DNA from: Spartobacteria bacterium
Lineage (GTDB): Bacteria > Verrucomicrobiota > Verrucomicrobiia > Chthoniobacterales > UBA10450
Length of the DNA: 64,000 nucleotides
NCBI GenBank assembly: GCA_003169695.1
Contig: PNAS01000044.1
Location: forward strand, 1-64,000
Reading direction: 5' to 3'
The notes under the pieces are model-generated. The model saw nothing but the letters and a program-made list of their open reading frames with translations, was not told the DNA's origin and searched no databases. The position numbers and the translations under genes are program-made. Shown piece by piece: positions 1 to 64,000 of the stretch (positions are counted from its first letter, which is position 1; every line of letters begins with the position of its first letter).

Positions 1-192
1 AAGCCGACGGCTGAAATCACGCTCGCGCAGGTCCAGGCGCACTTCGGTGATCGCAACGCTGCGATTGCCGCCTTACCGCATCTTCTCGAAGTCCACGCCG
101 GCCTAACGATTGCGAACCTGAAGCTCGACCCATTTTGGGATCCGCTGCGCAAAGATCCACGATTTCAGAAGCTAGCCACGCAATCCAAGTGA
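1..192 (+). CDS. C-terminal end of a TolB-like/TPR membrane protein (partial)
   Basis: This is the last 63 codons of a gene that begins left of the window, read in frame from base 1 to a TGA at 190-192. The end contains LKLDPFWDPLRKDPRFQKL, the same closing motif (DP..D.L..DPRF..L) found at the C-terminus of the downstream paralogues, so it is another member of the tandem family. Its stop overlaps the GTG start of the next gene in a GTGA tetranucleotide. The array therefore extends upstream of what can be seen. Only the tail is visible, so its domain content cannot be stated. Confidence 0.8.
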   Translation, partial: KPTAEITLAQVQAHFGDRNAAIAALPHLLEVHAGLTIANLKLDPFWDPLRKDPRFQKLATQSK

Positions 193-1943
193 ACTCGCGC
201 AACTTCTTCGCCGAGCTGAAGCGGCGGAATGTTTACAAGGTCGCCGTCGCGTATGCGATTGTCGGCTGGCTCCTCGTCCAAATCGCGACCCAAGTTTTTC
301 CGTTCCTGGAAATTCCGAATTGGGCCGTTCGCCTTGTGATTGCACTAGTCGTAATCGGATTTCCGATCGCACTGGTGATCGCATGGGCTTTTGAAGCGAC
401 TCCGGAAGGAATCAAACGGACGGAGGATGTCGATCTTATCGTCCAACGCGGTGCGAAGAAATACGTGTGGATTTACGTCGTCGTAATCGCTGCTGCGATC
501 TCGGTCACTTTGTTTTTCCTTGGCCGCTATACCGCGGGAAATAAGACAGCCACCGCGGCCCCTAACGAATTGCAGGCAAAATCGATCGCGGTGCTTCCGT
601 TCGTGAACATGAGCGCGGACAAGAATGATGAGTATTTGAGTGACGGCGTGAGCGAAGAATTGATTACCGCGCTTTCAAAGATCACGGGATTGCAGGTCAA
701 GGCGCGCACCTCGTCGTTCGCGTTCAAGGGTAAGAACGAAGACATCCAGAAGATCGGCGAGCTCCTGCACGTGAGTCATTTGCTCGAAGGCAGCGTGGCG
801 AAGGCTGGCAATAAATTGCGCATCACCGCGCAACTCATCCAGGCTTCAGATGGCAACCACGAGTGGTCGGACACTTACGATCGCGAGATGCAGGACATCT
901 TTGCCGTGCGCAGCGAAGTGGCGCAGCAAGTGGCCGCGACGTTGAAAGTACGCTTGCTCGGTGAAGAGAAGAAGCAGATCGACAAAAAGCCAACGGAGAA
1001 TCTCGAAGCCTACAATCTTTACCGGCAGGGAAGGTTCTATGCGGACAAGCTTTCGGAGGAAGGCATGAAGGCGCTGCCCTTCTTTCAACAAGCGATCGAA
1101 AAAGATCCTCACTTTGCGTTGGCCTACGCTGGAATGGCGGACAATTATGTAATCGCGGCGGATGCAATCATTCCGCCCCGTGAGGCGTTTTCAAAAGCAA
1201 AAGAGGCGGCCCTCAAGGCGATCGAACTCGACGACTCGCTCGCCGAGGCCCATGCGTCGTTAGGCTTGGTGCATTATCATTACGATTGGGATTGGCCCGC
1301 GGCGGAGCAGGAATTGAAACGCGCGATCAGTCTCAATCCGCAATCGGCGCAAAGCTATACCCTCTACACCCATTATTTGGCCGGTATGGGGCGCTACGAC
1401 GAAGCGAAGAAGTATGGCGCGCGCGCGCTCGAGCTCGATCCACTTTCCCTTTCCGCACATTGGTTCCTTGGCTGGGGAGCGATCCATGCCGGTCGCAGCG
1501 ATGAAGCGATCGGGTTTTTTTCGAAGGCGCTCGAACTTGATCCGGACAATCCCTGGACGCGGTGGTTTCTAGGGCGAGCCTATCTTCTCAGCGGAAATTC
1601 GTCGCGCGCCATCGAAGAAATGGAGACCGGTCTGCGTTTCGGCCCGGACGATCCGCTTGGCCTCGGTTTTGCCGGTTATGTCTATGCGGTTACCGGTCGG
1701 CGGGCCGACGCGTTGAAAATCCTTCAACGCTTAGATGAACTGCAAAAGCGCCGTTTCATTTCGACTATCTCGCGTGTGTACGTTTACGCGGGCCTCGGCG
1801 ACAAAGACAAAGCTTTCGAGTGGCTGGAGAAAGCGTATGAGGAACGCTCCGACTCGCTGGCGTGGTTTCGTTTCGATCCGGAATCGAAAAGCCTTCAAAG
1901 CGATCCGCGCTTCGCCGTTTTGATGCGAAAGATCGGATTCTAA
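189..1943 (+). CDS. TolB-like domain/TPR membrane protein, array member 1
   Basis: The protein has 584 residues from the GTG at 189; an ATG at 135 would extend it through the upstream gene and lacks family support. The N-terminus carries NFFAELKRRNVYKVA (5-19), then three predicted membrane helices at about 18-38, 46-68 and 92-112. A TolB-like domain follows, beginning KSIAVLPFVNMSADKNDEY near 130 and including the LLEGSV and WSDTYDRE motifs. TPRs run from about 275 to 520, and a closing DPESKSLQSDPRF motif ends the protein. With three helices and a basic N-terminus, the sensor and TPR part should lie outside the inner membrane (inference). The family (COG5616 type) has no established biochemical role; related modules are fused to class III cyclases and to CadC-like regulators. 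The start overlaps the previous stop by 4 bp. Confidence 0.85.
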   Translation: MNSRNFFAELKRRNVYKVAVAYAIVGWLLVQIATQVFPFLEIPNWAVRLVIALVVIGFPIALVIAWAFEATPEGIKRTEDVDLIVQRGAKKYVWIYVVVIAAAISVTLFFLGRYTAGNKTATAAPNELQAKSIAVLPFVNMSADKNDEYLSDGVSEELITALSKITGLQVKARTSSFAFKGKNEDIQKIGELLHVSHLLEGSVAKAGNKLRITAQLIQASDGNHEWSDTYDREMQDIFAVRSEVAQQVAATLKVRLLGEEKKQIDKKPTENLEAYNLYRQGRFYADKLSEEGMKALPFFQQAIEKDPHFALAYAGMADNYVIAADAIIPPREAFSKAKEAALKAIELDDSLAEAHASLGLVHYHYDWDWPAAEQELKRAISLNPQSAQSYTLYTHYLAGMGRYDEAKKYGARALELDPLSLSAHWFLGWGAIHAGRSDEAIGFFSKALELDPDNPWTRWFLGRAYLLSGNSSRAIEEMETGLRFGPDDPLGLGFAGYVYAVTGRRADALKILQRLDELQKRRFISTISRVYVYAGLGDKDKAFEWLEKAYEERSDSLAWFRFDPESKSLQSDPRFAVLMRKIGF

Positions 1944-1948
1944 GAACA

Positions 1949-3712
1949 GTGAAGATCGACAATTTCTTCGCTGAACTAAAGCGGCGCAACGTTTACAAGG
2001 TCGCGATTGCCTACGTCGTCGCGGGCTGGGCGTTCTCTCAGGGAATCGCGCAGGTCTTTCCGGTGTTCGATGTTCCGAATTGGATAATTCGTCTGATCGT
2101 CCTGCTGATCATTCTCGGTTTGCCGGTCGCGCTCGTTCTGGCGTGGATGTTCGAAATAACGCCGGAAGGGATAAAGGGAGCGGAAAATGTCGTTCCTTCG
2201 GCCGCGCAGAGAAAATCGCAGGCATGGATCTACATCGTTGTCGTCGGTGCAATTATTTCGATCGGTTTATTTTTCCTCGGCCGCTATACGGCTCGGGATA
2301 CTGCCAGTGCGACTCGGACCGAATTGCCGGCGAAATCGATTGCGGTTTTGCCTTTCGCGAATCTTAGCCCAGATCCCGAGAATGCCTATTTTGCCGCGGG
2401 TATCCAGGATGAAATTATCACTCGGCTCTCGAAGATTGCCGACCTAAGAGTTATCTCCTGCACTTCGACCGAACGCTTCAAGACGGCACCCGATGACATC
2501 CCGGCGATTGCCCGGCAGTTAGGCGTCGCGACCGTCGTCCAGGGAAGCGTCCAGCGGACGACAGACCAGTTCCGGGTCAACGTGCAACTGATCGAAGCGG
2601 CCACTGACGCCCACCTTTGGGCCGATACTTTCGACCGCGAACGGAAAGACATCTTCGTCGTGGAGAGCGAGATCGCAAAGACCATTGCCGAGACGTTGAA
2701 GGCGAAACTAACCGGTCGTGAGCAGGAGGCGATCACGGCGCACGCGACTGACAATCCCGTCGCGCATCAACTTTATCTAAAGGGCCGCTACTTTTGGAAC
2801 AAGCGCAGCCGCGAAGACATGATTAAGGCTCTTGCTTGTTTTCAGCAAGCGGCAGAGCAGGACGCTAACTACCCCCTAGCCTATGTCGGAATAGCCGACA
2901 CCTATAACCTAATGCCTCTCTATGATGCTGGCGTTCCGCGCGACTGCCAGCCCAAGGCCGAGGCGGCGGCAAGAAAGGCGCTCGAGCTGGATAATTCATC
3001 CGCGGAGGCACACGCCTCACTGGGCTTGTGCTTTTTTACCAGTCTCGATTTTGATCAATCACTCGGGGAATTTGAGAAATCGATTCGGTTAAATCCAAAC
3101 TACGCGACGGCACACCACTGGCTGGCCTTTGTGTTTCTTGCTACCTCGCAGTTTGATCGTGCCATCGCCGAATGCAAACGGGCGTTGGAGCTCGATCCGG
3201 TATCGTTCATTATCAACTCGGACCTGGGGACATTCTACTACTACGCTCGGCGCTACGATGAAGCGATTGATCAATTCCGAAAGACGATCGAGATCGATCC
3301 TGCTTTCAATCATGCCCATTGGTCGCTCGGAAAGGCTTTCGAAAAGAAAGGCGATCTCGAACCAGCAATGAAGGAATATCAGAAAGCACGAGAGTTAAGC
3401 GACGACCCGTGGATTGTTGGCCTGCTCGCTCACGCTTACGCAGCATCCGGAAACAAGATAGAGGCGCAGAAATATCTTAAGCAGCTCCAGGAAACAGCGA
3501 AAGAGCGATACGTGGAACCACAAACATTCGCTCTTGTTTACCTCGGGCTGGGTAACAAAGACGAGGCACTTCCCTGGCTTGAGCAGGCCTATCAGGGCCG
3601 GGCGGGGCGCGAGGTGTTTTTTATGAAAAGTGAACCACTTTTCGATCCGCTGCGCGGCGACCCGCGCTTCCAAGCGGTGGTTAAAAAGGTTCTTTCGCAT
3701 CGCGGCCAGTAG
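1949..3712 (+). CDS. TolB-like domain/TPR membrane protein, array member 2
   Basis: The chosen start is the GTG at 1949 (587 residues), because it aligns VKIDNFFAELKRRNVYK with the paralogues; the longer reading from 1862 runs back into the previous gene. The membrane domain is a distinct subtype (AYVVAGWAFSQGIAQVFPVF) shared with member 7, not with its immediate neighbours. The TolB-like domain starts KSIAVLPFANLSPDPENAY near residue 128 and contains VVQGSVQR and LWADTFDRE. TPRs fill the second half and the protein closes with LFDPLRGDPRFQAVV. The gap from the previous stop is only 5 bp and the next gene starts 6 bp downstream, consistent with one transcript. Confidence 0.85.
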   Translation: MKIDNFFAELKRRNVYKVAIAYVVAGWAFSQGIAQVFPVFDVPNWIIRLIVLLIILGLPVALVLAWMFEITPEGIKGAENVVPSAAQRKSQAWIYIVVVGAIISIGLFFLGRYTARDTASATRTELPAKSIAVLPFANLSPDPENAYFAAGIQDEIITRLSKIADLRVISCTSTERFKTAPDDIPAIARQLGVATVVQGSVQRTTDQFRVNVQLIEAATDAHLWADTFDRERKDIFVVESEIAKTIAETLKAKLTGREQEAITAHATDNPVAHQLYLKGRYFWNKRSREDMIKALACFQQAAEQDANYPLAYVGIADTYNLMPLYDAGVPRDCQPKAEAAARKALELDNSSAEAHASLGLCFFTSLDFDQSLGEFEKSIRLNPNYATAHHWLAFVFLATSQFDRAIAECKRALELDPVSFIINSDLGTFYYYARRYDEAIDQFRKTIEIDPAFNHAHWSLGKAFEKKGDLEPAMKEYQKARELSDDPWIVGLLAHAYAASGNKIEAQKYLKQLQETAKERYVEPQTFALVYLGLGNKDEALPWLEQAYQGRAGREVFFMKSEPLFDPLRGDPRFQAVVKKVLSHRGQ

Positions 3713-3718
3713 CTCATC

Positions 3719-5497
3719 ATGAAACCGCGCAACTTCTTTGCCGAGCTGAAGCGGCGCAACGTTTACAAGGTTGCGGTCGCCTACGCGATTGTTGGATGGC
3801 TTTTGATCCAGATTGCCACGCAGGTTTTTCCGTTCTTCGAAATCCCGAATTGGGCGGTGCGACTGGTTGTGCTCCTCATCATCGTCGGATTTCCAATTGC
3901 GCTCGTCGTTGCCTGGGCCTTCGAGCTCACGCCGGAGGGAATCAAGCGCACGGAAGATGTCGATCTTGCAGCCTCGGCGCGACAACCACGAAAGCATGCT
4001 TGGATCTTTATCGTAATCGTAGGCGCGGCCCTCTCAGTGGGTTTGTTTTTCATCGGACGTTACACAGCTCGGAATGGCGACGCGTCTTCCACCGAGCTAC
4101 CGGCGAAATCGATCGCCGTATTGCCGTTCGATAATCTGAGTCGGGATCCCGACAACGCCTTTTTCGCCGAAGGAGTGCAGGATGAAATTCTGACCCGGCT
4201 CGCGAAGGTGGCGGACCTCAAGGTGATTGCACGCACATCCACGCAACGATTTAAGAGCGCTCCGGAAAATTTGCCGGACATCGCAAAGCAACTCGGCGCG
4301 CTGAACATTCTCGAAGGCAGTGTTCAAAAAGTGAACGATCAGGTGCGGGTCAATGTGCAATTGATCAACGCGCTCACGAACGCGCATCTCTGGGCTGAGA
4401 TCTACGATCGCAAGCTGAGCGATATCTTCGCCGTCCAGAGTGACATTGCCAAAACGGTGGCCGATACGCTGCAGGCGAAGCTCACCGGCTCGGAAAAGCA
4501 GATGATGGCGGCGCAAACGACAAGCGACACGACTGCGTACGAACTTTACCACAAAGGCCGATCGCTTTGGGGAAAGCGGACGGGCGACAACATTCCGAAA
4601 GCGATTGAGTTTTACGAGCAGGCGATCGCGCGCGATCCAAATTATGCGCTGGCTTACGCCGGTCTCTCCAGCGCCTATATTCTGGCCCCCTTTTACGCTG
4701 GCGCGGACCGGCGTGAGGCAGGTTCGAAAGCGAAAGAAGCGGCCGTCAAAGCTCTCCGCCTTGATCCCAACCTCGCCGAAGCGCACACCGCGCTCGGCAA
4801 AGTTCTCTTCTTTAGCGAAATCGATTTGGCCGGAGCCATGCGCGAATACAAACGAGCGATCGAGCTCAAGCCGAACGACGCAGACGCGCATCATTGGTAC
4901 GGTAACGACACGCTGTCCGCGCTGGAACAGTTCGAGGAGGCCATTGTCGAAGGCAGGCGCTCGGTTGAGTTAGATCCGTTGTCGGTAGTTATAAACGTGG
5001 ACCTCGGCGTGACTTTTTACTACGCCCACCGCTACGACGATTCTGCGAGGCAATTGCGAAAGACGCTCGAGCTTGATCCCACATCCTTCTACACGCACTA
5101 CAATCTCGGCATTCTTCTTCAAGCAACGGGCGACCTTCCTGGCGCGATTGCCGAATTCGAAAAGGCAAAACACTTGGGCGACAACACATATGTGTCGACG
5201 CTTTGCGCGCAGGCTAAAACTCGCGCAGGTGACAAGGATGCCGCGCAGCGAATGCTGAGCGAGCTCGACAAAATAAGTCAGCAACGCGAAGTGGTCGGTT
5301 ACCTGCGCGCTCTGCTTTACCTCAGCCTGAACAATAAGGAGGAAGCGCTGCGCTGGCTCGAAAAAGGTTACGAGGAACGCGACGGCTCCAACATCGGCAC
5401 GATCAAGGTAGATCCGCTGCTTAATTCATTGCACGGCGATGCGCGTTTCGAAGCGCTCGTGGAAAACGTCATCGCGCCAAAAACGGAAACGAAGTGA
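3719..5497 (+). CDS. TolB-like domain/TPR membrane protein, array member 3
   Basis: This 592-residue protein starts at the ATG at 3719 with MKPRNFFAELKRRNVYKVA. Three membrane helices come first (AYAIVGWLLIQIATQVFPFF; a second hydrophobic stretch ending IALVVAWAFELTPEGIKR; and HAWIFIVIVGAALSVGLFF). The TolB-like domain begins KSIAVLPFDNLSRDPDNAF and is almost the same as that of member 8, whose membrane domain is quite different. TPRs occupy the C-terminal half; the end reads VDPLLNSLHGDARFEALV. The stop codon overlaps the GTG start of the next gene by 4 bp. The molecular role is unknown. Confidence 0.85.
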   Translation: MKPRNFFAELKRRNVYKVAVAYAIVGWLLIQIATQVFPFFEIPNWAVRLVVLLIIVGFPIALVVAWAFELTPEGIKRTEDVDLAASARQPRKHAWIFIVIVGAALSVGLFFIGRYTARNGDASSTELPAKSIAVLPFDNLSRDPDNAFFAEGVQDEILTRLAKVADLKVIARTSTQRFKSAPENLPDIAKQLGALNILEGSVQKVNDQVRVNVQLINALTNAHLWAEIYDRKLSDIFAVQSDIAKTVADTLQAKLTGSEKQMMAAQTTSDTTAYELYHKGRSLWGKRTGDNIPKAIEFYEQAIARDPNYALAYAGLSSAYILAPFYAGADRREAGSKAKEAAVKALRLDPNLAEAHTALGKVLFFSEIDLAGAMREYKRAIELKPNDADAHHWYGNDTLSALEQFEEAIVEGRRSVELDPLSVVINVDLGVTFYYAHRYDDSARQLRKTLELDPTSFYTHYNLGILLQATGDLPGAIAEFEKAKHLGDNTYVSTLCAQAKTRAGDKDAAQRMLSELDKISQQREVVGYLRALLYLSLNNKEEALRWLEKGYEERDGSNIGTIKVDPLLNSLHGDARFEALVENVIAPKTETK

Positions 5498-7557
5498 ACC
5501 CCGGCAATTTCTTCGCCGAACTGAAGCGGCGCAATGTTTACAAGGTTGCCGTCGCTTACGCAATCGTGGGCTGGCTTCTGGTTCAAATTGCCACGCAGGT
5601 TTTCCCGTTCCTGGAGATTCCAAATTGGGTTGTGCGGTTGGTGATCGTGCTAGTCGCGATCGGATTCCCAATCGCTCTTGTCATCGCGTGGGCTTTTGAG
5701 GCGACTCCGGAAGGGATTAAACGAACGGAAGTCGCGGACAAAATGCCAACGAAGGCGGGACAGAAAAAGCATGCGTGGATTTATGTCGTCGTGATTGCTG
5801 GAGTGATTTCGGTGGCTTTGTTTTTCCTGGGTCGATATACCGCCTCACGCACAGCTGAAGACGGACGGCCCGGCGGTCCGTCCCTACCTCAGAAATCAAT
5901 TGCGGTGTTGCCGTTTGAAAATCTGAGCGACGACAAGAACGCGGCTTATTTCGCCGACGGCATTCAGGATGAAATCCTGACGAAGCTTGCCAGCATCGCC
6001 GATTTGAAAGTCATCTCACGCACATCCACCGCGAAGTACAAAAGCAAGCCGGAAGATCTAAGGACAGTTTCGCAACAGCTCGGTGTCGCGACCGTTCTCG
6101 AAGGCAGTGTTCAGAAGGCCGCTGACAAGGTGCGCGTCATCGTGCAGTTCATCGATGCTCGTACCGATTCCCATCTCTGGGCGAAAACGTACGACCGCGA
6201 TCTTGCGGATGTCTTTGCGATCCAGAGCGAAGTCGCGCAGGAAATCGCCGATTCATTGAAAGCCAAACTTTCGCCGGCTGAAGCCAACACGCTGGCGAGC
6301 GCGCCGACGAAAGACACGCAGGCCTATGATCTTTTTCTAAAAGGCGAATTCGAGCAGCGTGTCGCCAACAGCAATTTCCGGCCGGAATCATTCGACCAGG
6401 CAGTGCGCTGGTACAAGGAAGCGATTGCGCGCGACCCGAATTTCGCCCTGGCCATCGCGCAACTGGCGATCTGCCAGCTGCGGCGTCATTGGCTGACCGA
6501 TCCGTTAACCGAAGCGGAAGTGATAGACGCGGGCAAAATGGCAAAGCAGGCGCTAACACTTGCTCCCGATCTCGCCGAAGCGCATATCGCGGTCGGGCTG
6601 TTTCACTACTATGGCTTTCGCGAGTACGAGCCGGCCTTAACAGAGTTTCAGCGCGCCCTCCAGCTCCAGCCGAACAACGCGCTGGCGCTCTCGTTTATCG
6701 CCTTTGTGCATCGCCGGCAGGGTAAATGGGATCTCACTTTGGACGAGTTGAAGAAATCGATCGAGCTCGACCCACGAAATGCCTACACCATCGGTGGCCT
6801 CGCGGAGACCGATATCTTTCTACGCATGTGGAAAGAAGCCGAAGATTTCGCCCAGCGCGGCCTCACCATCGATCCGCACGAATCCACCTGCATGCGCATG
6901 TTGTTGCTCGGTTCTTTGAACCAAACCGGAAGTGCGCAGGAGCCTTTGCGTTTACTCGCGACATTCCCGCCGGACGACCTGCTGCTTCCTAACACCGGCG
7001 TGTTCGACATGGTGATTGGAACTCGCGGCGAAGCTTTTGTCCTAGGCCGGGATTTCGAGGCGGCATTAAAGGCATGCGAAACCGGCACGGTCGCGACGAC
7101 TAACGAATGGCATCGGTTTGCCGCCAAAGCTGGGATTCGTGTACTAGCCGGCGATGTTGCCGGCGCACAACCTGACGCCGAGAAAGCGCGCCAGCTCTTG
7201 GAGACAAGGCAGCGGGATTATCCGCGTGACGTTCGTTCACTCAGAGCATTGAGCTGGGCTTACCTCGCCCTCAACCGCAAAACTGATGCGATCAATACTG
7301 CCCGAAAAGCAGTTGAACTGCTGCCGCTCGAGAAAGACGCGGTGCTTGGTTCCGGTAACCTGGCCGCCTTGGCCGAAATTCAGGCGCGCACCGGCGCTGC
7401 CAAAGAAGCAGTGGAGAATTTGAGAAAACTTCTCTCCATCCCGGCCGGCGAGACGATTTCCATTGCGCGCCTAAGAATCGATCCGGTCTGGGACCCCATC
7501 CGCAACAATCCCGGCTTCCAACAACTGCTCACGATGAAGGAGCACATCGGACCGTGA
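5494..7557 (+). CDS. TolB-like domain/TPR membrane protein, array member 4 (long form)
   Basis: This 687-residue member starts with GTG at 5494, inside a GTGA overlap with the previous stop. The membrane domain resembles member 1 (AYAIVGWLLVQIATQVFPFL). The linker between helix 3 and the TolB-like domain reads DGRPGGPSLP, which is encoded by a GC-rich palindrome (5860-5882) that the sister genes lack. The TolB-like domain begins KSIAVLPFENLSDDKNAAY. The TPR region is about 100 residues longer than in members 1-3. It ends with RIDPVWDPIRNNPGFQQLL and overlaps the next gene by 4 bp. Confidence 0.85.
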   Translation: MNPGNFFAELKRRNVYKVAVAYAIVGWLLVQIATQVFPFLEIPNWVVRLVIVLVAIGFPIALVIAWAFEATPEGIKRTEVADKMPTKAGQKKHAWIYVVVIAGVISVALFFLGRYTASRTAEDGRPGGPSLPQKSIAVLPFENLSDDKNAAYFADGIQDEILTKLASIADLKVISRTSTAKYKSKPEDLRTVSQQLGVATVLEGSVQKAADKVRVIVQFIDARTDSHLWAKTYDRDLADVFAIQSEVAQEIADSLKAKLSPAEANTLASAPTKDTQAYDLFLKGEFEQRVANSNFRPESFDQAVRWYKEAIARDPNFALAIAQLAICQLRRHWLTDPLTEAEVIDAGKMAKQALTLAPDLAEAHIAVGLFHYYGFREYEPALTEFQRALQLQPNNALALSFIAFVHRRQGKWDLTLDELKKSIELDPRNAYTIGGLAETDIFLRMWKEAEDFAQRGLTIDPHESTCMRMLLLGSLNQTGSAQEPLRLLATFPPDDLLLPNTGVFDMVIGTRGEAFVLGRDFEAALKACETGTVATTNEWHRFAAKAGIRVLAGDVAGAQPDAEKARQLLETRQRDYPRDVRSLRALSWAYLALNRKTDAINTARKAVELLPLEKDAVLGSGNLAALAEIQARTGAAKEAVENLRKLLSIPAGETISIARLRIDPVWDPIRNNPGFQQLLTMKEHIGP
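5860..5882. repeat. GC-rich palindrome inside the member-4 coding sequence
   Basis: GACGGAC at 5860-5866 is the reverse complement of GTCCGTC at 5876-5882, with GGCCCGGCG between them. The unit encodes the linker DGRPGGPS in frame, just before the TolB-like domain. The sister genes have short linkers without it, which suggests a REP-like unit landed in a tolerant linker without breaking the frame. Confidence 0.55.
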
Positions 7558-9767
7558 AGATCGGAAACTTCTTCGCCGAGCTAAAACGGCGCAACGTTTA
7601 TAAGGTTGCGGTCGCGTACGCGGTCGTTGGTTGGCTTCTCGTGCAAGTCACGACACAGGTTTTCCCAATCTTTGAAATTCCGAATTGGTCCCTCAGATTA
7701 ATCGTGCTGGCAATCATCATCGGATTCCCCATCGCGCTCGTAATCGCGTGGGCCTTCGAGCTGACACCGGAAGGAATCAAGCACACGGAAGATGTCGATC
7801 TTTCCGACAAACGCGTTTCGAAAAATCGCACTTGGATTTATATCACGTTACTTGCAGCTGCGCTGTCCATTGCATTGTTTTTCGTAGGACGTCTGAGCGC
7901 TCCGAGCAGCGGTGCGTCTCCCACTGGCCCGCCGGAGAAATCCATCGCGATCGTTCTGGCGGACTTCACGAACACCACCGGTGATCCTGTCTTCGATGGC
8001 ACACTGCGGCAAGGGCTTTCAGCGCAACTGGAGCAGTCGCCGTTTCTCACTCTGGTTTCAGATTCGATCATTGCCCAGACCCTGACGCGAATGTCGAAAC
8101 CGAGAGACGCGAGACTTGTCTCGGAGCTGGCACGCGAAGTTGGTCAGCGACTTGGCGCTGCCGTCACGATCGAGGGCTCCATCTCCGCCCTCGGTACGCA
8201 GTACGTCGTGTCACTAAAGGCAGTGAACTGCCGCGATGGAAATTTGCTGTCGCAAGAACAGGAGACCGCAACCGGAAAGGAGAATGTGCTCAACGCGCTC
8301 GGGGTGGCAGCAACCAAGATGCGGAAGAAATTGGGCGAATCGCTGGCATCGGTTCAGAAGTACGACGCATTGCCGGAAGACACCACGACTTCATCATTGG
8401 AGGCGCTGCAGGCCTATGCCCTGGGCAACAAAGCGACCGATATCGACAACGATTATCTTGCCGCGATCCCGTTTTTTCAGCGCGCAGTCACGTTCGACCC
8501 GAATTTCGCCATGGCCTATCTGTTGTTAGGCGAATCTTATCAACCTCAAGGCGAGCTCGCACTCGCCGCTGAAAATACGCGCAAGGCCTACGACCTGCGC
8601 GAGCGAACAAGTGATCACGAAAAACTCAGCATCGCGGTTTTTTATGAAATCGTCGTTACGGGCAACTTGGAGGCCGCCCGACGCTCCTGCGCATTACTCG
8701 CCCACACCTACCCGCACGATCAGAGCGTGCAGATCTATCTTTGGTACATCTCTCTCATATGCGGAGATTACGTCAGGGCCGACGCAGCCGCGAAGCGAGC
8801 ATTTGAGATCAATCCCGACAGTTCAAACAACTATGTCAGTTTAATGTATTGCGACCAGTATTTGGGCCGGCTCGATCAAGCGAAAGCCGCGGCAGAGCAA
8901 TCGCGGGCAAAGAAGCTCAATTCTCCCTGGTATCCGCTCATTCTTTATGTTGTCGATTTTCTCCAGAACAATCCTGCCGGGATGGCGCAACAAGCAGCCG
9001 CGACCGTCGGAGTTCCGGGCGTTGAGGATCAGATGTTTTTCGTCGAATCCGACACTGCGGCGAATCACGGCAAGTTTGGCCAGGCTCGCGAACTCGCGCG
9101 ACGCGCGGCCGACTCAGCGCGACGGGCGCAGGAAAATGAAACCGCGGCAGAGTACGCGGGGCACAATTCGGTCCGCGAAGCGCTGGTCGGACTGGCCGAA
9201 GTCGCTAAGGAGGATGCACAGACCGCTCTCAAATCGATAAAAGGGAAACACGGCGAAGGATTTTCCGCGATTGCGTTCGCGCTCGCAGGCGACATGGCGG
9301 ACGCTAATCGGGCGATTGAGGACCTGACAAAGCGATTCCCCCAAGACACAGTTGTTCAAACTCGATATCTGCCGATGGCTCGGTCGGCTCTCGCCCTGAA
9401 CAGCGGAAACGCGCAGGCCGCGCTAGATGCCCTGACCGCAGCTGCGCCTTATGAACTGGGACACACCAACGAGGACTTCACTTTTGCTGTCTATCCCGTT
9501 TATTTCCGCGGCCAGGCTTATCTGGCGGAAAAAAATGGCGACGCGGCCGCGGCCGAATTCCAAAAGATTCTTGATCACGCCGGCGTTGTCGGAAATGAAC
9601 CAATCGGCGCGCTGGCACATTTAGGACTCGGCCGCGCTTATTCTCTGTCCGGGAACACCGTCAAAGCTAAAACTGAGTACCAGGACTTCCTCACGCTGTG
9701 GAAGGATGCCGATCCAGACATTCCCCTTCTCACTCAAGCAAGAGCGGAGTACGCGAAGCTGCAATGA
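7554..9767 (+). CDS. TPR membrane protein with a variant sensor-like domain, array member 5
   Basis: This 737-residue protein starts with GTG at 7554 (GTGA overlap) and has the usual NFFAELKRRNVYKVA and three-helix module. The next domain differs: after PPEKSIAIVLADFTNTTGD it continues VFDGTLRQGLSAQLEQSPF and GAAVTIEGSISALG, with an N..G.LLSQEQETATGKENVL section. This form is known from TPR proteins and Ser/Thr kinases of Acidobacteria and relatives (family knowledge, not tested here). The C-terminal TPR region is long and also divergent (for example KAYDLRERTSDHEKLSIAVF). No DPRF closing motif is present. The stop overlaps the next ATG by 4 bp. It is the most divergent member of the array and may detect or bind something different. 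Confidence 0.85.
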   Translation: MKIGNFFAELKRRNVYKVAVAYAVVGWLLVQVTTQVFPIFEIPNWSLRLIVLAIIIGFPIALVIAWAFELTPEGIKHTEDVDLSDKRVSKNRTWIYITLLAAALSIALFFVGRLSAPSSGASPTGPPEKSIAIVLADFTNTTGDPVFDGTLRQGLSAQLEQSPFLTLVSDSIIAQTLTRMSKPRDARLVSELAREVGQRLGAAVTIEGSISALGTQYVVSLKAVNCRDGNLLSQEQETATGKENVLNALGVAATKMRKKLGESLASVQKYDALPEDTTTSSLEALQAYALGNKATDIDNDYLAAIPFFQRAVTFDPNFAMAYLLLGESYQPQGELALAAENTRKAYDLRERTSDHEKLSIAVFYEIVVTGNLEAARRSCALLAHTYPHDQSVQIYLWYISLICGDYVRADAAAKRAFEINPDSSNNYVSLMYCDQYLGRLDQAKAAAEQSRAKKLNSPWYPLILYVVDFLQNNPAGMAQQAAATVGVPGVEDQMFFVESDTAANHGKFGQARELARRAADSARRAQENETAAEYAGHNSVREALVGLAEVAKEDAQTALKSIKGKHGEGFSAIAFALAGDMADANRAIEDLTKRFPQDTVVQTRYLPMARSALALNSGNAQAALDALTAAAPYELGHTNEDFTFAVYPVYFRGQAYLAEKNGDAAAAEFQKILDHAGVVGNEPIGALAHLGLGRAYSLSGNTVKAKTEYQDFLTLWKDADPDIPLLTQARAEYAKLQ

Positions 9768-11524
9768 ATCTGCACAACTTCTTCGCCGAGCTGAAGCGAC
9801 GCAACGTTTACAAAGTCGCGGTCGCCTACGCGGTGGTCGGCTGGTTGGTGATACAAGTCACGGCGACCATTGTTCCGGCACTGCATCTTCCTGATGGCCT
9901 AACGACTGCGGTTGTGGTGCTGACTTTGGTCGGCTTTCCGGTTGCGCTCGTTATCGCGTGGGCCTTCGAAATGACGCCGGAAGGGATGAAGCGAACTGAA
10001 AATGTTTCGCCCGATGAAGTCATTCCCCAATGGAGCAAACGAAAATTTGCCGCGCTCATTATCGGCATCGCGGTAATTGCCGCTGGCCTCCTCGCTTTTC
10101 AATTGTTGCGCTTTTCAAGATCGACAATCACTGCGACTGCTGACGCCAAATCGATCGCGGTGCTGCCGTTTGTGAACATGAGCGCGGATAAAAACGACGA
10201 GTATTTGAGTGACGGGATGACCGAGGAATTGATCAATGTGCTGTCGAAGGTGCCGGGATTGCGCGTGCCAGGACGAACATCCTGTTTTGCGTTCAAGGGC
10301 AAAAACGAAGAGGACATCTTTCGTAAAGTCGGCGATCAGCTGCACGTGGGCACGGTGTTGGAAGGAAGCGTGCGCAAAGCCGACGAGAAACTGCGCGTGA
10401 CCGCTCAGCTGATCAATGTGAGCGACGGTTATCATCTCTGGTCGAGGGATTATGACGGTGACGTAAAGGACATTCTCAATTTTCAGAGCAGCGTGGCCGA
10501 GCAAGTAGTGCAGGCCTTGCAAGTGCATCTTGGCGCTGAAGCGGCGCGCGCATTATCAAAGAAACCGACGGAGAATCCGGAAGCACATCGACTCTATTTG
10601 CTGGGGCGGTACGAGTTCGCCAAGTACACGCAGACCGGCTGGAATAATGCGATCCGTTATTACGAGGAGGCGCTGCGAATTGATCCTGAATTTGCGCTGG
10701 CCTACTGCGGATTGGCTGACAACTACGCTTACATGGGAAGCGTGGTGATGCCGGAGAAGGAAGCCATCGCAAAGGAAAAGGAATTTGCCCAAAAGGCGCT
10801 GGAACTCGATCCGGAACTGGCGGAGGCGCACATGTCCTTCGCCCTGACACTCGTCGCTGATTATGATTGGCGGAATGGTCTGAAAGAATTCGATCGCGCG
10901 CTCGAACTGAATCCGAATCTGGCATTCGCCTATGAGTTACAAGCCTGGACCGTGAACGGGCTTGGTCGATTCGACGAGGCGATTGCCAAGACCAGGAAAG
11001 CGGTCGAACTCGATCCGCTGAATCCGTTCTTTCAAATGAGTTTGAGCTTCTTCCAGTATTGGGCACGTCAATACGACGACGCGATCCCGCAAGCCAGAAA
11101 GACTCTGGCGATGGATCCGAATTCAGCGATCAGCCACGTTTTGTTAGGCCTCTCTTTCCTTAAGAGAGGCGACACGACCGGCGCCATCGCGGAATTGCAA
11201 AACTCCAAAACTCCGGATCCCGGCGCGTGGTATCAAGGATTCCTCGGCTACGCTTATGCCATCTCCGGAGATCGGGCGAAAGCCGAGCAGTCACTGCGCG
11301 AGCTCGAAGAGGTTGCGAAACGGCAATACGTCAGTCCAACGGCGTTCGCGACGATCTATCTTGGACTTGGCCAAAAAGAAAAATGTTTGGATTGGCTGGA
11401 AAAATCTTACGAGCAGCAGGACAGCGCGTGTTGGTATATTAAGATTGATCAGATCTACGACAGCGTTCGCAACGAGCCGCGCTTCCAGGCGCTCGTGAAA
11501 AAAATCTTTGGCGAAGAACAATGA
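9764..11524 (+). CDS. TolB-like domain/TPR membrane protein, array member 6
   Basis: The start is the ATG at 9764 (ATGA overlap with the previous stop), giving 586 residues beginning MNLHNFFAELKRRNVYKVA; a longer reading from 9698 would only re-read the upstream gene. The membrane domain is a further subtype (VVGWLVIQVTATIVPALHLP). The TolB-like domain begins KSIAVLPFVNMSADKNDEYL, closely matching member 1, and contains VGTVLEGSVRK and LWSRDYDGD. TPRs follow, with a closing IYDSVRNEPRFQALV. The stop overlaps the next start by 4 bp. Confidence 0.85.
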   Translation: MNLHNFFAELKRRNVYKVAVAYAVVGWLVIQVTATIVPALHLPDGLTTAVVVLTLVGFPVALVIAWAFEMTPEGMKRTENVSPDEVIPQWSKRKFAALIIGIAVIAAGLLAFQLLRFSRSTITATADAKSIAVLPFVNMSADKNDEYLSDGMTEELINVLSKVPGLRVPGRTSCFAFKGKNEEDIFRKVGDQLHVGTVLEGSVRKADEKLRVTAQLINVSDGYHLWSRDYDGDVKDILNFQSSVAEQVVQALQVHLGAEAARALSKKPTENPEAHRLYLLGRYEFAKYTQTGWNNAIRYYEEALRIDPEFALAYCGLADNYAYMGSVVMPEKEAIAKEKEFAQKALELDPELAEAHMSFALTLVADYDWRNGLKEFDRALELNPNLAFAYELQAWTVNGLGRFDEAIAKTRKAVELDPLNPFFQMSLSFFQYWARQYDDAIPQARKTLAMDPNSAISHVLLGLSFLKRGDTTGAIAELQNSKTPDPGAWYQGFLGYAYAISGDRAKAEQSLRELEEVAKRQYVSPTAFATIYLGLGQKEKCLDWLEKSYEQQDSACWYIKIDQIYDSVRNEPRFQALVKKIFGEEQ

Positions 11525-13339
11525 AGATCGACAATTTCTTTGCCGAGCTGAAGCGGCGCAATGTTTACAAGGTAGCGATTGCGTACGTCGTCGCAGGTTG
11601 GGCGCTCTCGCAAGGAATCGCGCAGGTGTTTCCGGTCTTCGATGTTCCGAACTGGATCATCCGTTTAATCGTCCTGCTCATAATAATCGGGCTACCGATC
11701 GCGCTTGTGCTCGCATGGAGTCTTGAGATCACGCCCCAAGGAATTAAGCGCACCGAAACGGCCGACACGATGACGGCGACCGCGCGAAAGAAGAAACACG
11801 TCTGGATTTACGTCGTTGTTATCGGCGCGATCCTCTCGATCGGTCTCTTCTTTCTTGGTCGCTACACTGCTCTGGATACCGCCAGTCCGGCTCGGACTTC
11901 GAATAAATCGATTGCGGTGCTGGCGTTTAGCGACTTATCGCCGAACCATGATCAAGAGTCGTTTTCCGTCGGAATGGCGGAGGAAATTCTCAACGCGCTT
12001 GCGCACATCAGAGGCCTGAAAGTCGTAGGTCGGTCGTCCTCTTTTTTCTACAAAGGGAAGAACGTCAGTTTGAAACAGATCGGTTCCGAGCTCGGCGTCG
12101 CTAACGTTCTCGAGGGCTCGGTTCGCAAACAGGGCGAGCAAGTGCGCATCATCTCGGCACTGACTCGCGCCGCCGATGGTTTGCAGGTCTGGTCGAAGAC
12201 TTACAACGGAACACTCGCCAACATCTTTGATCTTCAGGAATCGTTCGCGCGCGACATCGCCGGCGAACTCAATGTCGTGCTGGCCGATCCTTCCGAAGGT
12301 CGTCTCGTAGATAAGCCGACCGACGATGCGCAGGCTTACGCATTATTCATCGAAAGCGCAGACTCTTGTTAGCCAACGCGTCGGCGACAGTCTGCCTCGT
12401 GCGATTGCCTTGCTTAAGGAGGCGACGCGGCTCGATCCTAACTTCGCGCGCGCCTGGGGCAAACTGGCAGTCGCGCTCGCGGTCGAGCCGCAATATTCCG
12501 GCGCAGATTGGCAGACGAACTGGGCCGCGGCGGAGAAAGCCGCGCATCGAGCGATCGACATCGATGCGAAAAGCGCCGAAGCCTATACGGCGCTTGGCTA
12601 CATTGATTTTTCCCGACGCCGCTATCGCGAGATGGTCGAGCCTGCGCAACGCGCAATCGCCATCGATCCAAACGACGTCACTGCGAATTTCTGGTTGGCA
12701 AATCAACTGGCCGCAATGGGGCGCATCGCGGAAACGGAAACAGTGAACGATCGTGCGCTCGCCGCGGACCCGGCCAATGATCTCGTCATTTTCTACAAGG
12801 CAATGGGCCGCTGGGACATGGGCGACAAGGCCACGGCAGTCAAACTCGCAAAACGAACGGAGGCGCTCGGCAGTCCCTTTGGCGGATTGGTGCTTGGATT
12901 TTCGGCCGCGGCGGACGGCGATCCCGATTCAGGGGCAGAATCATTCTCGCAGGGTTTCGGTGCGTTCAAGAGTGGGTTCAGCAAGGAGGAGTTAGCCGCG
13001 ATTTTTCGTGGCAGCTACGGCGACGAGGCGAAACGAACAGCAGGGCTTGCTGTCATCGCCGCACATCCACATGACCAGTTTGCGGGCACGCTGTTGCTCC
13101 TTTTGGGTGAACCCGAACAGTCCTTCGCCTCCTTCGAACGCGATGGCATCGGACTGTCGGATGCATATTACACTTTTCTCTGGCAACCGGACGCATGGTC
13201 ACGCAAGGCTCGGCAGTACCCGGCCTTTCAAGCTTTCGCAAAACGGATCGGTTTGGTTGATTACTGGAAACAAAATCGCTGGCCGGACCTCTGTCAGCCC
13301 ACCCCGGAACGCGGTCCGGACGCTTTCATCTGCCAATGA
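11521..13339 (+). pseudogene. TolB-like domain/TPR membrane protein, array member 7, single-base frameshift
   Basis: Two overlapping readings (11521-12372 and the frame ending at 13339) are the two halves of one family member. The first ends AYALFIESADSC and stop; the second frame continues AQTLVSQRVGDSLPRAIALL, which is exactly where a sister protein would read LFIEAQTLV. Removing one A from the AAA at 12353-12355 restores a 605-codon gene. The N-terminal domain matches member 2 (VVAGWALSQGIAQVFPVF). The TolB-like part is a variant (KSIAVLAFSDLSPNHDQESF). Apart from the shift both halves are intact, so a sequencing or assembly error, a very recent mutation or phase variation are all possible. 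The downstream half ends in an ATGA overlap with member 8. Confidence 0.75.
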
Positions 13340-15093
13340 ACTTCTTCGCCGAATTGAAGCGACGCAACGTTTACAAAGTCGCTGTCGCGTACGCGGTGGT
13401 GTCGTGGCTGTTGATTCAGGCGGCGTCGATTTTCTTTCCGGCTTTCGACGCGCCGCCATGGGTGATGAAGATATTTATCCTCGTCATCATCTTCGGCTTT
13501 CCCGTTGCGCTGATTTTCTCCTGGGCGTTTGAGATCACGTCCGAAGGAATCAAGCTCGAATCCGAGATCGATCCGAACAAATCAATCGCGCGTCGGACTG
13601 GGCGAAAGATTGTTGCCGTAACCATTGCGCTCGCTGTCGCCGCAGCCGGGTTGTTCGTGTATCAACTCGTACGCTCGAAGTCGGATTCATCGGGATCGCC
13701 GACCGCGGCAACGATCGCGAATAAATCGATCGCAGTGCTGCCATTCGACAACCTTAGTCGCGATCCCGACAACGCTTACTTTTGCGAAGGCGTGCAGGAT
13801 GAAATCCTGACGCGGTTGGCCAAAGTCGCGGATCTGAAAGTAATTTCGCGCACATCGACGCAACATTTCAAAAGCACACCGGACAATCTTCCCCAGATCG
13901 CGAAGCAACTTGGGGTGGCCCACATTTTGGAAGGCAGCGTGCAGAAAGCGAGCGATCAGGTCCGGGTGAATGTGCAGCTCATCAACGCTCTCACCGACGC
14001 ACATCTTTGGGCTGACACTTACGATCGGAAACTGACGGATATTTTCGCAGTCGAAAGCGAAATCGCGAAAACGATCGCCGAGACGTTGCAAGCAAGGCTT
14101 ACCGGCTCGGAGAAGAGCTCGATCGCGAAAACACCGACGGTGAATCCGGAAGCTTACGAGCTTTATCTCAAAGGAAAATTTTTCGCGGAGAAGCGGACCG
14201 GTGCGGACTTGCGCAAATCGATCGAGTATTATGATCAAGCGATCGCAAAGGATCCTGGTTACCCGCTCGCTTATGTCGGCCTGGCTGATTCTCATCTGCT
14301 TCTTACCGCCTACGGCGCTACTTCTACGAAAGAGGAAGTTTCTCCCGCCAGAGCCGCTCTAAAGAAAGCGCTGGCCCTGGATGATTCGCTGGCGCAGGCC
14401 CACGCATCATCGGGATTGCTTGCCACCCTCGAACTCGACCTCAACCGTGCGATTACCGAATTAGAGCGCGCGATTCAGTTAAATCCAAATTATGCGACGG
14501 CGCACCATTGGATCGCACTTCCGTTGATGGCGATCGGCCAGTCTGATCGCGCGATTGTGGAAGGAAAACGCGCGATCGAGCTCGATCCGCTCTCGTTAAT
14601 TTGCAACGCCGATCTCGCTTGGGTCTATTTTAATGCACGCCGCTACGACGAAACGGAGGCGCAGGCTCGCAAGACTTTGGAAATGGATCCGCGTTTTTAT
14701 GTGGCGCATTACTATCTCGGGGAAGCCCTTCAGTTTAAGGGGAAGCTCACTGACGCGACTGCCGAGTATCAGAAATCCTTCGAATCAAATAACGATCCGT
14801 TCTCGCTCGCCATGCTCGGCCAGGCTTGTGCTCGCCAAGGAAAAACGGACGAGGCGCGAAAGGTTCTCGCACGCCTGAGGAAACAGGCAAAATCGCAATA
14901 CATCTCCCCCTATGCTTTCGCGGTTGTTCTTACTGCGTTAGGCGATAAGGCGCACGCGATCGACGAATTGGAGCATGGCTACGACGACACCGGATTCTAC
15001 ATTTCTCTCATCAAAGTAGATCCACTGTTCGACGATCTTCGCGGCGATCCGCGTTTCGACGCGCTCGTGCGAAAGATTACCGGCGGGAAATAG
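13336..15093 (+). CDS. TolB-like domain/TPR membrane protein, array member 8 (last)
   Basis: This 585-residue protein begins MNFFAELKRRNVYKVAVAY at the ATG at 13336, overlapping the previous stop by 4 bp. Its three-helix domain is a separate subtype (VVSWLLIQAASIFFPAFDAP, then SWAFEITSEGIK). The TolB-like domain (KSIAVLPFDNLSRDPDNAY; HILEGSVQK; LWADTYDRK) is nearly the same as in member 3. TPRs follow and the protein ends VDPLFDDLRGDPRFDALV. It is the last gene of the array; 110 bp of intergenic DNA separates it from an unrelated methyltransferase. Confidence 0.85.
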   Translation: MNFFAELKRRNVYKVAVAYAVVSWLLIQAASIFFPAFDAPPWVMKIFILVIIFGFPVALIFSWAFEITSEGIKLESEIDPNKSIARRTGRKIVAVTIALAVAAAGLFVYQLVRSKSDSSGSPTAATIANKSIAVLPFDNLSRDPDNAYFCEGVQDEILTRLAKVADLKVISRTSTQHFKSTPDNLPQIAKQLGVAHILEGSVQKASDQVRVNVQLINALTDAHLWADTYDRKLTDIFAVESEIAKTIAETLQARLTGSEKSSIAKTPTVNPEAYELYLKGKFFAEKRTGADLRKSIEYYDQAIAKDPGYPLAYVGLADSHLLLTAYGATSTKEEVSPARAALKKALALDDSLAQAHASSGLLATLELDLNRAITELERAIQLNPNYATAHHWIALPLMAIGQSDRAIVEGKRAIELDPLSLICNADLAWVYFNARRYDETEAQARKTLEMDPRFYVAHYYLGEALQFKGKLTDATAEYQKSFESNNDPFSLAMLGQACARQGKTDEARKVLARLRKQAKSQYISPYAFAVVLTALGDKAHAIDELEHGYDDTGFYISLIKVDPLFDDLRGDPRFDALVRKITGGK

Positions 15094-15203
15094 CGAACAC
15101 GCGCAAACGTAGCACAGCGCCCGCTGCGAGCTTGACGCGCTGTTTCAGGATTTAATTTGCAAACAATTTTTGAAGCGCGGTCCGGCGTGAGGTAGAAACA
15201 GTC

Positions 15204-15929
15204 GTGCCATTCTCCAACGTCTACGACGATGCCCAGAGGGCCGAAGCATACGCGACTCTCGAGTTTCCCGGAACATACTATCTCGCATATCGCGATCTGC
15301 CGGCGATAATCGACAAACACGTTGCCGGACGCGAAGCCCTTGACTTTGGATGCGGGGCCGGACGCTCGACGCGGTTTCTGAAAAAGCTCGGTTTCAATGC
15401 GATCGGGCTCGACATATCAACGCGCATGATCCAACTGGCGACCGACGCCGATCCAGAGGGAAGCTATCGGCTGGTCGATGACGGCGACTTCAGCGCCTTC
15501 GATCAAACTCGCTTTGATCTGATTCTTTCTGTCTTCGCTTTTGACAACATTCCCGATGTGGCCAGGCGATGTGAACTATTGCGTCGCCTCTCACGATTAC
15601 TGAACGACGACGGGCGCATCATCTTGCTCGGCTCGACGCCGGACATCTACACTCATGAATGGGTATCCTTCACCACCAAAGATTTTCCAGAGAATCGTCG
15701 CGCAAAGGGCGGTTCGCCGGTGCGGATCGTGATGAAGGACGTGACGGATGCGCGTCCCGTCGTCGACGTTGTTTGGTTCCATGAGGACTATCTGAAACTT
15801 TTCGCTGCCGCTGAACTCGACCTCATCGCTCATCACACACCGCTCGGGCGAAAGAATGAGCCATACCATTGGCTGGCCGAGACATCGATCGCCCCATGGG
15901 TCATCTACGTCCTGGCGGAAAAGCAGTAA
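15204..15929 (+). CDS. Class I SAM-dependent methyltransferase
   Basis: The 241-residue protein starts at a GTG at 15204 with a GAGGTAG Shine-Dalgarno-like sequence about 10 bases upstream. SAM-binding motif I reads ALDFGCGAGRSTRFL (about 46-60), followed by GLDISTRMIQLA (motif II acidic residue) and FDLILSVFAFDNI (motif IV region). This is the methyltransferase 11/25 fold. The substrate cannot be inferred. It stands alone between the TPR array and a convergent secreted-protein gene. Confidence 0.85.
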   Translation: MPFSNVYDDAQRAEAYATLEFPGTYYLAYRDLPAIIDKHVAGREALDFGCGAGRSTRFLKKLGFNAIGLDISTRMIQLATDADPEGSYRLVDDGDFSAFDQTRFDLILSVFAFDNIPDVARRCELLRRLSRLLNDDGRIILLGSTPDIYTHEWVSFTTKDFPENRRAKGGSPVRIVMKDVTDARPVVDVVWFHEDYLKLFAAAELDLIAHHTPLGRKNEPYHWLAETSIAPWVIYVLAEKQ

Positions 15930-15930
15930 A

Positions 15931-15960
15931 GATCGACAATCTCTCGGATTGTCTCCGATC
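15931..15960. terminator. Hairpin after the methyltransferase gene
   Basis: GACAATC (15935-15941) pairs with GATTGTC (15947-15953) around a 5-base loop, and flanking GATC (15931-15934) can pair with GATC (15957-15960). It sits 2 bp after the stop codon between converging genes. There is no clear T-run, so the terminator role is an inference. Confidence 0.4.
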
Positions 15961-16026
15961 ACTGACCTCCCCGGCTCGCCGTAGCTTCACGCGAAGGCGG
16001 CTGACTTCCCGCTGCCGACTTCTGTT

Positions 16027-16494
16027 CTACGTCTTGTCGTAAACGGCTTTGCCTTTGAACTTCTTCCCGTCCGCGCCTGTCCCGTTAATGGTGACCGTGC
16101 GCGATTTGCCATCCGCCGAGACCGTGATCCGACCCGACCAGACGGTCTTGCCATCCTTCATCGTGGTGATGTCGTTGGTCCGATCGTTGACCATTTTGTA
16201 GGCGACGGAGTTGTAGGGCAAATTCCCTTTCACCGGGTAGGCTTTCCCATCGAATTTGCCGACCCAGACGCTGTGCGTCGGTTTCCCATCCTTGTCCACG
16301 CCGTCTACAGTCACCTTAATTTTGTCCTTCTGCTCCGCGTAAACGACGGTGGTGTTCTTGCCCATCCCCACCGGGATTTTTGATTTCGCCTCATTGAACT
16401 TCCATGTGCCCAGCTGAGCGTTGGCTGCAAAACAGGCTGTTGCCGCCACAAACGACAGGGCGACCGCCATTACTGCAATTCGGATTTTCATCAT
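16027..16494 (-). CDS. Small secreted protein of unknown function
   Basis: This 155-residue protein has a signal peptide (MMKIRIAVMAVALSFVAATA, with cleavage probably after CFAANA). The mature part begins with LGTWKFNEAKSKI, a motif typical of small exported proteins of unknown role in Acidobacteria and Verrucomicrobia, and continues as a beta-rich region with repeated DGK elements. Either of the first two Met codons could start it. It is convergent with the methyltransferase. No enzyme motif is visible. Confidence 0.75.
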   Translation of the reverse strand: MMKIRIAVMAVALSFVAATACFAANAQLGTWKFNEAKSKIPVGMGKNTTVVYAEQKDKIKVTVDGVDKDGKPTHSVWVGKFDGKAYPVKGNLPYNSVAYKMVNDRTNDITTMKDGKTVWSGRITVSADGKSRTVTINGTGADGKKFKGKAVYDKT

Positions 16495-16736
16495 GCGGCG
16501 ATTCCGGCAGAAATGCTAGTAGGCGTCAATATCAATTCGCGCGCGGAGCGTACGCGAGGAGACCGCGGATTGAGAATGGTGAAGATCGACAATTATCGCC
16601 AGAGGTGTGTGCGGAGGAAATAGAAGGACAGGATTGACCCGATTTTAACGAGACCCAAATCGCCTGAATCCGGTTAATCTTGTCTCGCTTGAAAATAGCA
16701 TTGACGGGAAATCGAAATCCGGACTTCGATGCTCTC

Positions 16737-17225
16737 ATGAAAACAAGATTTATTCTGAGTTTGTGTATTGCATTGGTCCCGATGACGGTCGCTTTCGCCG
16801 CGGGTGCCGATGAGAAAGCAGTGCGCGACGCCGATGCGGAATGGTCGAGAGTCGCAGCAGCGAAAGATCTCGATAAGACGGTCTCCTTCTATGCCGACGA
16901 CGCGATGGTCCTGCCGCCGAACCAATCGATGGTCACATCGAAGACTGGCATTCGAAATTTGTGGAAAGGATTTCTCGACAGCTTGACGGATATCAATTGG
17001 AAAACCACTCGCGTGGAAATGGCGAAGTCCGGCGAGATGGGTTATTTGATCGGCACCTACGCGATGACGATGAAAGACGGCACCAAGGATACAGGCAAGT
17101 ACTGCGAGGTTTGGAAAAAACAAGCCGATGGCAAATGGAAAGTCACCGCCGACATGTTCAGTTCCGATTTGCCCGCCACACCTGCATCATCTTCACCAGC
17201 GCCCGCGGCACCCGAGAAAAAGTAA
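16737..17225 (+). CDS. Exported DUF4440/SnoaL-like (NTF2-fold) protein
   Basis: The start is set at the ATG at 16737 (162 residues), which places a clean signal peptide MKTRFILSLCIALVPMTVAF at the N-terminus; a longer reading from 16680 adds 19 residues without signal character. The mature domain (EKAVRDADAEWSRVAAAKDL ... SFYADDAMVLPPNQ ... YCEVWKKQADGKWKV) is the DUF4440/SnoaL-like NTF2 fold. The tail is rich in Pro, Ala and Ser. These small cone-shaped proteins bind or isomerise small hydrophobic molecules; the ligand here is unknown. Confidence 0.8.
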   Translation: MKTRFILSLCIALVPMTVAFAAGADEKAVRDADAEWSRVAAAKDLDKTVSFYADDAMVLPPNQSMVTSKTGIRNLWKGFLDSLTDINWKTTRVEMAKSGEMGYLIGTYAMTMKDGTKDTGKYCEVWKKQADGKWKVTADMFSSDLPATPASSSPAPAAPEKK

Positions 17226-17274
17226 TCCGAGCCGAACGGGGAACCGCAGAAGCTGACGCACAATAGGAGGACAT

Positions 17275-17799
17275 ATGCCGATCACTGCCTTCAACAGTTT
17301 CACCGACGGCCTCGATCCGAATCAACGGAGTCGCGAACATTTCATTGCCAACATCAACGTGGAGGACGACCGCCTCTGGGTTCCTTATGCGAATGGTGTC
17401 TGGTTCCAGCCGTGCTGCTTTAACGTCACGTCTGGAGGATTCAGCGTCGTTCTGAAAGGTCTCCCCGGCGCCAAGCTGGGCACTCACTACCATGTGGGCA
17501 CCGTTCGTGGCTATACTATGCGTGGTCACTGGCGATACCTGGAGCATGACTGGATTGCAAAGCCCGGAACATTTATCTACGAACCCGCCGGCGAGGCTCA
17601 CACGCTGGTCATCACGGACGACTCACCAGAGGCAGCGCTGATTCTTTTCATAGTCGAGGGCGGCCTCATCTATCTGGACAAGGCGGTGGACGGTGGCTTT
17701 GCTGCCTTCGAGGACGGATTCACCGCTCTGGAGCTGACTCGGAAGCACTATCGCGAGGCCGGTTTGGATGTGCGCCAACTGGACCTGCTCGTGCGCTGA
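17275..17799 (+). CDS. Cupin-domain dioxygenase-like protein (2,4'-dihydroxyacetophenone dioxygenase family)
   Basis: The 174-residue protein has a strong ribosome site (AGGAGG at 17265-17270) 4 bases before the ATG. The cupin motif LGTHYHVGTVRGYTMRGHWR supplies the metal-binding His residues (HYH), and the second motif is PGTFIYEPAGEAHTLV. The spacing resembles the 2,4'-dihydroxyacetophenone dioxygenase/ChrR-cupin group. The Fe or Zn dependence and the substrate are inferred from family only. It lies among NTF2-fold genes on the same strand. Confidence 0.75.
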   Translation: MPITAFNSFTDGLDPNQRSREHFIANINVEDDRLWVPYANGVWFQPCCFNVTSGGFSVVLKGLPGAKLGTHYHVGTVRGYTMRGHWRYLEHDWIAKPGTFIYEPAGEAHTLVITDDSPEAALILFIVEGGLIYLDKAVDGGFAAFEDGFTALELTRKHYREAGLDVRQLDLLVR

Positions 17800-17910
17800 T
17801 CGTTAGGCAGCGGCGAGATCATCGCAAAAGGAAATAAACCCAAGGCTTTCTCAACCTACAATCTCCGCGAGATCATCGTGCCGAAGACGCCACATGAACG
17901 GACGCTGTAA
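17800..17910 (+). pseudogene. Possible 3' remnant of an unidentified gene
   Basis: Directly after the cupin stop, the same frame stays open and reads GEIIAKGNKPKAFSTYNLRE followed by IIVPKTPHERTL and a TAA at 17908-17910. There is no start codon of its own. The composition looks like a protein C-terminus rather than random sequence, but no family is recognised. It may be the residue of a deleted gene. Confidence 0.25.
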
Positions 17911-17945
17911 CTGTAGGGGAAGCTAACAGCTCCTGCTCCGATGAT

Positions 17946-18347
17946 ATGAGCGAGTTGAATGACTTCGCTTCCCGTTACGCGAAGGCGTGGTGCAGCCAAA
18001 ACCCTGAAAGTGTCGCTGCGTTCTATGCCGAGAACGGTTCCCTGAGCGTGAACGAAGGAACGCCCGCCGTCGGGCGAACGGCGATTGCCAGGGAAGCGCA
18101 AGCCTTCATGACAACATTTCCGGACATGGTCGTGACGATGGACAAGGTCGTGCACAACTCGGACGGAACGAAATTCCATTGGACATTAACTGGAACCAAC
18201 ACCGGACCGGGCGGCACAGGAAAACGCGTTCGAATCAGCGGCTACGAACTTTGGGAGATCGACAATGACGGACTCATCGCAGAATCGAAAGGTCATTTCG
18301 ACAACGCCGAGTACGAACGCCAGCTCAAGCACGGAGTCGACGGTTAA
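17946..18347 (+). CDS. SnoaL-like/NTF2-fold protein, ester-cyclase type
   Basis: The protein has 133 residues with no signal peptide. MSELNDFASRYAKAWCSQNP and VAAFYAENGSLSVNEG are the opening motifs of SnoaL-like polyketide-cyclase domains, and FMTTFPDMVVTMDKVV plus HWTLTGTNTGPGGTG complete the cone-shaped fold. The role is probably small-molecule binding or isomerisation; the ligand is unknown. The stop is 6 bp before the next gene, so the two may be co-transcribed. Confidence 0.8.
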   Translation: MSELNDFASRYAKAWCSQNPESVAAFYAENGSLSVNEGTPAVGRTAIAREAQAFMTTFPDMVVTMDKVVHNSDGTKFHWTLTGTNTGPGGTGKRVRISGYELWEIDNDGLIAESKGHFDNAEYERQLKHGVDG

Positions 18348-18353
18348 TCGACC

Positions 18354-18943
18354 ATGCCAACGCAAATGGGCGAATTCGATTTCATCTCGGTTCTCATCTC
18401 ACTCATCATCGGCCTCGGCATAACCAATCTGCCTTCCGGAGCAGGCCGCGCGTTTTACCGGCGCCAAAAGAGCCCAATCGATGAGGTCCACATGGTTCTG
18501 ACCGCCTCGACTCTGCTCATCCTGATCTTGAACTGGTGGGTGATTTTTTCCTGGAGAGCGGAGACCAACTGGACGTTCGAGAAGTTTCTGGTCCTGATTG
18601 TTTGGATGGTTTCGCTCTTCATGCTCACCATCTTTCTTTATCCTCCGGATTTATCGGAGTCGGAAGAGCATCGCGATATTTGGTTGCAAAATCGCGTCGG
18701 CTACTACGGCGCCTACGTCGTCATGTGTCTCTTCGATATCTTGCAAACAGCCATGCGCGGCGGCCTGTTCCATCCAATCTGGTATCTTCCGTATGTTGGT
18801 CATTACGCCTTGCTCAGTGTGCCGCCGGCCTGGCCCTGCGCCGGCGGGGTTACGACCGATTCTTTGCCTGGTACCAGCTCATCACCATCCTGGCCTGGTC
18901 GCTTCTCGTCAGGCGTTTTCTTCTCAAAGCGGGTTTAACATGA
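18354..18943 (+). pseudogene. Multi-pass membrane protein with a frameshift near its C-terminus
   Basis: The frame from the ATG at 18354 encodes a hydrophobic protein with several helices (FISVLISLIIGLGITNL; LLILILNWWVIFSW; VWMVSLFMLTIFLY; YVVMCLFDILQTAM), but after YALLSV it turns into low-complexity sequence. The frame +1 to it continues AAGLALRRRGYDRFFAWYQL then ITILAWSLLVRRFLLKAGLT and stops at 18943. Adding one base after the GTG near 18820 (GTGGCC instead of GTGCC) joins both into a 196-residue protein, about the size of its relative at 20171. The product has no known function. A sequencing error or a real recent mutation is possible. Confidence 0.65.
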
Positions 18944-19002
18944 ATCTTGGCAATCGACATTTGTCGAGCGCGCGGGCACTCTCACTGCGGTCCCGCTAGC
19001 AA

Positions 19003-19482
19003 TTGAAACCTGTGTCGTTCGAACAATTGTCTTATATCGCGCAGATGGTTGCCTCAGTCGGCGTGATTCTGTCTTTGATCTTTGTCGGTTTACAGATCAG
19101 ACAAAATACGGGCGCGCTCCAGCGCAACGAACACAATTCCACCATGGCGCAATGGACGGTGATCCGCATGGCCATCGCCAAAAACCGCGATATTGCCGAA
19201 TTGATGACCGCCGGCTTGCACGGAGAGTCTGCCCTCGATGCCGCCGATCAGCTGAGGCTGGAGCAAATGCTACAAGAAAATCTCTGGGCGTCCTTCCACA
19301 TTTGGGAGAGAACGCAGCGGGGTATTTTTCCGAAGGGGACTTTCGAATTAGCGGTCGGCCCACACTTAATCGGCCTGCTTAGAACGGTGCGCGGCGAAGC
19401 CTGGTGGCGCAGCGCCAAACATGCAGGCTTCATTCCCGGGTTCGTCGCTGACGTCGACGCGTGGCTCGCCAAGAACAGCTGA
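19003..19482 (+). CDS. Small single-pass membrane protein of unknown function
   Basis: The protein has 159 residues from a TTG at 19003; a GTG at 19012 (giving MSFEQLSYIAQ) is an equally good start. One membrane helix lies near the N-terminus (IAQMVASVGVILSLIFVGLQ), followed by IRQNTGALQRNEHNSTMAQW and a soluble helical domain. This arrangement is common in unnamed proteobacterial and verrucomicrobial proteins. No catalytic motif is visible. Confidence 0.65.
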   Translation: MKPVSFEQLSYIAQMVASVGVILSLIFVGLQIRQNTGALQRNEHNSTMAQWTVIRMAIAKNRDIAELMTAGLHGESALDAADQLRLEQMLQENLWASFHIWERTQRGIFPKGTFELAVGPHLIGLLRTVRGEAWWRSAKHAGFIPGFVADVDAWLAKNS

Positions 19483-19510
19483 GGAAAGGAAGAAGGAGAA
19501 ATTAAGAGTT

Positions 19511-20005
19511 ATGAAACGATCCGTCTACGTGTTTATCGCTCTGCTTGGTTTGCTCACCATTGCCAAATTCACTCTTGCGTCCGAGACGATAAATCCGGCG
19601 CCACCGTCGAAGGACGAAGAGACACTCTGGAAACTCGAGCGCGCATATTGGCAGTACGTGCAGGATAATGATCTGTCGGCCTATTCCAACCTGTGGCACA
19701 AGGATTTCCTGGGTTGGCCGTCGGTTAGCGACGTGCCGGTTCACAAAAATCACATTACCGATTGGATCACCGCACAAACCAGCAAGGGCTTGGTATTCAA
19801 GACCGGTGAATTTAAACCCGCTGCCATTCAAGTGACCGGGGATGTGGCAACGGTCTATTACTGGATAACGCTCCAATGGCTGGACAAGGATGGCAGAGGA
19901 GAGGCGCGCACACTCCGCATCACTCACGCGTGGCTCAAGACCGGAAACGATTGGCAGATCATAGGTGGGATGTCCATGCCGGAGCCGGAGACTCCGCGTA
20001 AGTGA
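19511..20005 (+). CDS. Exported DUF4440/SnoaL-like protein
   Basis: The chosen ATG at 19511 gives 164 residues and is preceded by the purine-rich GGAAGAAGGAG at 19488-19498. The signal peptide is MKRSVYVFIALLGLLTIAKF. The domain begins EETLWKLERAYWQYVQDNDL and contains YSNLWHKDFLGWPSV and HAWLKTGNDWQIIGGMS, the DUF4440/SnoaL-like NTF2 fold. The longer reading from 19421 overlaps the preceding gene and has no signal character. Confidence 0.78.
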   Translation: MKRSVYVFIALLGLLTIAKFTLASETINPAPPSKDEETLWKLERAYWQYVQDNDLSAYSNLWHKDFLGWPSVSDVPVHKNHITDWITAQTSKGLVFKTGEFKPAAIQVTGDVATVYYWITLQWLDKDGRGEARTLRITHAWLKTGNDWQIIGGMSMPEPETPRK

Positions 20006-20027
20006 TATCGCGGAGAGCAAAAGCTCA

Positions 20028-20083
20028 TCACCATCCCGGTCTGGTCGCTGCTCGTTGGACGTTTTCTTCTCAGGCTGGCTTAA
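20028..20083 (+). pseudogene. Leftover 3' end of a second copy of the multi-pass membrane protein
   Basis: This stretch reads KLITIPVWSLLVGRFLLRLA and stop, closely matching the true C-terminus of the 18354 gene (QLITILAWSLLVRRFLLKAG). At DNA level CTCATCACCATCC and CGTTTTCTTCTCA are shared, and both stops are followed by ACATGAA.CTTGG. No upstream part of the gene is present, so a copy was deleted down to its tail. Confidence 0.6.
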
Positions 20084-20170
20084 CATGAAGCTTGGGCGGC
20101 AGAGTGTTTTGGAAAGGGCTTATCGGCCTTCGACGATCTGGCGTCGCCGCCGCTAATGGAAGGAATCAAA

Positions 20171-20743
20171 ATGTCGGTATTTGAACACGTCACGGCGCTT
20201 TTATCATTCGTTTATGCCCTTGCCTTGACGCACTTGCTGTCACGTATCGCTGAACTCGTCGTGGTGCGCGAGCGCGTGCGTTTTTCCGGGCTGCTCGCGC
20301 TGGGAACGGTCAACGCCATTCTTTTGGTCTTCGCCAACTGGTTGTCGCTTTGGGATTTTCACTCGATCAAAACCTGGGACCTCGCGTCTATCACGGTCGG
20401 GTTCTTGCTCGCCGTTTCGATGTTTTTTATTTGCGTGTTGGTCGGGCCTAAAGCTCACGATGAAGGGCCCATTGATCTGGAAGACTTCTTCTGGCGCCAG
20501 CGGCCGTATTTCTACGGTGCCCTTGTGGCCTGCGCCTTCCTGTCATTGCTCGCTAATCTTGATTTTCTGAAGACAGCGAATGCCGCGTTATTCGTGAAGC
20601 AAAATCTGACCGTCCTGCCGATGTTCGTCCCAACTCTGCTCGGACTTGTGTCTCGCAGACGATGGGTCCAGTGGGCCGTGGGCTTTTCCTATCTGGCTAT
20701 GTTGCTCGGATACACCATATTGTTCTACAGCACACTGAGTTGA
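20171..20743 (+). CDS. Multi-pass membrane protein, relative of the 18354 product
   Basis: The ATG at 20171 is preferred over the ATG at 20156 because GGAAGGA (20158-20164) lies 6 bases before it and MSVFEHVTALLSFVYALALT then aligns with the start of the 18354 protein. The 190-residue product has about six hydrophobic segments (for example LALGTVNAILLVFANWLSLW and ITVGFLLAVSMFFICVLVG). It has no recognised domain. It follows the remnant at 20028-20083, so this neighbourhood has held at least three copies of the family. Confidence 0.75.
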   Translation: MSVFEHVTALLSFVYALALTHLLSRIAELVVVRERVRFSGLLALGTVNAILLVFANWLSLWDFHSIKTWDLASITVGFLLAVSMFFICVLVGPKAHDEGPIDLEDFFWRQRPYFYGALVACAFLSLLANLDFLKTANAALFVKQNLTVLPMFVPTLLGLVSRRRWVQWAVGFSYLAMLLGYTILFYSTLS

Positions 20744-20777
20744 GGCGCCGATGAATCTTGCCTCCGAAAGAATCAAA

Positions 20778-21698
20778 ATGAAGGTAAGCAAGATTTTCTG
20801 CTTCGCCGTTGGCGCAATATTGACTGCTACGGCAGCGTTCGCCGACGAAACGGTTATCGTCAGCAATATCCTTGGACCCGAGGGTCCGTTGTATGTTGAC
20901 GGCAACCTTTACTACGTTGGCTGGGTCTCTAACACGTTGTCGAAATGGGATGGCAAAACGACCACCGTGTTGAATCACACCCCGGGTTGCGGCCATAACG
21001 GGTTGGCGCTCACGAAACAGAAGACATTCCTCCTCGCGTGCACCGAGGAGCATGGCGCCATCCTTGAACTCGACCTGACCGGCAAGCAGCTGCGCCGTTG
21101 GGATGCCGACAAAAACGGCAAGACATTCGACGGCGGCATAAATGATATTGTGGTGACCGCCAATGGCGGTGCTTATGCCACGGTCTTTGGCCCGTACGCG
21201 GACCTGCCAACCTCTGTTGTGGGAAAAATTCTCTATCTTGCGCCTGGCAGCCAGAAATGGGTCGAGGTAGCGGGCGAACTTAATTACGCCAACGGAATAG
21301 GCGTCTCTCCAGATCAAAAGACCCTCTACGTCAGCGAAACCGTCGGAAACTGCATGTTGAGATTCACGATCAATGACGACGGCTCGTTGAGCAACAGATC
21401 GAATTTTGCTTTGCTGAACCTTCTCACAAAAAACAAGGTCGAATCCTGGTGGATTGGACCTGATAGCATGAAGGTCGACAGCAAGGGCAACATCTATGTT
21501 GCCCAATGGTTCGGCGGTAAGATTTTTAAAATATCTCCTGACGGCAAGCTTCTACACGTATTTGAGATCGCCGCGGGTGATGGCACAACAAACGTCGCAT
21601 TCGGCGAAGGCGAGAAAGAATTGTATGTGACAGTGGTAAAGGATCCAAAGGACTCGCAGGCAAAGGGCAGTATCGTAAAGATCGCAAATGTGAAGTAA
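20778..21698 (+). CDS. Exported SMP-30/gluconolactonase-like beta-propeller
   Basis: Starting at the ATG at 20778, the protein has 306 residues with a signal peptide (MKVSKIFCFAVGAILTATAA). The beta-propeller motifs GPEGPLYVDGNLYYVGW, GLALTKQKTFLLACTEEHG and ANGIGVSPDQKTLYVSETVG match the SMP-30/gluconolactonase/LRE family, whose members hydrolyse lactones or organophosphates with a divalent metal. The Glu of GPEGPLYV and the Asn of YANGIGVSPD correspond to usual metal-ligand positions. The true substrate is unknown. An in-frame ATG at 20751 is possible but would bury the signal peptide. Confidence 0.8.
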   Translation: MKVSKIFCFAVGAILTATAAFADETVIVSNILGPEGPLYVDGNLYYVGWVSNTLSKWDGKTTTVLNHTPGCGHNGLALTKQKTFLLACTEEHGAILELDLTGKQLRRWDADKNGKTFDGGINDIVVTANGGAYATVFGPYADLPTSVVGKILYLAPGSQKWVEVAGELNYANGIGVSPDQKTLYVSETVGNCMLRFTINDDGSLSNRSNFALLNLLTKNKVESWWIGPDSMKVDSKGNIYVAQWFGGKIFKISPDGKLLHVFEIAAGDGTTNVAFGEGEKELYVTVVKDPKDSQAKGSIVKIANVK

Positions 21699-22112
21699 CG
21701 GGTTTTTGTTTGTGGCGATGGATGATGTCTCGCGCGATTCGATAAGCCGATGCACCCTGATTACGCGCTGAGGTTTCCACTGATCGGAAAGATGATAAGA
21801 AATCAGGGTCGCTACTATCTTGTGCACCATGTAGCAGCGTTGCGCCGCGACTTGCTTAAGCTCAAACTCCAGTTGTGGTGCGAGTTTATGAGCATGACGA
21901 ATGGCGCGCCGACCACGGGAATTGCGGAGACGCCTTGCAATACAGCGTCAGGACCTATTTGTCTGTGTTAACGCTCACAAACAATGATTCTCCAAAATCT
22001 GATCTGCGACTGGTGCTGCATGATGCCTCCGCCGAGATCCGCGGCTGTATTGCAAAATCTGGCGTGAAATAGTCCGCCCGCTACTCAGGGAGGAGATATC
22101 GATCTTTCCGAT
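21699..22112. other. Intergenic region without a convincing gene
   Basis: Short readings exist here, for example one ending SDLRLVLHDASAEIRGCIAK just before 22072, but none has a start with a ribosome site, a recognisable domain or coding continuity. It may hold decayed gene remains, since it borders the dehydrogenase fragment at 22113. Confidence 0.4.
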
Positions 22113-22279
22113 TTAAGAACTGGCATAGTCGGCGATCGCTTTCGCTACATCGAGCGTGGAATCTTTGCCGCCTATGTCGTAGGTGCGCACTTTGCCTTCC
22201 GCGATGACGATCCGAGCCGGATTGGCGGTTGCAGCAATGGCCGTTTCCAAACGTGTGGCCATTTCGGTTTCTTTGAGCC
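22113..22279 (-). pseudogene. C-terminal fragment of a second isocitrate dehydrogenase-type gene
   Basis: Read on the minus strand this segment encodes LKETEMATRLETAIA, then an extra ATANPARI-like stretch, then VIAEGKVRTYDIGGKDSTLD and VAKAIADYASS with a TAA. The intact gene at 22869-24023 ends LKENDMATRLESAIARVIAE, GKVRTYDMGGKDSTLDVAKA, IADYAS. Similarity stops abruptly at 22279. The frame is still open, but there is no start and the catalytic domain is missing. It marks the left edge of a block whose right edge is a fragment of the hydro-lyase at 29628-29822. Confidence 0.8.
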
Positions 22280-22329
22280 TTCAGAGCGGGGCATCTATCG
22301 TAAGCGGCTTACGATACATAGATCGTCTG

Positions 22330-22575
22330 TCAAAAAACTTCTTTTCCGACCGGAAGCTGTTGCGCATTGAGGAATGTCTTCACCAGATCGCCTTCTCCGC
22401 AGACAATCATTTGTGGGAAGCGTTTGAACCATTTCTCGCTCGGCACCTCAGGCTCGGTGTCGAGCCAGTCGGCGAATAATCCAAGTTGATCTGCCGAAAT
22501 CTCGCGGGAACGAATCCGGTCGAGGAGATGATGGAGTAGGGCCGGCTGGAGATTCTGCCGCCGAATTTTAGGCAT
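22330..22575 (-). CDS. Small protein of a two-gene module (possible toxin-antitoxin partner)
   Basis: The start at 22575 gives 81 residues (MPKIRRQNLQPALLHHLLDR ... SADQLGLFADWLDTEPEVPS). Its ATG overlaps the last codons of the upstream gene (ATGCCTAA at 22568-22575), so translation is coupled. Proteins of this type recur as the second gene of small modules in Verrucomicrobia (from memory, not searched). No nuclease or kinase motif is visible, so its role in the pair is unknown. Confidence 0.65.
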   Translation of the reverse strand: MPKIRRQNLQPALLHHLLDRIRSREISADQLGLFADWLDTEPEVPSEKWFKRFPQMIVCGEGDLVKTFLNAQQLPVGKEVF

Positions 22576-22795
22576 TGTTCTTTTGCTGTCGCCCGTAAAA
22601 TCCGCGAACAATGCTTTCGCGAATTATCGCTGCTTCAGCGGGATCATCGGTCTCAGTCATTCGCGCCGCGAGACTCGACAACTCTTTGCCGGTGAGTTTG
22701 CGTTCCGCGTCGAGTTGATAGGCAAATCGAATAACGCCTGCTTGATCCTTCGGATCCAAGCGTTTGATTTCTTCGATGATCTGAGCGGCGGTCAT
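22568..22795 (-). CDS. Small helical protein, first gene of the two-gene module
   Basis: This 75-residue protein (MTAAQIIEEIKRLDPKDQAG ... LDAERKLTGKELSSLAARMT) is charged and helical, like antitoxins or nucleic-acid-binding partners. It overlaps the downstream gene by 8 bp. The pair sits between the intact dehydrogenase gene and the dehydrogenase fragment. Function is inferred from size and arrangement only. Confidence 0.65.
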   Translation of the reverse strand: MTAAQIIEEIKRLDPKDQAGVIRFAYQLDAERKLTGKELSSLAARMTETDDPAEAAIIRESIVRGFYGRQQKNNA

Positions 22796-22868
22796 AAACC
22801 GATGTTAACGCATACAGCGGCAACCTTCAATCTGTCTGCCCGCCACGAAAATCCTGGCTCGAGCTCTA

Positions 22869-24023
22869 TCAACTGGCGTAATCGGCGATAGCTTTGGCCA
22901 CGTCGAGTGTGGAATCTTTGCCACCCATGTCGTAGGTGCGCACCTTGCCTTCCGCGATGACCCGAGCGATGGCGGACTCCAAACGCGTGGCCATATCGTT
23001 TTCCTTGAGCCAGTCGAGCATCAGCTTCGCGGTTAAGAGCATGGCGATCGGATTGACCTTGTATTGACCGGCGTATTTCGGCGCCGATCCATGCGTCGGT
23101 TCAAACACTGCGTAGTTGTCGCCCAGGTTCGCGCTTGGCGCGAAGCCAAGTCCGCCGACAAGGCCGGCGCACAAATCGCTGACGATGTCGCCGAACATAT
23201 TTTCCGCGACGAGGACCGAGTAATCCTGCGGGTTCTTGAACATCCACATGCAAATCGCATCGATGTTCGCGTCATCCGCGCGAATGTCTGGATAACTTTT
23301 AGCCACGTCCTTGAAGCAACGCATCATCAGGCCGCCGGTTTCGCGCAGCACATTTGGTTTCTCGATCAGCGTGACGCGTTTGCGCCCGGTTTTCTTGGCA
23401 AACTCGAAGGCCTGCTTGCAAATGTTGGTGCATCCCTGCGTGCTCACGATCCGAGTTGAGAGCGCGATATTCTCGAGTCCGGCTTTGTCTTTCCACGGCT
23501 TCATCTTCGGATTGGCACAAAGCGCCGTGTAAACGGGCTCGGGCAGCGGGAAAAACTCGACGCCGCCGTACATGCCCTCGGTATTTTCCCGGAACACGAC
23601 CTGATCGATCGCGATGTCTTCGCCGCTGGGATTGGCGATCCTGGTGCCGCGATAATTCAACGGGTTGCCGGGATAACTTTTGCACGGCCGCATGTTGGTG
23701 TGCAGGTTGAACATCTGGCGCAGCTTCACGATGGGCGAAAAGTAAACCAATCCCTTGTCCTTGAGCTCGGGAGCCAATTCTTCCTTGGCTTCACTTTGCG
23801 GTTTGCTGGTGATGGCGCCGAAGAGACCGCAGGTTGTTTCCTTGAGAGCTTTCACGGTGCGATCGGGAAGCGCGTTGCCTTCCTTGCACCAAAAATCCCA
23901 GCCGATGTCGCAAGGCACATACTCAGCGTCGAGTTTCATGCGATCCAACACGATGCGCGCCGCCTCCATGACATCATTTCCAACTCCGTCACCAGGCATC
24001 CATGCGATTTTATATTTAGCCAT
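22869..24023 (-). CDS. Isocitrate/isopropylmalate dehydrogenase family enzyme
   Basis: The start is the ATG at 24023 (384 residues, MAKYKIAWMPGDGVGNDVME). Family motifs include the substrate-binding NMRPCKSYPG, the VVFRENTEGMYGGVE loop, NVLRETGG, the metal-binding region NIDAICMWMFKNPQDYSVLV with AENMFGDIVSD, and the cofactor region EPTHGSAPKYAGQYKVNP. The enzyme should oxidatively decarboxylate isocitrate (or homoisocitrate) to a 2-oxoacid; the HGSAPKYAG loop is of the NAD-using type. The hydro-lyase at 24765 supplies the preceding reaction, and an ATP-citrate-lyase-like pair lies upstream on the same strand, which favours isocitrate. A truncated second copy of this gene lies at 22113-22279. 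Confidence 0.82.
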   Translation of the reverse strand: MAKYKIAWMPGDGVGNDVMEAARIVLDRMKLDAEYVPCDIGWDFWCKEGNALPDRTVKALKETTCGLFGAITSKPQSEAKEELAPELKDKGLVYFSPIVKLRQMFNLHTNMRPCKSYPGNPLNYRGTRIANPSGEDIAIDQVVFRENTEGMYGGVEFFPLPEPVYTALCANPKMKPWKDKAGLENIALSTRIVSTQGCTNICKQAFEFAKKTGRKRVTLIEKPNVLRETGGLMMRCFKDVAKSYPDIRADDANIDAICMWMFKNPQDYSVLVAENMFGDIVSDLCAGLVGGLGFAPSANLGDNYAVFEPTHGSAPKYAGQYKVNPIAMLLTAKLMLDWLKENDMATRLESAIARVIAEGKVRTYDMGGKDSTLDVAKAIADYAS

Positions 24024-24095
24024 GGTCGCGACTTTACCGGGAGGCGTTACGGCCTGCAAGTAGCGGCCCCCGAGTTCATCGACTTGGGAGTGCAG

Positions 24096-24482
24096 TCAAT
24101 ACTTGACCCACTGCAATTCCCGCAACCGCGCGAAACGTGGATCGCTTGAAACCAGCGGTAAGTTGCATCGCACGCACAGGGCAGCGATCCACAAATCGTT
24201 TTGCGGAATTCGTTGGCCACTCGTTTCCAGGTCGGCACCTAAACGCGCGTAAGCAACGGAAGTCGGGATGTCAGCGCCGACCCAAGTGTTGTTGAGTAGG
24301 AGCTTGCGCAGATTTGAAAATTCAGTTTCTGGATCGGGCGAGCGCTTGCAACCAAGAAGTAATTCGCCCAAGACAACGTAACCAATGAGCAAATGATCGA
24401 AATTAGCGAGCGCGTCTCTTGCAGCTTGACGCCCCGCCATTAGGTCAATGACCGCGCACGTGTCGAGAAAACAGGGCTTCAT
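24096..24482 (-). CDS. vapC: PIN-domain toxin, VapC type
   Basis: This 128-residue PIN-domain protein has acidic residues in the family positions: Asp in FLDTCAVIDLMAG, Glu in VVLGELLLGCKR, Asp in IPQNDLWIAALCVR and Asp in LVSSDPRFARL. VapC toxins are Mg-dependent RNases that usually cut tRNA or rRNA. Its start overlaps the stop of the small upstream gene by 4 bp (ATGA), the usual antitoxin-toxin arrangement. The module is inserted between the dehydrogenase and the hydro-lyase genes on the same strand. Confidence 0.85.
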   Translation of the reverse strand: MKPCFLDTCAVIDLMAGRQAARDALANFDHLLIGYVVLGELLLGCKRSPDPETEFSNLRKLLLNNTWVGADIPTSVAYARLGADLETSGQRIPQNDLWIAALCVRCNLPLVSSDPRFARLRELQWVKY

Positions 24483-24670
24483 TCATCGATTTGCTCGCAG
24501 CTTTCTTCGATGAGTGCTCCGAATCTCTTTGCGTCCTCTTCGGTCATGAGGCCCCGCGCCGCCCGCAAAAATTCTTCCTTGTTCCCCGGCGCGTTGGTGC
24601 CGTTGCGCGCGTGTACTTCATCGGGCGTGAGACGCTTTAGATTTTCGACGGTTGTCTCCGGCGTGGCCAC
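24479..24670 (-). CDS. vapB: Antitoxin partner of the VapC toxin
   Basis: The 63-residue protein (MATPETTVENLKRLTPDEVH ... GLMTEEDAKRFGALIEESCE) is short, acidic at the C-terminus and lies directly upstream of the PIN toxin with a 4-bp overlap. It has no obvious AbrB or ribbon-helix-helix motif at the N-terminus, so the VapB name rests on position and size. The acidic C-terminal helix is the likely toxin-binding segment. Confidence 0.65.
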   Translation of the reverse strand: MATPETTVENLKRLTPDEVHARNGTNAPGNKEEFLRAARGLMTEEDAKRFGALIEESCEQIDE

Positions 24671-24764
24671 GCGAAGAGATTATCCGCGATAGACGGCAGA
24701 GAGGCAAAACAAAGTTCGCAACGGCACACCGATTGGTAAAGCCAAGCGTGAGAAACTTCCAAGA

Positions 24765-26753
24765 TTACACGGCCTTTTGCGACTTCTTACGAAGCCGGGC
24801 GGCCACCAGATTTTCGGCGCCCCCAGCCACGATCAATTCCTGGGCCGCGGGACTCAGCGGCGGAAAAGCGAATGATTTTCCATCGATGGTCAGGACGGAT
24901 TTGCCGTAATCGATCGTGATTTCCGACGTTACTGTGGTCGGCGCGCGATTTTTCAGCGTCGCGCGCAGGTGCGTCACCAACTCGGGGCACTCGAAGACCA
25001 CGAAGCCGTTGTTGAACGCGTTGCGCTTGTAGGTTTCAGAAAAACTGCTGGCGATGACACAGGGAATACCCTTGAACTTCAGCGCCGTCGCCGCCTGCTC
25101 GCGGCTGGATCCCGTGCCAAAGTTCAGTCCGCCGACCACGACGTCGCCGGTGCGGTAGAGGGTGTTGAAGTTCGGATCGTAATTTTCGAACGTCACCGTC
25201 GCCATTTCTTCCGGCGTGAGATCGTCGCGATAGGTGTGTTTCCCGGCGAAAATGCCGTCGGTGTTCAAGTTGTCTTTGTCGATAAAGAGAACGCGACCGC
25301 GCACGCTTGGCGGAAATCCTTTGATGATCTCGACTGACACATCCGCCTGCGGTTTGCTTTTCGCGCGTCGAACAGAGGTGCCGGCGGGGCGATCCGTGAA
25401 TGTTTGTGGCGCGCAAATAAACCCAGCGAGCGCGCTGGCCGCCACGACAGCGGGCGAACCCAAATAGACCTGCGCATCGGGATCGCCCATGCGGCCTTTG
25501 AAATTGCGATTGGTCGCGCTGATCGCGATTTCGCCTTTGCCCACCAGACCGCGGCCCAAACCGATGCATGTTCCGCAACCGGGCGGCAGTGGAATAGCAC
25601 CCGCATCGACCAAAGTTTGCCAATCACCAGCGGACTCCGACCTGGCTTGCACTTCGGCGCTCGCGGCGGCCAAATAAAATTCGACACCCTCGGCAACGCG
25701 TCCGCCGCGGGCGCGCACCACGTCCGCCGCGTCATGCAAATCCTCCAGGCGCGCGTTCACGCACGACATCAAATACGCCTTCTGAATGGGCACGTGTCTC
25801 CGCTCCATTTCCGTCAGCGAGACCATCGTCTTCACTTCATTGGGACCGGACACATGCGGAACCACGGTCGCCAAATCAAGTTCCAGTTCGATGGCGTAGT
25901 CGGCGTCCGCGTCGGCGCTTAGGTTGGCGCGATCGTTCCACCACGAATCGATCTCGGCATTGGTGTAGCCCGAGCGACTCGTTGGGCCGCGCGTTCCCGG
26001 ACGTCCGGGATTGGTGAACTCGCCGACGCGCGAGCGCAAATACTCCACCGTTATTTGATCGAATGGAAACACGCCCGCCAGCGCGCCCCACTCGGTGGTC
26101 ATGTTGGCGATCGTCATGCGCGCACCCATGGAAAGTTTCGCCACTCCATCGCCCATGAATTCAACAGCGTGATTTAGCACCTCGTCTTTGTTGAAGAGCC
26201 CGCACAAGGCGATGATGACATCCTTGCCGGTGACGCCCGCGGAAGGATTCCCCTTGAGCACCACCTTGGCCACCTTGGGAACCTGCCACCACGTGACTCC
26301 CGTGGCCCAGATGCTTGCGGCGTCGGTTCGCACCACGGGCGTGCCCAGCGCCGCAACGGCGCCGTACAAATTGGAGTGCGAATCGCTGGCTACCACCAAC
26401 GCGCCGGGAACAACGTAGCCCTGTTCCACCATTACTTGATGCGAAATGCCGGTGCCCGGCGGGTAGTAATCGATGCCGTGTTCGCGGGCGAAGGCTTCGA
26501 TCTTTGCGTACTTCTCAAGATTCTTCGGCGTGACATTTTGAATGTCGTGATCGATGGCGAAGACCGGTTGCGCCGGATCCGCGATCGTCGTTGCGCCGAT
26601 CTGCCTGAACTTTGGAATCACGGCGCCGGTGTTGTCATGCGTCATGACATGGCGCGGCCGAATCGAAACGAAATCGCCTGCGCGCACGACCGCGCCCGGA
26701 GCGAGTCCATCCGCGTGTCGAGCGGCAATTTTTTCGACGAGCGTGAGGCCCAT
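24765..26753 (-). CDS. Fused aconitase/homoaconitase-type hydro-lyase
   Basis: This 662-residue protein joins the large catalytic and small swivel parts of the aconitase superfamily. The [4Fe-4S] ligands are Cys331 (YLMSCVNAR) and Cys393/Cys396 (GCGTCIG). The substrate loop is FGTGSSREQAATALKFKGIP in the C-terminal domain, after which ASSFSETYKRNAFNNGF follows. The REQAATAL wording is closer to homoaconitase and isopropylmalate isomerase than to classic AcnA. With the adjacent dehydrogenase and citrate-lyase-like genes, citrate/isocitrate isomerisation is the favoured role; homocitrate is an alternative. The first 63 residues recur in the fragment at 29628-29822. Confidence 0.82.
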   Translation of the reverse strand: MGLTLVEKIAARHADGLAPGAVVRAGDFVSIRPRHVMTHDNTGAVIPKFRQIGATTIADPAQPVFAIDHDIQNVTPKNLEKYAKIEAFAREHGIDYYPPGTGISHQVMVEQGYVVPGALVVASDSHSNLYGAVAALGTPVVRTDAASIWATGVTWWQVPKVAKVVLKGNPSAGVTGKDVIIALCGLFNKDEVLNHAVEFMGDGVAKLSMGARMTIANMTTEWGALAGVFPFDQITVEYLRSRVGEFTNPGRPGTRGPTSRSGYTNAEIDSWWNDRANLSADADADYAIELELDLATVVPHVSGPNEVKTMVSLTEMERRHVPIQKAYLMSCVNARLEDLHDAADVVRARGGRVAEGVEFYLAAASAEVQARSESAGDWQTLVDAGAIPLPPGCGTCIGLGRGLVGKGEIAISATNRNFKGRMGDPDAQVYLGSPAVVAASALAGFICAPQTFTDRPAGTSVRRAKSKPQADVSVEIIKGFPPSVRGRVLFIDKDNLNTDGIFAGKHTYRDDLTPEEMATVTFENYDPNFNTLYRTGDVVVGGLNFGTGSSREQAATALKFKGIPCVIASSFSETYKRNAFNNGFVVFECPELVTHLRATLKNRAPTTVTSEITIDYGKSVLTIDGKSFAFPPLSPAAQELIVAGGAENLVAARLRKKSQKAV

Positions 26754-27140
26754 GATTATTTCCTTCTCAATCTAAGAACGTGAGGCCCATGTCAATTTTC
26801 TTCTGGGCACTCGGCATATTGACAATCGACTTCATGCATAAGCGACTCCAGAGATTATTCACCGTTTGAATGTCATTCAGGCACAATCGGCCGCGAGCAA
26901 ACGATGAAGGAAAAGCTATTCAGGTTAAGACTCAATTAGAAATCGCCAAGCTTGTCCGCCAGGATTTGAGGACATCGTCGACCCGGAGAAGATATCGCAC
27001 TATTCATTTCGTCGGGCGGAGCCCGCATGCAGAATGGAAAGACTGTTCCTTGGAAATTTGATACGGGCGGCGGCCTCGACGTGAATGGGATCGGCAACAG
27101 GGCCAGCCGTCTAGCGAGAACAAGTAAGTCCGCACCAACG
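26754..27140. other. Intergenic region upstream of the hydro-lyase
   Basis: No convincing gene is present; the short readings have no family features. A 12-bp repeat CGTGAGGCCCAT occurs at the start codon of the hydro-lyase (26741-26752) and again about 40 bp upstream, as though the start region had been partly duplicated. The hydro-lyase promoter should lie here. Confidence 0.4.
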
Positions 27141-27479
27141 TCATTTCTCGCCCGCAGATTGGTCAATATTGAAGACGATACCGTATGGGTCTCTAAGGTA
27201 GCAGCGCGGGATTTTAGGATTCTCCTCTATCACGGTGCAACCGGCTGCTACGAGTTGTCGCTTGGCGGCTTGAATGTCTGGCACCAGAAAATCAAAGACC
27301 GCCCCATGTTCTTTGCCGCGTTCGACGTATAAGCAAAAGGAGCCGGTCTCAAAACCTACGATCGTTTCGCTTTGATGGGTGATTGGCAGACCGAGAACCG
27401 ACCCATAAAACTTCAGCGCTTCTGACCAGTTCTCGGTTCGGACGATGATATCTCGCGATGTTCTAAATGCATTAGGCAT
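27141..27479 (-). CDS. Glyoxalase/VOC-superfamily protein
   Basis: The ATG at 27479 is preceded by AAGGAG, so it is preferred over the longer reading from 27518; the protein has 112 residues. The vicinal-oxygen-chelate motifs are SRDIIVRTENWSEALKFYGS, LGLPITHQSETIVGFETGSF and CYLRDPYGIVFNIDQ. VOC proteins bind a metal and act as glyoxalases, dioxygenases or antibiotic-binding proteins. The usual first His ligand is not obvious, so a binding role is possible. Confidence 0.75.
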   Translation of the reverse strand: MPNAFRTSRDIIVRTENWSEALKFYGSVLGLPITHQSETIVGFETGSFCLYVERGKEHGAVFDFLVPDIQAAKRQLVAAGCTVIEENPKIPRCYLRDPYGIVFNIDQSAGEK

Positions 27480-27722
27480 AGTGATCTCCTTGCGGTAACG
27501 AAACCCAAGCTCAGCCACGGCTTCCGCCTACGCAACTGCAGCGTGACATGCCGGCAGGCGCAACTGGCGTTCGCACGCACGGACAGCGTTTGTGATTGAG
27601 GTTCAAAAGGGCGGCAATTAGGATGAGCTGTTATGTCGGGTGGCGGCATAACGAGAACAAGATCAAGAGATTCTGGACTGAATCTTGTGGCCTGACCAAG
27701 GCGCGCGGACCCGTCTCTATCT

Positions 27723-28436
27723 TCATGAGAAGAACGCGACTAGGCCGCCGATACCATCTTGCAGCCCGTGGGCCAGCATTCCGGGGCGCAGGCTCTTGCG
27801 CCAGTAGGCAAGCAGTCCCAGTAGCAGTCCCTGAGCCATGATGAGAACCATGACCTTCTCGTAATACCCGTGGGCGAGACCAAAGATCACCCCTTGAAGG
27901 ACGATAGCGAATACACGGCTGCCGGTCCACGCGCTGAATTGTTGGGTGAGATATCCACGGAAGATGAGCTCTTCACAAAAGCCGCCAGTCGCGGCGCACG
28001 CCAGCCATACCACAAGCTCGAATCCGGTCTTGGGCGTGATACCGGTCACGTTGCTATTGGCATCGCCCCCAATAAGATGAACCAGAACTCCTATCAGCGG
28101 GACTGCGACAACAAGAAACCCGACGGCAAGTCCTAGATCTTTGAAGAAAGCGCCAAGGGTCTGCCAACGGCCTGAAACCACACTACCTATTGAGAGCCCG
28201 CGGCGTCTAAGTGCGAGCCAGATCAAAAAAACCACACACCACTCTTGTACCAGGATTGTGATGTAGCTTGAGAGCCGGGAACTTATGCCTGGCACATTTG
28301 CGTTTGGTAGTCCGTGCTGGTACCAGCTCGCGATCGACCCGACAGCTAGAGGCACTAGCACCAGTACGGTATGCCACCAGGGCGCAATGGGCTCTCTCGC
28401 AGTATCGGCGGACGTTGTCACTGTGCTTGATGACAT
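27723..28436 (-). CDS. CPBP-family intramembrane glutamic endopeptidase
   Basis: This 237-residue membrane protein has about six to eight hydrophobic segments and the three CPBP (Abi/CAAX-type) motifs: FCEELIFRGYL (tandem Glu and Arg), FGLAHGYYEK, and HGLQDG near the end. Bacterial members cleave membrane peptides and can act in bacteriocin immunity. It is divergent from the LysR-type gene at 28595, with an inverted-repeat operator candidate between them, so that regulator may control it. Confidence 0.85.
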   Translation of the reverse strand: MSSSTVTTSADTAREPIAPWWHTVLVLVPLAVGSIASWYQHGLPNANVPGISSRLSSYITILVQEWCVVFLIWLALRRRGLSIGSVVSGRWQTLGAFFKDLGLAVGFLVVAVPLIGVLVHLIGGDANSNVTGITPKTGFELVVWLACAATGGFCEELIFRGYLTQQFSAWTGSRVFAIVLQGVIFGLAHGYYEKVMVLIMAQGLLLGLLAYWRKSLRPGMLAHGLQDGIGGLVAFFS

Positions 28437-28523
28437 TGTGTGTTCGTCTCCCTAGCCATTATGGCGCCGGCAAATCCACTCTCATGCGGTACAAATAATC
28501 CAGAACAATAATTGCCTCAACTT

Positions 28524-28554
28524 CATAATATTCAAAATTAACTTGCTTATTATG
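28524..28554. promoter_or_regulatory. Inverted repeat in the divergent CPBP-LysR promoter region
   Basis: CATAATA at 28524-28530 is an exact inverted match to TATTATG at 28548-28554, with 17 bp between. The surrounding 28,500-28,560 stretch is markedly AT-rich compared with its neighbours. LysR-type regulators bind interrupted dyads of this kind in the shared promoter of the gene they regulate. Confidence 0.5.
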
Positions 28555-28594
28555 CACTATTTGGTTGAATCTTGGTTTCTGGTAAGGCCTAAGC

Positions 28595-29536
28595 TTGTTT
28601 GCGGAACTCAAAACTCTGGTTGCACTAGCTAAGACTGGCTCGATGGAGCGAGCCGCCAAGGATCTCTACCTTACGCCTTCAGCATTGACTCGAAGGATTC
28701 AGCGCTTAGAGGCCGAACTTGGTGTTGTTCTCCTTGACCGACATTTCAAACCTCCAAAGCTGACGCAAGCGGGATTCGAGGTTCTAGAGAAGAGCCGCAC
28801 TATTCTTTCGTCTCTGAGCGATTTGAAGGCTTCCACGTCTGGGACCACACCCCCGGTTGGGCCTTTTCGTCTGGGTCTCTCTCATGCTCTGGCGCGGCCG
28901 GACATATCTGAGGTCATTATCGAACTGGGCAAGCAATTTCCTCTCCTTCAACCCAACATTTGCAATGATATAAGTTGCCAGTTATTGGCACGCCTGCACC
29001 TTGGTGAGTTGGACGGGGCACTTGTCATCTTGCCCATTGACACGGCTCTGCCGCACGACCTGGAGGGAGTAACGCTTTCGCATGAAGCGATGCGACTCGT
29101 TCACGCACGAACCTCGGCTCAACTAAGGTCTTCGAAATCCTCGGAATTTTATCGGCGGAATTGGGTTCTTAATCCAGTCGGATGTTTGGTGCGAGAAGAG
29201 ATAAAGAATCGGGTTGAACACCTCGGCGTTCCACTCATTGTTGCCGCCGAGCTGCACAATCCGGACTTGCAACTCTCGCTCATTGCTGGGAATGTGGGCG
29301 TGGGAATGTTGCGAGCCAGCTTTCTACGGACACACTCGCTGCGCACTCGACTAAGTATTATTGAGCATCCGAATTTCAATATTTCAATCAGGATCGCCTT
29401 CTTTCGTGCCAGGCATCTTGGCACACGAGAGCAGGTAGCCCTCGAACTTCAGCGGATACTCGTGAAACACTTCAAAGGTGCCAGTGAGGCCCCCCTCCGA
29501 GTCACTCGGCGGATCGTGGCGGGCACGGCTCCTTAG
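28595..29536 (+). CDS. LysR-family transcriptional regulator
   Basis: The protein has 313 residues from a TTG at 28595. An N-terminal winged helix (ELKTLVALAKTGSMERAAKD, LYLTPSALTRRIQRLEAELG) is followed by a linker and a substrate-binding domain (PFRLGLSHALARPDISEVII; ALVILPIDTALPHDLEGVTL; SLIAGNVGVGMLRASF). LysR-type regulators usually activate a divergent target and repress themselves, here probably the CPBP protease gene. The inducer is unknown. Confidence 0.88.
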   Translation: MFAELKTLVALAKTGSMERAAKDLYLTPSALTRRIQRLEAELGVVLLDRHFKPPKLTQAGFEVLEKSRTILSSLSDLKASTSGTTPPVGPFRLGLSHALARPDISEVIIELGKQFPLLQPNICNDISCQLLARLHLGELDGALVILPIDTALPHDLEGVTLSHEAMRLVHARTSAQLRSSKSSEFYRRNWVLNPVGCLVREEIKNRVEHLGVPLIVAAELHNPDLQLSLIAGNVGVGMLRASFLRTHSLRTRLSIIEHPNFNISIRIAFFRARHLGTREQVALELQRILVKHFKGASEAPLRVTRRIVAGTAP

Positions 29537-29627
29537 GGCGCTAATCTGGATGCAACTGACTCGGTCGGCGACTAATCGGGGAATCGTGCGACTCCGTTTG
29601 GTCTGAGAATACAATCTTCCGACCCTG

Positions 29628-29822
29628 TTATTTTGGTTGCGTCGGATCGGCGATCGCGGTGGCGCCGATCTGCTTGAACTTCGGGATCACGGCACCGGTG
29701 TTGTCATGCGTCATCACATGGCGCGGGCGGATCGAAACAAAATCGCCGGCGCGCACCACGGTTCCCGCCGCGAGTCCATCAGCGTGTCGTGCGGCAATCT
29801 TCTCGACGAGCGTGAGGCCCAT
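29628..29822 (-). pseudogene. N-terminal fragment of a second hydro-lyase gene
   Basis: This fragment encodes MGLTLVEKIAARHADGLAAG and so on to IADPTQPK and a stop. It matches residues 1-63 of the intact hydro-lyase at 24765-26753 with only five amino-acid differences, and the identity ends right after QP. It retains its start codon but none of the catalytic residues. Together with the dehydrogenase fragment at 22113 it brackets the block 22280-29627. Confidence 0.85.
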
Positions 29823-29840
29823 ATCTAATTCAGCGAACCT

Positions 29841-30056
29841 TTATTTCGTGAGTGAGGGCGTTCGTTGACGAATGATCTTCCGTAGCGACACATTCACGGA
29901 CCTGGAGCTGGAGAATACCTTGGCGACATCAGGCTCCAGGACGACGACGTTCGCGCCCTGCGCATAACGGCGCACGTATTTTCCACGCTTGCCTTGCGAG
30001 AAATCGTCTTCGTCGCGCATCGGCGTTCGAGCGGACTTATTCGATGTTTTCTTCAT
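29841..30056 (-). CDS. Antitoxin-like small protein, no visible toxin partner
   Basis: This 71-residue protein contains RDEDDFSQGKRGKYVRRYAQ and NVVVLEPDVAKVFSSSRSVN, the conserved pattern of small antitoxin-like proteins found next to BrnT-like or PIN-type toxins (family recollection, not searched). No toxin gene adjoins it: the 29628 fragment lies downstream and the 30082 module upstream. It may be an orphan left when its partner was lost. Confidence 0.6.
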   Translation of the reverse strand: MKKTSNKSARTPMRDEDDFSQGKRGKYVRRYAQGANVVVLEPDVAKVFSSSRSVNVSLRKIIRQRTPSLTK

Positions 30057-30081
30057 AAAACTTGTGCTCTCGCCGGCTCAA

Positions 30082-30264
30082 TCAGCGTCTCGACTGCTTC
30101 CCGCTGGGATTCTTCCGCGTGCCGTAGGGCTTAAGCAGTTTTGCTCCCATGTCGTTGAGCCGCTGATAGTAATCGGGGTTTTTCTCCGCCTCACGCGCCA
30201 TGGCCTCCTTGATTTTTCGAATCCCCAGCAAGGTTTTGGATTCGCGCAGTTCGATCTTTTTCAC
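30082..30264 (-). CDS. Small basic protein downstream of a PIN toxin (probable antitoxin)
   Basis: The 60-residue protein (MKKIELRESKTLLGIRKIKE ... YYQRLNDMGAKLLKPYGTRK) starts at a GTG at 30264, only 3 bp after the toxin stop, behind an AGGAGG site. It is the second gene of the pair, the reverse of the usual antitoxin-first order. Its role is inferred from position. Confidence 0.6.
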   Translation of the reverse strand: MKKIELRESKTLLGIRKIKEAMAREAEKNPDYYQRLNDMGAKLLKPYGTRKNPSGKQSRR

Positions 30265-30267
30265 AAT

Positions 30268-30723
30268 TCAATTACCTCCTCTGGCGTATGGATCCGGATC
30301 GGCGGAAGACGACATGGCCAGATTTGTCCGATTGATACCCTCGATCCGTCGCACATTTGCCAGATGCTTCATGTTCCACGTTACCACAACATCCAAATTG
30401 TTGAGAACTGCCAATGCCACGTGCACGGCATCGTCTCGGTAGCGGGCGGGAATCACGCCATCGGTCACATATCGCCCGGCCAAAGCCACGGCCTCATCGC
30501 TGATGGGAAGATTTTCCACTGGAAGCCGGGCCACGGCCTCCAACAGCTTGTCGCGCACAGCTGGAGAGGCGCGGTTCAATTCTGCCAGCACCAATTCCGA
30601 GATGTAGAGCTTGTCGGGGCTGATCGCGAGCCACTCGAAAAACTGTCGTGTCACCTCCTGCTTCTCGGGCGCGTCGTCTGCGAGCAGAAAACTCGGCACC
30701 GTCGTTTCGAGATAGAGTTTCAA
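30268..30723 (-). CDS. PIN-domain protein, probable toxin
   Basis: The family start MKLYLETTVPSFL is reached at a TTG at 30723; an ATG at 30810 would add 29 residues and overlap the upstream gene. Acidic positions are Glu in YLETTVPS, Glu in SELVLAELNRA, and Asp in RYRDDAVHVALA, followed by the VVTWNMKHLANV signature of this PIN subgroup. It is likely an RNase toxin; the small gene at 30082 is the candidate antitoxin. The pair follows the HD-domain gene on the same strand. Confidence 0.7.
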   Translation of the reverse strand: MKLYLETTVPSFLLADDAPEKQEVTRQFFEWLAISPDKLYISELVLAELNRASPAVRDKLLEAVARLPVENLPISDEAVALAGRYVTDGVIPARYRDDAVHVALAVLNNLDVVVTWNMKHLANVRRIEGINRTNLAMSSSADPDPYARGGN

Positions 30724-30766
30724 TTCTTCCTGCTCAAGAAAACCAATTGAGACAGCACCCAATGCG

Positions 30767-31375
30767 TCACTTCTTGGTGGCCCGCTTCCCGAGAAGTTTG
30801 GCGATGTCAAAGTCCACGAAGTCGGCGTGATGGAAAATTATCGACTCGATCGAGCGCTCCATCTTATCGCCCTCGTGACTGTGCGTGGCGATGATGTGCA
30901 TGACTTCGCCGGGAATGCCGTGCTTGTAGGCTAGCGCGACGCCGGTGAAGGGATGCCGCACCTGCTGGCCGAATTTGCCCTGAATCACATTGCCTGACGC
31001 GTCCTTATCAAACTCCAGCGGTTTGCCCACATCCGCCAGAAGCGCACCTGCGATGAGGTAGTCGCGTTGAATGGGAATGCTGCAGCGGAAGGATTTCTTG
31101 AGCACATCGGCGATGGCGGTGCATTGCCGAGCGCAGGAATTGAGATGCTCGACGAAAGTCATCTTAATGTCGCCGGCGAGCAGGGTGAACTTGACCGCTC
31201 GAAGTTCGGCGAAGGTCCAGCCCTTGCCGCCGCACCCCGTGGTAATGGCCTCGCTCCAGACCGCAGCGACCTTTTCGCGCAGCGACTTGTTCTTGATCTT
31301 CCTGATGCTGGGAAAGAGTTCTGCGATTTTAGTGACGCCGTAGGCGGTTGGTTGGTTTGCTTTCATCGTGTTCAT
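30767..31375 (-). CDS. HD-domain phosphohydrolase-like protein
   Basis: The 202-residue protein contains HD-like elements: FVEHLNSCARQCTAIA, AGALLADVGKPLEFD, RHPFTGVALAYKHGIP and IATHSHEGD, then SIIFHHADFVDFDIAK. In typical members the second motif reads LLHDVGK; here the His is replaced by Ala (LLADVGK), which would weaken metal binding. The gene overlaps the preceding one by 4 bp (ATGA) and is the last gene of the citrate-lyase-like operon. Its substrate is unknown. Confidence 0.7.
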   Translation of the reverse strand: MNTMKANQPTAYGVTKIAELFPSIRKIKNKSLREKVAAVWSEAITTGCGGKGWTFAELRAVKFTLLAGDIKMTFVEHLNSCARQCTAIADVLKKSFRCSIPIQRDYLIAGALLADVGKPLEFDKDASGNVIQGKFGQQVRHPFTGVALAYKHGIPGEVMHIIATHSHEGDKMERSIESIIFHHADFVDFDIAKLLGKRATKK

Positions 31376-31653
31376 TTCGATTTCAGGCGGTATTTTGGAG
31401 GTTTGCCAGAAGTTCTCTGGACTAATTTTCTAGCTTCTAAATCGAGCTTAACGGTTTCTCCATACCAACTGATGTTCCCTGAAAACTTGCCCTTTAAGCT
31501 CTGGTTGAGCCGATCGAATAATTCGTCATGAGTGAGTTCCTTCTTTTGCAAAGCAGAAAGGATCGCCTTCTTGAGCGCTTCGTATTTTTGCTTGTCGATA
31601 TTTTTCCCACTTTTACCTAATGGATGTTTGGTCAGTATTTTTTCTTCGTTCAT
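31372..31653 (-). CDS. DUF6958-like small protein
   Basis: The 93-residue protein opens EEKILTKHPLGKSGKNIDKQ and continues KYEALKKAILSALQKKELTH, then SWYGETVKLDLEARKLVQRT, which looks like a winged-helix DNA-binding fold. I place it in the DUF6958 group from memory. It overlaps its neighbours by 4 bp on both sides, so it is translated together with the citrate-lyase-like pair and the HD-domain gene. Confidence 0.65.
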   Translation of the reverse strand: MNEEKILTKHPLGKSGKNIDKQKYEALKKAILSALQKKELTHDELFDRLNQSLKGKFSGNISWYGETVKLDLEARKLVQRTSGKPPKYRLKSK

Positions 31654-33413
31654 CGTTGTTCGCCTTCTTCCTTGGGATTTGGACCTTCGGACTTGGAGCT
31701 TCCGCCAGAGATGCTTCTCGGCGGCGGTCCGTCATAGCCGTGTTTGACGGGATCAATTCGCCGCATCGGTTTCTCGCGGGTTTGCTCTTCGATGACATGC
31801 GCTACTAAACCCGGCGTTCGTGCAATCATGAAAATACCGTTGAACGCCGCGGGATTCATTCCCAGATCGGCGAGGATGGCTCCGATGGCGCCGTCCACAT
31901 TGATGGGGAGCGGTTTCTTCGCATCGGCGAACGATTTTTCCACGGCCCGCGCCGCCTGCATGTGCGTTCCGTCCACGCCGGCTTCGCGCGCCAGCTCGAA
32001 CAAACGCGCGGTGCGCGGATCCTTGGTGTGATAGCGATGACCAAATCCTGGCATTCGATCGCCCGCTTCCTTCATGGCCGCGAGTGTGAGCATGGCGGCT
32101 TCCTCCATCGAGATGGATTTGCTCGTGGCGCGATCGGCAATCTTTTTCAGTTGCCGGGCGCAATCCTCAATAGCGCCGCCATGATGACGATTGATCGACA
32201 TGATGCCGGCGGCGACCGACGCGCTCAACGAGGCGCCGGTGGATGCGACGGTTCGCGCGGCCAACGCGCTCGGAGGCGTGGCGCCATGATCGATCGACGC
32301 CACCAAGACCGCGTCCATCAAACGTCCGATCTCGAGCGACGGCAACTCGCCGGTCAAAATCAAATGCACCGCGGCGCCAAAGGAGGCGCGTCCCATGAGA
32401 TCGGCGATGTCGTATCCGCGCACCGCGACTCGGTTAGGCTCGATGCGAGTCACGGCGGTATTCCACACGGCATTCTTGTCAGTTTCGCTCATAAGACTTT
32501 TCCCGTTTATGCGTTTGAGAATATCAACCACCGCACTCGGTAGCTCGCCAAATGCATCGACCACCGTGGCGCCCGCCTCCCGCAAGGCTTTCACTTTGCC
32601 GGCGTGCGTGCCGCGACCACCTTCGATAATGGCCCCGGCGTGACTGAAGCGCGTGCCTTCGCGCGCCGCCTTCCCGCCGATGTAGGCGATGACCGGCTTG
32701 GTCACTTTTCGATCGCGAATCAGCTGTGCCAGTTCCTCTTCTTGGGACGAACCAATTTCACCAAAGATCACGATGGCTTCGGTGAGCGGATCGGCCTCAA
32801 ACATCAGCGCCGCATCGGGAATACGAATTCCAAGAACCGCGTCGCCGCCAATGTGCGCGATGGTCGAAATGCGCACTCCGGACTGTCCGAGGTAGTAGCC
32901 CGTGCTCGAAGCCATCCCGCCGGAACGACTGATCACTCCAACGCCGGTCGGGATGCCGGGCTTGAACCATTGCCGCGCACTTTCGGCGCGGCCCCCGATC
33001 ATGCCGACCACGGCCTTGCCCGGGCTCAGGACGCCGAGCGTGTTGGGTCCGACAAACATCGCGCCATTCGCTTTAGCCGCGGCGGCGATTTCCATCGCAT
33101 CCCACACCGGCACGCGATCAGGCACGAGGACAGTAAGTTTGATTCCCGCATCAATGGCGGAAATGGCTGCGTCTTTCACGCCGACCGCAGGAACAAAAAG
33201 GACCGAGATGTCGATCTTTCCCAAAGCTTTCACCGCATCCTGCGGCGTGTTGAAGACAGGCACGCCCAGGACCGCTTGTCCGCCTTTACCCGGTGTTACA
33301 CCCGCGACAACATTGGTTCCGTACTCACGCATCAGGCGAGTGCGCGCCTGACCTTCGCGACCCGTGATGCCTTGCACCAGAACGCGCTTTGTTTCGTCGA
33401 TCAAAATTGCCAT
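31650..33413 (-). CDS. ATP-citrate-lyase-like subunit: SucD-like domain fused to a citryl-CoA-lyase domain
   Basis: This 587-residue protein has two parts. Residues 1-300 are a succinyl-CoA-ligase alpha-like unit with CoA-binding GITGREGQARTRLMREYG and the phosphohistidine loop TRFSHAGAIIEGGRGTHAGK (His258). Residues about 312-560 are a citrate-synthase-fold lyase with HHGGAIED (410s), MPGFGHRYHTKDPRTARLFE (His459) and LPINVDGAIGAILADLG (Asp507), closest to citryl-CoA lyases. A SucD-lyase fusion is the layout of the large subunit of ATP-citrate lyase, which makes acetyl-CoA and oxaloacetate from citrate, CoA and ATP. It begins immediately after the stop of the SucC-like gene. The natural direction and substrate are inferred. 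Confidence 0.8.
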   Translation of the reverse strand: MAILIDETKRVLVQGITGREGQARTRLMREYGTNVVAGVTPGKGGQAVLGVPVFNTPQDAVKALGKIDISVLFVPAVGVKDAAISAIDAGIKLTVLVPDRVPVWDAMEIAAAAKANGAMFVGPNTLGVLSPGKAVVGMIGGRAESARQWFKPGIPTGVGVISRSGGMASSTGYYLGQSGVRISTIAHIGGDAVLGIRIPDAALMFEADPLTEAIVIFGEIGSSQEEELAQLIRDRKVTKPVIAYIGGKAAREGTRFSHAGAIIEGGRGTHAGKVKALREAGATVVDAFGELPSAVVDILKRINGKSLMSETDKNAVWNTAVTRIEPNRVAVRGYDIADLMGRASFGAAVHLILTGELPSLEIGRLMDAVLVASIDHGATPPSALAARTVASTGASLSASVAAGIMSINRHHGGAIEDCARQLKKIADRATSKSISMEEAAMLTLAAMKEAGDRMPGFGHRYHTKDPRTARLFELAREAGVDGTHMQAARAVEKSFADAKKPLPINVDGAIGAILADLGMNPAAFNGIFMIARTPGLVAHVIEEQTREKPMRRIDPVKHGYDGPPPRSISGGSSKSEGPNPKEEGEQR

Positions 33414-34970
33414 TTAGCGCGCGCCTCCAATCAATTCATCCAAGCCGGGAATATCGAGTTCCAGGTAAAAGCCTTCCACTCCGGCGAGTCGACACTCGAC
33501 ATCGCAGGCGAGCAACTCGGAATCTTTGTTGGCAAACTCTTCGCTCGGCAACGCCGCTGCAGGTCCGGCAGCTGCCGGACGATCCACGATCAATCCGCCC
33601 GAGTGCGTCTCCACGGCGCGACGAATCTGCGGCCACTTCGTGGTGTCAATCCAGACGCGACCACTTTTCACGGGAAACATGGTCGCCGACGGATCCTTGA
33701 CGAACTTCGGCACACGCGGAGCGCGCGGTTTCCATTTTGTGCCGCCCGCGCCTGCGACAAGTTCCGCGAAGCGCTCGGCGATCATGGCCGGCGCGTCGGT
33801 CTTGCGATAGCCCTCGACTGGCGCGCGAAGCAGCCCGGACATTCGCTGCAAAATATCCACGGCGCGGTCTTCGGTGTTGCCCCCCAAACGAATCACCGCT
33901 GGAATATGCAGATCAAGTTCCCAAAACGCCTTGGCCAGTCCATACGCGGACCAATATTGTTCCTGGCTCGCGACGCCGGAGCCCGAACCGAAATAACCCA
34001 CGATGTCGGGTTGAGCCAAAATAATCCGGCTGGCGCGATATACCTTGGACGCGGATGGATTGCCGCTGGTGTCGGTGAAATTGGCGATGGTGAATCCCGC
34101 GTTCACAATGGCGTCCATCGACATCATGGATCCGCCGCCGCCAGCGCCGTGAAAACCAACCAAACCTTTGGAATCTTTGGCAGCCACCGTGGCCAACTGC
34201 GCGAAATAAAATGTGCCGCGATGATCACTTTGCTCGGCGGCGTAGGCCACGCGTTCCAGGGCAGTAGGCGGATGATCGAATTCTCGTGCGATCTCGATCC
34301 CCAGTTCAGGGTGTCGCGCCACGGCGTAATCATCAATCGTGATGCGGCAATCAGCGGCGACGAACTGACCATCCTTTGTCAGCACCAGCGGATTTATTTC
34401 AAGCGAACGGGCTTCAACGCTGCGGGCGGCGGTAAATAATTTTTGAATCGAGTCGGCGAGTTGCGTCGCGTGCGCCGGCGAAAGACCGCACGAAGCGGCG
34501 GCTTCGCCAACGGCCGAATCCAGAGGTCCGCTCTTCACGTGGCAGGCGATGCGCCGGGTCGAGGCGGCACGCTCTTCGATTCCGCTGCCGCCGCCGGCCG
34601 CGAAAATAATCACCGGGGCGCGAGCGGCGTCATCAATTGCAAACGAAAGAAAAAACTCCCGCTCGATCGCAATTTTCTCTTCCACCAACACGGCTTCAAC
34701 GGGGAACTGGCCAACTTTCATGGCCAGCATGCGCGCCGCGTGGCCGCGAACATCATCTGGCCTCTTGGCAAACATCACCCCGCCGATGCCGGCTCGGCCG
34801 GTCGTCCAGGCTTGAATCTTGACGACCACTTCGGTGCCTTTCTTGCCGCCGGCGAGTTCTTTGGCCGCCGCCACGGCTTCCTCGGCGGTTAAGGCGGCGC
34901 GGCCCCGCGGAATCTTGAATCCGTTGGCGGCGAGAATGGCTTTGCCTTGATATTCGTGAAGTCGCGCCAT
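33414..34970 (-). CDS. ATP-citrate-lyase-like subunit: SucC-like ATP-grasp protein
   Basis: This 518-residue protein opens MARLHEYQGKAILAANGFKI, the ATP-grasp start of succinyl-CoA-ligase beta subunits. It has LEINPLVLTKDGQFVAADCR (Mg/ATP-binding residues) and a CoA-ligase region with GFHGAGGGGSMMSMDAIVNA and FTDTSGNPSASKVYRASRII. It is longer than a normal SucC (about 390), with an extra C-terminal segment of about 100 residues. It should bind ATP and pass phosphate to His258 of the partner encoded directly downstream. It is the first gene of the operon; a MITE-like palindrome lies 60 bp upstream. Confidence 0.8.
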   Translation of the reverse strand: MARLHEYQGKAILAANGFKIPRGRAALTAEEAVAAAKELAGGKKGTEVVVKIQAWTTGRAGIGGVMFAKRPDDVRGHAARMLAMKVGQFPVEAVLVEEKIAIEREFFLSFAIDDAARAPVIIFAAGGGSGIEERAASTRRIACHVKSGPLDSAVGEAAASCGLSPAHATQLADSIQKLFTAARSVEARSLEINPLVLTKDGQFVAADCRITIDDYAVARHPELGIEIAREFDHPPTALERVAYAAEQSDHRGTFYFAQLATVAAKDSKGLVGFHGAGGGGSMMSMDAIVNAGFTIANFTDTSGNPSASKVYRASRIILAQPDIVGYFGSGSGVASQEQYWSAYGLAKAFWELDLHIPAVIRLGGNTEDRAVDILQRMSGLLRAPVEGYRKTDAPAMIAERFAELVAGAGGTKWKPRAPRVPKFVKDPSATMFPVKSGRVWIDTTKWPQIRRAVETHSGGLIVDRPAAAGPAAALPSEEFANKDSELLACDVECRLAGVEGFYLELDIPGLDELIGGAR

Positions 34971-35030
34971 GGCCGGGTGCTATATATCGCTGCCGCCGAT
35001 CCTCGCAAACAATCAGCATGAAACAAAGTC

Positions 35031-35197
35031 TGTCATCCCGAGCCGCGCAGACGGCGAGGGACCTCACAAAGGCTCATACGTTTTCTTCAACCAGAAAATA
35101 TGGTTCAAAGTCTGGGTGGTGTAGATCGCGAAGCGACTATAGGAGGCCACTTGCGAGTTGGTGAGGTCCTTCGCCGTCTGCGCGCCTCAGGATGACA
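35031..35197. repeat. MITE-like element with 37-bp terminal inverted repeats
   Basis: The left arm (35031-35067, starting TGTCATCCCGAG) and the right arm (35161-35197, ending CTCAGGATGACA) are inverted copies differing at 3 of 37 positions. The 93-bp interior has no open reading frame. It lies between divergent operons. No target duplication is evident. The size and structure fit a non-autonomous element or a large REP pair. Confidence 0.8.
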
Positions 35198-35230
35198 GCA
35201 GCCCGCATTCAGCTTAATTTACGCAATCGT

Positions 35231-36469
35231 ATGAACGAACCTGTTTACATTCTCGGCGGTGGCCGAACCGATTTTAAGCGCAACCTGAAGAAGGAAGGCA
35301 AGACGATCCGCGATCTGATTACGGAATCCGGCCGGAAAGCGATTAGCGATGCGAAGATCGATCCGGGCGAAATCAACGCTGGGACGGTTGGCAATTTCAA
35401 CGCCGGCCAATTCACGAAACAACTGCACCTCGGCGCGTTTCTTCCAGAGATCGATCCGAAGCTGCACGGCATTCCCACCATGCACACCGAGGCCGCGTGC
35501 GCTTCCGGCGCGCTCTCCGTTTTGCTCGCCTCGCAGTGGATCATGGGCGGTTTTTACGATGTCGTCCTGGTCGTTGGCGCCGAACAGCAAAAAACGATGT
35601 CGTCTCTCGATGGCTCCGATGTCCTCGGTGCTGCGGCTGATTATCACATCGAGAAACCGGAGTACGGCGACTTCATGTTCCCGAAGTTGTTTGGCAAGAT
35701 TGCGCAGATTTACATCGATAAATATGGCGTCTCCGAGAATGCCCTGGCCCAGGTCGCCTATAAGAATTACGCGCATGCCAGGCTCAATCCATTGGCGCAG
35801 ATGCGCGACGCGGATCTGACTTACGATTGCGCGTCACAAGTATCCGACAAGAATCCGAGCGTCGCGCCTCCGCTCAAAGTTTCCGATTGCTCACAGATCA
35901 CCGACGGGGCCGCCTCGCTGGTGCTCTGTTCGGAGAGATATTTGCAAAGCATCGGCCGCGACAAATCGAAACTGGCGCGTCTGCTCGGTTTCGGTCACAC
36001 CACTGATTACCTCGCGCTCGCGAAGAAGGATGCCCCGACATTCTCGACGGCGCGGAAAGCCGCGACGAACGCGTTCTCGATGGCAAACCTGAAGCCGCGC
36101 GACATGCAGGGAGCGGAAGTGCACGATTGCTTCTCCATCACCGAGATTATCGCTTACGAGATTCTCGGTCTGGCCGAGCCTGGAAAGGGCGCGGAGTTAG
36201 CCATGAGCGGCGCGACCGCGTTGCCCCAAGTGCGCGGCGAGCACGTCAGCGGGAAAATCGACTTCGAGATTCCGGTCAATACCGGCGGTGGTTTGATCGG
36301 CGATGGCCATCCGGTCGGCGCGACCGGCGTGCGCCAGGTATTTGACGCGTATCAGCAGATTACCAATCAAGCTGGCGCCCGACAGATTAAGAACGTGAAA
36401 AACTTTCTTACCTTCAACATGGGCGGCAGCCTCACGACTTCCGTTGCCATGATTTGGGGCCGGGAGTAA
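35231..36469 (+). CDS. Thiolase-family acetyl-CoA acetyltransferase
   Basis: The ATG at 35231 gives 412 residues starting MNEPVYILGGGRTDFKR. The nucleophilic Cys is in HTEAACASGALSV, the second catalytic region is GAEVHDCFSITEII, and the C-terminal motif is GGGLIGDGHPVGATGVRQV. This is the SCP2-like thiolase branch, which condenses or cleaves acyl-CoAs (for example acetoacetyl-CoA). It is transcribed away from the citrate-lyase-like operon. With the reductase at 37997 and the CoA-transferase at 48647 it fits acetoacetate or beta-oxidation metabolism. Confidence 0.85.
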   Translation: MNEPVYILGGGRTDFKRNLKKEGKTIRDLITESGRKAISDAKIDPGEINAGTVGNFNAGQFTKQLHLGAFLPEIDPKLHGIPTMHTEAACASGALSVLLASQWIMGGFYDVVLVVGAEQQKTMSSLDGSDVLGAAADYHIEKPEYGDFMFPKLFGKIAQIYIDKYGVSENALAQVAYKNYAHARLNPLAQMRDADLTYDCASQVSDKNPSVAPPLKVSDCSQITDGAASLVLCSERYLQSIGRDKSKLARLLGFGHTTDYLALAKKDAPTFSTARKAATNAFSMANLKPRDMQGAEVHDCFSITEIIAYEILGLAEPGKGAELAMSGATALPQVRGEHVSGKIDFEIPVNTGGGLIGDGHPVGATGVRQVFDAYQQITNQAGARQIKNVKNFLTFNMGGSLTTSVAMIWGRE

Positions 36470-36514
36470 CGACCACCTGTAGCGGCGCTCTATGACCACC
36501 GATTGGCGGATCCC

Positions 36515-36898
36515 TTACGCCGCGTGCGCGTGAGATCGTGAAATCGCGTTCAGATGCGCGCGAAGCGAGGAGAGACGAACTCTGACGTCCCGGCAACGAT
36601 CGCGTTCGCGCGCGGCGTCTGTTTCCGGCAGGTGCTGGGCCTCGTACGGCGGTCGGGCTGGCTTCAGGCAATCTTTAACAAAGTCATTCGCGATGCGAGC
36701 CCGCTCCAGATTCACGGAGCTGGGGTCTTTCTCGGCTTCCGCGAGCGCGATGTCTCGTATCGCAGCGTAAGCATTAATCTCGTCGACGACGTAGCTCGTC
36801 ATCCTGAAATCGGCGGGTTTCGTCCGTTGCGGCAGAGGCTTCTGGGAAATGTTTTTTGGTAAGAATACCGTGCGCAGAGATGGTTGAGTTAGCTGCAT
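36515..36898 (-). CDS. Hypothetical protein
   Basis: The ATG at 36898 gives 127 residues with a plausible soluble domain (SQKPLPQRTKPADFRMTSYV, DEINAYAAIRDIALAEAEKD, LERARIANDFVKDCLKPARP). A longer reading from 37042 would run through the palindromic repeat at 36989-37057 and is rejected. No family is recognised. The Arg-rich end (ERDRCRDVRVRLSSLRAHLN) could be partly degraded. Confidence 0.45.
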   Translation of the reverse strand: MQLTQPSLRTVFLPKNISQKPLPQRTKPADFRMTSYVVDEINAYAAIRDIALAEAEKDPSSVNLERARIANDFVKDCLKPARPPYEAQHLPETDAARERDRCRDVRVRLSSLRAHLNAISRSHAHAA

Positions 36899-36988
36899 GA
36901 AGAATAAATCAGCATCTCCCGTGCCTCTCTCGGAGCCTCTTTGGACCTTGGTCGAGGCCCTCGCCGCCGAAGGTCCCGTTTCGCACAA

Positions 36989-37057
36989 TTGTAGGGCGTC
37001 TGTGTCAGACGCCTCCCCGGTGCAGTTCGATTGGCGTTTCACAGAAACGCCCTACAA
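36989..37057. repeat. REP-like double hairpin with terminal inverted arms
   Basis: The arms at 36989-37013 (TTGTAGGGCGTCTG...) and 37033-37057 (...AAACGCCCTACAA) are inverted copies with a few changes. Each arm also folds on its own: GGCGTCTG-TGT-CAGACGCC and GGCGTTTC-ACA-GAAACGCC. The compensating changes inside each arm preserve both stems. It lies upstream of the NYN-domain gene. Confidence 0.75.
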
Positions 37058-37132
37058 ATCCGTCTTTGAATTGCTGCCGTGGCGACATTTTCGCTGTCTC
37101 GTGCTTGTGATCTCGCTAACGTGCACAACCTG

Positions 37133-37942
37133 ATGAGCGCTTCCGATTCCGATGCCACGATGGCCGTCTTTCTCGACCTGGAAAACATCGCCATCGGTGC
37201 GCTTGACGCGCAATTTCCCGCGTTCGACATCCGAAAGGTGCTCGAGCGTCTGCTCCTAAAGGGCCACATCGTGGTCAAGAAGGCCTACTGCGATTTCGAC
37301 CGTTACAAGACGTTCAAACGCGGGCTGCACGAGGCGGCGTTCGAGTTGATCGAGATCCCACACGTTCGCCAGTCCGGCAAAAACTCCGCCGACATCCGCA
37401 TGGTCGTCGATGCGCTCGACCTCTGCTACACCAAGAGCCACGTCGACACCTTCGTCATCATCAGTGGCGATTCGGACTTCTCGCCGCTGGTCAGCAAACT
37501 GCGCGAGAACGCCAAGACCGTCATCGGCGTCGGCGTCAAGAAGTCGACCTCTGATCTCTTCATCAGCAACTGCGACGAATTTATCTATTACGACGATCTC
37601 GTGCGCGTCGAGCCGGCGAAGAAGCGTTCCAGCGCTGCCCCGGCTGCACCGGCAGCTAGACCTGCGCGTGAAAAGGATCATGGCTCAGGACCCTCCATCG
37701 ACGGAGCGCTCGAGCTTCTGACGAAAACCTTGGAAGCACTGCGCGCTGAACGAGGTGAGGACTATCCGATTCGCGGTTCCCTGGTGAAACAAGCTATTAA
37801 GCGCCAGAACCCCGGCTTTAACGAGCGCGCGCACGGGTTCCGTGCCTTCAACGAGCTCCTCCTCGAAGCCCAAAAGCGCGGCCTCCTAAAGTTGGAGGAC
37901 GACAAACAAGCCGGAACTTACATCGTCCACGCGATCGAGTAG
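37133..37942 (+). CDS. NYN-domain protein with C-terminal LOTUS/OST-HTH domain
   Basis: The ATG at 37133 gives 269 residues. The N-terminal PIN-like NYN domain has MAVFLDLENIAIGALDAQFP, the RMVVDALDLCYTK stretch and VIISGDSDFSPLVSKLRENA, which supply the metal-binding acidic residues of LabA/MARF1-type proteins. After a Pro/Ala-rich linker, a LOTUS-like region (SIDGALELLTKTLEALRAER ... GFRAFNELLLEAQKRGLLKL) probably binds RNA. NYN-LOTUS proteins are putative ribonucleases. The biological target is unknown. Confidence 0.85.
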   Translation: MSASDSDATMAVFLDLENIAIGALDAQFPAFDIRKVLERLLLKGHIVVKKAYCDFDRYKTFKRGLHEAAFELIEIPHVRQSGKNSADIRMVVDALDLCYTKSHVDTFVIISGDSDFSPLVSKLRENAKTVIGVGVKKSTSDLFISNCDEFIYYDDLVRVEPAKKRSSAAPAAPAARPAREKDHGSGPSIDGALELLTKTLEALRAERGEDYPIRGSLVKQAIKRQNPGFNERAHGFRAFNELLLEAQKRGLLKLEDDKQAGTYIVHAIE

Positions 37943-37996
37943 GGAGAGACAGAATTGGGGCCGCCGAAGACGAATCGGCACGCGAATGTAACCTTC

Positions 37997-38752
37997 TTAG
38001 CCCAGGTAAAACCCGCCGTTCACGTTTAGCACGTGGCCGGTGATGTAGGACGCCATCGGCGAGCAGAGGAATAAGGCGGCGTCGACGATGTTTTTGGCGT
38101 CGCCCAATCGGCCAAGCGGAATCTGTTTGATGAAATTTGCGGTTACTTCGTCCGGCATGCCTTTGCTCATGCCGACGTCGATGAAGCCGGGCGCGATCGC
38201 ATTCACGGTGATGTTCTGCCGCGCGAACTCACGCGCGGAGACTTTCGTGAGCGCGATGATGGCGGCTTTGCTCGAAGAATAATTCGCCTGGCCGAAAAGG
38301 CCCATCTGTCCGCTGACGGATGATAAATTCACGATCCGCCCATCCTTACGCAAAATGGCGGCGGCCTTCTGCGTGACATTGAAGGTGCCGGTCAAGTTTA
38401 CGCGCACGACGCTTTCGAAATCCTCCAACGTCAATTTTTTGATCGTGCGGTCGCGAATGATTCCGGAGTTGTTGATCAGGATGTCGAGACCGCCGAACTT
38501 ATCGCCGATCGTTTTCATCATGGCCTCGACCTGTTCAGGATTTGTGACGTCGCACTCGATGATCACCGGTTTTTTCAATTCCTTTGCGACTGTAGCGGCA
38601 TCCGATTGGTTCTGACCGGCGGAGTCGGCGATGTAATTGACCACGCATTGCGCCCCGCGCTGGCTAAACGCCTTGATCATCTCTGCGCCGAGGCCCCGCG
38701 AGCTGCCGGTCACGAGCACGACTTTACCGGTGAAATCGAGGGGGTCGTTCAT
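37997..38752 (-). CDS. fabG: 3-oxoacyl-ACP reductase-like short-chain dehydrogenase
   Basis: The 251-residue SDR has the cofactor motif VVLVTGSSRGLGAEMI, the LINNSGII motif (Gly-rich NNAG variant), the catalytic SSVSG Ser, YSSSK (Tyr and Lys) and the PGFIDVGMSKGMP region. It should reduce 3-oxoacyl-ACP or acetoacetyl-CoA with NADPH. Overlap by 4 bp with the upstream membrane-protein gene (38749-38752, ATGA) suggests coupled translation. Many fabG paralogues exist, so this one may serve a CoA pathway rather than fatty-acid synthesis. Confidence 0.85.
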   Translation of the reverse strand: MNDPLDFTGKVVLVTGSSRGLGAEMIKAFSQRGAQCVVNYIADSAGQNQSDAATVAKELKKPVIIECDVTNPEQVEAMMKTIGDKFGGLDILINNSGIIRDRTIKKLTLEDFESVVRVNLTGTFNVTQKAAAILRKDGRIVNLSSVSGQMGLFGQANYSSSKAAIIALTKVSAREFARQNITVNAIAPGFIDVGMSKGMPDEVTANFIKQIPLGRLGDAKNIVDAALFLCSPMASYITGHVLNVNGGFYLG

Positions 38753-39276
38753 TGAGGAGGTTGATGATTGTTGGTGGCTGGTTGAGAGGCGAGGGGAGCG
38801 CGCGAGTATCGACGGACGATGAGGGCGATGGGAAGTCCCACCAAGAACATAACAATGACCATGCTCCTCATGACTTCGGGAACGGTGTGCCGCGGCTTAA
38901 TGGAGGCCAGCGGCAGGACGACACAGGTCATAAAGACGTAGACCGCCACACCGTAGGCTAGCCCCGAAGCGACGGCGCGCTGCGTCAAGAAGCGGAGTTT
39001 TCGGCTGACTGCGTAAAAGAGGCACGCGGCCACGAACACGATTAGAAAATGCGCCGCCAGACCCAACGCGGCGCTGGTCAGGCCGCGGTTGAATGAGTCC
39101 TGTCCGAAAAGGCCGGTGGCAATCCCCTGGAGACCCCGGATTGGCCCGACGCCTCTCAAGGCCCAAATAACGAACGCGGACGAGATATCCAAAACTCCAG
39201 CGATCAAACCGGCCCACGCGATCGCCGGAAAAGCCTGCGATCGTTCGGTCTTTTGTGGGGAAGCCGATGCACTCAT
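38749..39276 (-). CDS. Four-helix membrane protein of unknown function
   Basis: The 175-residue protein has hydrophobic segments AWAGLIAGVLDISSAFVIWA, ALGLAAHFLIVFVAACLFYA, ASGLAYGVAVYVFMTCVVLP and SMVIVMFLVGLPIALIV. The composition resembles small uncharacterised membrane proteins of soil bacteria. It overlaps the reductase gene by 4 bp. No function can be given. Confidence 0.7.
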   Translation of the reverse strand: MSASASPQKTERSQAFPAIAWAGLIAGVLDISSAFVIWALRGVGPIRGLQGIATGLFGQDSFNRGLTSAALGLAAHFLIVFVAACLFYAVSRKLRFLTQRAVASGLAYGVAVYVFMTCVVLPLASIKPRHTVPEVMRSMVIVMFLVGLPIALIVRRYSRAPLASQPATNNHQPPQ

Positions 39277-39339
39277 GCGCGGACGTTAGGCTGAAACGGC
39301 ATTGCTCGACAAGCGATTGCCGCTAAGATTTCAAACTCC

Positions 39340-40488
39340 ATGGCCGCACCGATCCGAGTTCTCACTGCTGTGCCGATCTGCGACGGCCACGACAGCGCGA
39401 TCAATACGATCAATCTCGAGTTTATCCGGCATGGAATCGAAGTGGTTTATCTCGGATACCACCGATACGCGACGGACATGGTGCGCGCTGCGATCCAGGA
39501 AGACGTAAAGGCGCTTGGCATCTCCAGTTACAATGGAGGGCACGTTGAATTCTTCTCCGAGGTGGCGAGGCTCTTGAGGAAACAAGGCGCTGATTACATC
39601 AAACTTTTCGGCGGCGGCGGCGGCACGATCACGGGTAACGACGACGTGATTATGCGGCGAAACGGCGTCGATAAGATTTTTTTTGCCGGCACGTCGTTGG
39701 CGGACATGGTCGATTACGTGCACAAACATTACGGCGGACCACACAAACCTTTTCGCGGCAGCAAGCCGAATGCCGATATGCAATTGGCGCGCAAGTTGAC
39801 CGAGATCGAGGACGCGTACGCAAATGGGAAGAAGAAACGCCCAACGCCCAAGGGAAGAAAGAGCAAGAAGAGCAATCACGGCCAGACCCGCGTCTTCGGT
39901 TTTACCGGACCGGGCGGCGCGGGCAAGACGACGCTGATCGACGAGCTCGTGCTGCGTCTCCTGCATCGCGAACCGAAAGCGCGCATCGCGATTCTCTCAC
40001 ATGATCCGAGCGTGGTTGGCGCGGGCGCTTTGCTCGGCGATCGCGCAACGATGATCAATTCGCAGAACGAACGTGTTTTCATGCGCAGCATGGCCACGCG
40101 TGGTCAAGCCGGCGGGCTTTCTCCCGCGACCGAAGATTGCCTGATGCTTCTGGCGGGATCCGGCTTCGATTACGTGATTATCGAAACGGTTGGCACCGGC
40201 CAGGAGGCAATGCCGTTTCAGACCGGTCTTGTGCACAAAACCATCTTGGTCATGAATCCCGATTACGGCAGCCGTCTGCAATTGCAGAAGATCGTTATGC
40301 TCGATCTGGCCGACATCGTGGTCGTGAACAAGAGCGACCAGGAACGCGCGCGCACGGCGACTTCTGAAATTGGACGCAGACTTGATCAGAACAAGCAATC
40401 GCAGATTCTCGTTTCGACGGTGGCGAACCGGCATCGTGATGCGGGTGTGGATGAGTTGTGCGATTTATTAACCGAGCAAAACGTATGA
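39340..40488 (+). CDS. IcmF-type B12-binding domain fused to a MeaI GTPase chaperone domain
   Basis: The 382-residue protein has a cobalamin-binding fold (residues 1-135) with VPICDGHDSAINTI supplying the axial His17 and the GGGGGTITGND loop. A charged linker (about 135-180) joins it to a G3E GTPase domain with Walker A GPGGAGKTT (190-198), IETVGTGQ and VVVNKSDQ (base recognition 330-333). In isobutyryl-CoA mutase fusions (IcmF) this pair is joined to the mutase domain in one chain. Here the chain ends after the GTPase part and the mutase part is a separate gene that overlaps it by 4 bp. GTPase action loads or protects the cofactor. Confidence 0.88.
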   Translation: MAAPIRVLTAVPICDGHDSAINTINLEFIRHGIEVVYLGYHRYATDMVRAAIQEDVKALGISSYNGGHVEFFSEVARLLRKQGADYIKLFGGGGGTITGNDDVIMRRNGVDKIFFAGTSLADMVDYVHKHYGGPHKPFRGSKPNADMQLARKLTEIEDAYANGKKKRPTPKGRKSKKSNHGQTRVFGFTGPGGAGKTTLIDELVLRLLHREPKARIAILSHDPSVVGAGALLGDRATMINSQNERVFMRSMATRGQAGGLSPATEDCLMLLAGSGFDYVIIETVGTGQEAMPFQTGLVHKTILVMNPDYGSRLQLQKIVMLDLADIVVVNKSDQERARTATSEIGRRLDQNKQSQILVSTVANRHRDAGVDELCDLLTEQNV

Positions 40489-42332
40489 GCAAACTGGGAC
40501 AGGTGGTCGAAGCGGTTGAGAACTACAATGAGTTCGTTCTCAAAGAGGTAAAACGAGCTCGGACCGACGAGGCATTTGGTCAGCAAATGGTCGATCGCTG
40601 GAACGATGTGAAGGCGAAGACGCCCATCGGGACGGCGCCGACTGGTTTGAAATTGCCGCGTCTCGCCTTACCGGAAATCGACGAAGCCGGCGAGATTACC
40701 CGTTACTTGTTAGGCGAAGGCTTGCCGGGCGAGTTTCCCTTCACCAACGGCGCCTATCGCGAAATGTACCTCGAGCCGCTGCGCGAATTGGAAGCCGGCA
40801 GCTACGGGAAGGCTGGAAAAAATGGTAAGAATGGCCATGCCAGGAATGGAAGAAATAGCCCGAAGATCGCTGCACCCAAAGCCGTTGAAGTGGAGGAACC
40901 GACGCGACTTTTTTCCGGACTCGGTCTGGCCGAAGACACCAACGCGCGCTTTCATTTTCTAACCGGTCATCAACGCAGCGCGCGTCTGAGCACGGCGTTC
41001 GACGGACCTACGCTTTATGGAATCGACAGCGATGCGGAAGGCGTTTTCGGCAAGATTGGCGAAGGCGGCCTCGCGATCGATACCTACGAAGACATGGTCC
41101 GTCTCTACGACGGCTTCGACATGGGCTCGGCCGCTTTTTCCGCGTCGATGACGATCAGCGGCCCGGCGCCGATTATCATGGCGATGTACATAACGGCGGC
41201 AAAAAAGCGTTTCGGCCCGCAGGTGGTTCCAAATCTGCGCGGCACCATCCAAGCCGATATTTTCAAAGAAGTGCAGGCGCAGAACGAAACGATTTTTCCC
41301 ACGGAAGCGTCGCTGCGTTTCCTCTGCGACATGATCGAATGGACCACGCGGGAAATGCCGCGTTGGTATCCGGTGTCGATCAGCGGCTATCACATTGGCG
41401 AAGCAGGCGCGACGCCAGTGCAGCAAGCGGCTTACACCGTTTCGAACGGCTTTGCTTACGCCGAGATGCTCGCCGCGCGCGGGATTCCGGTCGATCAGTT
41501 CGCGCCCCGTCTTTCCTTCTTTTTGGATTGCGGTCTCGATGTTGAATACATAGCGCTGGCCCGCGTTTCGCGCCGCATCTGGGCCATCGGCATGCGCGAT
41601 GTTTTCGGCGCGGGTCCGAAAGGGCAAATGTTCAAACTGCATACGCAGACGAGCGGTCGATCGTTAGTCGCGGCGGAATTCAAAAACAATCTCACGCGCA
41701 CGGCGGCGGAGTTGATGCTGGCCTATATGAACGGCACGAACTCCTGCCATTCGAACAGCGCCGATGAGCCGTTTACTACGCCGAGCGAAGAGTGGATTCG
41801 CCTCGCGGCGCACGGGCAGGCGATCCTGCTCGACGAATCCGGCATCTTTAAACACACCATGAACATGCTGAGCGGTTCGCCTGGCATGAAAGCGGTCGAA
41901 CGTGCGGTCGAAGCGGCGATGCTCGAAGAATTCCGACAGATCGAAGAGTTCGGTGGTGTGTTGCCGGCGATCGAACATCGTTATCAACGGAGCCAGATTC
42001 AAAACGCGGCCCATCGTTACGAACAGCAGATCTACGATGGCACCCGCCCGATCATCGCGTTGACCAAGTACAACGACCTGAAGGACGAAATGCCCGAAGT
42101 GAAAATGGTGCGCACGCCGCGCGCCAAGAAACAGCTTCAGGTCGATCGACTGGCGAAGTTCAAAAAGAGAAACGCCGAAAAGGCGAAACACGCGCTCGAT
42201 AAGTTGGCCGATGTGGTCGAGAGCGGGAAAAATTGCTTCCCGACGCTGATCGAGGTTGTGGAAGTTTGCTCGTTAGGCCAGATCACCGGCCGACTGCAGG
42301 ATATCGTCGGCCATTTCCGTCCGATGGTGTAG
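40485..42332 (+). CDS. Acyl-CoA mutase catalytic subunit, IcmF type
   Basis: The ATG at 40485 (ATGA overlap) gives 615 residues; a longer reading from 40458 only re-reads the previous gene. The TIM-barrel mutase domain has SISGYHIGEAGATPVQQAAY, GIPVDQFAPRLSFFLDCGLD and QTSGRSLVAAEF, the last being typical of IcmF-type enzymes. The family interconverts isobutyryl-CoA and n-butyryl-CoA (or related acyl groups) by a radical B12 mechanism. It needs the B12 and GTPase domains made from the upstream gene. Substrate specificity is not certain without comparing the active-site residues. Confidence 0.85.
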   Translation: MSKLGQVVEAVENYNEFVLKEVKRARTDEAFGQQMVDRWNDVKAKTPIGTAPTGLKLPRLALPEIDEAGEITRYLLGEGLPGEFPFTNGAYREMYLEPLRELEAGSYGKAGKNGKNGHARNGRNSPKIAAPKAVEVEEPTRLFSGLGLAEDTNARFHFLTGHQRSARLSTAFDGPTLYGIDSDAEGVFGKIGEGGLAIDTYEDMVRLYDGFDMGSAAFSASMTISGPAPIIMAMYITAAKKRFGPQVVPNLRGTIQADIFKEVQAQNETIFPTEASLRFLCDMIEWTTREMPRWYPVSISGYHIGEAGATPVQQAAYTVSNGFAYAEMLAARGIPVDQFAPRLSFFLDCGLDVEYIALARVSRRIWAIGMRDVFGAGPKGQMFKLHTQTSGRSLVAAEFKNNLTRTAAELMLAYMNGTNSCHSNSADEPFTTPSEEWIRLAAHGQAILLDESGIFKHTMNMLSGSPGMKAVERAVEAAMLEEFRQIEEFGGVLPAIEHRYQRSQIQNAAHRYEQQIYDGTRPIIALTKYNDLKDEMPEVKMVRTPRAKKQLQVDRLAKFKKRNAEKAKHALDKLADVVESGKNCFPTLIEVVEVCSLGQITGRLQDIVGHFRPMV

Positions 42333-42369
42333 AGGCCACGGCTCGACCGTCGCCCTCCGAAATTCGAGG

Positions 42370-42804
42370 TTACTTCTTTGCAGCGCGCTTGAGATGCATG
42401 TTCTGTCCGTAGAAGGCGAGGCAGCGCGGATCCTCCACGTGCGTGGTTTTCATCGAGACGATGATGCCGTCGCCCACACGCGTAATCGTGCCGGTGCCGG
42501 AATTGCTGAAGCTGTCTTCGAATTTGAATTGAAGAGTGTTGCCGGAAACCTTCGCGGCTCCCTGACCTTCCGGCGCGGCGCCGTGGCCATCGGCGTAGGC
42601 ACCATCGAACGTGACCTGCATCGAATTGCCGGATTGTTCGATGCTCAATTGAAAAACTGCCCGGCCGTTGAGGAATTTCTCGGCACGGTACTCGCCCGCC
42701 CAATTCTGGGCGTCAGCGGCATGGACCGCGAGGCAAGTGGCCAGCGTTAGGAAAGCAACGAGAATAATGGGCCGGAAGACAGAGGGAGAGGAAAGCGTGC
42801 TCAT
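42370..42804 (-). CDS. Small secreted protein of unknown function
   Basis: The 144-residue protein starts with a signal peptide (SVFRPIILVAFLTLATCLAV). The mature part (QNWAGEYRAEKFLNGRAVFQ ... LSIEQSGNSMQVTFDGAYAD) has the pattern of small lipocalin-like or copper-resistance-like beta domains. It is convergent with the mutase gene. No catalytic motif is visible. Confidence 0.7.
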   Translation of the reverse strand: MSTLSSPSVFRPIILVAFLTLATCLAVHAADAQNWAGEYRAEKFLNGRAVFQLSIEQSGNSMQVTFDGAYADGHGAAPEGQGAAKVSGNTLQFKFEDSFSNSGTGTITRVGDGIIVSMKTTHVEDPRCLAFYGQNMHLKRAAKK

Positions 42805-42911
42805 AAGGAAATCACGAGGCTGATTGCTCCGCCGCGCTAGCTATTCGAAAACGGGCGTGGCGGAATTCGCATTGTGAGCATTATGGCCCCCGCATTATTC
42901 TGCGCGCATCC

Positions 42912-44222
42912 ATGGCCTCTTCCCAATTAGACACTGGGGCAAGTGCGCGCACTCGAATCGCGGCGCGGCTCCTGCCGTTTCTTTTTCTCCTTTACGTCGC
43001 GAACTATCTCGATCGCACGAACATCGCCTATGCGACGCTGGGGATGACGGGCGACCTGGGCCTGACCGATTCGGTGTTTGGCACGGCGAGCGGAATTTTC
43101 TTCATTGGATATTTCGCGCTGCAAATTCCCGGGGCGCTGCTGGTGGAACGCTGGAGCGCCAGGCTCCTGCTCGCGATAACGCTCATCACATGGGGAGCAC
43201 TTACAACGCTCACCGGTTTTGTGCGCAGTCCGCTGGAGCTTTACGGCGCGCGTTTCCTGCTGGGCGCGGCCGAGGCGGGCTTTTTTCCCGGTGTCATTGT
43301 CTATCTTTCTCACTGGTTCATTTATCAGGATCGGGCCAAGGCGCTGGCGCGGTTTATGGCCGCCATTCCAATTGGATTCATGATCGGCGGACCCATTGCC
43401 GGCGCGGTTCTCGGTGTGCATTGGCTGGGCATCACCGGATGGCGATGGCTTTTTCTCCTGGAAGGTCTGCCTGCCGTTGTGCTAGGAATCGCGGCGCTGT
43501 TCGTGCTGCCGGATTGGCCTAACGAAGCGCGATGGCTTCGGCCCGACGAACGCGATTGGATCACTACTCGCCTTGCGGAAGGGCGACAAGCCAAAGCACA
43601 CTTAGAGCACGTTACGATTTGGCAAGCGCTCCGGCATCCCGCAGTGCTGGTGCTCACGGCCGGGCTATTCTTCACCTATACCGGTGGCTATGCGTTTTGG
43701 TTTTGGTTTCCTACGATGCTCCAGCGTTTCACTGGTTGGACCGATGTTCAACGCATCGGCTGGGTCGGCGCCATTCCGTTTGTGGCGGGCCTGATCGGAA
43801 TGCTTGTTCTCGGCTGGAGCTCCGATCGTACGGACGAGCGGCGGTGGCATTTTGCCATTCCTCAACTGACGGCCGCGCTCGCGCTCGGCGTGTGGTTTTT
43901 CATTCCACATTCGAACGTGATGCTCATTGCGGTGTTCACACTCGTCGGCTTCGGCACCGTCGCCTATCTGCCGTCGTTCTGGGCGCTGCCCTCGGCATTT
44001 CTCACGAGTTCGGCAGCGGCCGCAGCGGTGGGCTTTATCAATTGCACAGCTAGCATCGGCGGATTCGTCGGTCCAAAGATTATCGGCAACCTGAGCCAGC
44101 GCAGCGGCTCGTTCAGTTCTGGCTTCATCTTTATGATCTCGTGCTGGACGATCGCGTCATTGCTGGTGCTGCTGTGCCCGCGGGAAAATGTGGGAGGGGC
44201 CTCAGTGCCCCGACCAACGTGA
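42912..44222 (+). CDS. MFS transporter, anion:cation symporter type
   Basis: The 436-residue protein has about twelve membrane helices, with FLFLLYVANYLDRTNIAYAT in helix 1 and the R-x-F-LG-AEAGFFPG motif (ARFLLGAAEAGFFPGVIVYL) of the ACS family. ACS transporters move organic anions such as tartrate, glucarate or phthalate by proton or sodium symport. The stop codon overlaps the GTG start of the RAYT gene by 4 bp, and a REP-like hairpin lies inside its last codons. Confidence 0.85.
   Translation: MASSQLDTGASARTRIAARLLPFLFLLYVANYLDRTNIAYATLGMTGDLGLTDSVFGTASGIFFIGYFALQIPGALLVERWSARLLLAITLITWGALTTLTGFVRSPLELYGARFLLGAAEAGFFPGVIVYLSHWFIYQDRAKALARFMAAIPIGFMIGGPIAGAVLGVHWLGITGWRWLFLLEGLPAVVLGIAALFVLPDWPNEARWLRPDERDWITTRLAEGRQAKAHLEHVTIWQALRHPAVLVLTAGLFFTYTGGYAFWFWFPTMLQRFTGWTDVQRIGWVGAIPFVAGLIGMLVLGWSSDRTDERRWHFAIPQLTAALALGVWFFIPHSNVMLIAVFTLVGFGTVAYLPSFWALPSAFLTSSAAAAAVGFINCTASIGGFVGPKIIGNLSQRSGSFSSGFIFMISCWTIASLLVLLCPRENVGGASVPRPT
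44187..44216 (+). repeat. REP element at the left end of the RAYT unit
   Basis: This 30-bp unit (AATGTGGGAGGGGCCTCAGT then GCCCCGACC...) contains the hairpin GGGGC-CTCAGT-GCCCC. An inverted copy lies at 48615-48644 with 27 of 30 bases equal. It overlaps the end of the MFS gene, whose last codons (VGGASVPRP) are encoded by it. Confidence 0.75.
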
Positions 44223-44686
44223 GCTCACAAGCACATTCTAAGAACCTGCGTCTGCATCGCTGGACTGGTGCATCAGCCACTTTCTTCATCACTAAGTCGC
44301 TACATCCTAAGAGACCATTTCTCGATCCGGAGGCGCGCGCGATTGTTATCTCCGCATTTCTTTTCGCGGTGGATGATAAACGCATTTACTTGCGCGCCTT
44401 CGTTGTCATGCCTGATCATTGGCATGCGCTCTTCGCATTACGCGAGCCATGGACGTTGCCCAAATTCATGCACGACTTCATGAGCTATGTGGCACGAAAA
44501 ACCAGTTACTTGCTCAGCACGCAGGACACGGCTTGGCAAGACGGCTACTACGGCACTCACGTCAAGACAGCCAGGCAGTTTGAGTACGTTGCTTACTACA
44601 TTGAGCAGAATCCGGTTGTGAAAGGATTAGTGGATTCAGCCGAACAGTGGGATGCAAGTAGTGCAAGCTGCAAGGATATCGGGTAG
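44219..44686 (+). CDS. REP-associated tyrosine transposase (RAYT), C-terminus altered by an insertion
   Basis: From the GTG at 44219 the protein has 155 residues. The Y1-transposase HUH motif is VVMPDHWHALF and the catalytic Tyr is likely in QFEYVAYYIEQNPV. RAYTs recognise REP hairpins and cleave single-stranded DNA, and inverted REPs flank this gene. An IS1-like element entered near its 3' end, so the protein now ends CKDIG; the original end CKDIVTDPWPLIYG can be read across the right junction (48568-48607). All catalytic residues lie upstream of the insertion. Confidence 0.88.
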   Translation: MSSQAHSKNLRLHRWTGASATFFITKSLHPKRPFLDPEARAIVISAFLFAVDDKRIYLRAFVVMPDHWHALFALREPWTLPKFMHDFMSYVARKTSYLLSTQDTAWQDGYYGTHVKTARQFEYVAYYIEQNPVVKGLVDSAEQWDASSASCKDIG

Positions 44687-44702
44687 TGTCCTAATTTGAA
44701 AT
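44682..44702 (+). repeat. Left inverted repeat of the IS1-like element
   Basis: The 21-bp end is an exact inverted match to 48547-48567. It begins GGTAGTGTCC immediately after the target copy GGATATCG. Beyond 21 bp the two ends no longer match. Confidence 0.92.
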
Positions 44703-44880
44703 TTACTAGCGTCCATCGCGGACTCGACAATCGAAATATTTGTATAGGCCTATGATGCATTAAGCGTAATCGGCCCGCACTTTTTATATCTTGTTTGTAA
44801 GAACGCCGCTTAAGAAATGACTTCTTTTCGTCAGAAAAGGTTTGCACCCAAGCAGGATTCTGGGCAAAACGCGGTGAATT

Positions 44881-45288
44881 ATGTCCTCCAGAATAATGAA
44901 GTGGCTGTTTTTCAGCGTACTCGTCTCGCTTGTTCCGCTCGTGTTATCCGGTTTAATATTACGTGACCATGGGCTTCTGAAGTCAATGAGCGACGTATGG
45001 GCACGCGGAGAGTTGTTTTTGATCTCTCTAATCGGAACTGCGGCTGCCGTAGGGGATTTGATCACGTCCAAGACCACTCACTACAAAAGGAAAATGGCCA
45101 TTGTTGGCCTGGCTGGGATTTTGGGCCTCGTTGTGACTTGCTGGTATGTCGAACTCACTTCAAACGCTATTCTGACCGTGGCGGGCCAGCCAACCACATT
45201 ACAAGCCAATATTCTGGCATATGCTCCCTGGGCCTATGGATGCTCTTTGGTTCTCGGGCTGGCCTGTGTCATGCTCCCTCCCCATTGA
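44881..45288 (+). CDS. Small multi-pass membrane protein (transposon passenger)
   Basis: The 135-residue protein has four hydrophobic segments (LFFSVLVSLVPLVLSGLILR; ELFLISLIGTAAAVGDLI; MAIVGLAGILGLVVTCWYVE; WAYGCSLVLGLACVML). It lies within the IS1-like element near its left end and is not a transposase. No known family is recognised, so its benefit to the element or host is unknown. Confidence 0.6.
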   Translation: MSSRIMKWLFFSVLVSLVPLVLSGLILRDHGLLKSMSDVWARGELFLISLIGTAAAVGDLITSKTTHYKRKMAIVGLAGILGLVVTCWYVELTSNAILTVAGQPTTLQANILAYAPWAYGCSLVLGLACVMLPPH

Positions 45289-45330
45289 CAAACTCAACGA
45301 AAATATGAAAAACTGATCTAAGAATACGTT

Positions 45331-45525
45331 ATGAACTTTGTGCTAATACTTATTTGCGTCTTTGTTTCTTTGACTGCGTTTACCATTTCGGCGACCACCC
45401 GTCGTCCAGAAAGTCGCTCTAACGGCTTTATTGAGAAGCGCGATGTACGTGATTTGCGACGTACCGAACAGTTCCACGAGAGCGAAAAAAGCACCACCCA
45501 GAATCCCCAGAGCGCACGGACTTAG
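45331..45525 (+). CDS. Short single-helix membrane protein (passenger)
   Basis: The 64-residue reading has an N-terminal helix (VLILICVFVSLTAFTISATT) and a charged tail. It follows the preceding membrane protein by 42 bp on the same strand, so the two may be co-expressed. Evidence is limited to length, position and the hydrophobic segment. Confidence 0.4.
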   Translation: MNFVLILICVFVSLTAFTISATTRRPESRSNGFIEKRDVRDLRRTEQFHESEKSTTQNPQSART

Positions 45526-45833
45526 GCACGCGTCTTTCTGACCGTTTTGCCTTTTGCAGCAATCGCTACCTTAACGGCGGTCTCGGCTGAATCTACCGGG
45601 GGAATCTCCAAAACCACCACGGTCTTGGTTTCTTTCCCTTCCTCATATTGCCACGCATAGGCTCGTTTGGCGTTGGGATGGCCGATCAGATCAAACACCT
45701 CGACAGTCCCTTGCCACGCTGTCAGTCCCTCGAAAACTTCATGGACTGGCTCGGAGGCTACGTGCTTCGCCTCGCAGTCATATTTCGCCCTGATTAGGCC
45801 CTCTAACCCTGGGTTGATATTGTCACGCTGCAT
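45522..45833 (-). CDS. Small soluble protein downstream of the transposase
   Basis: The 103-residue protein (MQRDNINPGLEGLIRAKYDC ... EPVHEVFEGLTAWQGTVEVF) overlaps the end of the transposase gene by 11 bp on the same strand. Coupled translation suggests it helps the transposase or is an accessory of the element. No family is recognised. Confidence 0.65.
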   Translation of the reverse strand: MQRDNINPGLEGLIRAKYDCEAKHVASEPVHEVFEGLTAWQGTVEVFDLIGHPNAKRAYAWQYEEGKETKTVVVLEIPPVDSAETAVKVAIAAKGKTVRKTRA

Positions 45834-46650
45834 TGACCAAATCTCCCACCGTCCACGCGCTGCTCTCGATTCCAGCGGCCTGCGCTGGCGTGCAGCGGAG
45901 CGAGCCGTGAGTTTTCACAAGGTTGTAATACGCGATATTGAGCGCGATTGCCGCTTTGAAATTCGGCAGTTTTTTCGAGAACGCCAGCGTCAAACGAGCA
46001 AGACGTTTGCAATGCGTGCGCATCGTGAGGTTCGCTCGTTCGATGTATGACGTGCAAATATGGTCTGGATTCGGAGCACCATTGATCGGGGTTTTAGTAA
46101 CGGCCCGCAGTTCGCCGGGACTGTACCTACGTTGCACTTCTTGCCCCGACGGGGTTGAGTATTCTTTTACGATTTGGGCATAGTCCACGACTGCGCCGAA
46201 AGCGTTTTCAACCGCATCCTTGTATTTGTCCATCCCATCGGTGGAAAGTTGAATCCGGTTGTTCAACCGTCCCGCCAAATCGTCCATGAACCAATGAGCG
46301 TGATAACGGTCACGCTGACCGACGATGAAAGAGGGAATCAATTTTGTCACGGGGTCGATGCTCATAAACGTCCACACGTCGCCAATCCCGCGCGTCCGAT
46401 CTGTCATCGTCGCATTGCGCCTTTTTTTGCCGATGAATCCCCAGATTTCGTCAACCTCGATACGGGAGCAAGTCAGACCGCGCATTTTTTGATCGAGAAT
46501 TTGCGCGCATGTTTCACCGACGCGCATTCCAAGGCGCATGATCGTATCGCGATGGATTTCAGTCATGCGCTCGATTGAACGAATCGAATTGCCCTCTGCG
46601 AGCGCGCTAATCACTGCCACTTGTTTTTCTTTGGTCAGGGTGTTTGCCAT
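45823..46650 (-). CDS. IS1-family-like DDE transposase
   Basis: The 275-residue protein has a helix-turn-helix start (NSIRSIERMTEIHRDTIMRL) and a DDE-type catalytic core: EVDEIWGFIGKKR (Asp), QLSTDGMDKYKDAV (Asp) and TSYIERANLTMRTHCKRLAR (Glu). The ERANLTMR..KRLAR segment matches the InsB end of IS1. It is encoded in one frame, with no InsA/InsB shift. It should cut and join the 21-bp ends found at 44682 and 48567. Confidence 0.88.
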   Translation of the reverse strand: MANTLTKEKQVAVISALAEGNSIRSIERMTEIHRDTIMRLGMRVGETCAQILDQKMRGLTCSRIEVDEIWGFIGKKRRNATMTDRTRGIGDVWTFMSIDPVTKLIPSFIVGQRDRYHAHWFMDDLAGRLNNRIQLSTDGMDKYKDAVENAFGAVVDYAQIVKEYSTPSGQEVQRRYSPGELRAVTKTPINGAPNPDHICTSYIERANLTMRTHCKRLARLTLAFSKKLPNFKAAIALNIAYYNLVKTHGSLRCTPAQAAGIESSAWTVGDLVNAA

Positions 46651-46669
46651 AAATTTCTTTCTGGACTTA

Positions 46670-46717
46670 TTGTGCTACAGAAATATATTAGGTCAAGACA
46701 TTTTTGTGCTACAGAAA
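46670..46717. promoter_or_regulatory. Repeated operator-like motif between divergent transposase and CopG-like genes
   Basis: TTGTGCTACAGAAA occurs at 46670-46683 and again at 46704-46717, and the inverted core TGTAGCACA is at 46908-46916. The repeats sit in the divergent control region of the transposase and the small CopG-like protein and could be the binding sites of that protein. The second copy covers the GTG proposed as its start. Confidence 0.5.
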
Positions 46718-46897
46718 AGAAAATCTAAAAAAGCTGTTATCCTCGGCCGTCCGAAGTTACCCGCAGGGGCAGCGAAGGAGCACACGCTCCGCGCACGCGT
46801 CTCCTTGGATGAACTCAGCCGATTCAAGGCAGCGGCAAAGCGAACCGGGAAGACATTGCCCGTTTGGGTAAGAAACACATTGATTGACGCATCATGA
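46706..46897 (+). CDS. Small CopG/ribbon-helix-helix-like protein
   Basis: Starting at a GTG at 46706 the protein has 63 residues (KRKSKKAVILGRPKLPAGAA then KEHTLRARVSLDELSRFKAA and KRTGKTLPVWVRNTLIDAS). The short beta strand (HTLRARVS) followed by two helices resembles CopG/MobC-like DNA-binding proteins. It is divergent from the transposase, so it may regulate transposition. The start is uncertain. Confidence 0.55.
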   Translation: MLQKRKSKKAVILGRPKLPAGAAKEHTLRARVSLDELSRFKAAAKRTGKTLPVWVRNTLIDAS

Positions 46898-46923
46898 TAT
46901 GATAATTTGTAGCACAGAAAAGA

Positions 46924-46996
46924 TGGAGCGGACGGGAGTTGGACCCGCACAAGCCGGTGTAAATCCTGCTGGTTCTACCGTTAAACCTACCGCCCC
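46924..46996 (-). tRNA. tRNA-like gene, anticodon UUA, inside the transposon
   Basis: The minus strand folds as a 73-nt cloverleaf: acceptor GGGGCGG/CCGCTCC (one G-U pair), U8 A9, D arm GGTT/AACC with a GG-containing loop, anticodon arm GCAGG/CCGGC (one A-G mismatch), loop AUUUACA, variable UUGU, and T arm GCGGG/CCCGU with loop UCCAACU. A73 is the discriminator; CCA is not encoded. The D and T arms look like bacterial tRNA-Gly. With the loop at positions 32-38 the anticodon is UUA, which pairs with the UAA stop codon. The mismatch and C37 raise doubt about activity. Confidence 0.55.
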
Positions 46997-47058
46997 AAGT
47001 TTCTTGATGATGAAGTGGCAGTCTGCCGGACGGATTGGACGTTCCGACAACTGCTTTT

Positions 47059-47133
47059 AGCGCCTGTTGGCCGGGAGAGGTTCTCTGATCAGGATAGACT
47101 CTCCCGGCCTGCCACGCCCAACGATCCGGCGCT
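47059..47133. other. 75-nt stepped hairpin
   Basis: AGCGCC (47059-47064) pairs with GGCGCT (47128-47133), GTTGG with CCAAC, and CCGGGAGAG (47071-47079) with CTCTCCCGG (47099-47107). The long base-paired stem is far more ordered than chance. It lies in the 320-bp gap between the tRNA-like gene and the 47318 gene. It could be a non-coding RNA, a terminator-like structure or a decayed recombination site. Nothing else is recognised in the gap. Confidence 0.45.
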
Positions 47134-47317
47134 TCGCAACCAAGGGGCACGCTGTTCTTCTCTGGGTCATTTGAGAATTAGAGCACGGCAAAGACAAACA
47201 CGCAATAACATTCTCTCGTGCTGTCTTAAGACAGCGAGACAGTCATGTCTCCAGAAATCAGTAGACAGGGTTTATTTTGTGCTCTAGATTGTCGAACCAA
47301 CACTGGACTTAACAACC

Positions 47318-48259
47318 ATGAATGACCCTCAAAAACCCTCAAATTCACCCGCCAGCAAGACGAAACGGCAAACTATGCGCAGTCCCAACTATCCGGCAAT
47401 CAGCCTGCGCGAAGCAGTCGAAGCCATCAAAAAGCTTTGGGATAAAGAAAACCGAAGCCCTGTTGCGTTCAACGTAGCGGCGGGGCATCTGGGCTATAAA
47501 CCTACGAGCAGTGGAGCCGCTCTTTCAGTCGCGGCGCTGAAGAAATACGGCTTTGTTGCAGCGGATGGCGGCGGATCGCGCTTGATTCGCCTTACGGATG
47601 CGGCTGTTGAAGTTCTCAAACACTACGGAAATGAAGAGGAGCTCATCCCCTTGCTCAAAGAAGCCGCCCTACGTCCCGAAATCCTCCGGGAGCTGTTTGA
47701 GCAAAAGCGCCATTCATCCCCAGAAAGCATCCTCAATTATTTGGAATTTGATAGGAAATTTACCAAGACTGCGGCTCAATTGGTGCTGAACATTTTCCTA
47801 GACACGATTTCTTTTGCAAAGTTTACAGAATCGGATAAGGTGCAAGACATCCAGAATGAAAAAGCTGATCCGAAGTCCACAAAAAGCGAAATTCCTGAGC
47901 GTCTTGATAAGAATCTGGCAGAGAGGGTCAAACCACCACCACCCGCTCCAATGACACCAAACATTCGCTATTTGCCGATTCCGCTCGATATAGGGGACGC
48001 CCCGATTCCCGTTGGGATGTCGGATGGGGATTTCGATTTACTTCTGGATACGCTGAAGCTGTGGAAAAAGAAGATCGTTCGTCCCGAACAGCCGAACCCT
48101 GCTAAAGCGCTTACGTTCCCGCGCAATGCCATCTGGAAGAATAAAGACCATGATGTGCCGGTCGTGATTACGGACATCGCTGGAGATAAGGACGGCGTTC
48201 GTTATTACCAATCCTCAACCGGCACAGGCATTCCGGCGTCGGAACTGAAGTTTGAATAA
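47318..48259 (+). CDS. Hypothetical passenger protein with winged-helix-like N-terminus
   Basis: The 313-residue protein has a predicted winged-helix-like segment (NYPAISLREAVEAIKKLWDK ... YKPTSSGAALSVAALKKYGF) followed by a helical region and a Pro-rich C-terminal half with RYLPIPLDIGDAPIPVGMSD. Proteins of this type appear in mobile regions of soil bacteria. It shares a 1-bp TAATG overlap with the next gene, so they form a unit in the transposon. Function is unknown. Confidence 0.65.
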   Translation: MNDPQKPSNSPASKTKRQTMRSPNYPAISLREAVEAIKKLWDKENRSPVAFNVAAGHLGYKPTSSGAALSVAALKKYGFVAADGGGSRLIRLTDAAVEVLKHYGNEEELIPLLKEAALRPEILRELFEQKRHSSPESILNYLEFDRKFTKTAAQLVLNIFLDTISFAKFTESDKVQDIQNEKADPKSTKSEIPERLDKNLAERVKPPPPAPMTPNIRYLPIPLDIGDAPIPVGMSDGDFDLLLDTLKLWKKKIVRPEQPNPAKALTFPRNAIWKNKDHDVPVVITDIAGDKDGVRYYQSSTGTGIPASELKFE

Positions 48260-48558
48260 TGCCTCTCTTTCCTGAAGAACCGAATTGGGACGATCTTCAT
48301 GGCATACCGGCAGAACGCGTCGCCGCAGAAGTGTGGGATACAGATGGCAAAATACTCTCCAAAGGGGAGGCGCTGATTTTCCCTGACAACACGACAGCAA
48401 ATTTTTTCCCGCTAGATGCTGCCGAACCGGTTGCCATTCAGGGCCGCGCCAAAACCCTCTTTCTGATTGCGGGCGGCAGATCGTTATCCGTTTCCGCGAA
48501 ACTCTGTCCAGACGAAACGCCGCACGAGCCGCATCTTCACCTCGACATTTCAAATTAG
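48259..48558 (+). CDS. Small passenger protein ending in the right inverted repeat
   Basis: The 99-residue protein (MPLFPEEPNWDDLHGIPAER ... SAKLCPDETPHEPHLHLDIS) starts within the stop of the preceding gene. Its last codons and TAG stop lie inside the right inverted repeat. The reading frame is therefore tied to the transposon end. No family is recognised. Confidence 0.6.
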   Translation: MPLFPEEPNWDDLHGIPAERVAAEVWDTDGKILSKGEALIFPDNTTANFFPLDAAEPVAIQGRAKTLFLIAGGRSLSVSAKLCPDETPHEPHLHLDISN

Positions 48559-48567
48559 GACACTACC
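48547..48567 (-). repeat. Right inverted repeat of the IS1-like element
   Basis: The 21 bp are the exact reverse complement of 44682-44702 and are followed directly by the second copy of the target GGATATCG (48568-48575). Confidence 0.92.
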
Positions 48568-48607
48568 GGATATCGTTACTGATCCTTGGCCGCTGATTTA
48601 CGGCTGA
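48568..48607 (+). pseudogene. Displaced 3' end of the RAYT gene
   Basis: After the right target copy, the frame reads DIVTDPWPLIYG and TGA at 48605-48607. Joined to the left part at GGATATCG it restores the original end of the RAYT gene, showing that the transposon entered an intact gene. Confidence 0.75.
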
Positions 48608-48614
48608 GTTGCAG

Positions 48615-48644
48615 CAGTCGGGGCTCTGAGGCTCCTCCCACATT
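48615..48644 (-). repeat. REP element at the right end of the RAYT unit, inverted
   Basis: The reverse complement (AATGTGGGAGGAGCCTCAGA then GCCCCGACTG) matches the left REP at 44187-44216 in 27 of 30 positions. Inverted REPs on both sides of a RAYT gene are the expected form of a REPtron. It lies just 3' of the CoA-transferase gene. Confidence 0.75.
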
Positions 48645-48646
48645 AT

Positions 48647-50002
48647 TCAGTCCTTTAGCCCAACGTCGAACGGTGCGCCGGTCTTGGCGCGGATATCGTC
48701 CACGATAACGCCCGGATGCAGCTCGGTGAGGACGAGCCCGCCACCCGGCTTCACCTCGAACACGCATAGGTCGGTGATGATGAGGTTGACGACTCCGAGA
48801 CCGGTGATGGGCAAAGTGCATTCTTTCAAAATCTTCGGGCTGCCGTCCCTGGCGCAGTGCTCCATCACCGCCACCACGCGCTTCACTCCGGCGACGAGGT
48901 CCATCGCCCCACCGGGTCCCTTGACCATCTTGCCGGGAACCATCCAATTGGCGATATCGCCCTTATCCGTGACCTCGAAGGCGCCGAGAATGGCGAGATC
49001 GATGTGTCCGCCGCGAATCATCGTGAATGAATCGGCACTCGAGAAAAAAGCGGAGCCAGGCATCGTCGTGATGGTTTGCTTGCCGGCGTTGATCAGATCG
49101 GCGTCCACCTCGTCGTCGGTCGGGAACGGGCCGATGCCGAGCAGGCCGTTCTCGGATTGCAGCGTGACATTCATGCCCTCGGGAATGTAATTGGCCACCA
49201 GCGTCGGAATGCCGATGCCGAGATTGACGTAGTAGCCGTCGCGCAATTCCTGCGCCGCGCGCTTCGCCATCAAATCGCGGATCGGATTCTCTTTCTTCGC
49301 GGCCGCGCTGCCTTGCACGGTGCGAAACTCGATCCGTTTTTCGTAGCTCGGGCCCTGGATGATGCGATCAACGAAGATACCCGGCGTGTGGATCTGGTCA
49401 GGATCGAGCTCGCTGATCTCGACGAGTTGCTCGACTTCGGCCACGCAGATCTGGCTGCAACTGGCGATCATCGGATTGAAGTTCCGTGAGGTTTTTCGAA
49501 AAATGAGGTTGCCGGATTTATCCCCCTTCCACGCTTTCACAAGCGAGACCTCGGCCTTGATGCCGGGTTCGAGGACGTATTCCTTGCCGTCAAAAACTTT
49601 CGTCTCCTTACCCTCGGTTAGTTTGGTGCCGAAGCCGGTGCGGGTGTAGAACCCCGGGATACCTGCACCGCCCGCGCGCAACCGCTCGGCCAGTGTGCCC
49701 TGCGGGATGAGCTCAAGTTCGAGTTCGCCCGCTAGCACTTGGCGCTCGAACTCCTTGTTCTCCCCGACGTAGGACGCCATGACCTTCTTCACCTGCCGGG
49801 TGGTGAGCAGAACCCCCATGCCGAAGCCATCCACGCCCGCGTTGTTGCCGACGATGGTGAGGCCTTTCACGCCGCTGTCGTGTAATGCAGAGATGAGATT
49901 TTCGGGAATGCCGCACAGTCCGAACCCGCCCGCGGCGATCGTCATGTTGTCGTGGAGAAGGCCGGCAAGCGCAGCCGTGGCGTTGGAGTAAACTTTGCTC
50001 AT
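48647..50002 (-). CDS. Fused 3-oxoacid CoA-transferase (alpha-beta)
   Basis: The ATG at 50002 gives 451 residues ([20 protein letters not shown]); a longer reading from 50107 lacks support. Residues 1-235 are the A part ([40 protein letters not shown]); from about 245 the B part has [20 protein letters not shown] and [10 protein letters not shown] with the catalytic Glu. Fusion of the two subunits is common in SCOT-type enzymes. The enzyme should activate acetoacetate with succinyl-CoA (or a related acid), linking to the thiolase and reductase genes. It is divergent from the methylcitrate-cycle operon. Confidence 0.88.
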
Positions 50003-50230
50003 GGGGGAGAAACTTAACCACGAATTACACCAATGAGCACGGATGAAAACCCTAACGGTTGTCGCTCTGGGGGTAGCAATATCCCGCGTCACGTTCAGAG
50101 CGGACAATAGTGCGGATCCTTCTCCCGTCGTAATCGCCCCACCTGGAGCGGCCTGTGAGTTGGGAAGCGGGCGCTACCCAGAGGTTGCCGCGCGGCGATT
50201 AATCGCCAGATTGCAGCTTCTCTTTTTCCT

Positions 50231-51622
50231 ATGACCGTTACGCTCGCTCACCAACTGGCCAATTTCGCCTGCTCTCTCGAATTCGAGGATCTCTCCAGCA
50301 ACGTAGTGCACGAAGTGAAGCGGCGCGTGATTGATTCGTTAGGCTGCGCGCTCGGTGCCTGGAACGAGGAGCCGTGCATGATTGCGCGGAACGTCGCTTC
50401 GGAGTTCTCCGCCAAGAACGGTGCAACGATTATTGGCACCGACCATCAAGCGCCGCCGGACTGGGCCGCGTTCGCCACCGGCTGCGCGATCCGTTACTTC
50501 GATTACAACGACACCTATCTTTCGAAAGAGCCCGCTCATCCAAGCGACAACATCGCGGCGGCGCTCGCCGTCGCGGAAAGTGTGGACGCGAACGGCCGCG
50601 AATTCATTACTGCGATAGCGCTGGCTTACGAAGTGCAATGCCGTTTGTGCGATGCCGCCAGCATCCGCGCGCGGGGGTGGGACCACGTTACCTACGGCGC
50701 GTTTTCCACTGCACTGGCCGCGGCGAAGTTGATGAAGCTCGATCCCGAGAAGACGCGGCACGCGGTGAACATCGCGGGAGTCGCCTGCGCGGCGATGCGC
50801 CAGGCGCGGGTTGGCGAATTATCGCACTGGAAAGGTGTCGCCTTCGCGAACGCGGCGCGTCATGGAGTTTACTCGGCGTTGCTGGCACGCGCGGGGATGA
50901 CCGGGCCGGCGCCAATTTTCGAAGGCCAGATGGGATTCGAGAAGCAACTAGGTGTCTCGCTCGGTGACGTCGGTTCGAAGTTCGTCATCCGCGGGAAAGG
51001 CGAAGCCGATGGCACCGCGGCGATGATCTTGAATACCAGCATCAAGTACTGGCCGGCGGAATATCACAGCCAGAGCGCGATCGAGGCTGCGTTGCACCTG
51101 CGCAACCAGATTCAGGATCCTTCGCAGATCAAAACGGTTGTGATCGAAAGCCACGATGCATCGGTAGACATCATTGGAAGCGAGCCGGAAAAATGGCATC
51201 CGCAAAGCCGTGAGACGGCGGATCACAGTCTACCCTACATCACCGCGGTCGCGTTGATCGACGGCGAAGTCACCAGCAAACAATTTGCGCCCGAGCGATT
51301 CACTCAGACCGGGATCGTCAAGTTCCTGCAAGACGTAAAGGTGGAGCGGAATGCCGAGCTGAGCGCGATGTATCCGGGCGCGGTCGCGAACATCGTGCAT
51401 GTGGAGTTGGCCGATGGACGAAAACTAACGAAGCGCGTCGATTATCCACAGGGCCACGCGAAAAATCCGCTGAAGGATTCTGAGGTCGAAGGAAAATTCA
51501 AGTTCCTGGCCGCGCCGGTCTTGGGGGAAGAGAGAACGAAAAAACTGCTGGAGCACGGGTGGAAACTTGAAAATGCGTCCGGCGTCAGCGAACTGATGGG
51601 ATTGGTCAAGGTGCCGGCCTAA
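50231..51622 (+). CDS. prpD: 2-methylcitrate dehydratase (MmgE/PrpD)
   Basis: The 463-residue protein matches MmgE/PrpD: VKRRVIDSLGCALGAWNEEP, RYFDYNDTYLSKEPAHPSDN and HVTYGAFSTALAAAKLMKLD, then AEYHSQSAIEAALHLR. PrpD dehydrates 2-methylcitrate to 2-methyl-cis-aconitate in propionate catabolism without an iron-sulphur cluster. It is the first gene of an operon: prpB begins 4 bases after its stop, then prpC and a thioesterase follow. Confidence 0.88.
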   Translation: MTVTLAHQLANFACSLEFEDLSSNVVHEVKRRVIDSLGCALGAWNEEPCMIARNVASEFSAKNGATIIGTDHQAPPDWAAFATGCAIRYFDYNDTYLSKEPAHPSDNIAAALAVAESVDANGREFITAIALAYEVQCRLCDAASIRARGWDHVTYGAFSTALAAAKLMKLDPEKTRHAVNIAGVACAAMRQARVGELSHWKGVAFANAARHGVYSALLARAGMTGPAPIFEGQMGFEKQLGVSLGDVGSKFVIRGKGEADGTAAMILNTSIKYWPAEYHSQSAIEAALHLRNQIQDPSQIKTVVIESHDASVDIIGSEPEKWHPQSRETADHSLPYITAVALIDGEVTSKQFAPERFTQTGIVKFLQDVKVERNAELSAMYPGAVANIVHVELADGRKLTKRVDYPQGHAKNPLKDSEVEGKFKFLAAPVLGEERTKKLLEHGWKLENASGVSELMGLVKVPA

Positions 51623-51625
51623 CAA

Positions 51626-52549
51626 ATGAAGCCGACGAAAGCCGCAACGTTTCGCGCAGCGATCAACAAAAGTTGTGTCGCGATGCCGGGCGTGCCCAAT
51701 GCGGCATTTGCGCGGCAGGTGGAGCGCGCGGGGTTTTCGGCGGTCTATATCAGTGGAGCGGGTTTGGCGAACGCGACGGCGGGGCTGCCGGATATCGGAT
51801 TGCTCACGCTAACGGAGGTAGCGCAACTCGCCGGTTACGTCGCGAAAGCGGTAAAGATTCCCGCGTTAGTGGATGCTGATACTGGTTTTGGTGGAGCGGA
51901 AAGTGTCGCGCGTACCATCTTCGAGTTGGAGTGCGCTGGATTGGCGGGCTGCCACATCGAAGACCAGGAATTTCCGAAGCGTTGTGGTCATCTTGCCGGG
52001 AAAACACTCATTCCGACGGAGGAGATGGCGGAGAAAATCAAGGCGGCGGTGCGGACGCGGCGCGACGCGGATTTCGTGATCATGGCGCGGACTGATGCCC
52101 GCGCGGTGGAAAGTTTCGACGACGCGGTGAAGCGCGCGCGGCAATATGTTGAGGCCGGAGCGGACGCGATCTTTCCGGAGGCGTTGCAGAGCGCGGAAGA
52201 GTTCAAGGCATTCGCGCGCGAAGTGAAGGTGCCATTGCTCGCGAACATGACGGAGTTCGGCAAGAGCCCGTTGCTCAGTTTCAGCGAACTCGAAGAGCTC
52301 GGATATCGGATGGTCATTTTTCCGATGAGCGCGTTTCGGATAGCGATGAAAACAACCGACGAATTCTTCCGAGCGTTGAAAGAGCAGGGAACGCCGGTGG
52401 CCTGGCTCGACAAGATGCAGACGCGCAAGGAGCTTTATGAGCTGCTCGAATATGATCCGGCGGCGAATGACTGGCCGGGATATACCATGGGGGAGAACGT
52501 CCAACCCCGAAAAACTCTCGGGGCGGGCAGTCCAACGCCAGAGACTTAA
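51626..52549 (+). CDS. prpB: 2-methylisocitrate lyase
   Basis: The 307-residue TIM-barrel protein has the isocitrate-lyase superfamily motifs: AGLPDIGLLTLTEVAQ, PALVDADTGFGGAESVARTI (metal-binding Asp), HIEDQEFPKRCGHLAGK with the catalytic Cys, and VIMARTDARAVESFDDAVKR. It should cleave 2-methylisocitrate to pyruvate and succinate. The length and KRCGH motif fit PrpB rather than AceA. It directly follows prpD. Confidence 0.88.
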   Translation: MKPTKAATFRAAINKSCVAMPGVPNAAFARQVERAGFSAVYISGAGLANATAGLPDIGLLTLTEVAQLAGYVAKAVKIPALVDADTGFGGAESVARTIFELECAGLAGCHIEDQEFPKRCGHLAGKTLIPTEEMAEKIKAAVRTRRDADFVIMARTDARAVESFDDAVKRARQYVEAGADAIFPEALQSAEEFKAFAREVKVPLLANMTEFGKSPLLSFSELEELGYRMVIFPMSAFRIAMKTTDEFFRALKEQGTPVAWLDKMQTRKELYELLEYDPAANDWPGYTMGENVQPRKTLGAGSPTPET

Positions 52550-52620
52550 TGCGCTCCCTTATTGGACGTTCCGCGTTCGTCGTTCCATGTTCGACGTGAC
52601 AAGATTTCGGAGAGAACCCT

Positions 52621-53763
52621 ATGAACACTGAAACTAAACCGAGTTACAGCCCGGGCCTGGCAGGTGTGGTCGCGGGCGAAACGGAGATTTGCTGGGTCGA
52701 TCCGAACGCGGGCTTGATGTATCGCGGCTACGACATCCACGAGATGGCGAACAAGGCCAGTTTCGAGGAAGTCGCTTATCTCCTGCTGAATGGAGAACTG
52801 CCCAACAGCGGTCAGCTCGCGAATTTCACGAATCAGCTCGCCTCCGAGCGCGCTCTGCCGGACGCGATCATCAAGATGATGCGGCTCATGCCCCGGAACA
52901 CGCATCCGATGGATATGCTGCGCACGGGCGTCTCGATGCTCGGCCCCTTCGATCCTGACCTGAACGACCACTCACATGCCGCCAACGTCCGGAAGGCCAT
53001 GCGGCTGATCGCGCGCGTCTCGTCCCTGGTCACTGACGGTTGGCGGATTTCTCAGGGACAGGATCTTATTCCAGATAAACCGGATCTGACGCATGCCGGT
53101 AATTTTTTCTACAAGCTGACCGGCGGCGTGCCGCAGGATTGGCAAATCCGGATGCTCGACACGATTTACATTCTTTACGCGGACCATGAATTCAACGCGT
53201 CCACATTCGCGGCCCGGGTGACCGCCTCAACCCTGGCGGATATGTACGCGGCGGTGACGTCGGCCTGCGGGACGTTGAAGGGCCCGCTGCATGGCGGCGC
53301 AAACGAAGAATCAATGAAGATGCTCGACGATATCAACACACCCGACCGCGCCGAGGGCTGGTTAAAAGCGCAACTCGCGAAGAAGGCAAAGATCATGGGC
53401 TTCGGTCATCGCGTTTACAAGGAGGGCGACTCCCGCGTGCCGATCATGCGCGAGATCGCGCGCGATCTTGGAAAACGGTTGGGCAAGGAGCAATGGGTGC
53501 CGATCTGCGAAAACCTGGAGAAAGCGATGGAGCGCGAGAAGCAGCTCTGCGCAAACGTCGATCTTTATGCTGCGCCGGTCTTCACCATGCTGAAATTCCC
53601 GCCGGAATTGAATACGCCAGTCTTCGCCGTGTCGCGCGTCGCGGGATGGTGCGCGCACGTCGTCGAGCAGCACGATCACAACCGGCTTATTCGCCCACGC
53701 TCCCTCTATACCGGCCCGGAATTGCGACCATATCCGGGCTCGGCAGCTAACGGAGCGAAGTGA
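52621..53763 (+). CDS. prpC: 2-methylcitrate/citrate synthase
   Basis: The 380-residue protein has the citrate-synthase catalytic set: His in GPLHGGANEESMKML, His in GFGHRVYKEGDSRVPIMREI and Asp in CANVDLYAAPVFTMLKFP, ending with VVEQHDHNRLIRPRSLY. The short length and the position after prpB indicate 2-methylcitrate synthase, which joins propionyl-CoA to oxaloacetate. It may also make citrate, which would feed the aconitase and citrate-lyase-like genes of region 3. Confidence 0.88.
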   Translation: MNTETKPSYSPGLAGVVAGETEICWVDPNAGLMYRGYDIHEMANKASFEEVAYLLLNGELPNSGQLANFTNQLASERALPDAIIKMMRLMPRNTHPMDMLRTGVSMLGPFDPDLNDHSHAANVRKAMRLIARVSSLVTDGWRISQGQDLIPDKPDLTHAGNFFYKLTGGVPQDWQIRMLDTIYILYADHEFNASTFAARVTASTLADMYAAVTSACGTLKGPLHGGANEESMKMLDDINTPDRAEGWLKAQLAKKAKIMGFGHRVYKEGDSRVPIMREIARDLGKRLGKEQWVPICENLEKAMEREKQLCANVDLYAAPVFTMLKFPPELNTPVFAVSRVAGWCAHVVEQHDHNRLIRPRSLYTGPELRPYPGSAANGAK

Positions 53764-53766
53764 CCG

Positions 53767-54240
53767 ATGGCGGACACTGAATCGAAATCCCTGCAAGAAC
53801 GATACGCCCCGGCCAATGCCTGCTGGGGTTGCGGTCCCGCGAATCCGCATGGATTGCGGATTCGGAGCTTTCCGCGCGGCGAGGAAGTCGTCGCGGAATG
53901 GAAGCCGGAGCCGCGCTACGAAGCATTTCCCGGAGTTCTTAATGGCGGAATCATCGGCACGTTGCTCGATTGTCACTGCAACTGGACGGCGGCCTGGCAT
54001 CTGATGAATAAAGCTGGCGAAGACCGGCCGCCCTGCACGGTGACGGCGAATTACGCGATCAAACTGCTGCGCCCTACGCCGACGAACGCACCGGTTTTCC
54101 TCTCAGCCAAAGTCGTCGAGTCAACGGACGATCGAGCTACGGTTGAAGGAACACTGACGGCGGGTGGAGAAATTTGTGCAACTTGTCGCGGAACTTTTGT
54201 CGCCGTGAAAGAAGGTCATCCCGCCTTCCATCGCTGGTAG
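53767..54240 (+). CDS. Hotdog-fold thioesterase, PaaI-like
   Basis: The 157-residue protein contains ACWGCGPANPHGLRI, the PGVLNGGIIGTLLDCHCNWT active-site helix and VTANYAIKLLRPTPTN, typical of PaaI/YbgC-type hotdog thioesterases with an N-terminal CxxC. It starts 3 bp after the prpC stop and is probably the last gene of the prp operon. It may recycle CoA from stalled acyl-CoAs. Confidence 0.82.
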   Translation: MADTESKSLQERYAPANACWGCGPANPHGLRIRSFPRGEEVVAEWKPEPRYEAFPGVLNGGIIGTLLDCHCNWTAAWHLMNKAGEDRPPCTVTANYAIKLLRPTPTNAPVFLSAKVVESTDDRATVEGTLTAGGEICATCRGTFVAVKEGHPAFHRW

Positions 54241-54247
54241 GGAGCGC

Positions 54248-54325
54248 TTGGTAGGGCGAGGCTCCGCCGGCCGCGAGCGTCGATAAGCGGAAGACGACGG
54301 CTCAGCGGGAGCTTCGCCCTACCAA
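54248..54325. repeat. Inverted repeat between converging genes
   Basis: TTGGTAGGGCGAGGCTCCGC (54248-54267) and its near-exact inverted copy (54305-54325, GCGGGAGCTTCGCCCTACCA) bracket 37 bp. It fills the whole gap between the thioesterase and fdhD. It resembles the other palindromic repeats of this genome (shared GTAGGGCG core with 36989-37057) and could act as a bidirectional terminator. Confidence 0.7.
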
Positions 54326-55168
54326 CTACTCCGACTCCAACGCGACGCGTTCGATGTGCGCGTAGATGTTGAAAGTCGGCGGGCGGAGAAAGCCAATGAG
54401 CGTCTGATTGCTTTCGCGAGCAAAGTTAACCGCGAGTGTGGAGGGCGCCGAGACGGCGGCGACGATCGGAATCGCGGCCGCAAGCGCTTTCTGCACGATC
54501 TCGAGAGACGAACGTCCGCTGACGATCATGATATGATTTCTTAACGGCAGCAGATCGTCGAGGAACGCGCGGCCGATCACTTTGTCGACTGCATTGTGAC
54601 GGCCAATGTCTTCGCGCAGGACAATCAGGTTTCCGTCGAGATCGAAGATCGCCGCTGCATGAATGCCACCGGTCCTGGCGAAATTGCCCTGGGCGCTGCG
54701 AAGACGTTCGGGTAGTTCGAGAAGCCTGGCCACTTCGATTCGGATCGGAGTGGTGGAATCAATCGGCGGAAATTGTTGGCGGATGAATTCGATACTCGTC
54801 TTTCCGCACAGTCCGCAACTCGTGGAAATCGTGCCGAAGCGATGCGCGGCTGCCGGAGTTAGTTTGGCGGTCGCCGAGAGCGTCACATTGAGAACGTTGC
54901 CGAGAGAGGCCGGCAGTGTGCAGCGGACGATCTCCCGCAGATCAGCGGGCGCGCGGACGATTCCCTCGGCGAGAAGAAAGCCTGCGGCAAGTTCCTGATC
55001 ATTGCCCGGCGTGCGCATGGTGACGGCGAGCGGATTCTGGCCAATCCGGATTTCCAACGGCTCCTCGATTGCGACCTCGTCGGTCACGCATTCATAACCG
55101 CCGTCCGCTTTGCGACGGATGACGCTTCCGGCGCCAATCCCTTGCCCCTCCGCTTCCGACGCGCTCAT
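54326..55168 (-). CDS. fdhD: Formate dehydrogenase accessory sulfurtransferase FdhD
   Basis: The ATG at 55168 gives 280 residues (MSASEAEGQGIGAGS); the reading from 55618 would overlap mobA on the other strand and is rejected. FdhD motifs are RTPGNDQELAAGFLLAEGIV, the STSCGLCGKTSIE CxxC pair, GIHAAAIFD, REDIGRHNAVDKVIG and SGRSSLEIVQKALAA. FdhD passes sulfur from IscS to the molybdenum cofactor of formate dehydrogenases. It is divergent from mobA, 82 bp away, a natural pairing for molybdenum-cofactor enzymes. Confidence 0.9.
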   Translation of the reverse strand: MSASEAEGQGIGAGSVIRRKADGGYECVTDEVAIEEPLEIRIGQNPLAVTMRTPGNDQELAAGFLLAEGIVRAPADLREIVRCTLPASLGNVLNVTLSATAKLTPAAAHRFGTISTSCGLCGKTSIEFIRQQFPPIDSTTPIRIEVARLLELPERLRSAQGNFARTGGIHAAAIFDLDGNLIVLREDIGRHNAVDKVIGRAFLDDLLPLRNHIMIVSGRSSLEIVQKALAAAIPIVAAVSAPSTLAVNFARESNQTLIGFLRPPTFNIYAHIERVALESE

Positions 55169-55250
55169 GGAAGAATCATCGCACGAAAGGGCGATGCGGC
55201 GAGGCTCCCGGTCAACTCGCGCGAGTGCGCCCAAGTGATAGCATTGCGGC

Positions 55251-55832
55251 ATGACTCTTACCGCAGTCTTGCTCGCTGGCGGTGAGTCGCGGCGGATGGG
55301 AAGGGAGAAGGCGGCGATTGTTTTTCGTGGCCAGCCGTTTTGGCAACGGCAGGTCGAGCTTCTCCGAGTTCTTCGTCCGGAGAAGATTTTCGTTTCTGTC
55401 CGGAAAGAGCCTTCCTGGCTGCCGCTGGATACCGAATTGCTTTTGGATGAGCCGCCATCCCGAGGTCCGCTCAGCGGCCTAACGAGAGCTTTGGCCTCGA
55501 CGCAGACATCGCACCTCGTCGTGCTGGCGGTCGACATGCCGTTTATGACGAGCGAGCAGATGGGGATTCTTTGGAGTCTGGCCAAGATTGGTTGCGGCGT
55601 TCTGCCAATGATTGGCAATAGGGCGGAACCGCTGGCCGCGATTTATCCGCGAGAGGCTGCCAGTGATTTGTTTACTGCGCTCGCGGGCGACAACTTTTCG
55701 CTGCAACGGCTGAGCCACAGTTTGGTGCAGGGAGGCAGACTCCGGGTCTTTCAAGTCTCGCAGAGAGAAAAAGAACTTTATCGAAGTGTGAACGAGACGG
55801 GAGATTTGCCGATTGAAACGCGTCGGGTGTGA
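55251..55832 (+). CDS. mobA: Molybdenum cofactor guanylyltransferase MobA
   Basis: The 193-residue protein has the nucleotidyltransferase signature LAGGESRRMGREKAAI, the LLLDEPPSRGPLSGLTRALA stretch and the metal-binding LAVDMPFM. MobA attaches GMP to molybdopterin to give the bis-MGD cofactor used by formate dehydrogenase, consistent with the adjacent fdhD. Confidence 0.9.
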   Translation: MTLTAVLLAGGESRRMGREKAAIVFRGQPFWQRQVELLRVLRPEKIFVSVRKEPSWLPLDTELLLDEPPSRGPLSGLTRALASTQTSHLVVLAVDMPFMTSEQMGILWSLAKIGCGVLPMIGNRAEPLAAIYPREAASDLFTALAGDNFSLQRLSHSLVQGGRLRVFQVSQREKELYRSVNETGDLPIETRRV

Positions 55833-55848
55833 CTGGTTTCGTCTTTTC

Positions 55849-55899
55849 AAGGAGGGGCCACTTCAGTCGCCCACGGCGGTTTGGAAACCGCCGCTCCTT
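55849..55899. repeat. Palindromic unit downstream of mobA
   Basis: A perfect 9-bp stem CGGCGGTTT-GG-AAACCGCCG (55874-55893) is framed by inverted AAGGAG (55849-55854) and CTCCTT (55894-55899). It could stop mobA transcription or be another REP-type unit. Confidence 0.55.
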
Positions 55900-55972
55900 G
55901 GAAGACGCCACCGAATTCGCTGCCCGAATTCCGTCGATGCGCGGCTGGTCGGACTGCGCGTAGGCTGCCTCC

Positions 55973-56440
55973 ATGAAAACTTCGAACTTTCGAATCGTTC
56001 CGATTCGCACTGAAATTGCCGAGGCCGCCCGTCGCGACGCGACGGCTGGCGCCTCGGACCATGCCGTCGTCACGGCAGATTCTCCGACGGGATATCCTTG
56101 CCGGCACTGCCTGCGCTGGGCGCAGCCCGGGGAGCGCATGATCCTGTTTCCGTACGCGGCCATCGCACCGGGCCGGCCCTACTCGGAAAGCGGACCGATT
56201 TTCGTCCACGCGGAACCGTGTGAACGCTACGCGACGACGCACGAGTTTCCGTCGGAGTTTCGAAAGGGCCGCGTGCTCCGCGCCTACAATTCGCAACACG
56301 ATATGATTGCCGCCGAAGTGGCGAACGGAGAAGGACCCGAAGCTGTGATTGAAAGGTTACTGCAAAAGCCCGAAACTGCTTTCGTTCACGTCCGCAGCGC
56401 CAGCCGCGGTTGCTACACGATGGAGGTTGAACGCATATGA
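55973..56440 (+). CDS. DUF1203 family protein
   Basis: The 155-residue protein has the DUF1203 features: YPCRHCLRWAQPGERMILFP (Cys pair), SESGPIFVHAEPCERYATTH, and SASRGCYTMEVER at the end. The function of the family is unknown. Its stop overlaps the ada start by 4 bp, so they are co-translated. Confidence 0.85.
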   Translation: MKTSNFRIVPIRTEIAEAARRDATAGASDHAVVTADSPTGYPCRHCLRWAQPGERMILFPYAAIAPGRPYSESGPIFVHAEPCERYATTHEFPSEFRKGRVLRAYNSQHDMIAAEVANGEGPEAVIERLLQKPETAFVHVRSASRGCYTMEVERI

Positions 56441-57501
56441 AAGCGATGGAACTGCTCCCACCCTCCGACACGATGTATCGCGCGTTGGTCAATCGCGACT
56501 CGAGCTTCGAGGGAATTTTTTTCGTCGGCGTGCGCACGACCGGAATCTTTTGCCGTCCGACTTGTTCCGCCAAGAAACCAGCGCGAATGAACGTCGATTT
56601 CTTCGCGACTCCGAGTGAAGCGTTGCATGGCGGCTACCGGCCGTGCTTGCGTTGCCGGCCGATGGATCCGGGTGAGCGTCCGCCGAAGCTCATCGAACGC
56701 TTGCGTGCCGAAGTCGAGAAAGCGGCAGATGGGCGTCTGACCGACAAAGAGCTGGCCGCTTTGTCGATCGATCCATCGACCGCGCGCCGACAATTCAAAC
56801 GTCATTACGGAATGACGTTTCAAGCCTATCATCGCGCCCGGCGGATGGGACTCGCACTCCGCGAAGTGCGCAAAGGCGGTCGCGTGGATGCAGCGCAAAA
56901 CGGCAGCGGCTTTGAATCAGCGAGCGGTTTTCGCGAGGCGTTCACCCGGATTTTTGGCGATCCTCCGACCGCCGCGAAGTCACGGGCCTGCATGTTTGCC
57001 GAACGAATCGACACGCCTCTCGGCGCAATGCTCGCGGTGGCGGATGATGAAGGATTGCGCCTCCTCGAATTCGCCGATCGACGCGCGTTAGAAGGCGAGT
57101 TGACGATTCTGCGTCAACGATTGAAGACAAACGTCGTCCCGGGTGAACATCGATATCTCGAGGCGATCCGGACGCAGCTCGCTCGTTATTTCTCAGGCGA
57201 AAGTTTGGAATTCGACATCCCGCTCGCGCCCATCGGATCGGATTTCCAAGTCCGCGCCTGGGACGTGCTGCGTTCAATTCCTGTAGCCGAGACGCGCTCT
57301 TATTCCTGGATGGCGGAGCGCCTTGGTATTCCGGGCGCCCGCCGTGCGGTCGGGCGCGCGAATGGGACGAACATGCTTTCGATCATCATCCCTTGCCATC
57401 GGGTCATTCGCGCCGACGGCACGCTCTGCGGGTACGGCGGCGGGCTCTGGCGAAAGAAATGGCTGCTCGATCACGAGAAGAAGGCAAAACATGAGTGCTA
57501 G
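56437..57501 (+). CDS. ada: Bifunctional Ada: AraC-type regulator and O6-methylguanine-DNA methyltransferase
   Basis: The 354-residue protein has the N-terminal zinc/methyl-acceptor module (FCRPTCSAKKPARMNV then YRPCLRCRPMDPGE, four Cys), an AraC-type helix-turn-helix region (FKRHYGMTFQAYHRARRMGL, SASGFREAFTRIFGDPPT) and a C-terminal alkyltransferase with SIIIPCHRVIRADGTLCGYG (active Cys). Methylation of the N-terminal Cys turns Ada into an activator of the adaptive response; the C-terminal Cys repairs O6-methylguanine. It overlaps the DUF1203 gene by 4 bp. Confidence 0.92.
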   Translation: MKAMELLPPSDTMYRALVNRDSSFEGIFFVGVRTTGIFCRPTCSAKKPARMNVDFFATPSEALHGGYRPCLRCRPMDPGERPPKLIERLRAEVEKAADGRLTDKELAALSIDPSTARRQFKRHYGMTFQAYHRARRMGLALREVRKGGRVDAAQNGSGFESASGFREAFTRIFGDPPTAAKSRACMFAERIDTPLGAMLAVADDEGLRLLEFADRRALEGELTILRQRLKTNVVPGEHRYLEAIRTQLARYFSGESLEFDIPLAPIGSDFQVRAWDVLRSIPVAETRSYSWMAERLGIPGARRAVGRANGTNMLSIIIPCHRVIRADGTLCGYGGGLWRKKWLLDHEKKAKHEC

Positions 57502-57576
57502 TAATTGGTGAGGCGCGATGAAACTAGATTCATGGTCGCCACCAATAACATATCACGCCTTTCACCCTCTTAAGAT

Positions 57577-57650
57577 CGCGCCCGGGGTGACTCGAACACC
57601 CGACCGACGGATTAGAAATCCGTTGCTCTATCCGGCTGAGCTACGGGCGC
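57577..57650 (-). tRNA. tRNA-Arg, anticodon UCU
   Basis: A 74-nt cloverleaf: acceptor GCGCCCG/CGGGCGC, D arm with AGCTCAGCCGGATAGAGC, anticodon stem ACGGA/UCCGU around loop UUUCUAA (anticodon UCU), and T arm GGGTGTTCGAGTCACCC. CCA is not encoded. It reads AGA and AGG codons. Confidence 0.93.
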
Positions 57651-57757
57651 CTTGGCCTGCCAGTGACCAACGCACTGAGTCTCATATCTGGTCGCGGCCG
57701 CAAGTGGTCAAATTAGTCTCTGCTCTAAGACTTCCAAGTTGTCTGAGTTGTTGGCGG

Positions 57758-60700
57758 TCATGGCGCACCGCACGTGTACGAAACGGGCAGGCTAACGCCC
57801 GCCTCGCGCATAAGCTCATCGAGTTGCTTCGGAGAAGACATCCAGCCGTCTTTCGATAATGTAGTAAACAATTCTTTGCCCAGAACGCCGCGTGCGGCTT
57901 CGACGGCCGCATCGTACTCGGTACGGTCGCGTGGTGGAATCGGGCTGCCCATCTCTTCCCGCAACGCGGCTACTTTCCCCAAGATGTGCGCGCAATTTTC
58001 GGGCCGATTTTGTCTCTTCAATAAATACGCGAATTGCTCGAGCACGTTGGCGGCGACGGACTTGGAATCAATTTGCTTGGCCAGTTCGAAGCTCTCGTTC
58101 AAGAACGATCGCGCCTCGTCGTGCTCGCCGAGCAGGCGCGCCAGGCGCGCCTGCTCGGACAAAGCCTGCGCAAGCCCATTTTTTGTGCCCGCTTCCCGAA
58201 AGGCGGCGAGGCTTTTCTGGAGGGATTTCCGCGCCGATCTGAATCTGCCTTCGTAGATAGCGGTGCTTCCAAGGAGCAACGTCGCCCAAGCAGTGCTTGT
58301 TCCCAGGATGCGGAACATGGCAAGGGCGCGCTCAAAATACGCGCTCGCTTCGAGAAATTCCTCGGTGTCGCGCGCGACTTTGCCCAACTCGTAGAGGCAC
58401 CAGGCTTCGCCCAAGGGCGTGGCCATTCGCTGGAAAGCGGTCAAGCAGTCCTCAAACTCAAGGCGAGCCTGAGTGTATTCACCGCGAGCGCAAGCGACTT
58501 GCCCGCGTTTGTAGCGATCCCAAACGAGACTGTGGTGGTCGCCTGCCGCCTCGTGAATTTGGATTGCGCTGCGCAAACAAGAGGACGCCTGCTCGTATTC
58601 GCCCGCGACAATGGCAACCCCGGCCAAATAGCTCATGCAGCGTCCACTGCCGGCCCGATATCCGCGTTTTCGGCAAAGGGCCGATGCTTCCTCAAACTTA
58701 TCGCGGGCTTGATTAAATTGACTCTCGGCAACTGCGAGATCCGCCAGGTGGGCGAGCGAGTCCGCGATGCCTCGTTCATCCTTGAGTTCGTGGGCAAGAT
58801 TGAGCGCTCGTTCAAGCAAATCACGGGCCTCGGAATTTCGCCCTCGATGGTGGAGCGTCCTCCCAAGTTGATGAAGAGCCTCCAGCGTTTCGGGGCCGCT
58901 TCCACATTGCTCGCTGAGAACCAGGCTCTCTTGAAAAAACGTTTCAGCGAGTGAGGAATCACCGCTCACGAGGGTACATTGGCCCGCGTATCTTAAGCAG
59001 CGCGCCCTCCACTCGAGTCGACCAGTCGCGACTTCCTGCTCCAATCTCTGGCAAGTCGTGCGCAGTTCGGCCCAATGGCCGTGCAAGAACCAAAAATTGC
59101 CCACCGCCGCCGTGATTTGCAGGGCGAGCTCGGGCTCGTTCAGAAAAGACCAGGATAAGGCCGCGCGAAGGTTGTCTTTTTCGGACTCGACTCGCTTGTC
59201 CCAGATTAAATCGTCGGGTCCGTTACGATTCACCTCCGCCTCTTCGGCAAAGGCAGCGAAGTATTTCGCGTGCGCCGTGTGGGTTTCGACGTCCGCACGC
59301 GATTTGCGCAGTTGCTCCAATCCGTACTCGCGAATCGTCTGAAGCATGCTGACGCGTGGCTCACCAGCGATTTCTTCTTCCTGCCGCAGGAGGTTGTTGT
59401 CCACGAGCGCCGCAATCCCATCAAGCACTTCGATTTTAAGATCGCCGATCTGGGGGCAAACGACTTCCGCGGTGGAAAACGTGCATCCGCCAGCGAAAAC
59501 CGACAAACGACAAAAGAGTTTTTTCAAATCGGCGTTGAGCAAGTCGTAGCTCCACGCAATCGCACCTCGAATGGTTTGTTGCCGCTCGGGGAGGTCGTGG
59601 GCCCCTCCCGTGAGCATCTGCAAGGAGAGATGGCCATCGGCCCCGACCAAACGCGCAAGCATGGCAGTGGGTGAGAGCAGCTTGATGCGCGCCGCGGCCA
59701 ACTCGATCGCAAGCGGCAGTCCATCGAGACGTGTGCAGATCTCGGCCACGGCTTTGGCGTTCTGCTCGGTAATGACGAAGTCGCTTTTGATCGCTTTCGC
59801 TCGTTCCTCGAAGAGAGACACGGCCGGGGATGCGAGCAAGCCCTCCAAGCTCGAGATCATAGTCAGGTCTGGCACCGGTAGCGGCGGCACATGGAAGGTG
59901 TATTCACCGCGCATTCGAAGTGGTGCGCGGCTTGTCACCAGGACCTTCAAGTCGGGACAACTTTCGATGAGCGTTGAAATGGACTTGGATGCTCCCCTCA
60001 GGTGTTCGAGATTATCGAGCACGAGTAACAAACGTTTTTCTTGCAGGTGCCCCACCAATCGCAGAACCAGCGATTGATCGCCCGATTCTTTCACGCCGAG
60101 CGCCTCGGCGATTTCAGCAGGGACCAGTGACGGGTCATTTACGGCGGAGAGGAGCACGGCGAATGCGCCATCGGCGAAATCCGCGAGGAGCATCGTACCG
60201 GCCTGCAAGGCCAACAGAGTCTTGCCCGAGCCACCCGGCCCGGTCAAGGTCAGCAAACGGAGGACAGGGCGACGCAGCAGTTCACATATCTGGGCGAGCT
60301 CTTGCTCGCGGCCAATCAGCGGCGTCATTTGCGCCGGCAAGTTATTGGGGCAGTTGTTGAGGCTGCGGATGGGGGGGAAATCCGCCCGCAAATCTGGGAC
60401 AACCAGTTGAAAGAGGTGCTCTGGCCGCTCCAGATCTTTTAGCCGGTGTTCCCCAAGGTCCCGCACGGTGACGTTCGGAGGGAACCGGTTGCCAGCCAGA
60501 ATTTTGGTCGCCGCTGAGATCAGCACTTGCCCGCCATGGGCGGCCCCACTGATTCGCGCGGCACGGTGCACGTCCAACCCCCTGTAGGCGTCACCGGTGA
60601 ACGTAGGCTCGCCCGTGTGTAAACCCATTCGGACAGAGAGCAGGATGTTTTCGGGCCACTGATGTTCCGCGAGAGCTTTTTGTCCCGACACGGCCGCAGC

Positions 60701-60913
60701 GATCGCGTCCGCCGCGCGAGAGAATGCGATAAAAAAGGCATCGCCTTCCGTGGTTAGCTCGTAGCCATCGTGCAGAACGAAAACGCCATGCAAGATTTGA
60801 TTGTGTTCGGCGAGGATGTCATGATAGCGATCGCCGAACCGATTGAGGAGCTTGGTCGAGCCTTCAATATCGGTGAAGAGAAATGTGACTGTCCCGGTTG
60901 GAAATTCGGGCAT
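57758..60913 (-). CDS. Class III adenylate/guanylate cyclase fused to a STAND ATPase and TPRs
   Basis: The 1051-residue protein begins with a class III cyclase domain (about 1-165: [15 protein letters not shown] and [20 protein letters not shown], supplying the two metal-binding Asp). A P-loop NTPase of the STAND/NB-ARC group follows (Walker [16 protein letters not shown]; Walker [38 protein letters not shown]). The C-terminal half is TPR-like (for example [20 protein letters not shown]). Such proteins are large signalling switches that may make a cyclic nucleotide on binding a ligand. The ligand is unknown. Cyclases of this type are related in architecture to the TolB-like/TPR array of region 1. 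Confidence 0.88.
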
Positions 60914-60983
60914 AACAAATTGGTTTAGGCGGGCGGAGCGCTGCGGGGAAATGCACTTGTTGGACCGTTATAGAGCAGAATAT

Positions 60984-63857
60984 TCATTTGCCGGTTTGTT
61001 TTCTGAGAAGGCCGAAGAAGATGACAAGATAGCAGGCGCCAACCCAAATGCTGAGTAGCAGGAGCGAACTGTAATAATCCATAAGAGAGCGAAAAACTGT
61101 CCCTTTGGAATAACGGACGTCGCGCCGGCTTTCCACGGTGTCGCGATACTCGATCCGGAAGCCACTTTCGCTGCGCTCGCCCACTTGCTTATGCTGACCA
61201 AGCCGTTCGGGAATGATCGCCATGTTTTGCCATGACGTGTTCACCGGCGATAGCTTGTCATAACTCTGCGAGAAGGATTGGCTGCGGCTTTCCCATTCGA
61301 CGGTCTCTTTATCACCTCTTGAAGTGAGGAAGAGTGGTGTCTTGGTTCGATTGGTCAGAAACGGAGTCATGAGTCCATAGATTGAGGCTACATCCATTAT
61401 CCGCTGTGCCGCGAAGCTTGGCATTACGTGACTAAAAATCCGGACGGAGCTGCTCATATCTGCGACCGTCACCACGATACCACCAAAGAGAATTTGAGGG
61501 ATAAGTATGAGGGGAACCCAGAGCACGGCCTGCGTAGTATTTGAGACCAGCGAGGAAATCATCAGTCCAATGCTGACGCCGGTGATCGCCGCGGCGGCAA
61601 CGGCCAACCAACGCAGCCCGAGAGTGACCATGAGCACTTTCAATATCCCCGTGCCGGGCACTACAATCTCCTGACCCTTGGCATCCCTGAGCGGCATCCC
61701 GTCGGAGCGCGTTAACACTCTTGGACCCGAATCGATAATGTTTTGTGACACTTGAAAAAAGCGGCTCACCAAGAGAAGCGGCTTGAGTAGATACAAGCCC
61801 GCCTCGGAGGGACCTTTCTCCGCTGACTCAGCCGGCGTGCCGTTACTGTTCGGACTTGCATTCGGGAGGTCGGCATCCACTGCATCGAAATCCTCCTGTG
61901 CGCTGGGATTGGCGGCGGCGGTTTCGAGTGGGACAAGACGCGCGGCAAACTCTTTCTCGAGATTTTGCGAGTCGGTCTTCTCCGGGTGAAAAATGACCTG
62001 GCTGCAGAACAGTGTCACCAGCAGGAGCACGGCCGCCTGGGCCAAAGAGATCAGGGAAAGAAAGCCGAGCTTGCTCAGGACGTAAGCGTTCAGTCCTTGT
62101 CCGGAAACGCGCTCGCGCCGGAAAATGGGGAGTTCGCCTACGATCTGCTGCGCCCCATTGCTGCATCCAAACCACATTGTGGCGACGACACAGAGGAACA
62201 TTCTGAGAGCCGATTTATCCGCGACCCACCCAATCAAAAAGCCGATCAACATCGGCTGCGCTAAAAGAAAGACGAGGTTCCAAAAGTCTGACCGGACGAT
62301 TTGCCACTGGCGCGCGGCGAGGAGCAGGAAGGTGCTGAGCGGAGACACGCGGAGTTTTTTCGAGTACTCGGAATCGATCTCCCTTACCTGGCGTTGCGGG
62401 AGAGGGGGGACAGCACGGCCTGCAAAGGCGGAACGACGGAATTCCAGTTCCCATTCGCTCGCTGGTTTCGGCGAGTTGGCCAGGAGCACGTAAATTCGCT
62501 CGATCGGTGAATGCTGAAGAGAGGCGTGATCCTCCATGCCGGACTGAAGCAGGAAATGTCTTCGGGCTTCGTCAGTATGTCCGGCGAAAACAAGTTTCCC
62601 GCCTTGGATAAAGAGTATCCGATCGAAGAGATAAGCTTTCTGTAAGACATGCGTTGTGCAGACGACGGTAAGCTTGGTGAGGGTCAGAGATTGAAGAAGC
62701 GTCATGAGCGACTCCTCGGTCGCCGGGTCAAGTCCGGAGGAGGGCTCGTCGAGAAAGAGGACGCTCGGTTTTGCCAGAAGTTCAATCGCGATGCTCACGC
62801 GTTTGCGTTGGCCACCCGAAAGGTCCGCGATGCGCTGGTGCGCATGTGCAGCCAGTCCCAGCCGCGTGATCACCCGAAGAACCAGCGCGTCTATCTGATG
62901 TCGGGGCAGGCGGAGCCGTAATCTTGCACTAAAGGAGATGGCATCGGTGACCGTAAGTTCCTTGTGAACAATGTCGTCCTGCGGAACAAAACCGATTCCG
63001 ATTTCCCGCAGGCCCGCGCGGTCGGAAAGTGGCACGCCTCCGATGCGCACCTCGCCGGATGTGGGAGGATTGATCCCGCAGAGCGCGTTGAGCAAAGTCG
63101 ATTTCCCCTGACCCGAACCGCCGAGAACGCCGATGAATTCGCCGGCAGTGATATTCACCGAGAATTGGTCCAGAATGGTTCGACCGCTGGTCACTACCGT
63201 CAGGTTTCGGGCCGAGACAGAACCGGAACTTTCGGGATGAATGAGCCGGATCGCGTCTCCCGTAAACTCGAAAATATAGCCAGAGATGCGCACGCGATCT
63301 CCGAAAACCAGGCGTTCGCTGGTGAAGGCTACGCCGTTGAGCTCCATACCCCGCCGACTGCGGTCCGTAATGATGTAATCCTGACCTTCGGGTTCGATGA
63401 GAGCATGAATCCGAGAAATGGTTGTCTCCTCACTGTCGAGATCGATCCGGCCCGCGTCCGCGGTGCCTTGTGGATCACCGCGGCCAATGGCGAGCGGCTT
63501 ATTATTTAGAGGAATGCGATCCAGCGAGCGGCCGCCGCGCGACGGGCGCGCGAGCAGGCGCTGAAATTTAAGAAATGCGCCGGGTAACTCGATTACATCC
63601 AGATTGTTCAGGGGAATCTGTTCACCCGGGGTCGCGGCCCGCCGGTTAACTATGACCGGTGCTGCGAGAGGCAGCGGACAATGCAACAGCCAGGTCGCGC
63701 GCCGGCTGTCCCAATTGAGTGTGACGAGGGCAGGGCCCAGATTCTCGGTCTTGAGAGCGATGGAATCTGATCTGTCGGAACCTATGGTGGTCTCTGCGCG
63801 AGACAATTCTACAGTTCTTTCCCCAGATTCATCAACGATCTGGAGTAGCCCGGTCAT
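60984..63857 (-). CDS. FHA-domain ABC transporter, ABC-2/ABCG type
   Basis: The 957-residue protein has an N-terminal domain, an FHA-like phosphopeptide-binding module (KPLAIGRGDPQG, EETTISRIHALIEPEGQDYI), then an ATP-binding cassette (Walker A GVLGGSGQGKSTLLNAL, signature DLSGGQRKRVSIAIELL, Walker B SVLFLDEPSSGLDPATEES). A C-terminal membrane part follows with several helices and a large insertion between them (residues with NASPNSNGTPAESAEKGPSE). FHA input suggests control by Ser/Thr phosphorylation. The exported substrate is unknown. The start ATG overlaps an upstream TAA by 1 bp in another frame. Confidence 0.88.
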   Translation of the reverse strand: MTGLLQIVDESGERTVELSRAETTIGSDRSDSIALKTENLGPALVTLNWDSRRATWLLHCPLPLAAPVIVNRRAATPGEQIPLNNLDVIELPGAFLKFQRLLARPSRGGRSLDRIPLNNKPLAIGRGDPQGTADAGRIDLDSEETTISRIHALIEPEGQDYIITDRSRRGMELNGVAFTSERLVFGDRVRISGYIFEFTGDAIRLIHPESSGSVSARNLTVVTSGRTILDQFSVNITAGEFIGVLGGSGQGKSTLLNALCGINPPTSGEVRIGGVPLSDRAGLREIGIGFVPQDDIVHKELTVTDAISFSARLRLRLPRHQIDALVLRVITRLGLAAHAHQRIADLSGGQRKRVSIAIELLAKPSVLFLDEPSSGLDPATEESLMTLLQSLTLTKLTVVCTTHVLQKAYLFDRILFIQGGKLVFAGHTDEARRHFLLQSGMEDHASLQHSPIERIYVLLANSPKPASEWELEFRRSAFAGRAVPPLPQRQVREIDSEYSKKLRVSPLSTFLLLAARQWQIVRSDFWNLVFLLAQPMLIGFLIGWVADKSALRMFLCVVATMWFGCSNGAQQIVGELPIFRRERVSGQGLNAYVLSKLGFLSLISLAQAAVLLLVTLFCSQVIFHPEKTDSQNLEKEFAARLVPLETAAANPSAQEDFDAVDADLPNASPNSNGTPAESAEKGPSEAGLYLLKPLLLVSRFFQVSQNIIDSGPRVLTRSDGMPLRDAKGQEIVVPGTGILKVLMVTLGLRWLAVAAAAITGVSIGLMISSLVSNTTQAVLWVPLILIPQILFGGIVVTVADMSSSVRIFSHVMPSFAAQRIMDVASIYGLMTPFLTNRTKTPLFLTSRGDKETVEWESRSQSFSQSYDKLSPVNTSWQNMAIIPERLGQHKQVGERSESGFRIEYRDTVESRRDVRYSKGTVFRSLMDYYSSLLLLSIWVGACYLVIFFGLLRKQTGK

Positions 63858-63918
63858 TAACGCCTCCGTCGAGCAATCGAGGCGTGCTTGCGGCTAGAAT
63901 CGGATAAGGACATCGCGA

Positions 63919-64000
63919 TCAGCAGCAGGGATAGCCTGTTTGGTTGCAGGTGTGGTCTGGGGGCCACTTGGAGCAGTCTCGGGATTGGGCTTTGCGGCCG
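63919..64000 (-). CDS. Possible C-terminus of a Cys-rich protein (partial)
   Basis: The minus-strand frame ending at TGA 63919-63921 reads AQSRDCSKWPPDHTCNQTGY then PCC, which looks like the end of a small Cys-rich exported protein. A second frame is also open from the right edge to a TAA overlapping the start of the ABC gene, so the choice is uncertain. The rest lies outside the window. Confidence 0.3.
   Translation of the reverse strand, partial: GRKAQSRDCSKWPPDHTCNQTGYPCC

Follow-up and report, generated by a model that had tools for sequence, protein, structure and literature searches.

The window, the whole 64,000-nucleotide stretch of contig PNAS01000044.1 from a Spartobacteria bacterium that was analysed here, includes at positions 46924-46996 of the minus strand a sequence that folds as a tRNA with the anticodon UUA, which is complementary to the stop codon UAA as in a nonsense suppressor tRNA. 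The question raised by this locus is what such a tRNA does in a mobile element; the initial annotation had proposed a UAA suppressor inside a transposon and, as alternatives, a decayed tRNA or a tRNA mimic.

ARAGORN called a tRNA-Stop(tta) at 46922-46997 (minus strand) in the window, and covariance-model scoring with RF00005 gave 37.2 bits at exactly 46924-46996, above the gathering score of 29, both in a search of the short region and in a whole-genome search, which bears out the full cloverleaf. The fast Rfam filters skipped this tRNA in the scan of the 64-kb window, and its score is the weakest among the 50 RF00005 matches of the genome. The cloverleaf, which has a canonical 7/5 branch, reads GGGGCGG UA GGUU-UAACGGUAG-AACC A GCAGG-AUUUACA-CCGGC UUGU GCGGG-UCCAACU-CCCGU CCGCUCC A. 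The loop AUUUACA with its UUA triplet, C37 and the A29.G41 mismatch in the anticodon stem are all as first described; the Gly-tRNA-like identity then assigned had to be abandoned, since G3:U70 and A73 are the alanine set. G3:U70 with A73 is what alanyl-tRNA synthetase recognizes, the host tRNA-Ala follows the same rule, and the alanine, serine and leucine synthetases ignore the anticodon. Like allo-tRNAs, the purely alanine-type window tRNA pairs the identity elements for a synthetase blind to the anticodon (alanine) with an anticodon that is not cognate (UUA). The 12-bp acceptor branch in 8/4 or 9/3 form is absent from it, and between its D and T arms there is none of the messenger-like region with a tag reading frame, or of the pseudoknots, that define a tmRNA. 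Against 30 host tRNAs the best identity was 70%, so the window tRNA was not copied recently from one of these. Since its folding energy is unremarkable on its own (z -1.15), the evidence beyond chance for this tRNA is comparative and consists of enrichment in one slot of related elements and covariation of the acceptor stem.

The suspected location inside a transposon is borne out by 21-nt inverted repeats and an 8-bp target-site duplication, which together with a DDE_Tnp_IS1 transposase place the element in the IS1 family. Its features are as follows.

44674-44681: left copy of the 8-bp target-site duplication, GGATATCG
44682-48567: IS1-family transposon, 3,886 bp, with terminal inverted repeats, target duplication and PF03400 transposase
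44682-44702, plus strand: left terminal inverted repeat, GGTAGTGTCCTAATTTGAAAT, 21 nt
44881-45288, plus strand: 135-aa cargo ORF, membrane-protein-like sequence with only weak Pfam matches
45522-45833, minus strand: gene for a conserved protein of about 100 aa, overlapping the transposase stop; 49 tblastn matches in the loci collected at that stage
45823-46650, minus strand: IS1-family transposase, 275 aa (PF03400, E 1.1e-8; NF033558 below cut-off, 55.4 of 100 bits)
46706-46897, plus strand: gene for a small ribbon-helix-helix-like protein with a putative GTG start (weak NikA-like Pfam match, E 0.002, below cut-off)
46906-46923: repeat TTTGTAGCACAGAAAAGA adjoining the tRNA 3' end, a candidate operator belonging to a direct repeat family
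46924-46996, minus strand: alanine-type tRNA, anticodon UUA (ARAGORN, RF00005 and homologs)
47026-47050, minus strand: small hairpin with a UCCAA loop between the GC hairpin and the tRNA, seen by inspection of the window and related loci
47069-47109, minus strand: GC-rich hairpin 5' of the tRNA, found by folding, with a hairpin in the corresponding place in most related loci
47318-48259, plus strand: gene for a 313-aa cargo protein, homologs of which adjoin the tRNA in G002, L030 and L192
48259-48558, plus strand: 99-aa cargo ORF
48547-48567, minus strand: right terminal inverted repeat, 21 nt
48568-48575: right copy of the 8-bp target-site duplication, GGATATCG

The left terminal repeat sequence also terminates most related elements. 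The ribbon-helix-helix-like gene points away from the transposase and is convergent with the tRNA, and its homologs are present in related elements. Searches of Pfam, PHROGs, NCBIfam and PADLOC gave no family name for the 313-aa and the ~100-aa cargo proteins, and the 99-aa and 135-aa cargo genes likewise have none. The word that adjoins the tRNA also occurs at 46669-46686 and 46703-46720, in the transposase promoter, and a similar word is found at the matching spot beside the tRNA in related loci. Written as TGTGCTACA/TGTAGCACA, the word is repeated at these two positions, at 46906-46923 and at 47275-47288, that is, in the transposase promoter, past the tRNA and before the hairpin; it varies between elements (for example GTAATACGAAAA), and its copies are candidate operators of the ribbon-helix-helix protein. 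A match between the tRNA loop and this word was inconsistent and was dropped, and a kissing interaction of the tRNA loop with the loop of the GC hairpin, 9 nt being complementary in G002 only, is not general. The same genome has a second related element (L013, contig C1) whose transposase is 75% identical and which has kept the GC hairpin and only a remnant of the tRNA.

The slot of the tRNA, between the GC-rich hairpin and the transposase, is occupied likewise in dozens of related elements. Relatives of the transposase were gathered from genome contigs, viral contigs and whole genomes, the IMG/VR contigs among them being possibly host DNA, and a geometric scan specified a 7-bp acceptor stem and a T arm and left the loop and the position of the G.U pair free. 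Of 142 related transposases, from partly non-independent loci (L262-L265 are one element, L041 and L058 another), 33 had a tRNA fold in their upstream 600 nt, compared with 0.008 per 600 nt in control regions of the same loci, and later locus sets yielded further tRNA folds upstream of transposases. In sister species the same place holds a tRNA with the same UUA loop (G002) or with the loop UUAUACA (G007). Other copies of the element, where the initial annotation had suggested looking for it, thus carry the same tRNA with a conserved UUA anticodon, the opposite of a randomly mutated loop.

Some loci of this collection have further features. A viral contig (L088:10461-10740) includes the tRNA and the convergent ribbon-helix-helix gene beside a terminase large subunit gene, with no transposase within the available stretch and one imperfect IS end at 10994; phage carriage of the tRNA is represented by this single locus. 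Additional hairpins with UUCCAA or CUCCAA loops lie upstream of the tRNA in L027, L035, L038 and L042, and a second class II tRNA, with anticodon UCC, lies upstream in L035. Next to the transposase, the related IS1-type elements L028 and L031 have HNH-like peptides and L309 has a RES/Xre toxin-antitoxin pair.

All of the 33 aligned alanine-type tRNAs have G-C, G-C and G.U at pairs 1:72, 2:71 and 3:70 and A at position 73, the window tRNA having the same G3:U70 and A73, and covariation is seen at acceptor pairs 4-7, each of which occurs as 3 to 5 different pair types. In scans that did not require G3:U70, it was the sole G.U in every full alanine-type stem, L287 adding a second one. Between the window and G002 the identity is 94.5% for the tRNA, 80% for the ribbon-helix-helix gene, 75.9% for the transposase and 42% for the region past the hairpin, and pair 6:67 shows a compensatory change. 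The tRNA, conserved above the transposase and indeed the most conserved segment of the element, with a compensatory change in its acceptor stem, therefore does not fit the decayed tRNA that had been allowed for; decay is ruled out, and the alignment shows purifying selection on the window-type tRNA.

The anticodons of the 33 alanine-type homologs are UUA (24), CUA (6), UCA (1), AUA (1) and UUC (1), so that 31 read stop codons; four of the 33 were retrieved with the pattern TTTACA, and when these are set aside the figure is 27 of 29. In 28 sequences the covariation of the anticodon stem fits a 7-nt loop with the anticodon at positions 34-36 (31:39, p<0.0005; 29:41, 0.005; 27:43, 0.006; 28:42, 0.014), values that are optimistic because the test shuffles letters among related sequences; there was no signal at 26:44 and beyond. 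A valine reading, suggested by the UAC in the loop (compare the host tRNA-Val, UUUACAC), was rejected since the stem covaries in the UUA register; the pattern TTTACA...TCCA alone retrieves mostly ordinary tRNA-Val. Natural tRNAs ending in A36 carry A37. Position 37 of the alanine-type homologs is C in 31 of 33 and G in the other two, never A; position 33 is U (25), C (6) or G (2), and position 38 is A in 32. Most of the anticodon stems have a mismatch and about half of the set has a reduced D arm. C37 and the stem mismatch are recurrent features of the family rather than accidents of the window copy. An 8/4 reading is also possible for about ten relatives, and a 9/3 reading for L352.

The slot is also filled by tRNAs of other types, judged by eye on the basis of their length class and their base 73. 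In L262-L265 and L285 these are leucine-type class II tRNAs with UUA, A37 and a stem free of mismatches. L285 (L285:3515-4837) is compact: within 1.32 kb this IS1-type element, which has inverted repeats of its own and the 8-bp duplication AATCTCCC, showed no recognised features other than the leucine-type tRNA(UUA), the transposase and a small ORF. L330 likewise has a leucine-type body with UUA, and in L311 and L316 a tandem pair of UUA tRNAs, one of leucine type and one of serine type, lies 270-460 nt upstream of the transposase. The L352 tRNA, upstream of a transposase and adjoining a hairpin and a convergent small gene, is of the 9/3 serine type with the loop CUUUACA and an ochre anticodon, and a glutamine-like body in L236 has a loop readable as UUA with a bulge. 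Sense anticodons also occur among the slot tRNAs, including UAU, GUA, GCU, AGU and UGC: serine-like bodies have UAU (L249, L323) or GUA (L322, L332), a leucine-like body downstream of the transposase in L227 has GAA, and other bodies with sense anticodons are those of L239, L272, L275 and the glycine-like L351. Stop anticodons mainly on alanine, serine and leucine bodies are what is expected if these RNAs need charging plus a chosen anticodon.

These comparisons show a transposon with a fixed slot, purifying selection on the tRNA, an alanine identity set, stop-reading anticodons and other bodies that have come independently by the same anticodon. We lean toward the reading that the element carries an alanine-identity UUA tRNA that would be charged by the host and would act as a weak nonsense suppressor of UAA and UAG controlled by the element. 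The RNA would be transcribed and matured like a host tRNA, a host synthetase would charge it with alanine, and in its charged form it would decode ochre and amber codons inefficiently. The module would consist of the GC hairpin followed by the tRNA, often with the convergent ribbon-helix-helix gene, in one slot upstream of the transposase, a slot that IS1-family transposons appear to fill with tRNA bodies mostly of the types served by anticodon-blind synthetases (alanine, leucine, serine). The benefit, speculatively, could be the buffering of nonsense mutations in transposase copies or a dependence of the host on the element. In L026 and L360 the transposases are intact but for one in-frame TAG and both elements have a UUA tRNA, which fits such buffering; UUA-bearing elements do have more in-frame TAG, but not significantly so (p 0.098). 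Inspection of the transposase and cargo genes for in-frame stops or long post-stop extensions gave none that was consistent, and the check for in-frame UAA recommended by the initial annotation found no element gene requiring readthrough, so a readthrough target of the element's own was rejected.

C37, the variable U33 and the anticodon-stem mismatches argue for a tRNA that would decode weakly or for a mimic that would not decode. A charged non-decoding mimic is the chief rival of the suppressor reading and, although we consider it rather unlikely, accounts for several observations. Its alanine acceptor half would exploit host RNase P, CCA addition, AlaRS or EF-Tu while the conserved loop Y-U-A-C-A acts on another partner, and the RNA could be a decoy for the ribosome or the rescue pathway, or it could serve the transposon as a regulatory RNA, controlled in turn by the ribbon-helix-helix protein in a toxin-antitoxin-like arrangement. 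C37-A38 is as conserved as the anticodon, position 33 varies, the anticodon stem has mismatches and the D arm is reduced; one homolog (L192) passes the Rfam tmRNA cut-off with 47.9 bits and two others score 26-27, the whole messenger part being deleted; and the tail-to-tail arrangement with the ribbon-helix-helix gene is fixed in most alanine-type loci read. The RES/Xre pair beside the transposase of another family element points the same way, as does allo-tRNA-UAU, which has stem mismatches, is unusable in E. coli and is suspected of transposon or toxin-antitoxin ties (PMC7609411). However, a mimic leaves unexplained why UUA is also found where the body is of leucine or serine type and combines A37 with a canonical, perfectly paired stem (L262, L285), and why position 34 switches nearly always between stop-reading triplets only.

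The tRNA could also be a punctuation signal, the cleavage of which by tRNA-processing nucleases would cut transcripts entering from outside and spare the transposase unwanted expression. In both architectures seen the tRNA and the GC hairpin do separate the transposase promoter from the outer part of the element, but such a signal requires neither an invariant alanine identity nor stop anticodons, the tRNA is antisense in some elements (L033, L047, L330), and we regard this explanation as improbable. A decayed host tRNA acquired by chance would agree with the low tRNA score and the anticodon-stem mismatch; it is nevertheless very improbable given the same place in dozens of elements, the conservation, compensatory change and covariation described above, and the lack of a close match among the host tRNAs compared. 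tRNA genes often serve as attachment sites, which is the background for considering the sequence a docking site for integrases at the DNA level and not an RNA gene. This is extremely improbable, as covariation and identity elements indicate an RNA, and the element terminates, far away from the tRNA, in ordinary IS1 inverted repeats with duplications of 8-9 bp.

Among known systems the closest kind is that of the allo-tRNAs (Mukai et al. 2017, reviewed in PMC7609411 and PMC7590224), tRNAs of soil bacteria with serine or alanine identity and non-matching anticodons. Like the window tRNA, they have identity elements (serine, in some alanine G3:U70) that mismatch the anticodon, ochre anticodons included, the latter in the 9/3 form (PMC7609411); L352, with its 9/3 serine-type body and UUA, is such a tRNA in the transposon slot. 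The allo-tRNAs tested insert serine or alanine in E. coli (PMC7609411), two of those active in E. coli having AlaRS identity elements (PMC7609411, PMC7590224), and the abundant allo-tRNA-UAU group overlaps a transposon ORF (PMC7609411). In contrast to the window tRNA, which is 7/5 and purely alanine-type, allo-tRNAs have been described as 9/3 and 8/4; the 9/3 form was first seen in short metagenome reads (PMC7590224), and the papers on them (PMC7609411, PMC7590224) are without a context such as that of the window tRNA, a defined IS1-family element with known ends. The slot gives the allo-tRNAs what may be their genomic home. With the tRNA-like domain of tmRNA (RF00023) the alanine-type family shares G3:U70, A73 and the T arm, and about half of its homologs also share the reduced D loop; unlike tmRNA, its members have a short anticodon-like arm in place of the messenger part and pseudoknots, the window copy being a full cloverleaf. 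Because of the reduced D arms, the 8/4 readings and L192, which exceeds the tmRNA gathering score, the family appears to shade into tmRNA-like shapes.

The natural suppressor tRNAs on record are mostly those of recoded phages and of a few unusual lineages; in phages they accompany recoded stop codons in phage genes. The window tRNA shares with them the mobile element and the stop anticodon, but no recoded genes were seen in the elements studied here. With IS1-family transposons that have passenger genes, the elements share the DDE_Tnp_IS1 transposase, inverted repeats, 8-9 bp duplications and passengers; no report of tRNA passengers in this family was found in the literature searched.

As a wider reading, tentative but close to even in our estimation, IS1-family transposons across several phyla may keep stop-reading and some sense-recoding tRNAs on anticodon-blind bodies and thereby alter host decoding for their own benefit, this being both the genomic home and the raison d'être of the soil allo-tRNAs. 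Such a module raises the question of whether the transposon gains from softened termination or has turned a charged tRNA into a regulator. If the reading is true, transposons of a common family would, through this conserved module, be spreading the ability to read stop codons horizontally, and the origin of the allo-tRNAs would be explained. The slot tRNAs would also provide a ready-made natural collection of suppressors for alanine, serine and leucine.
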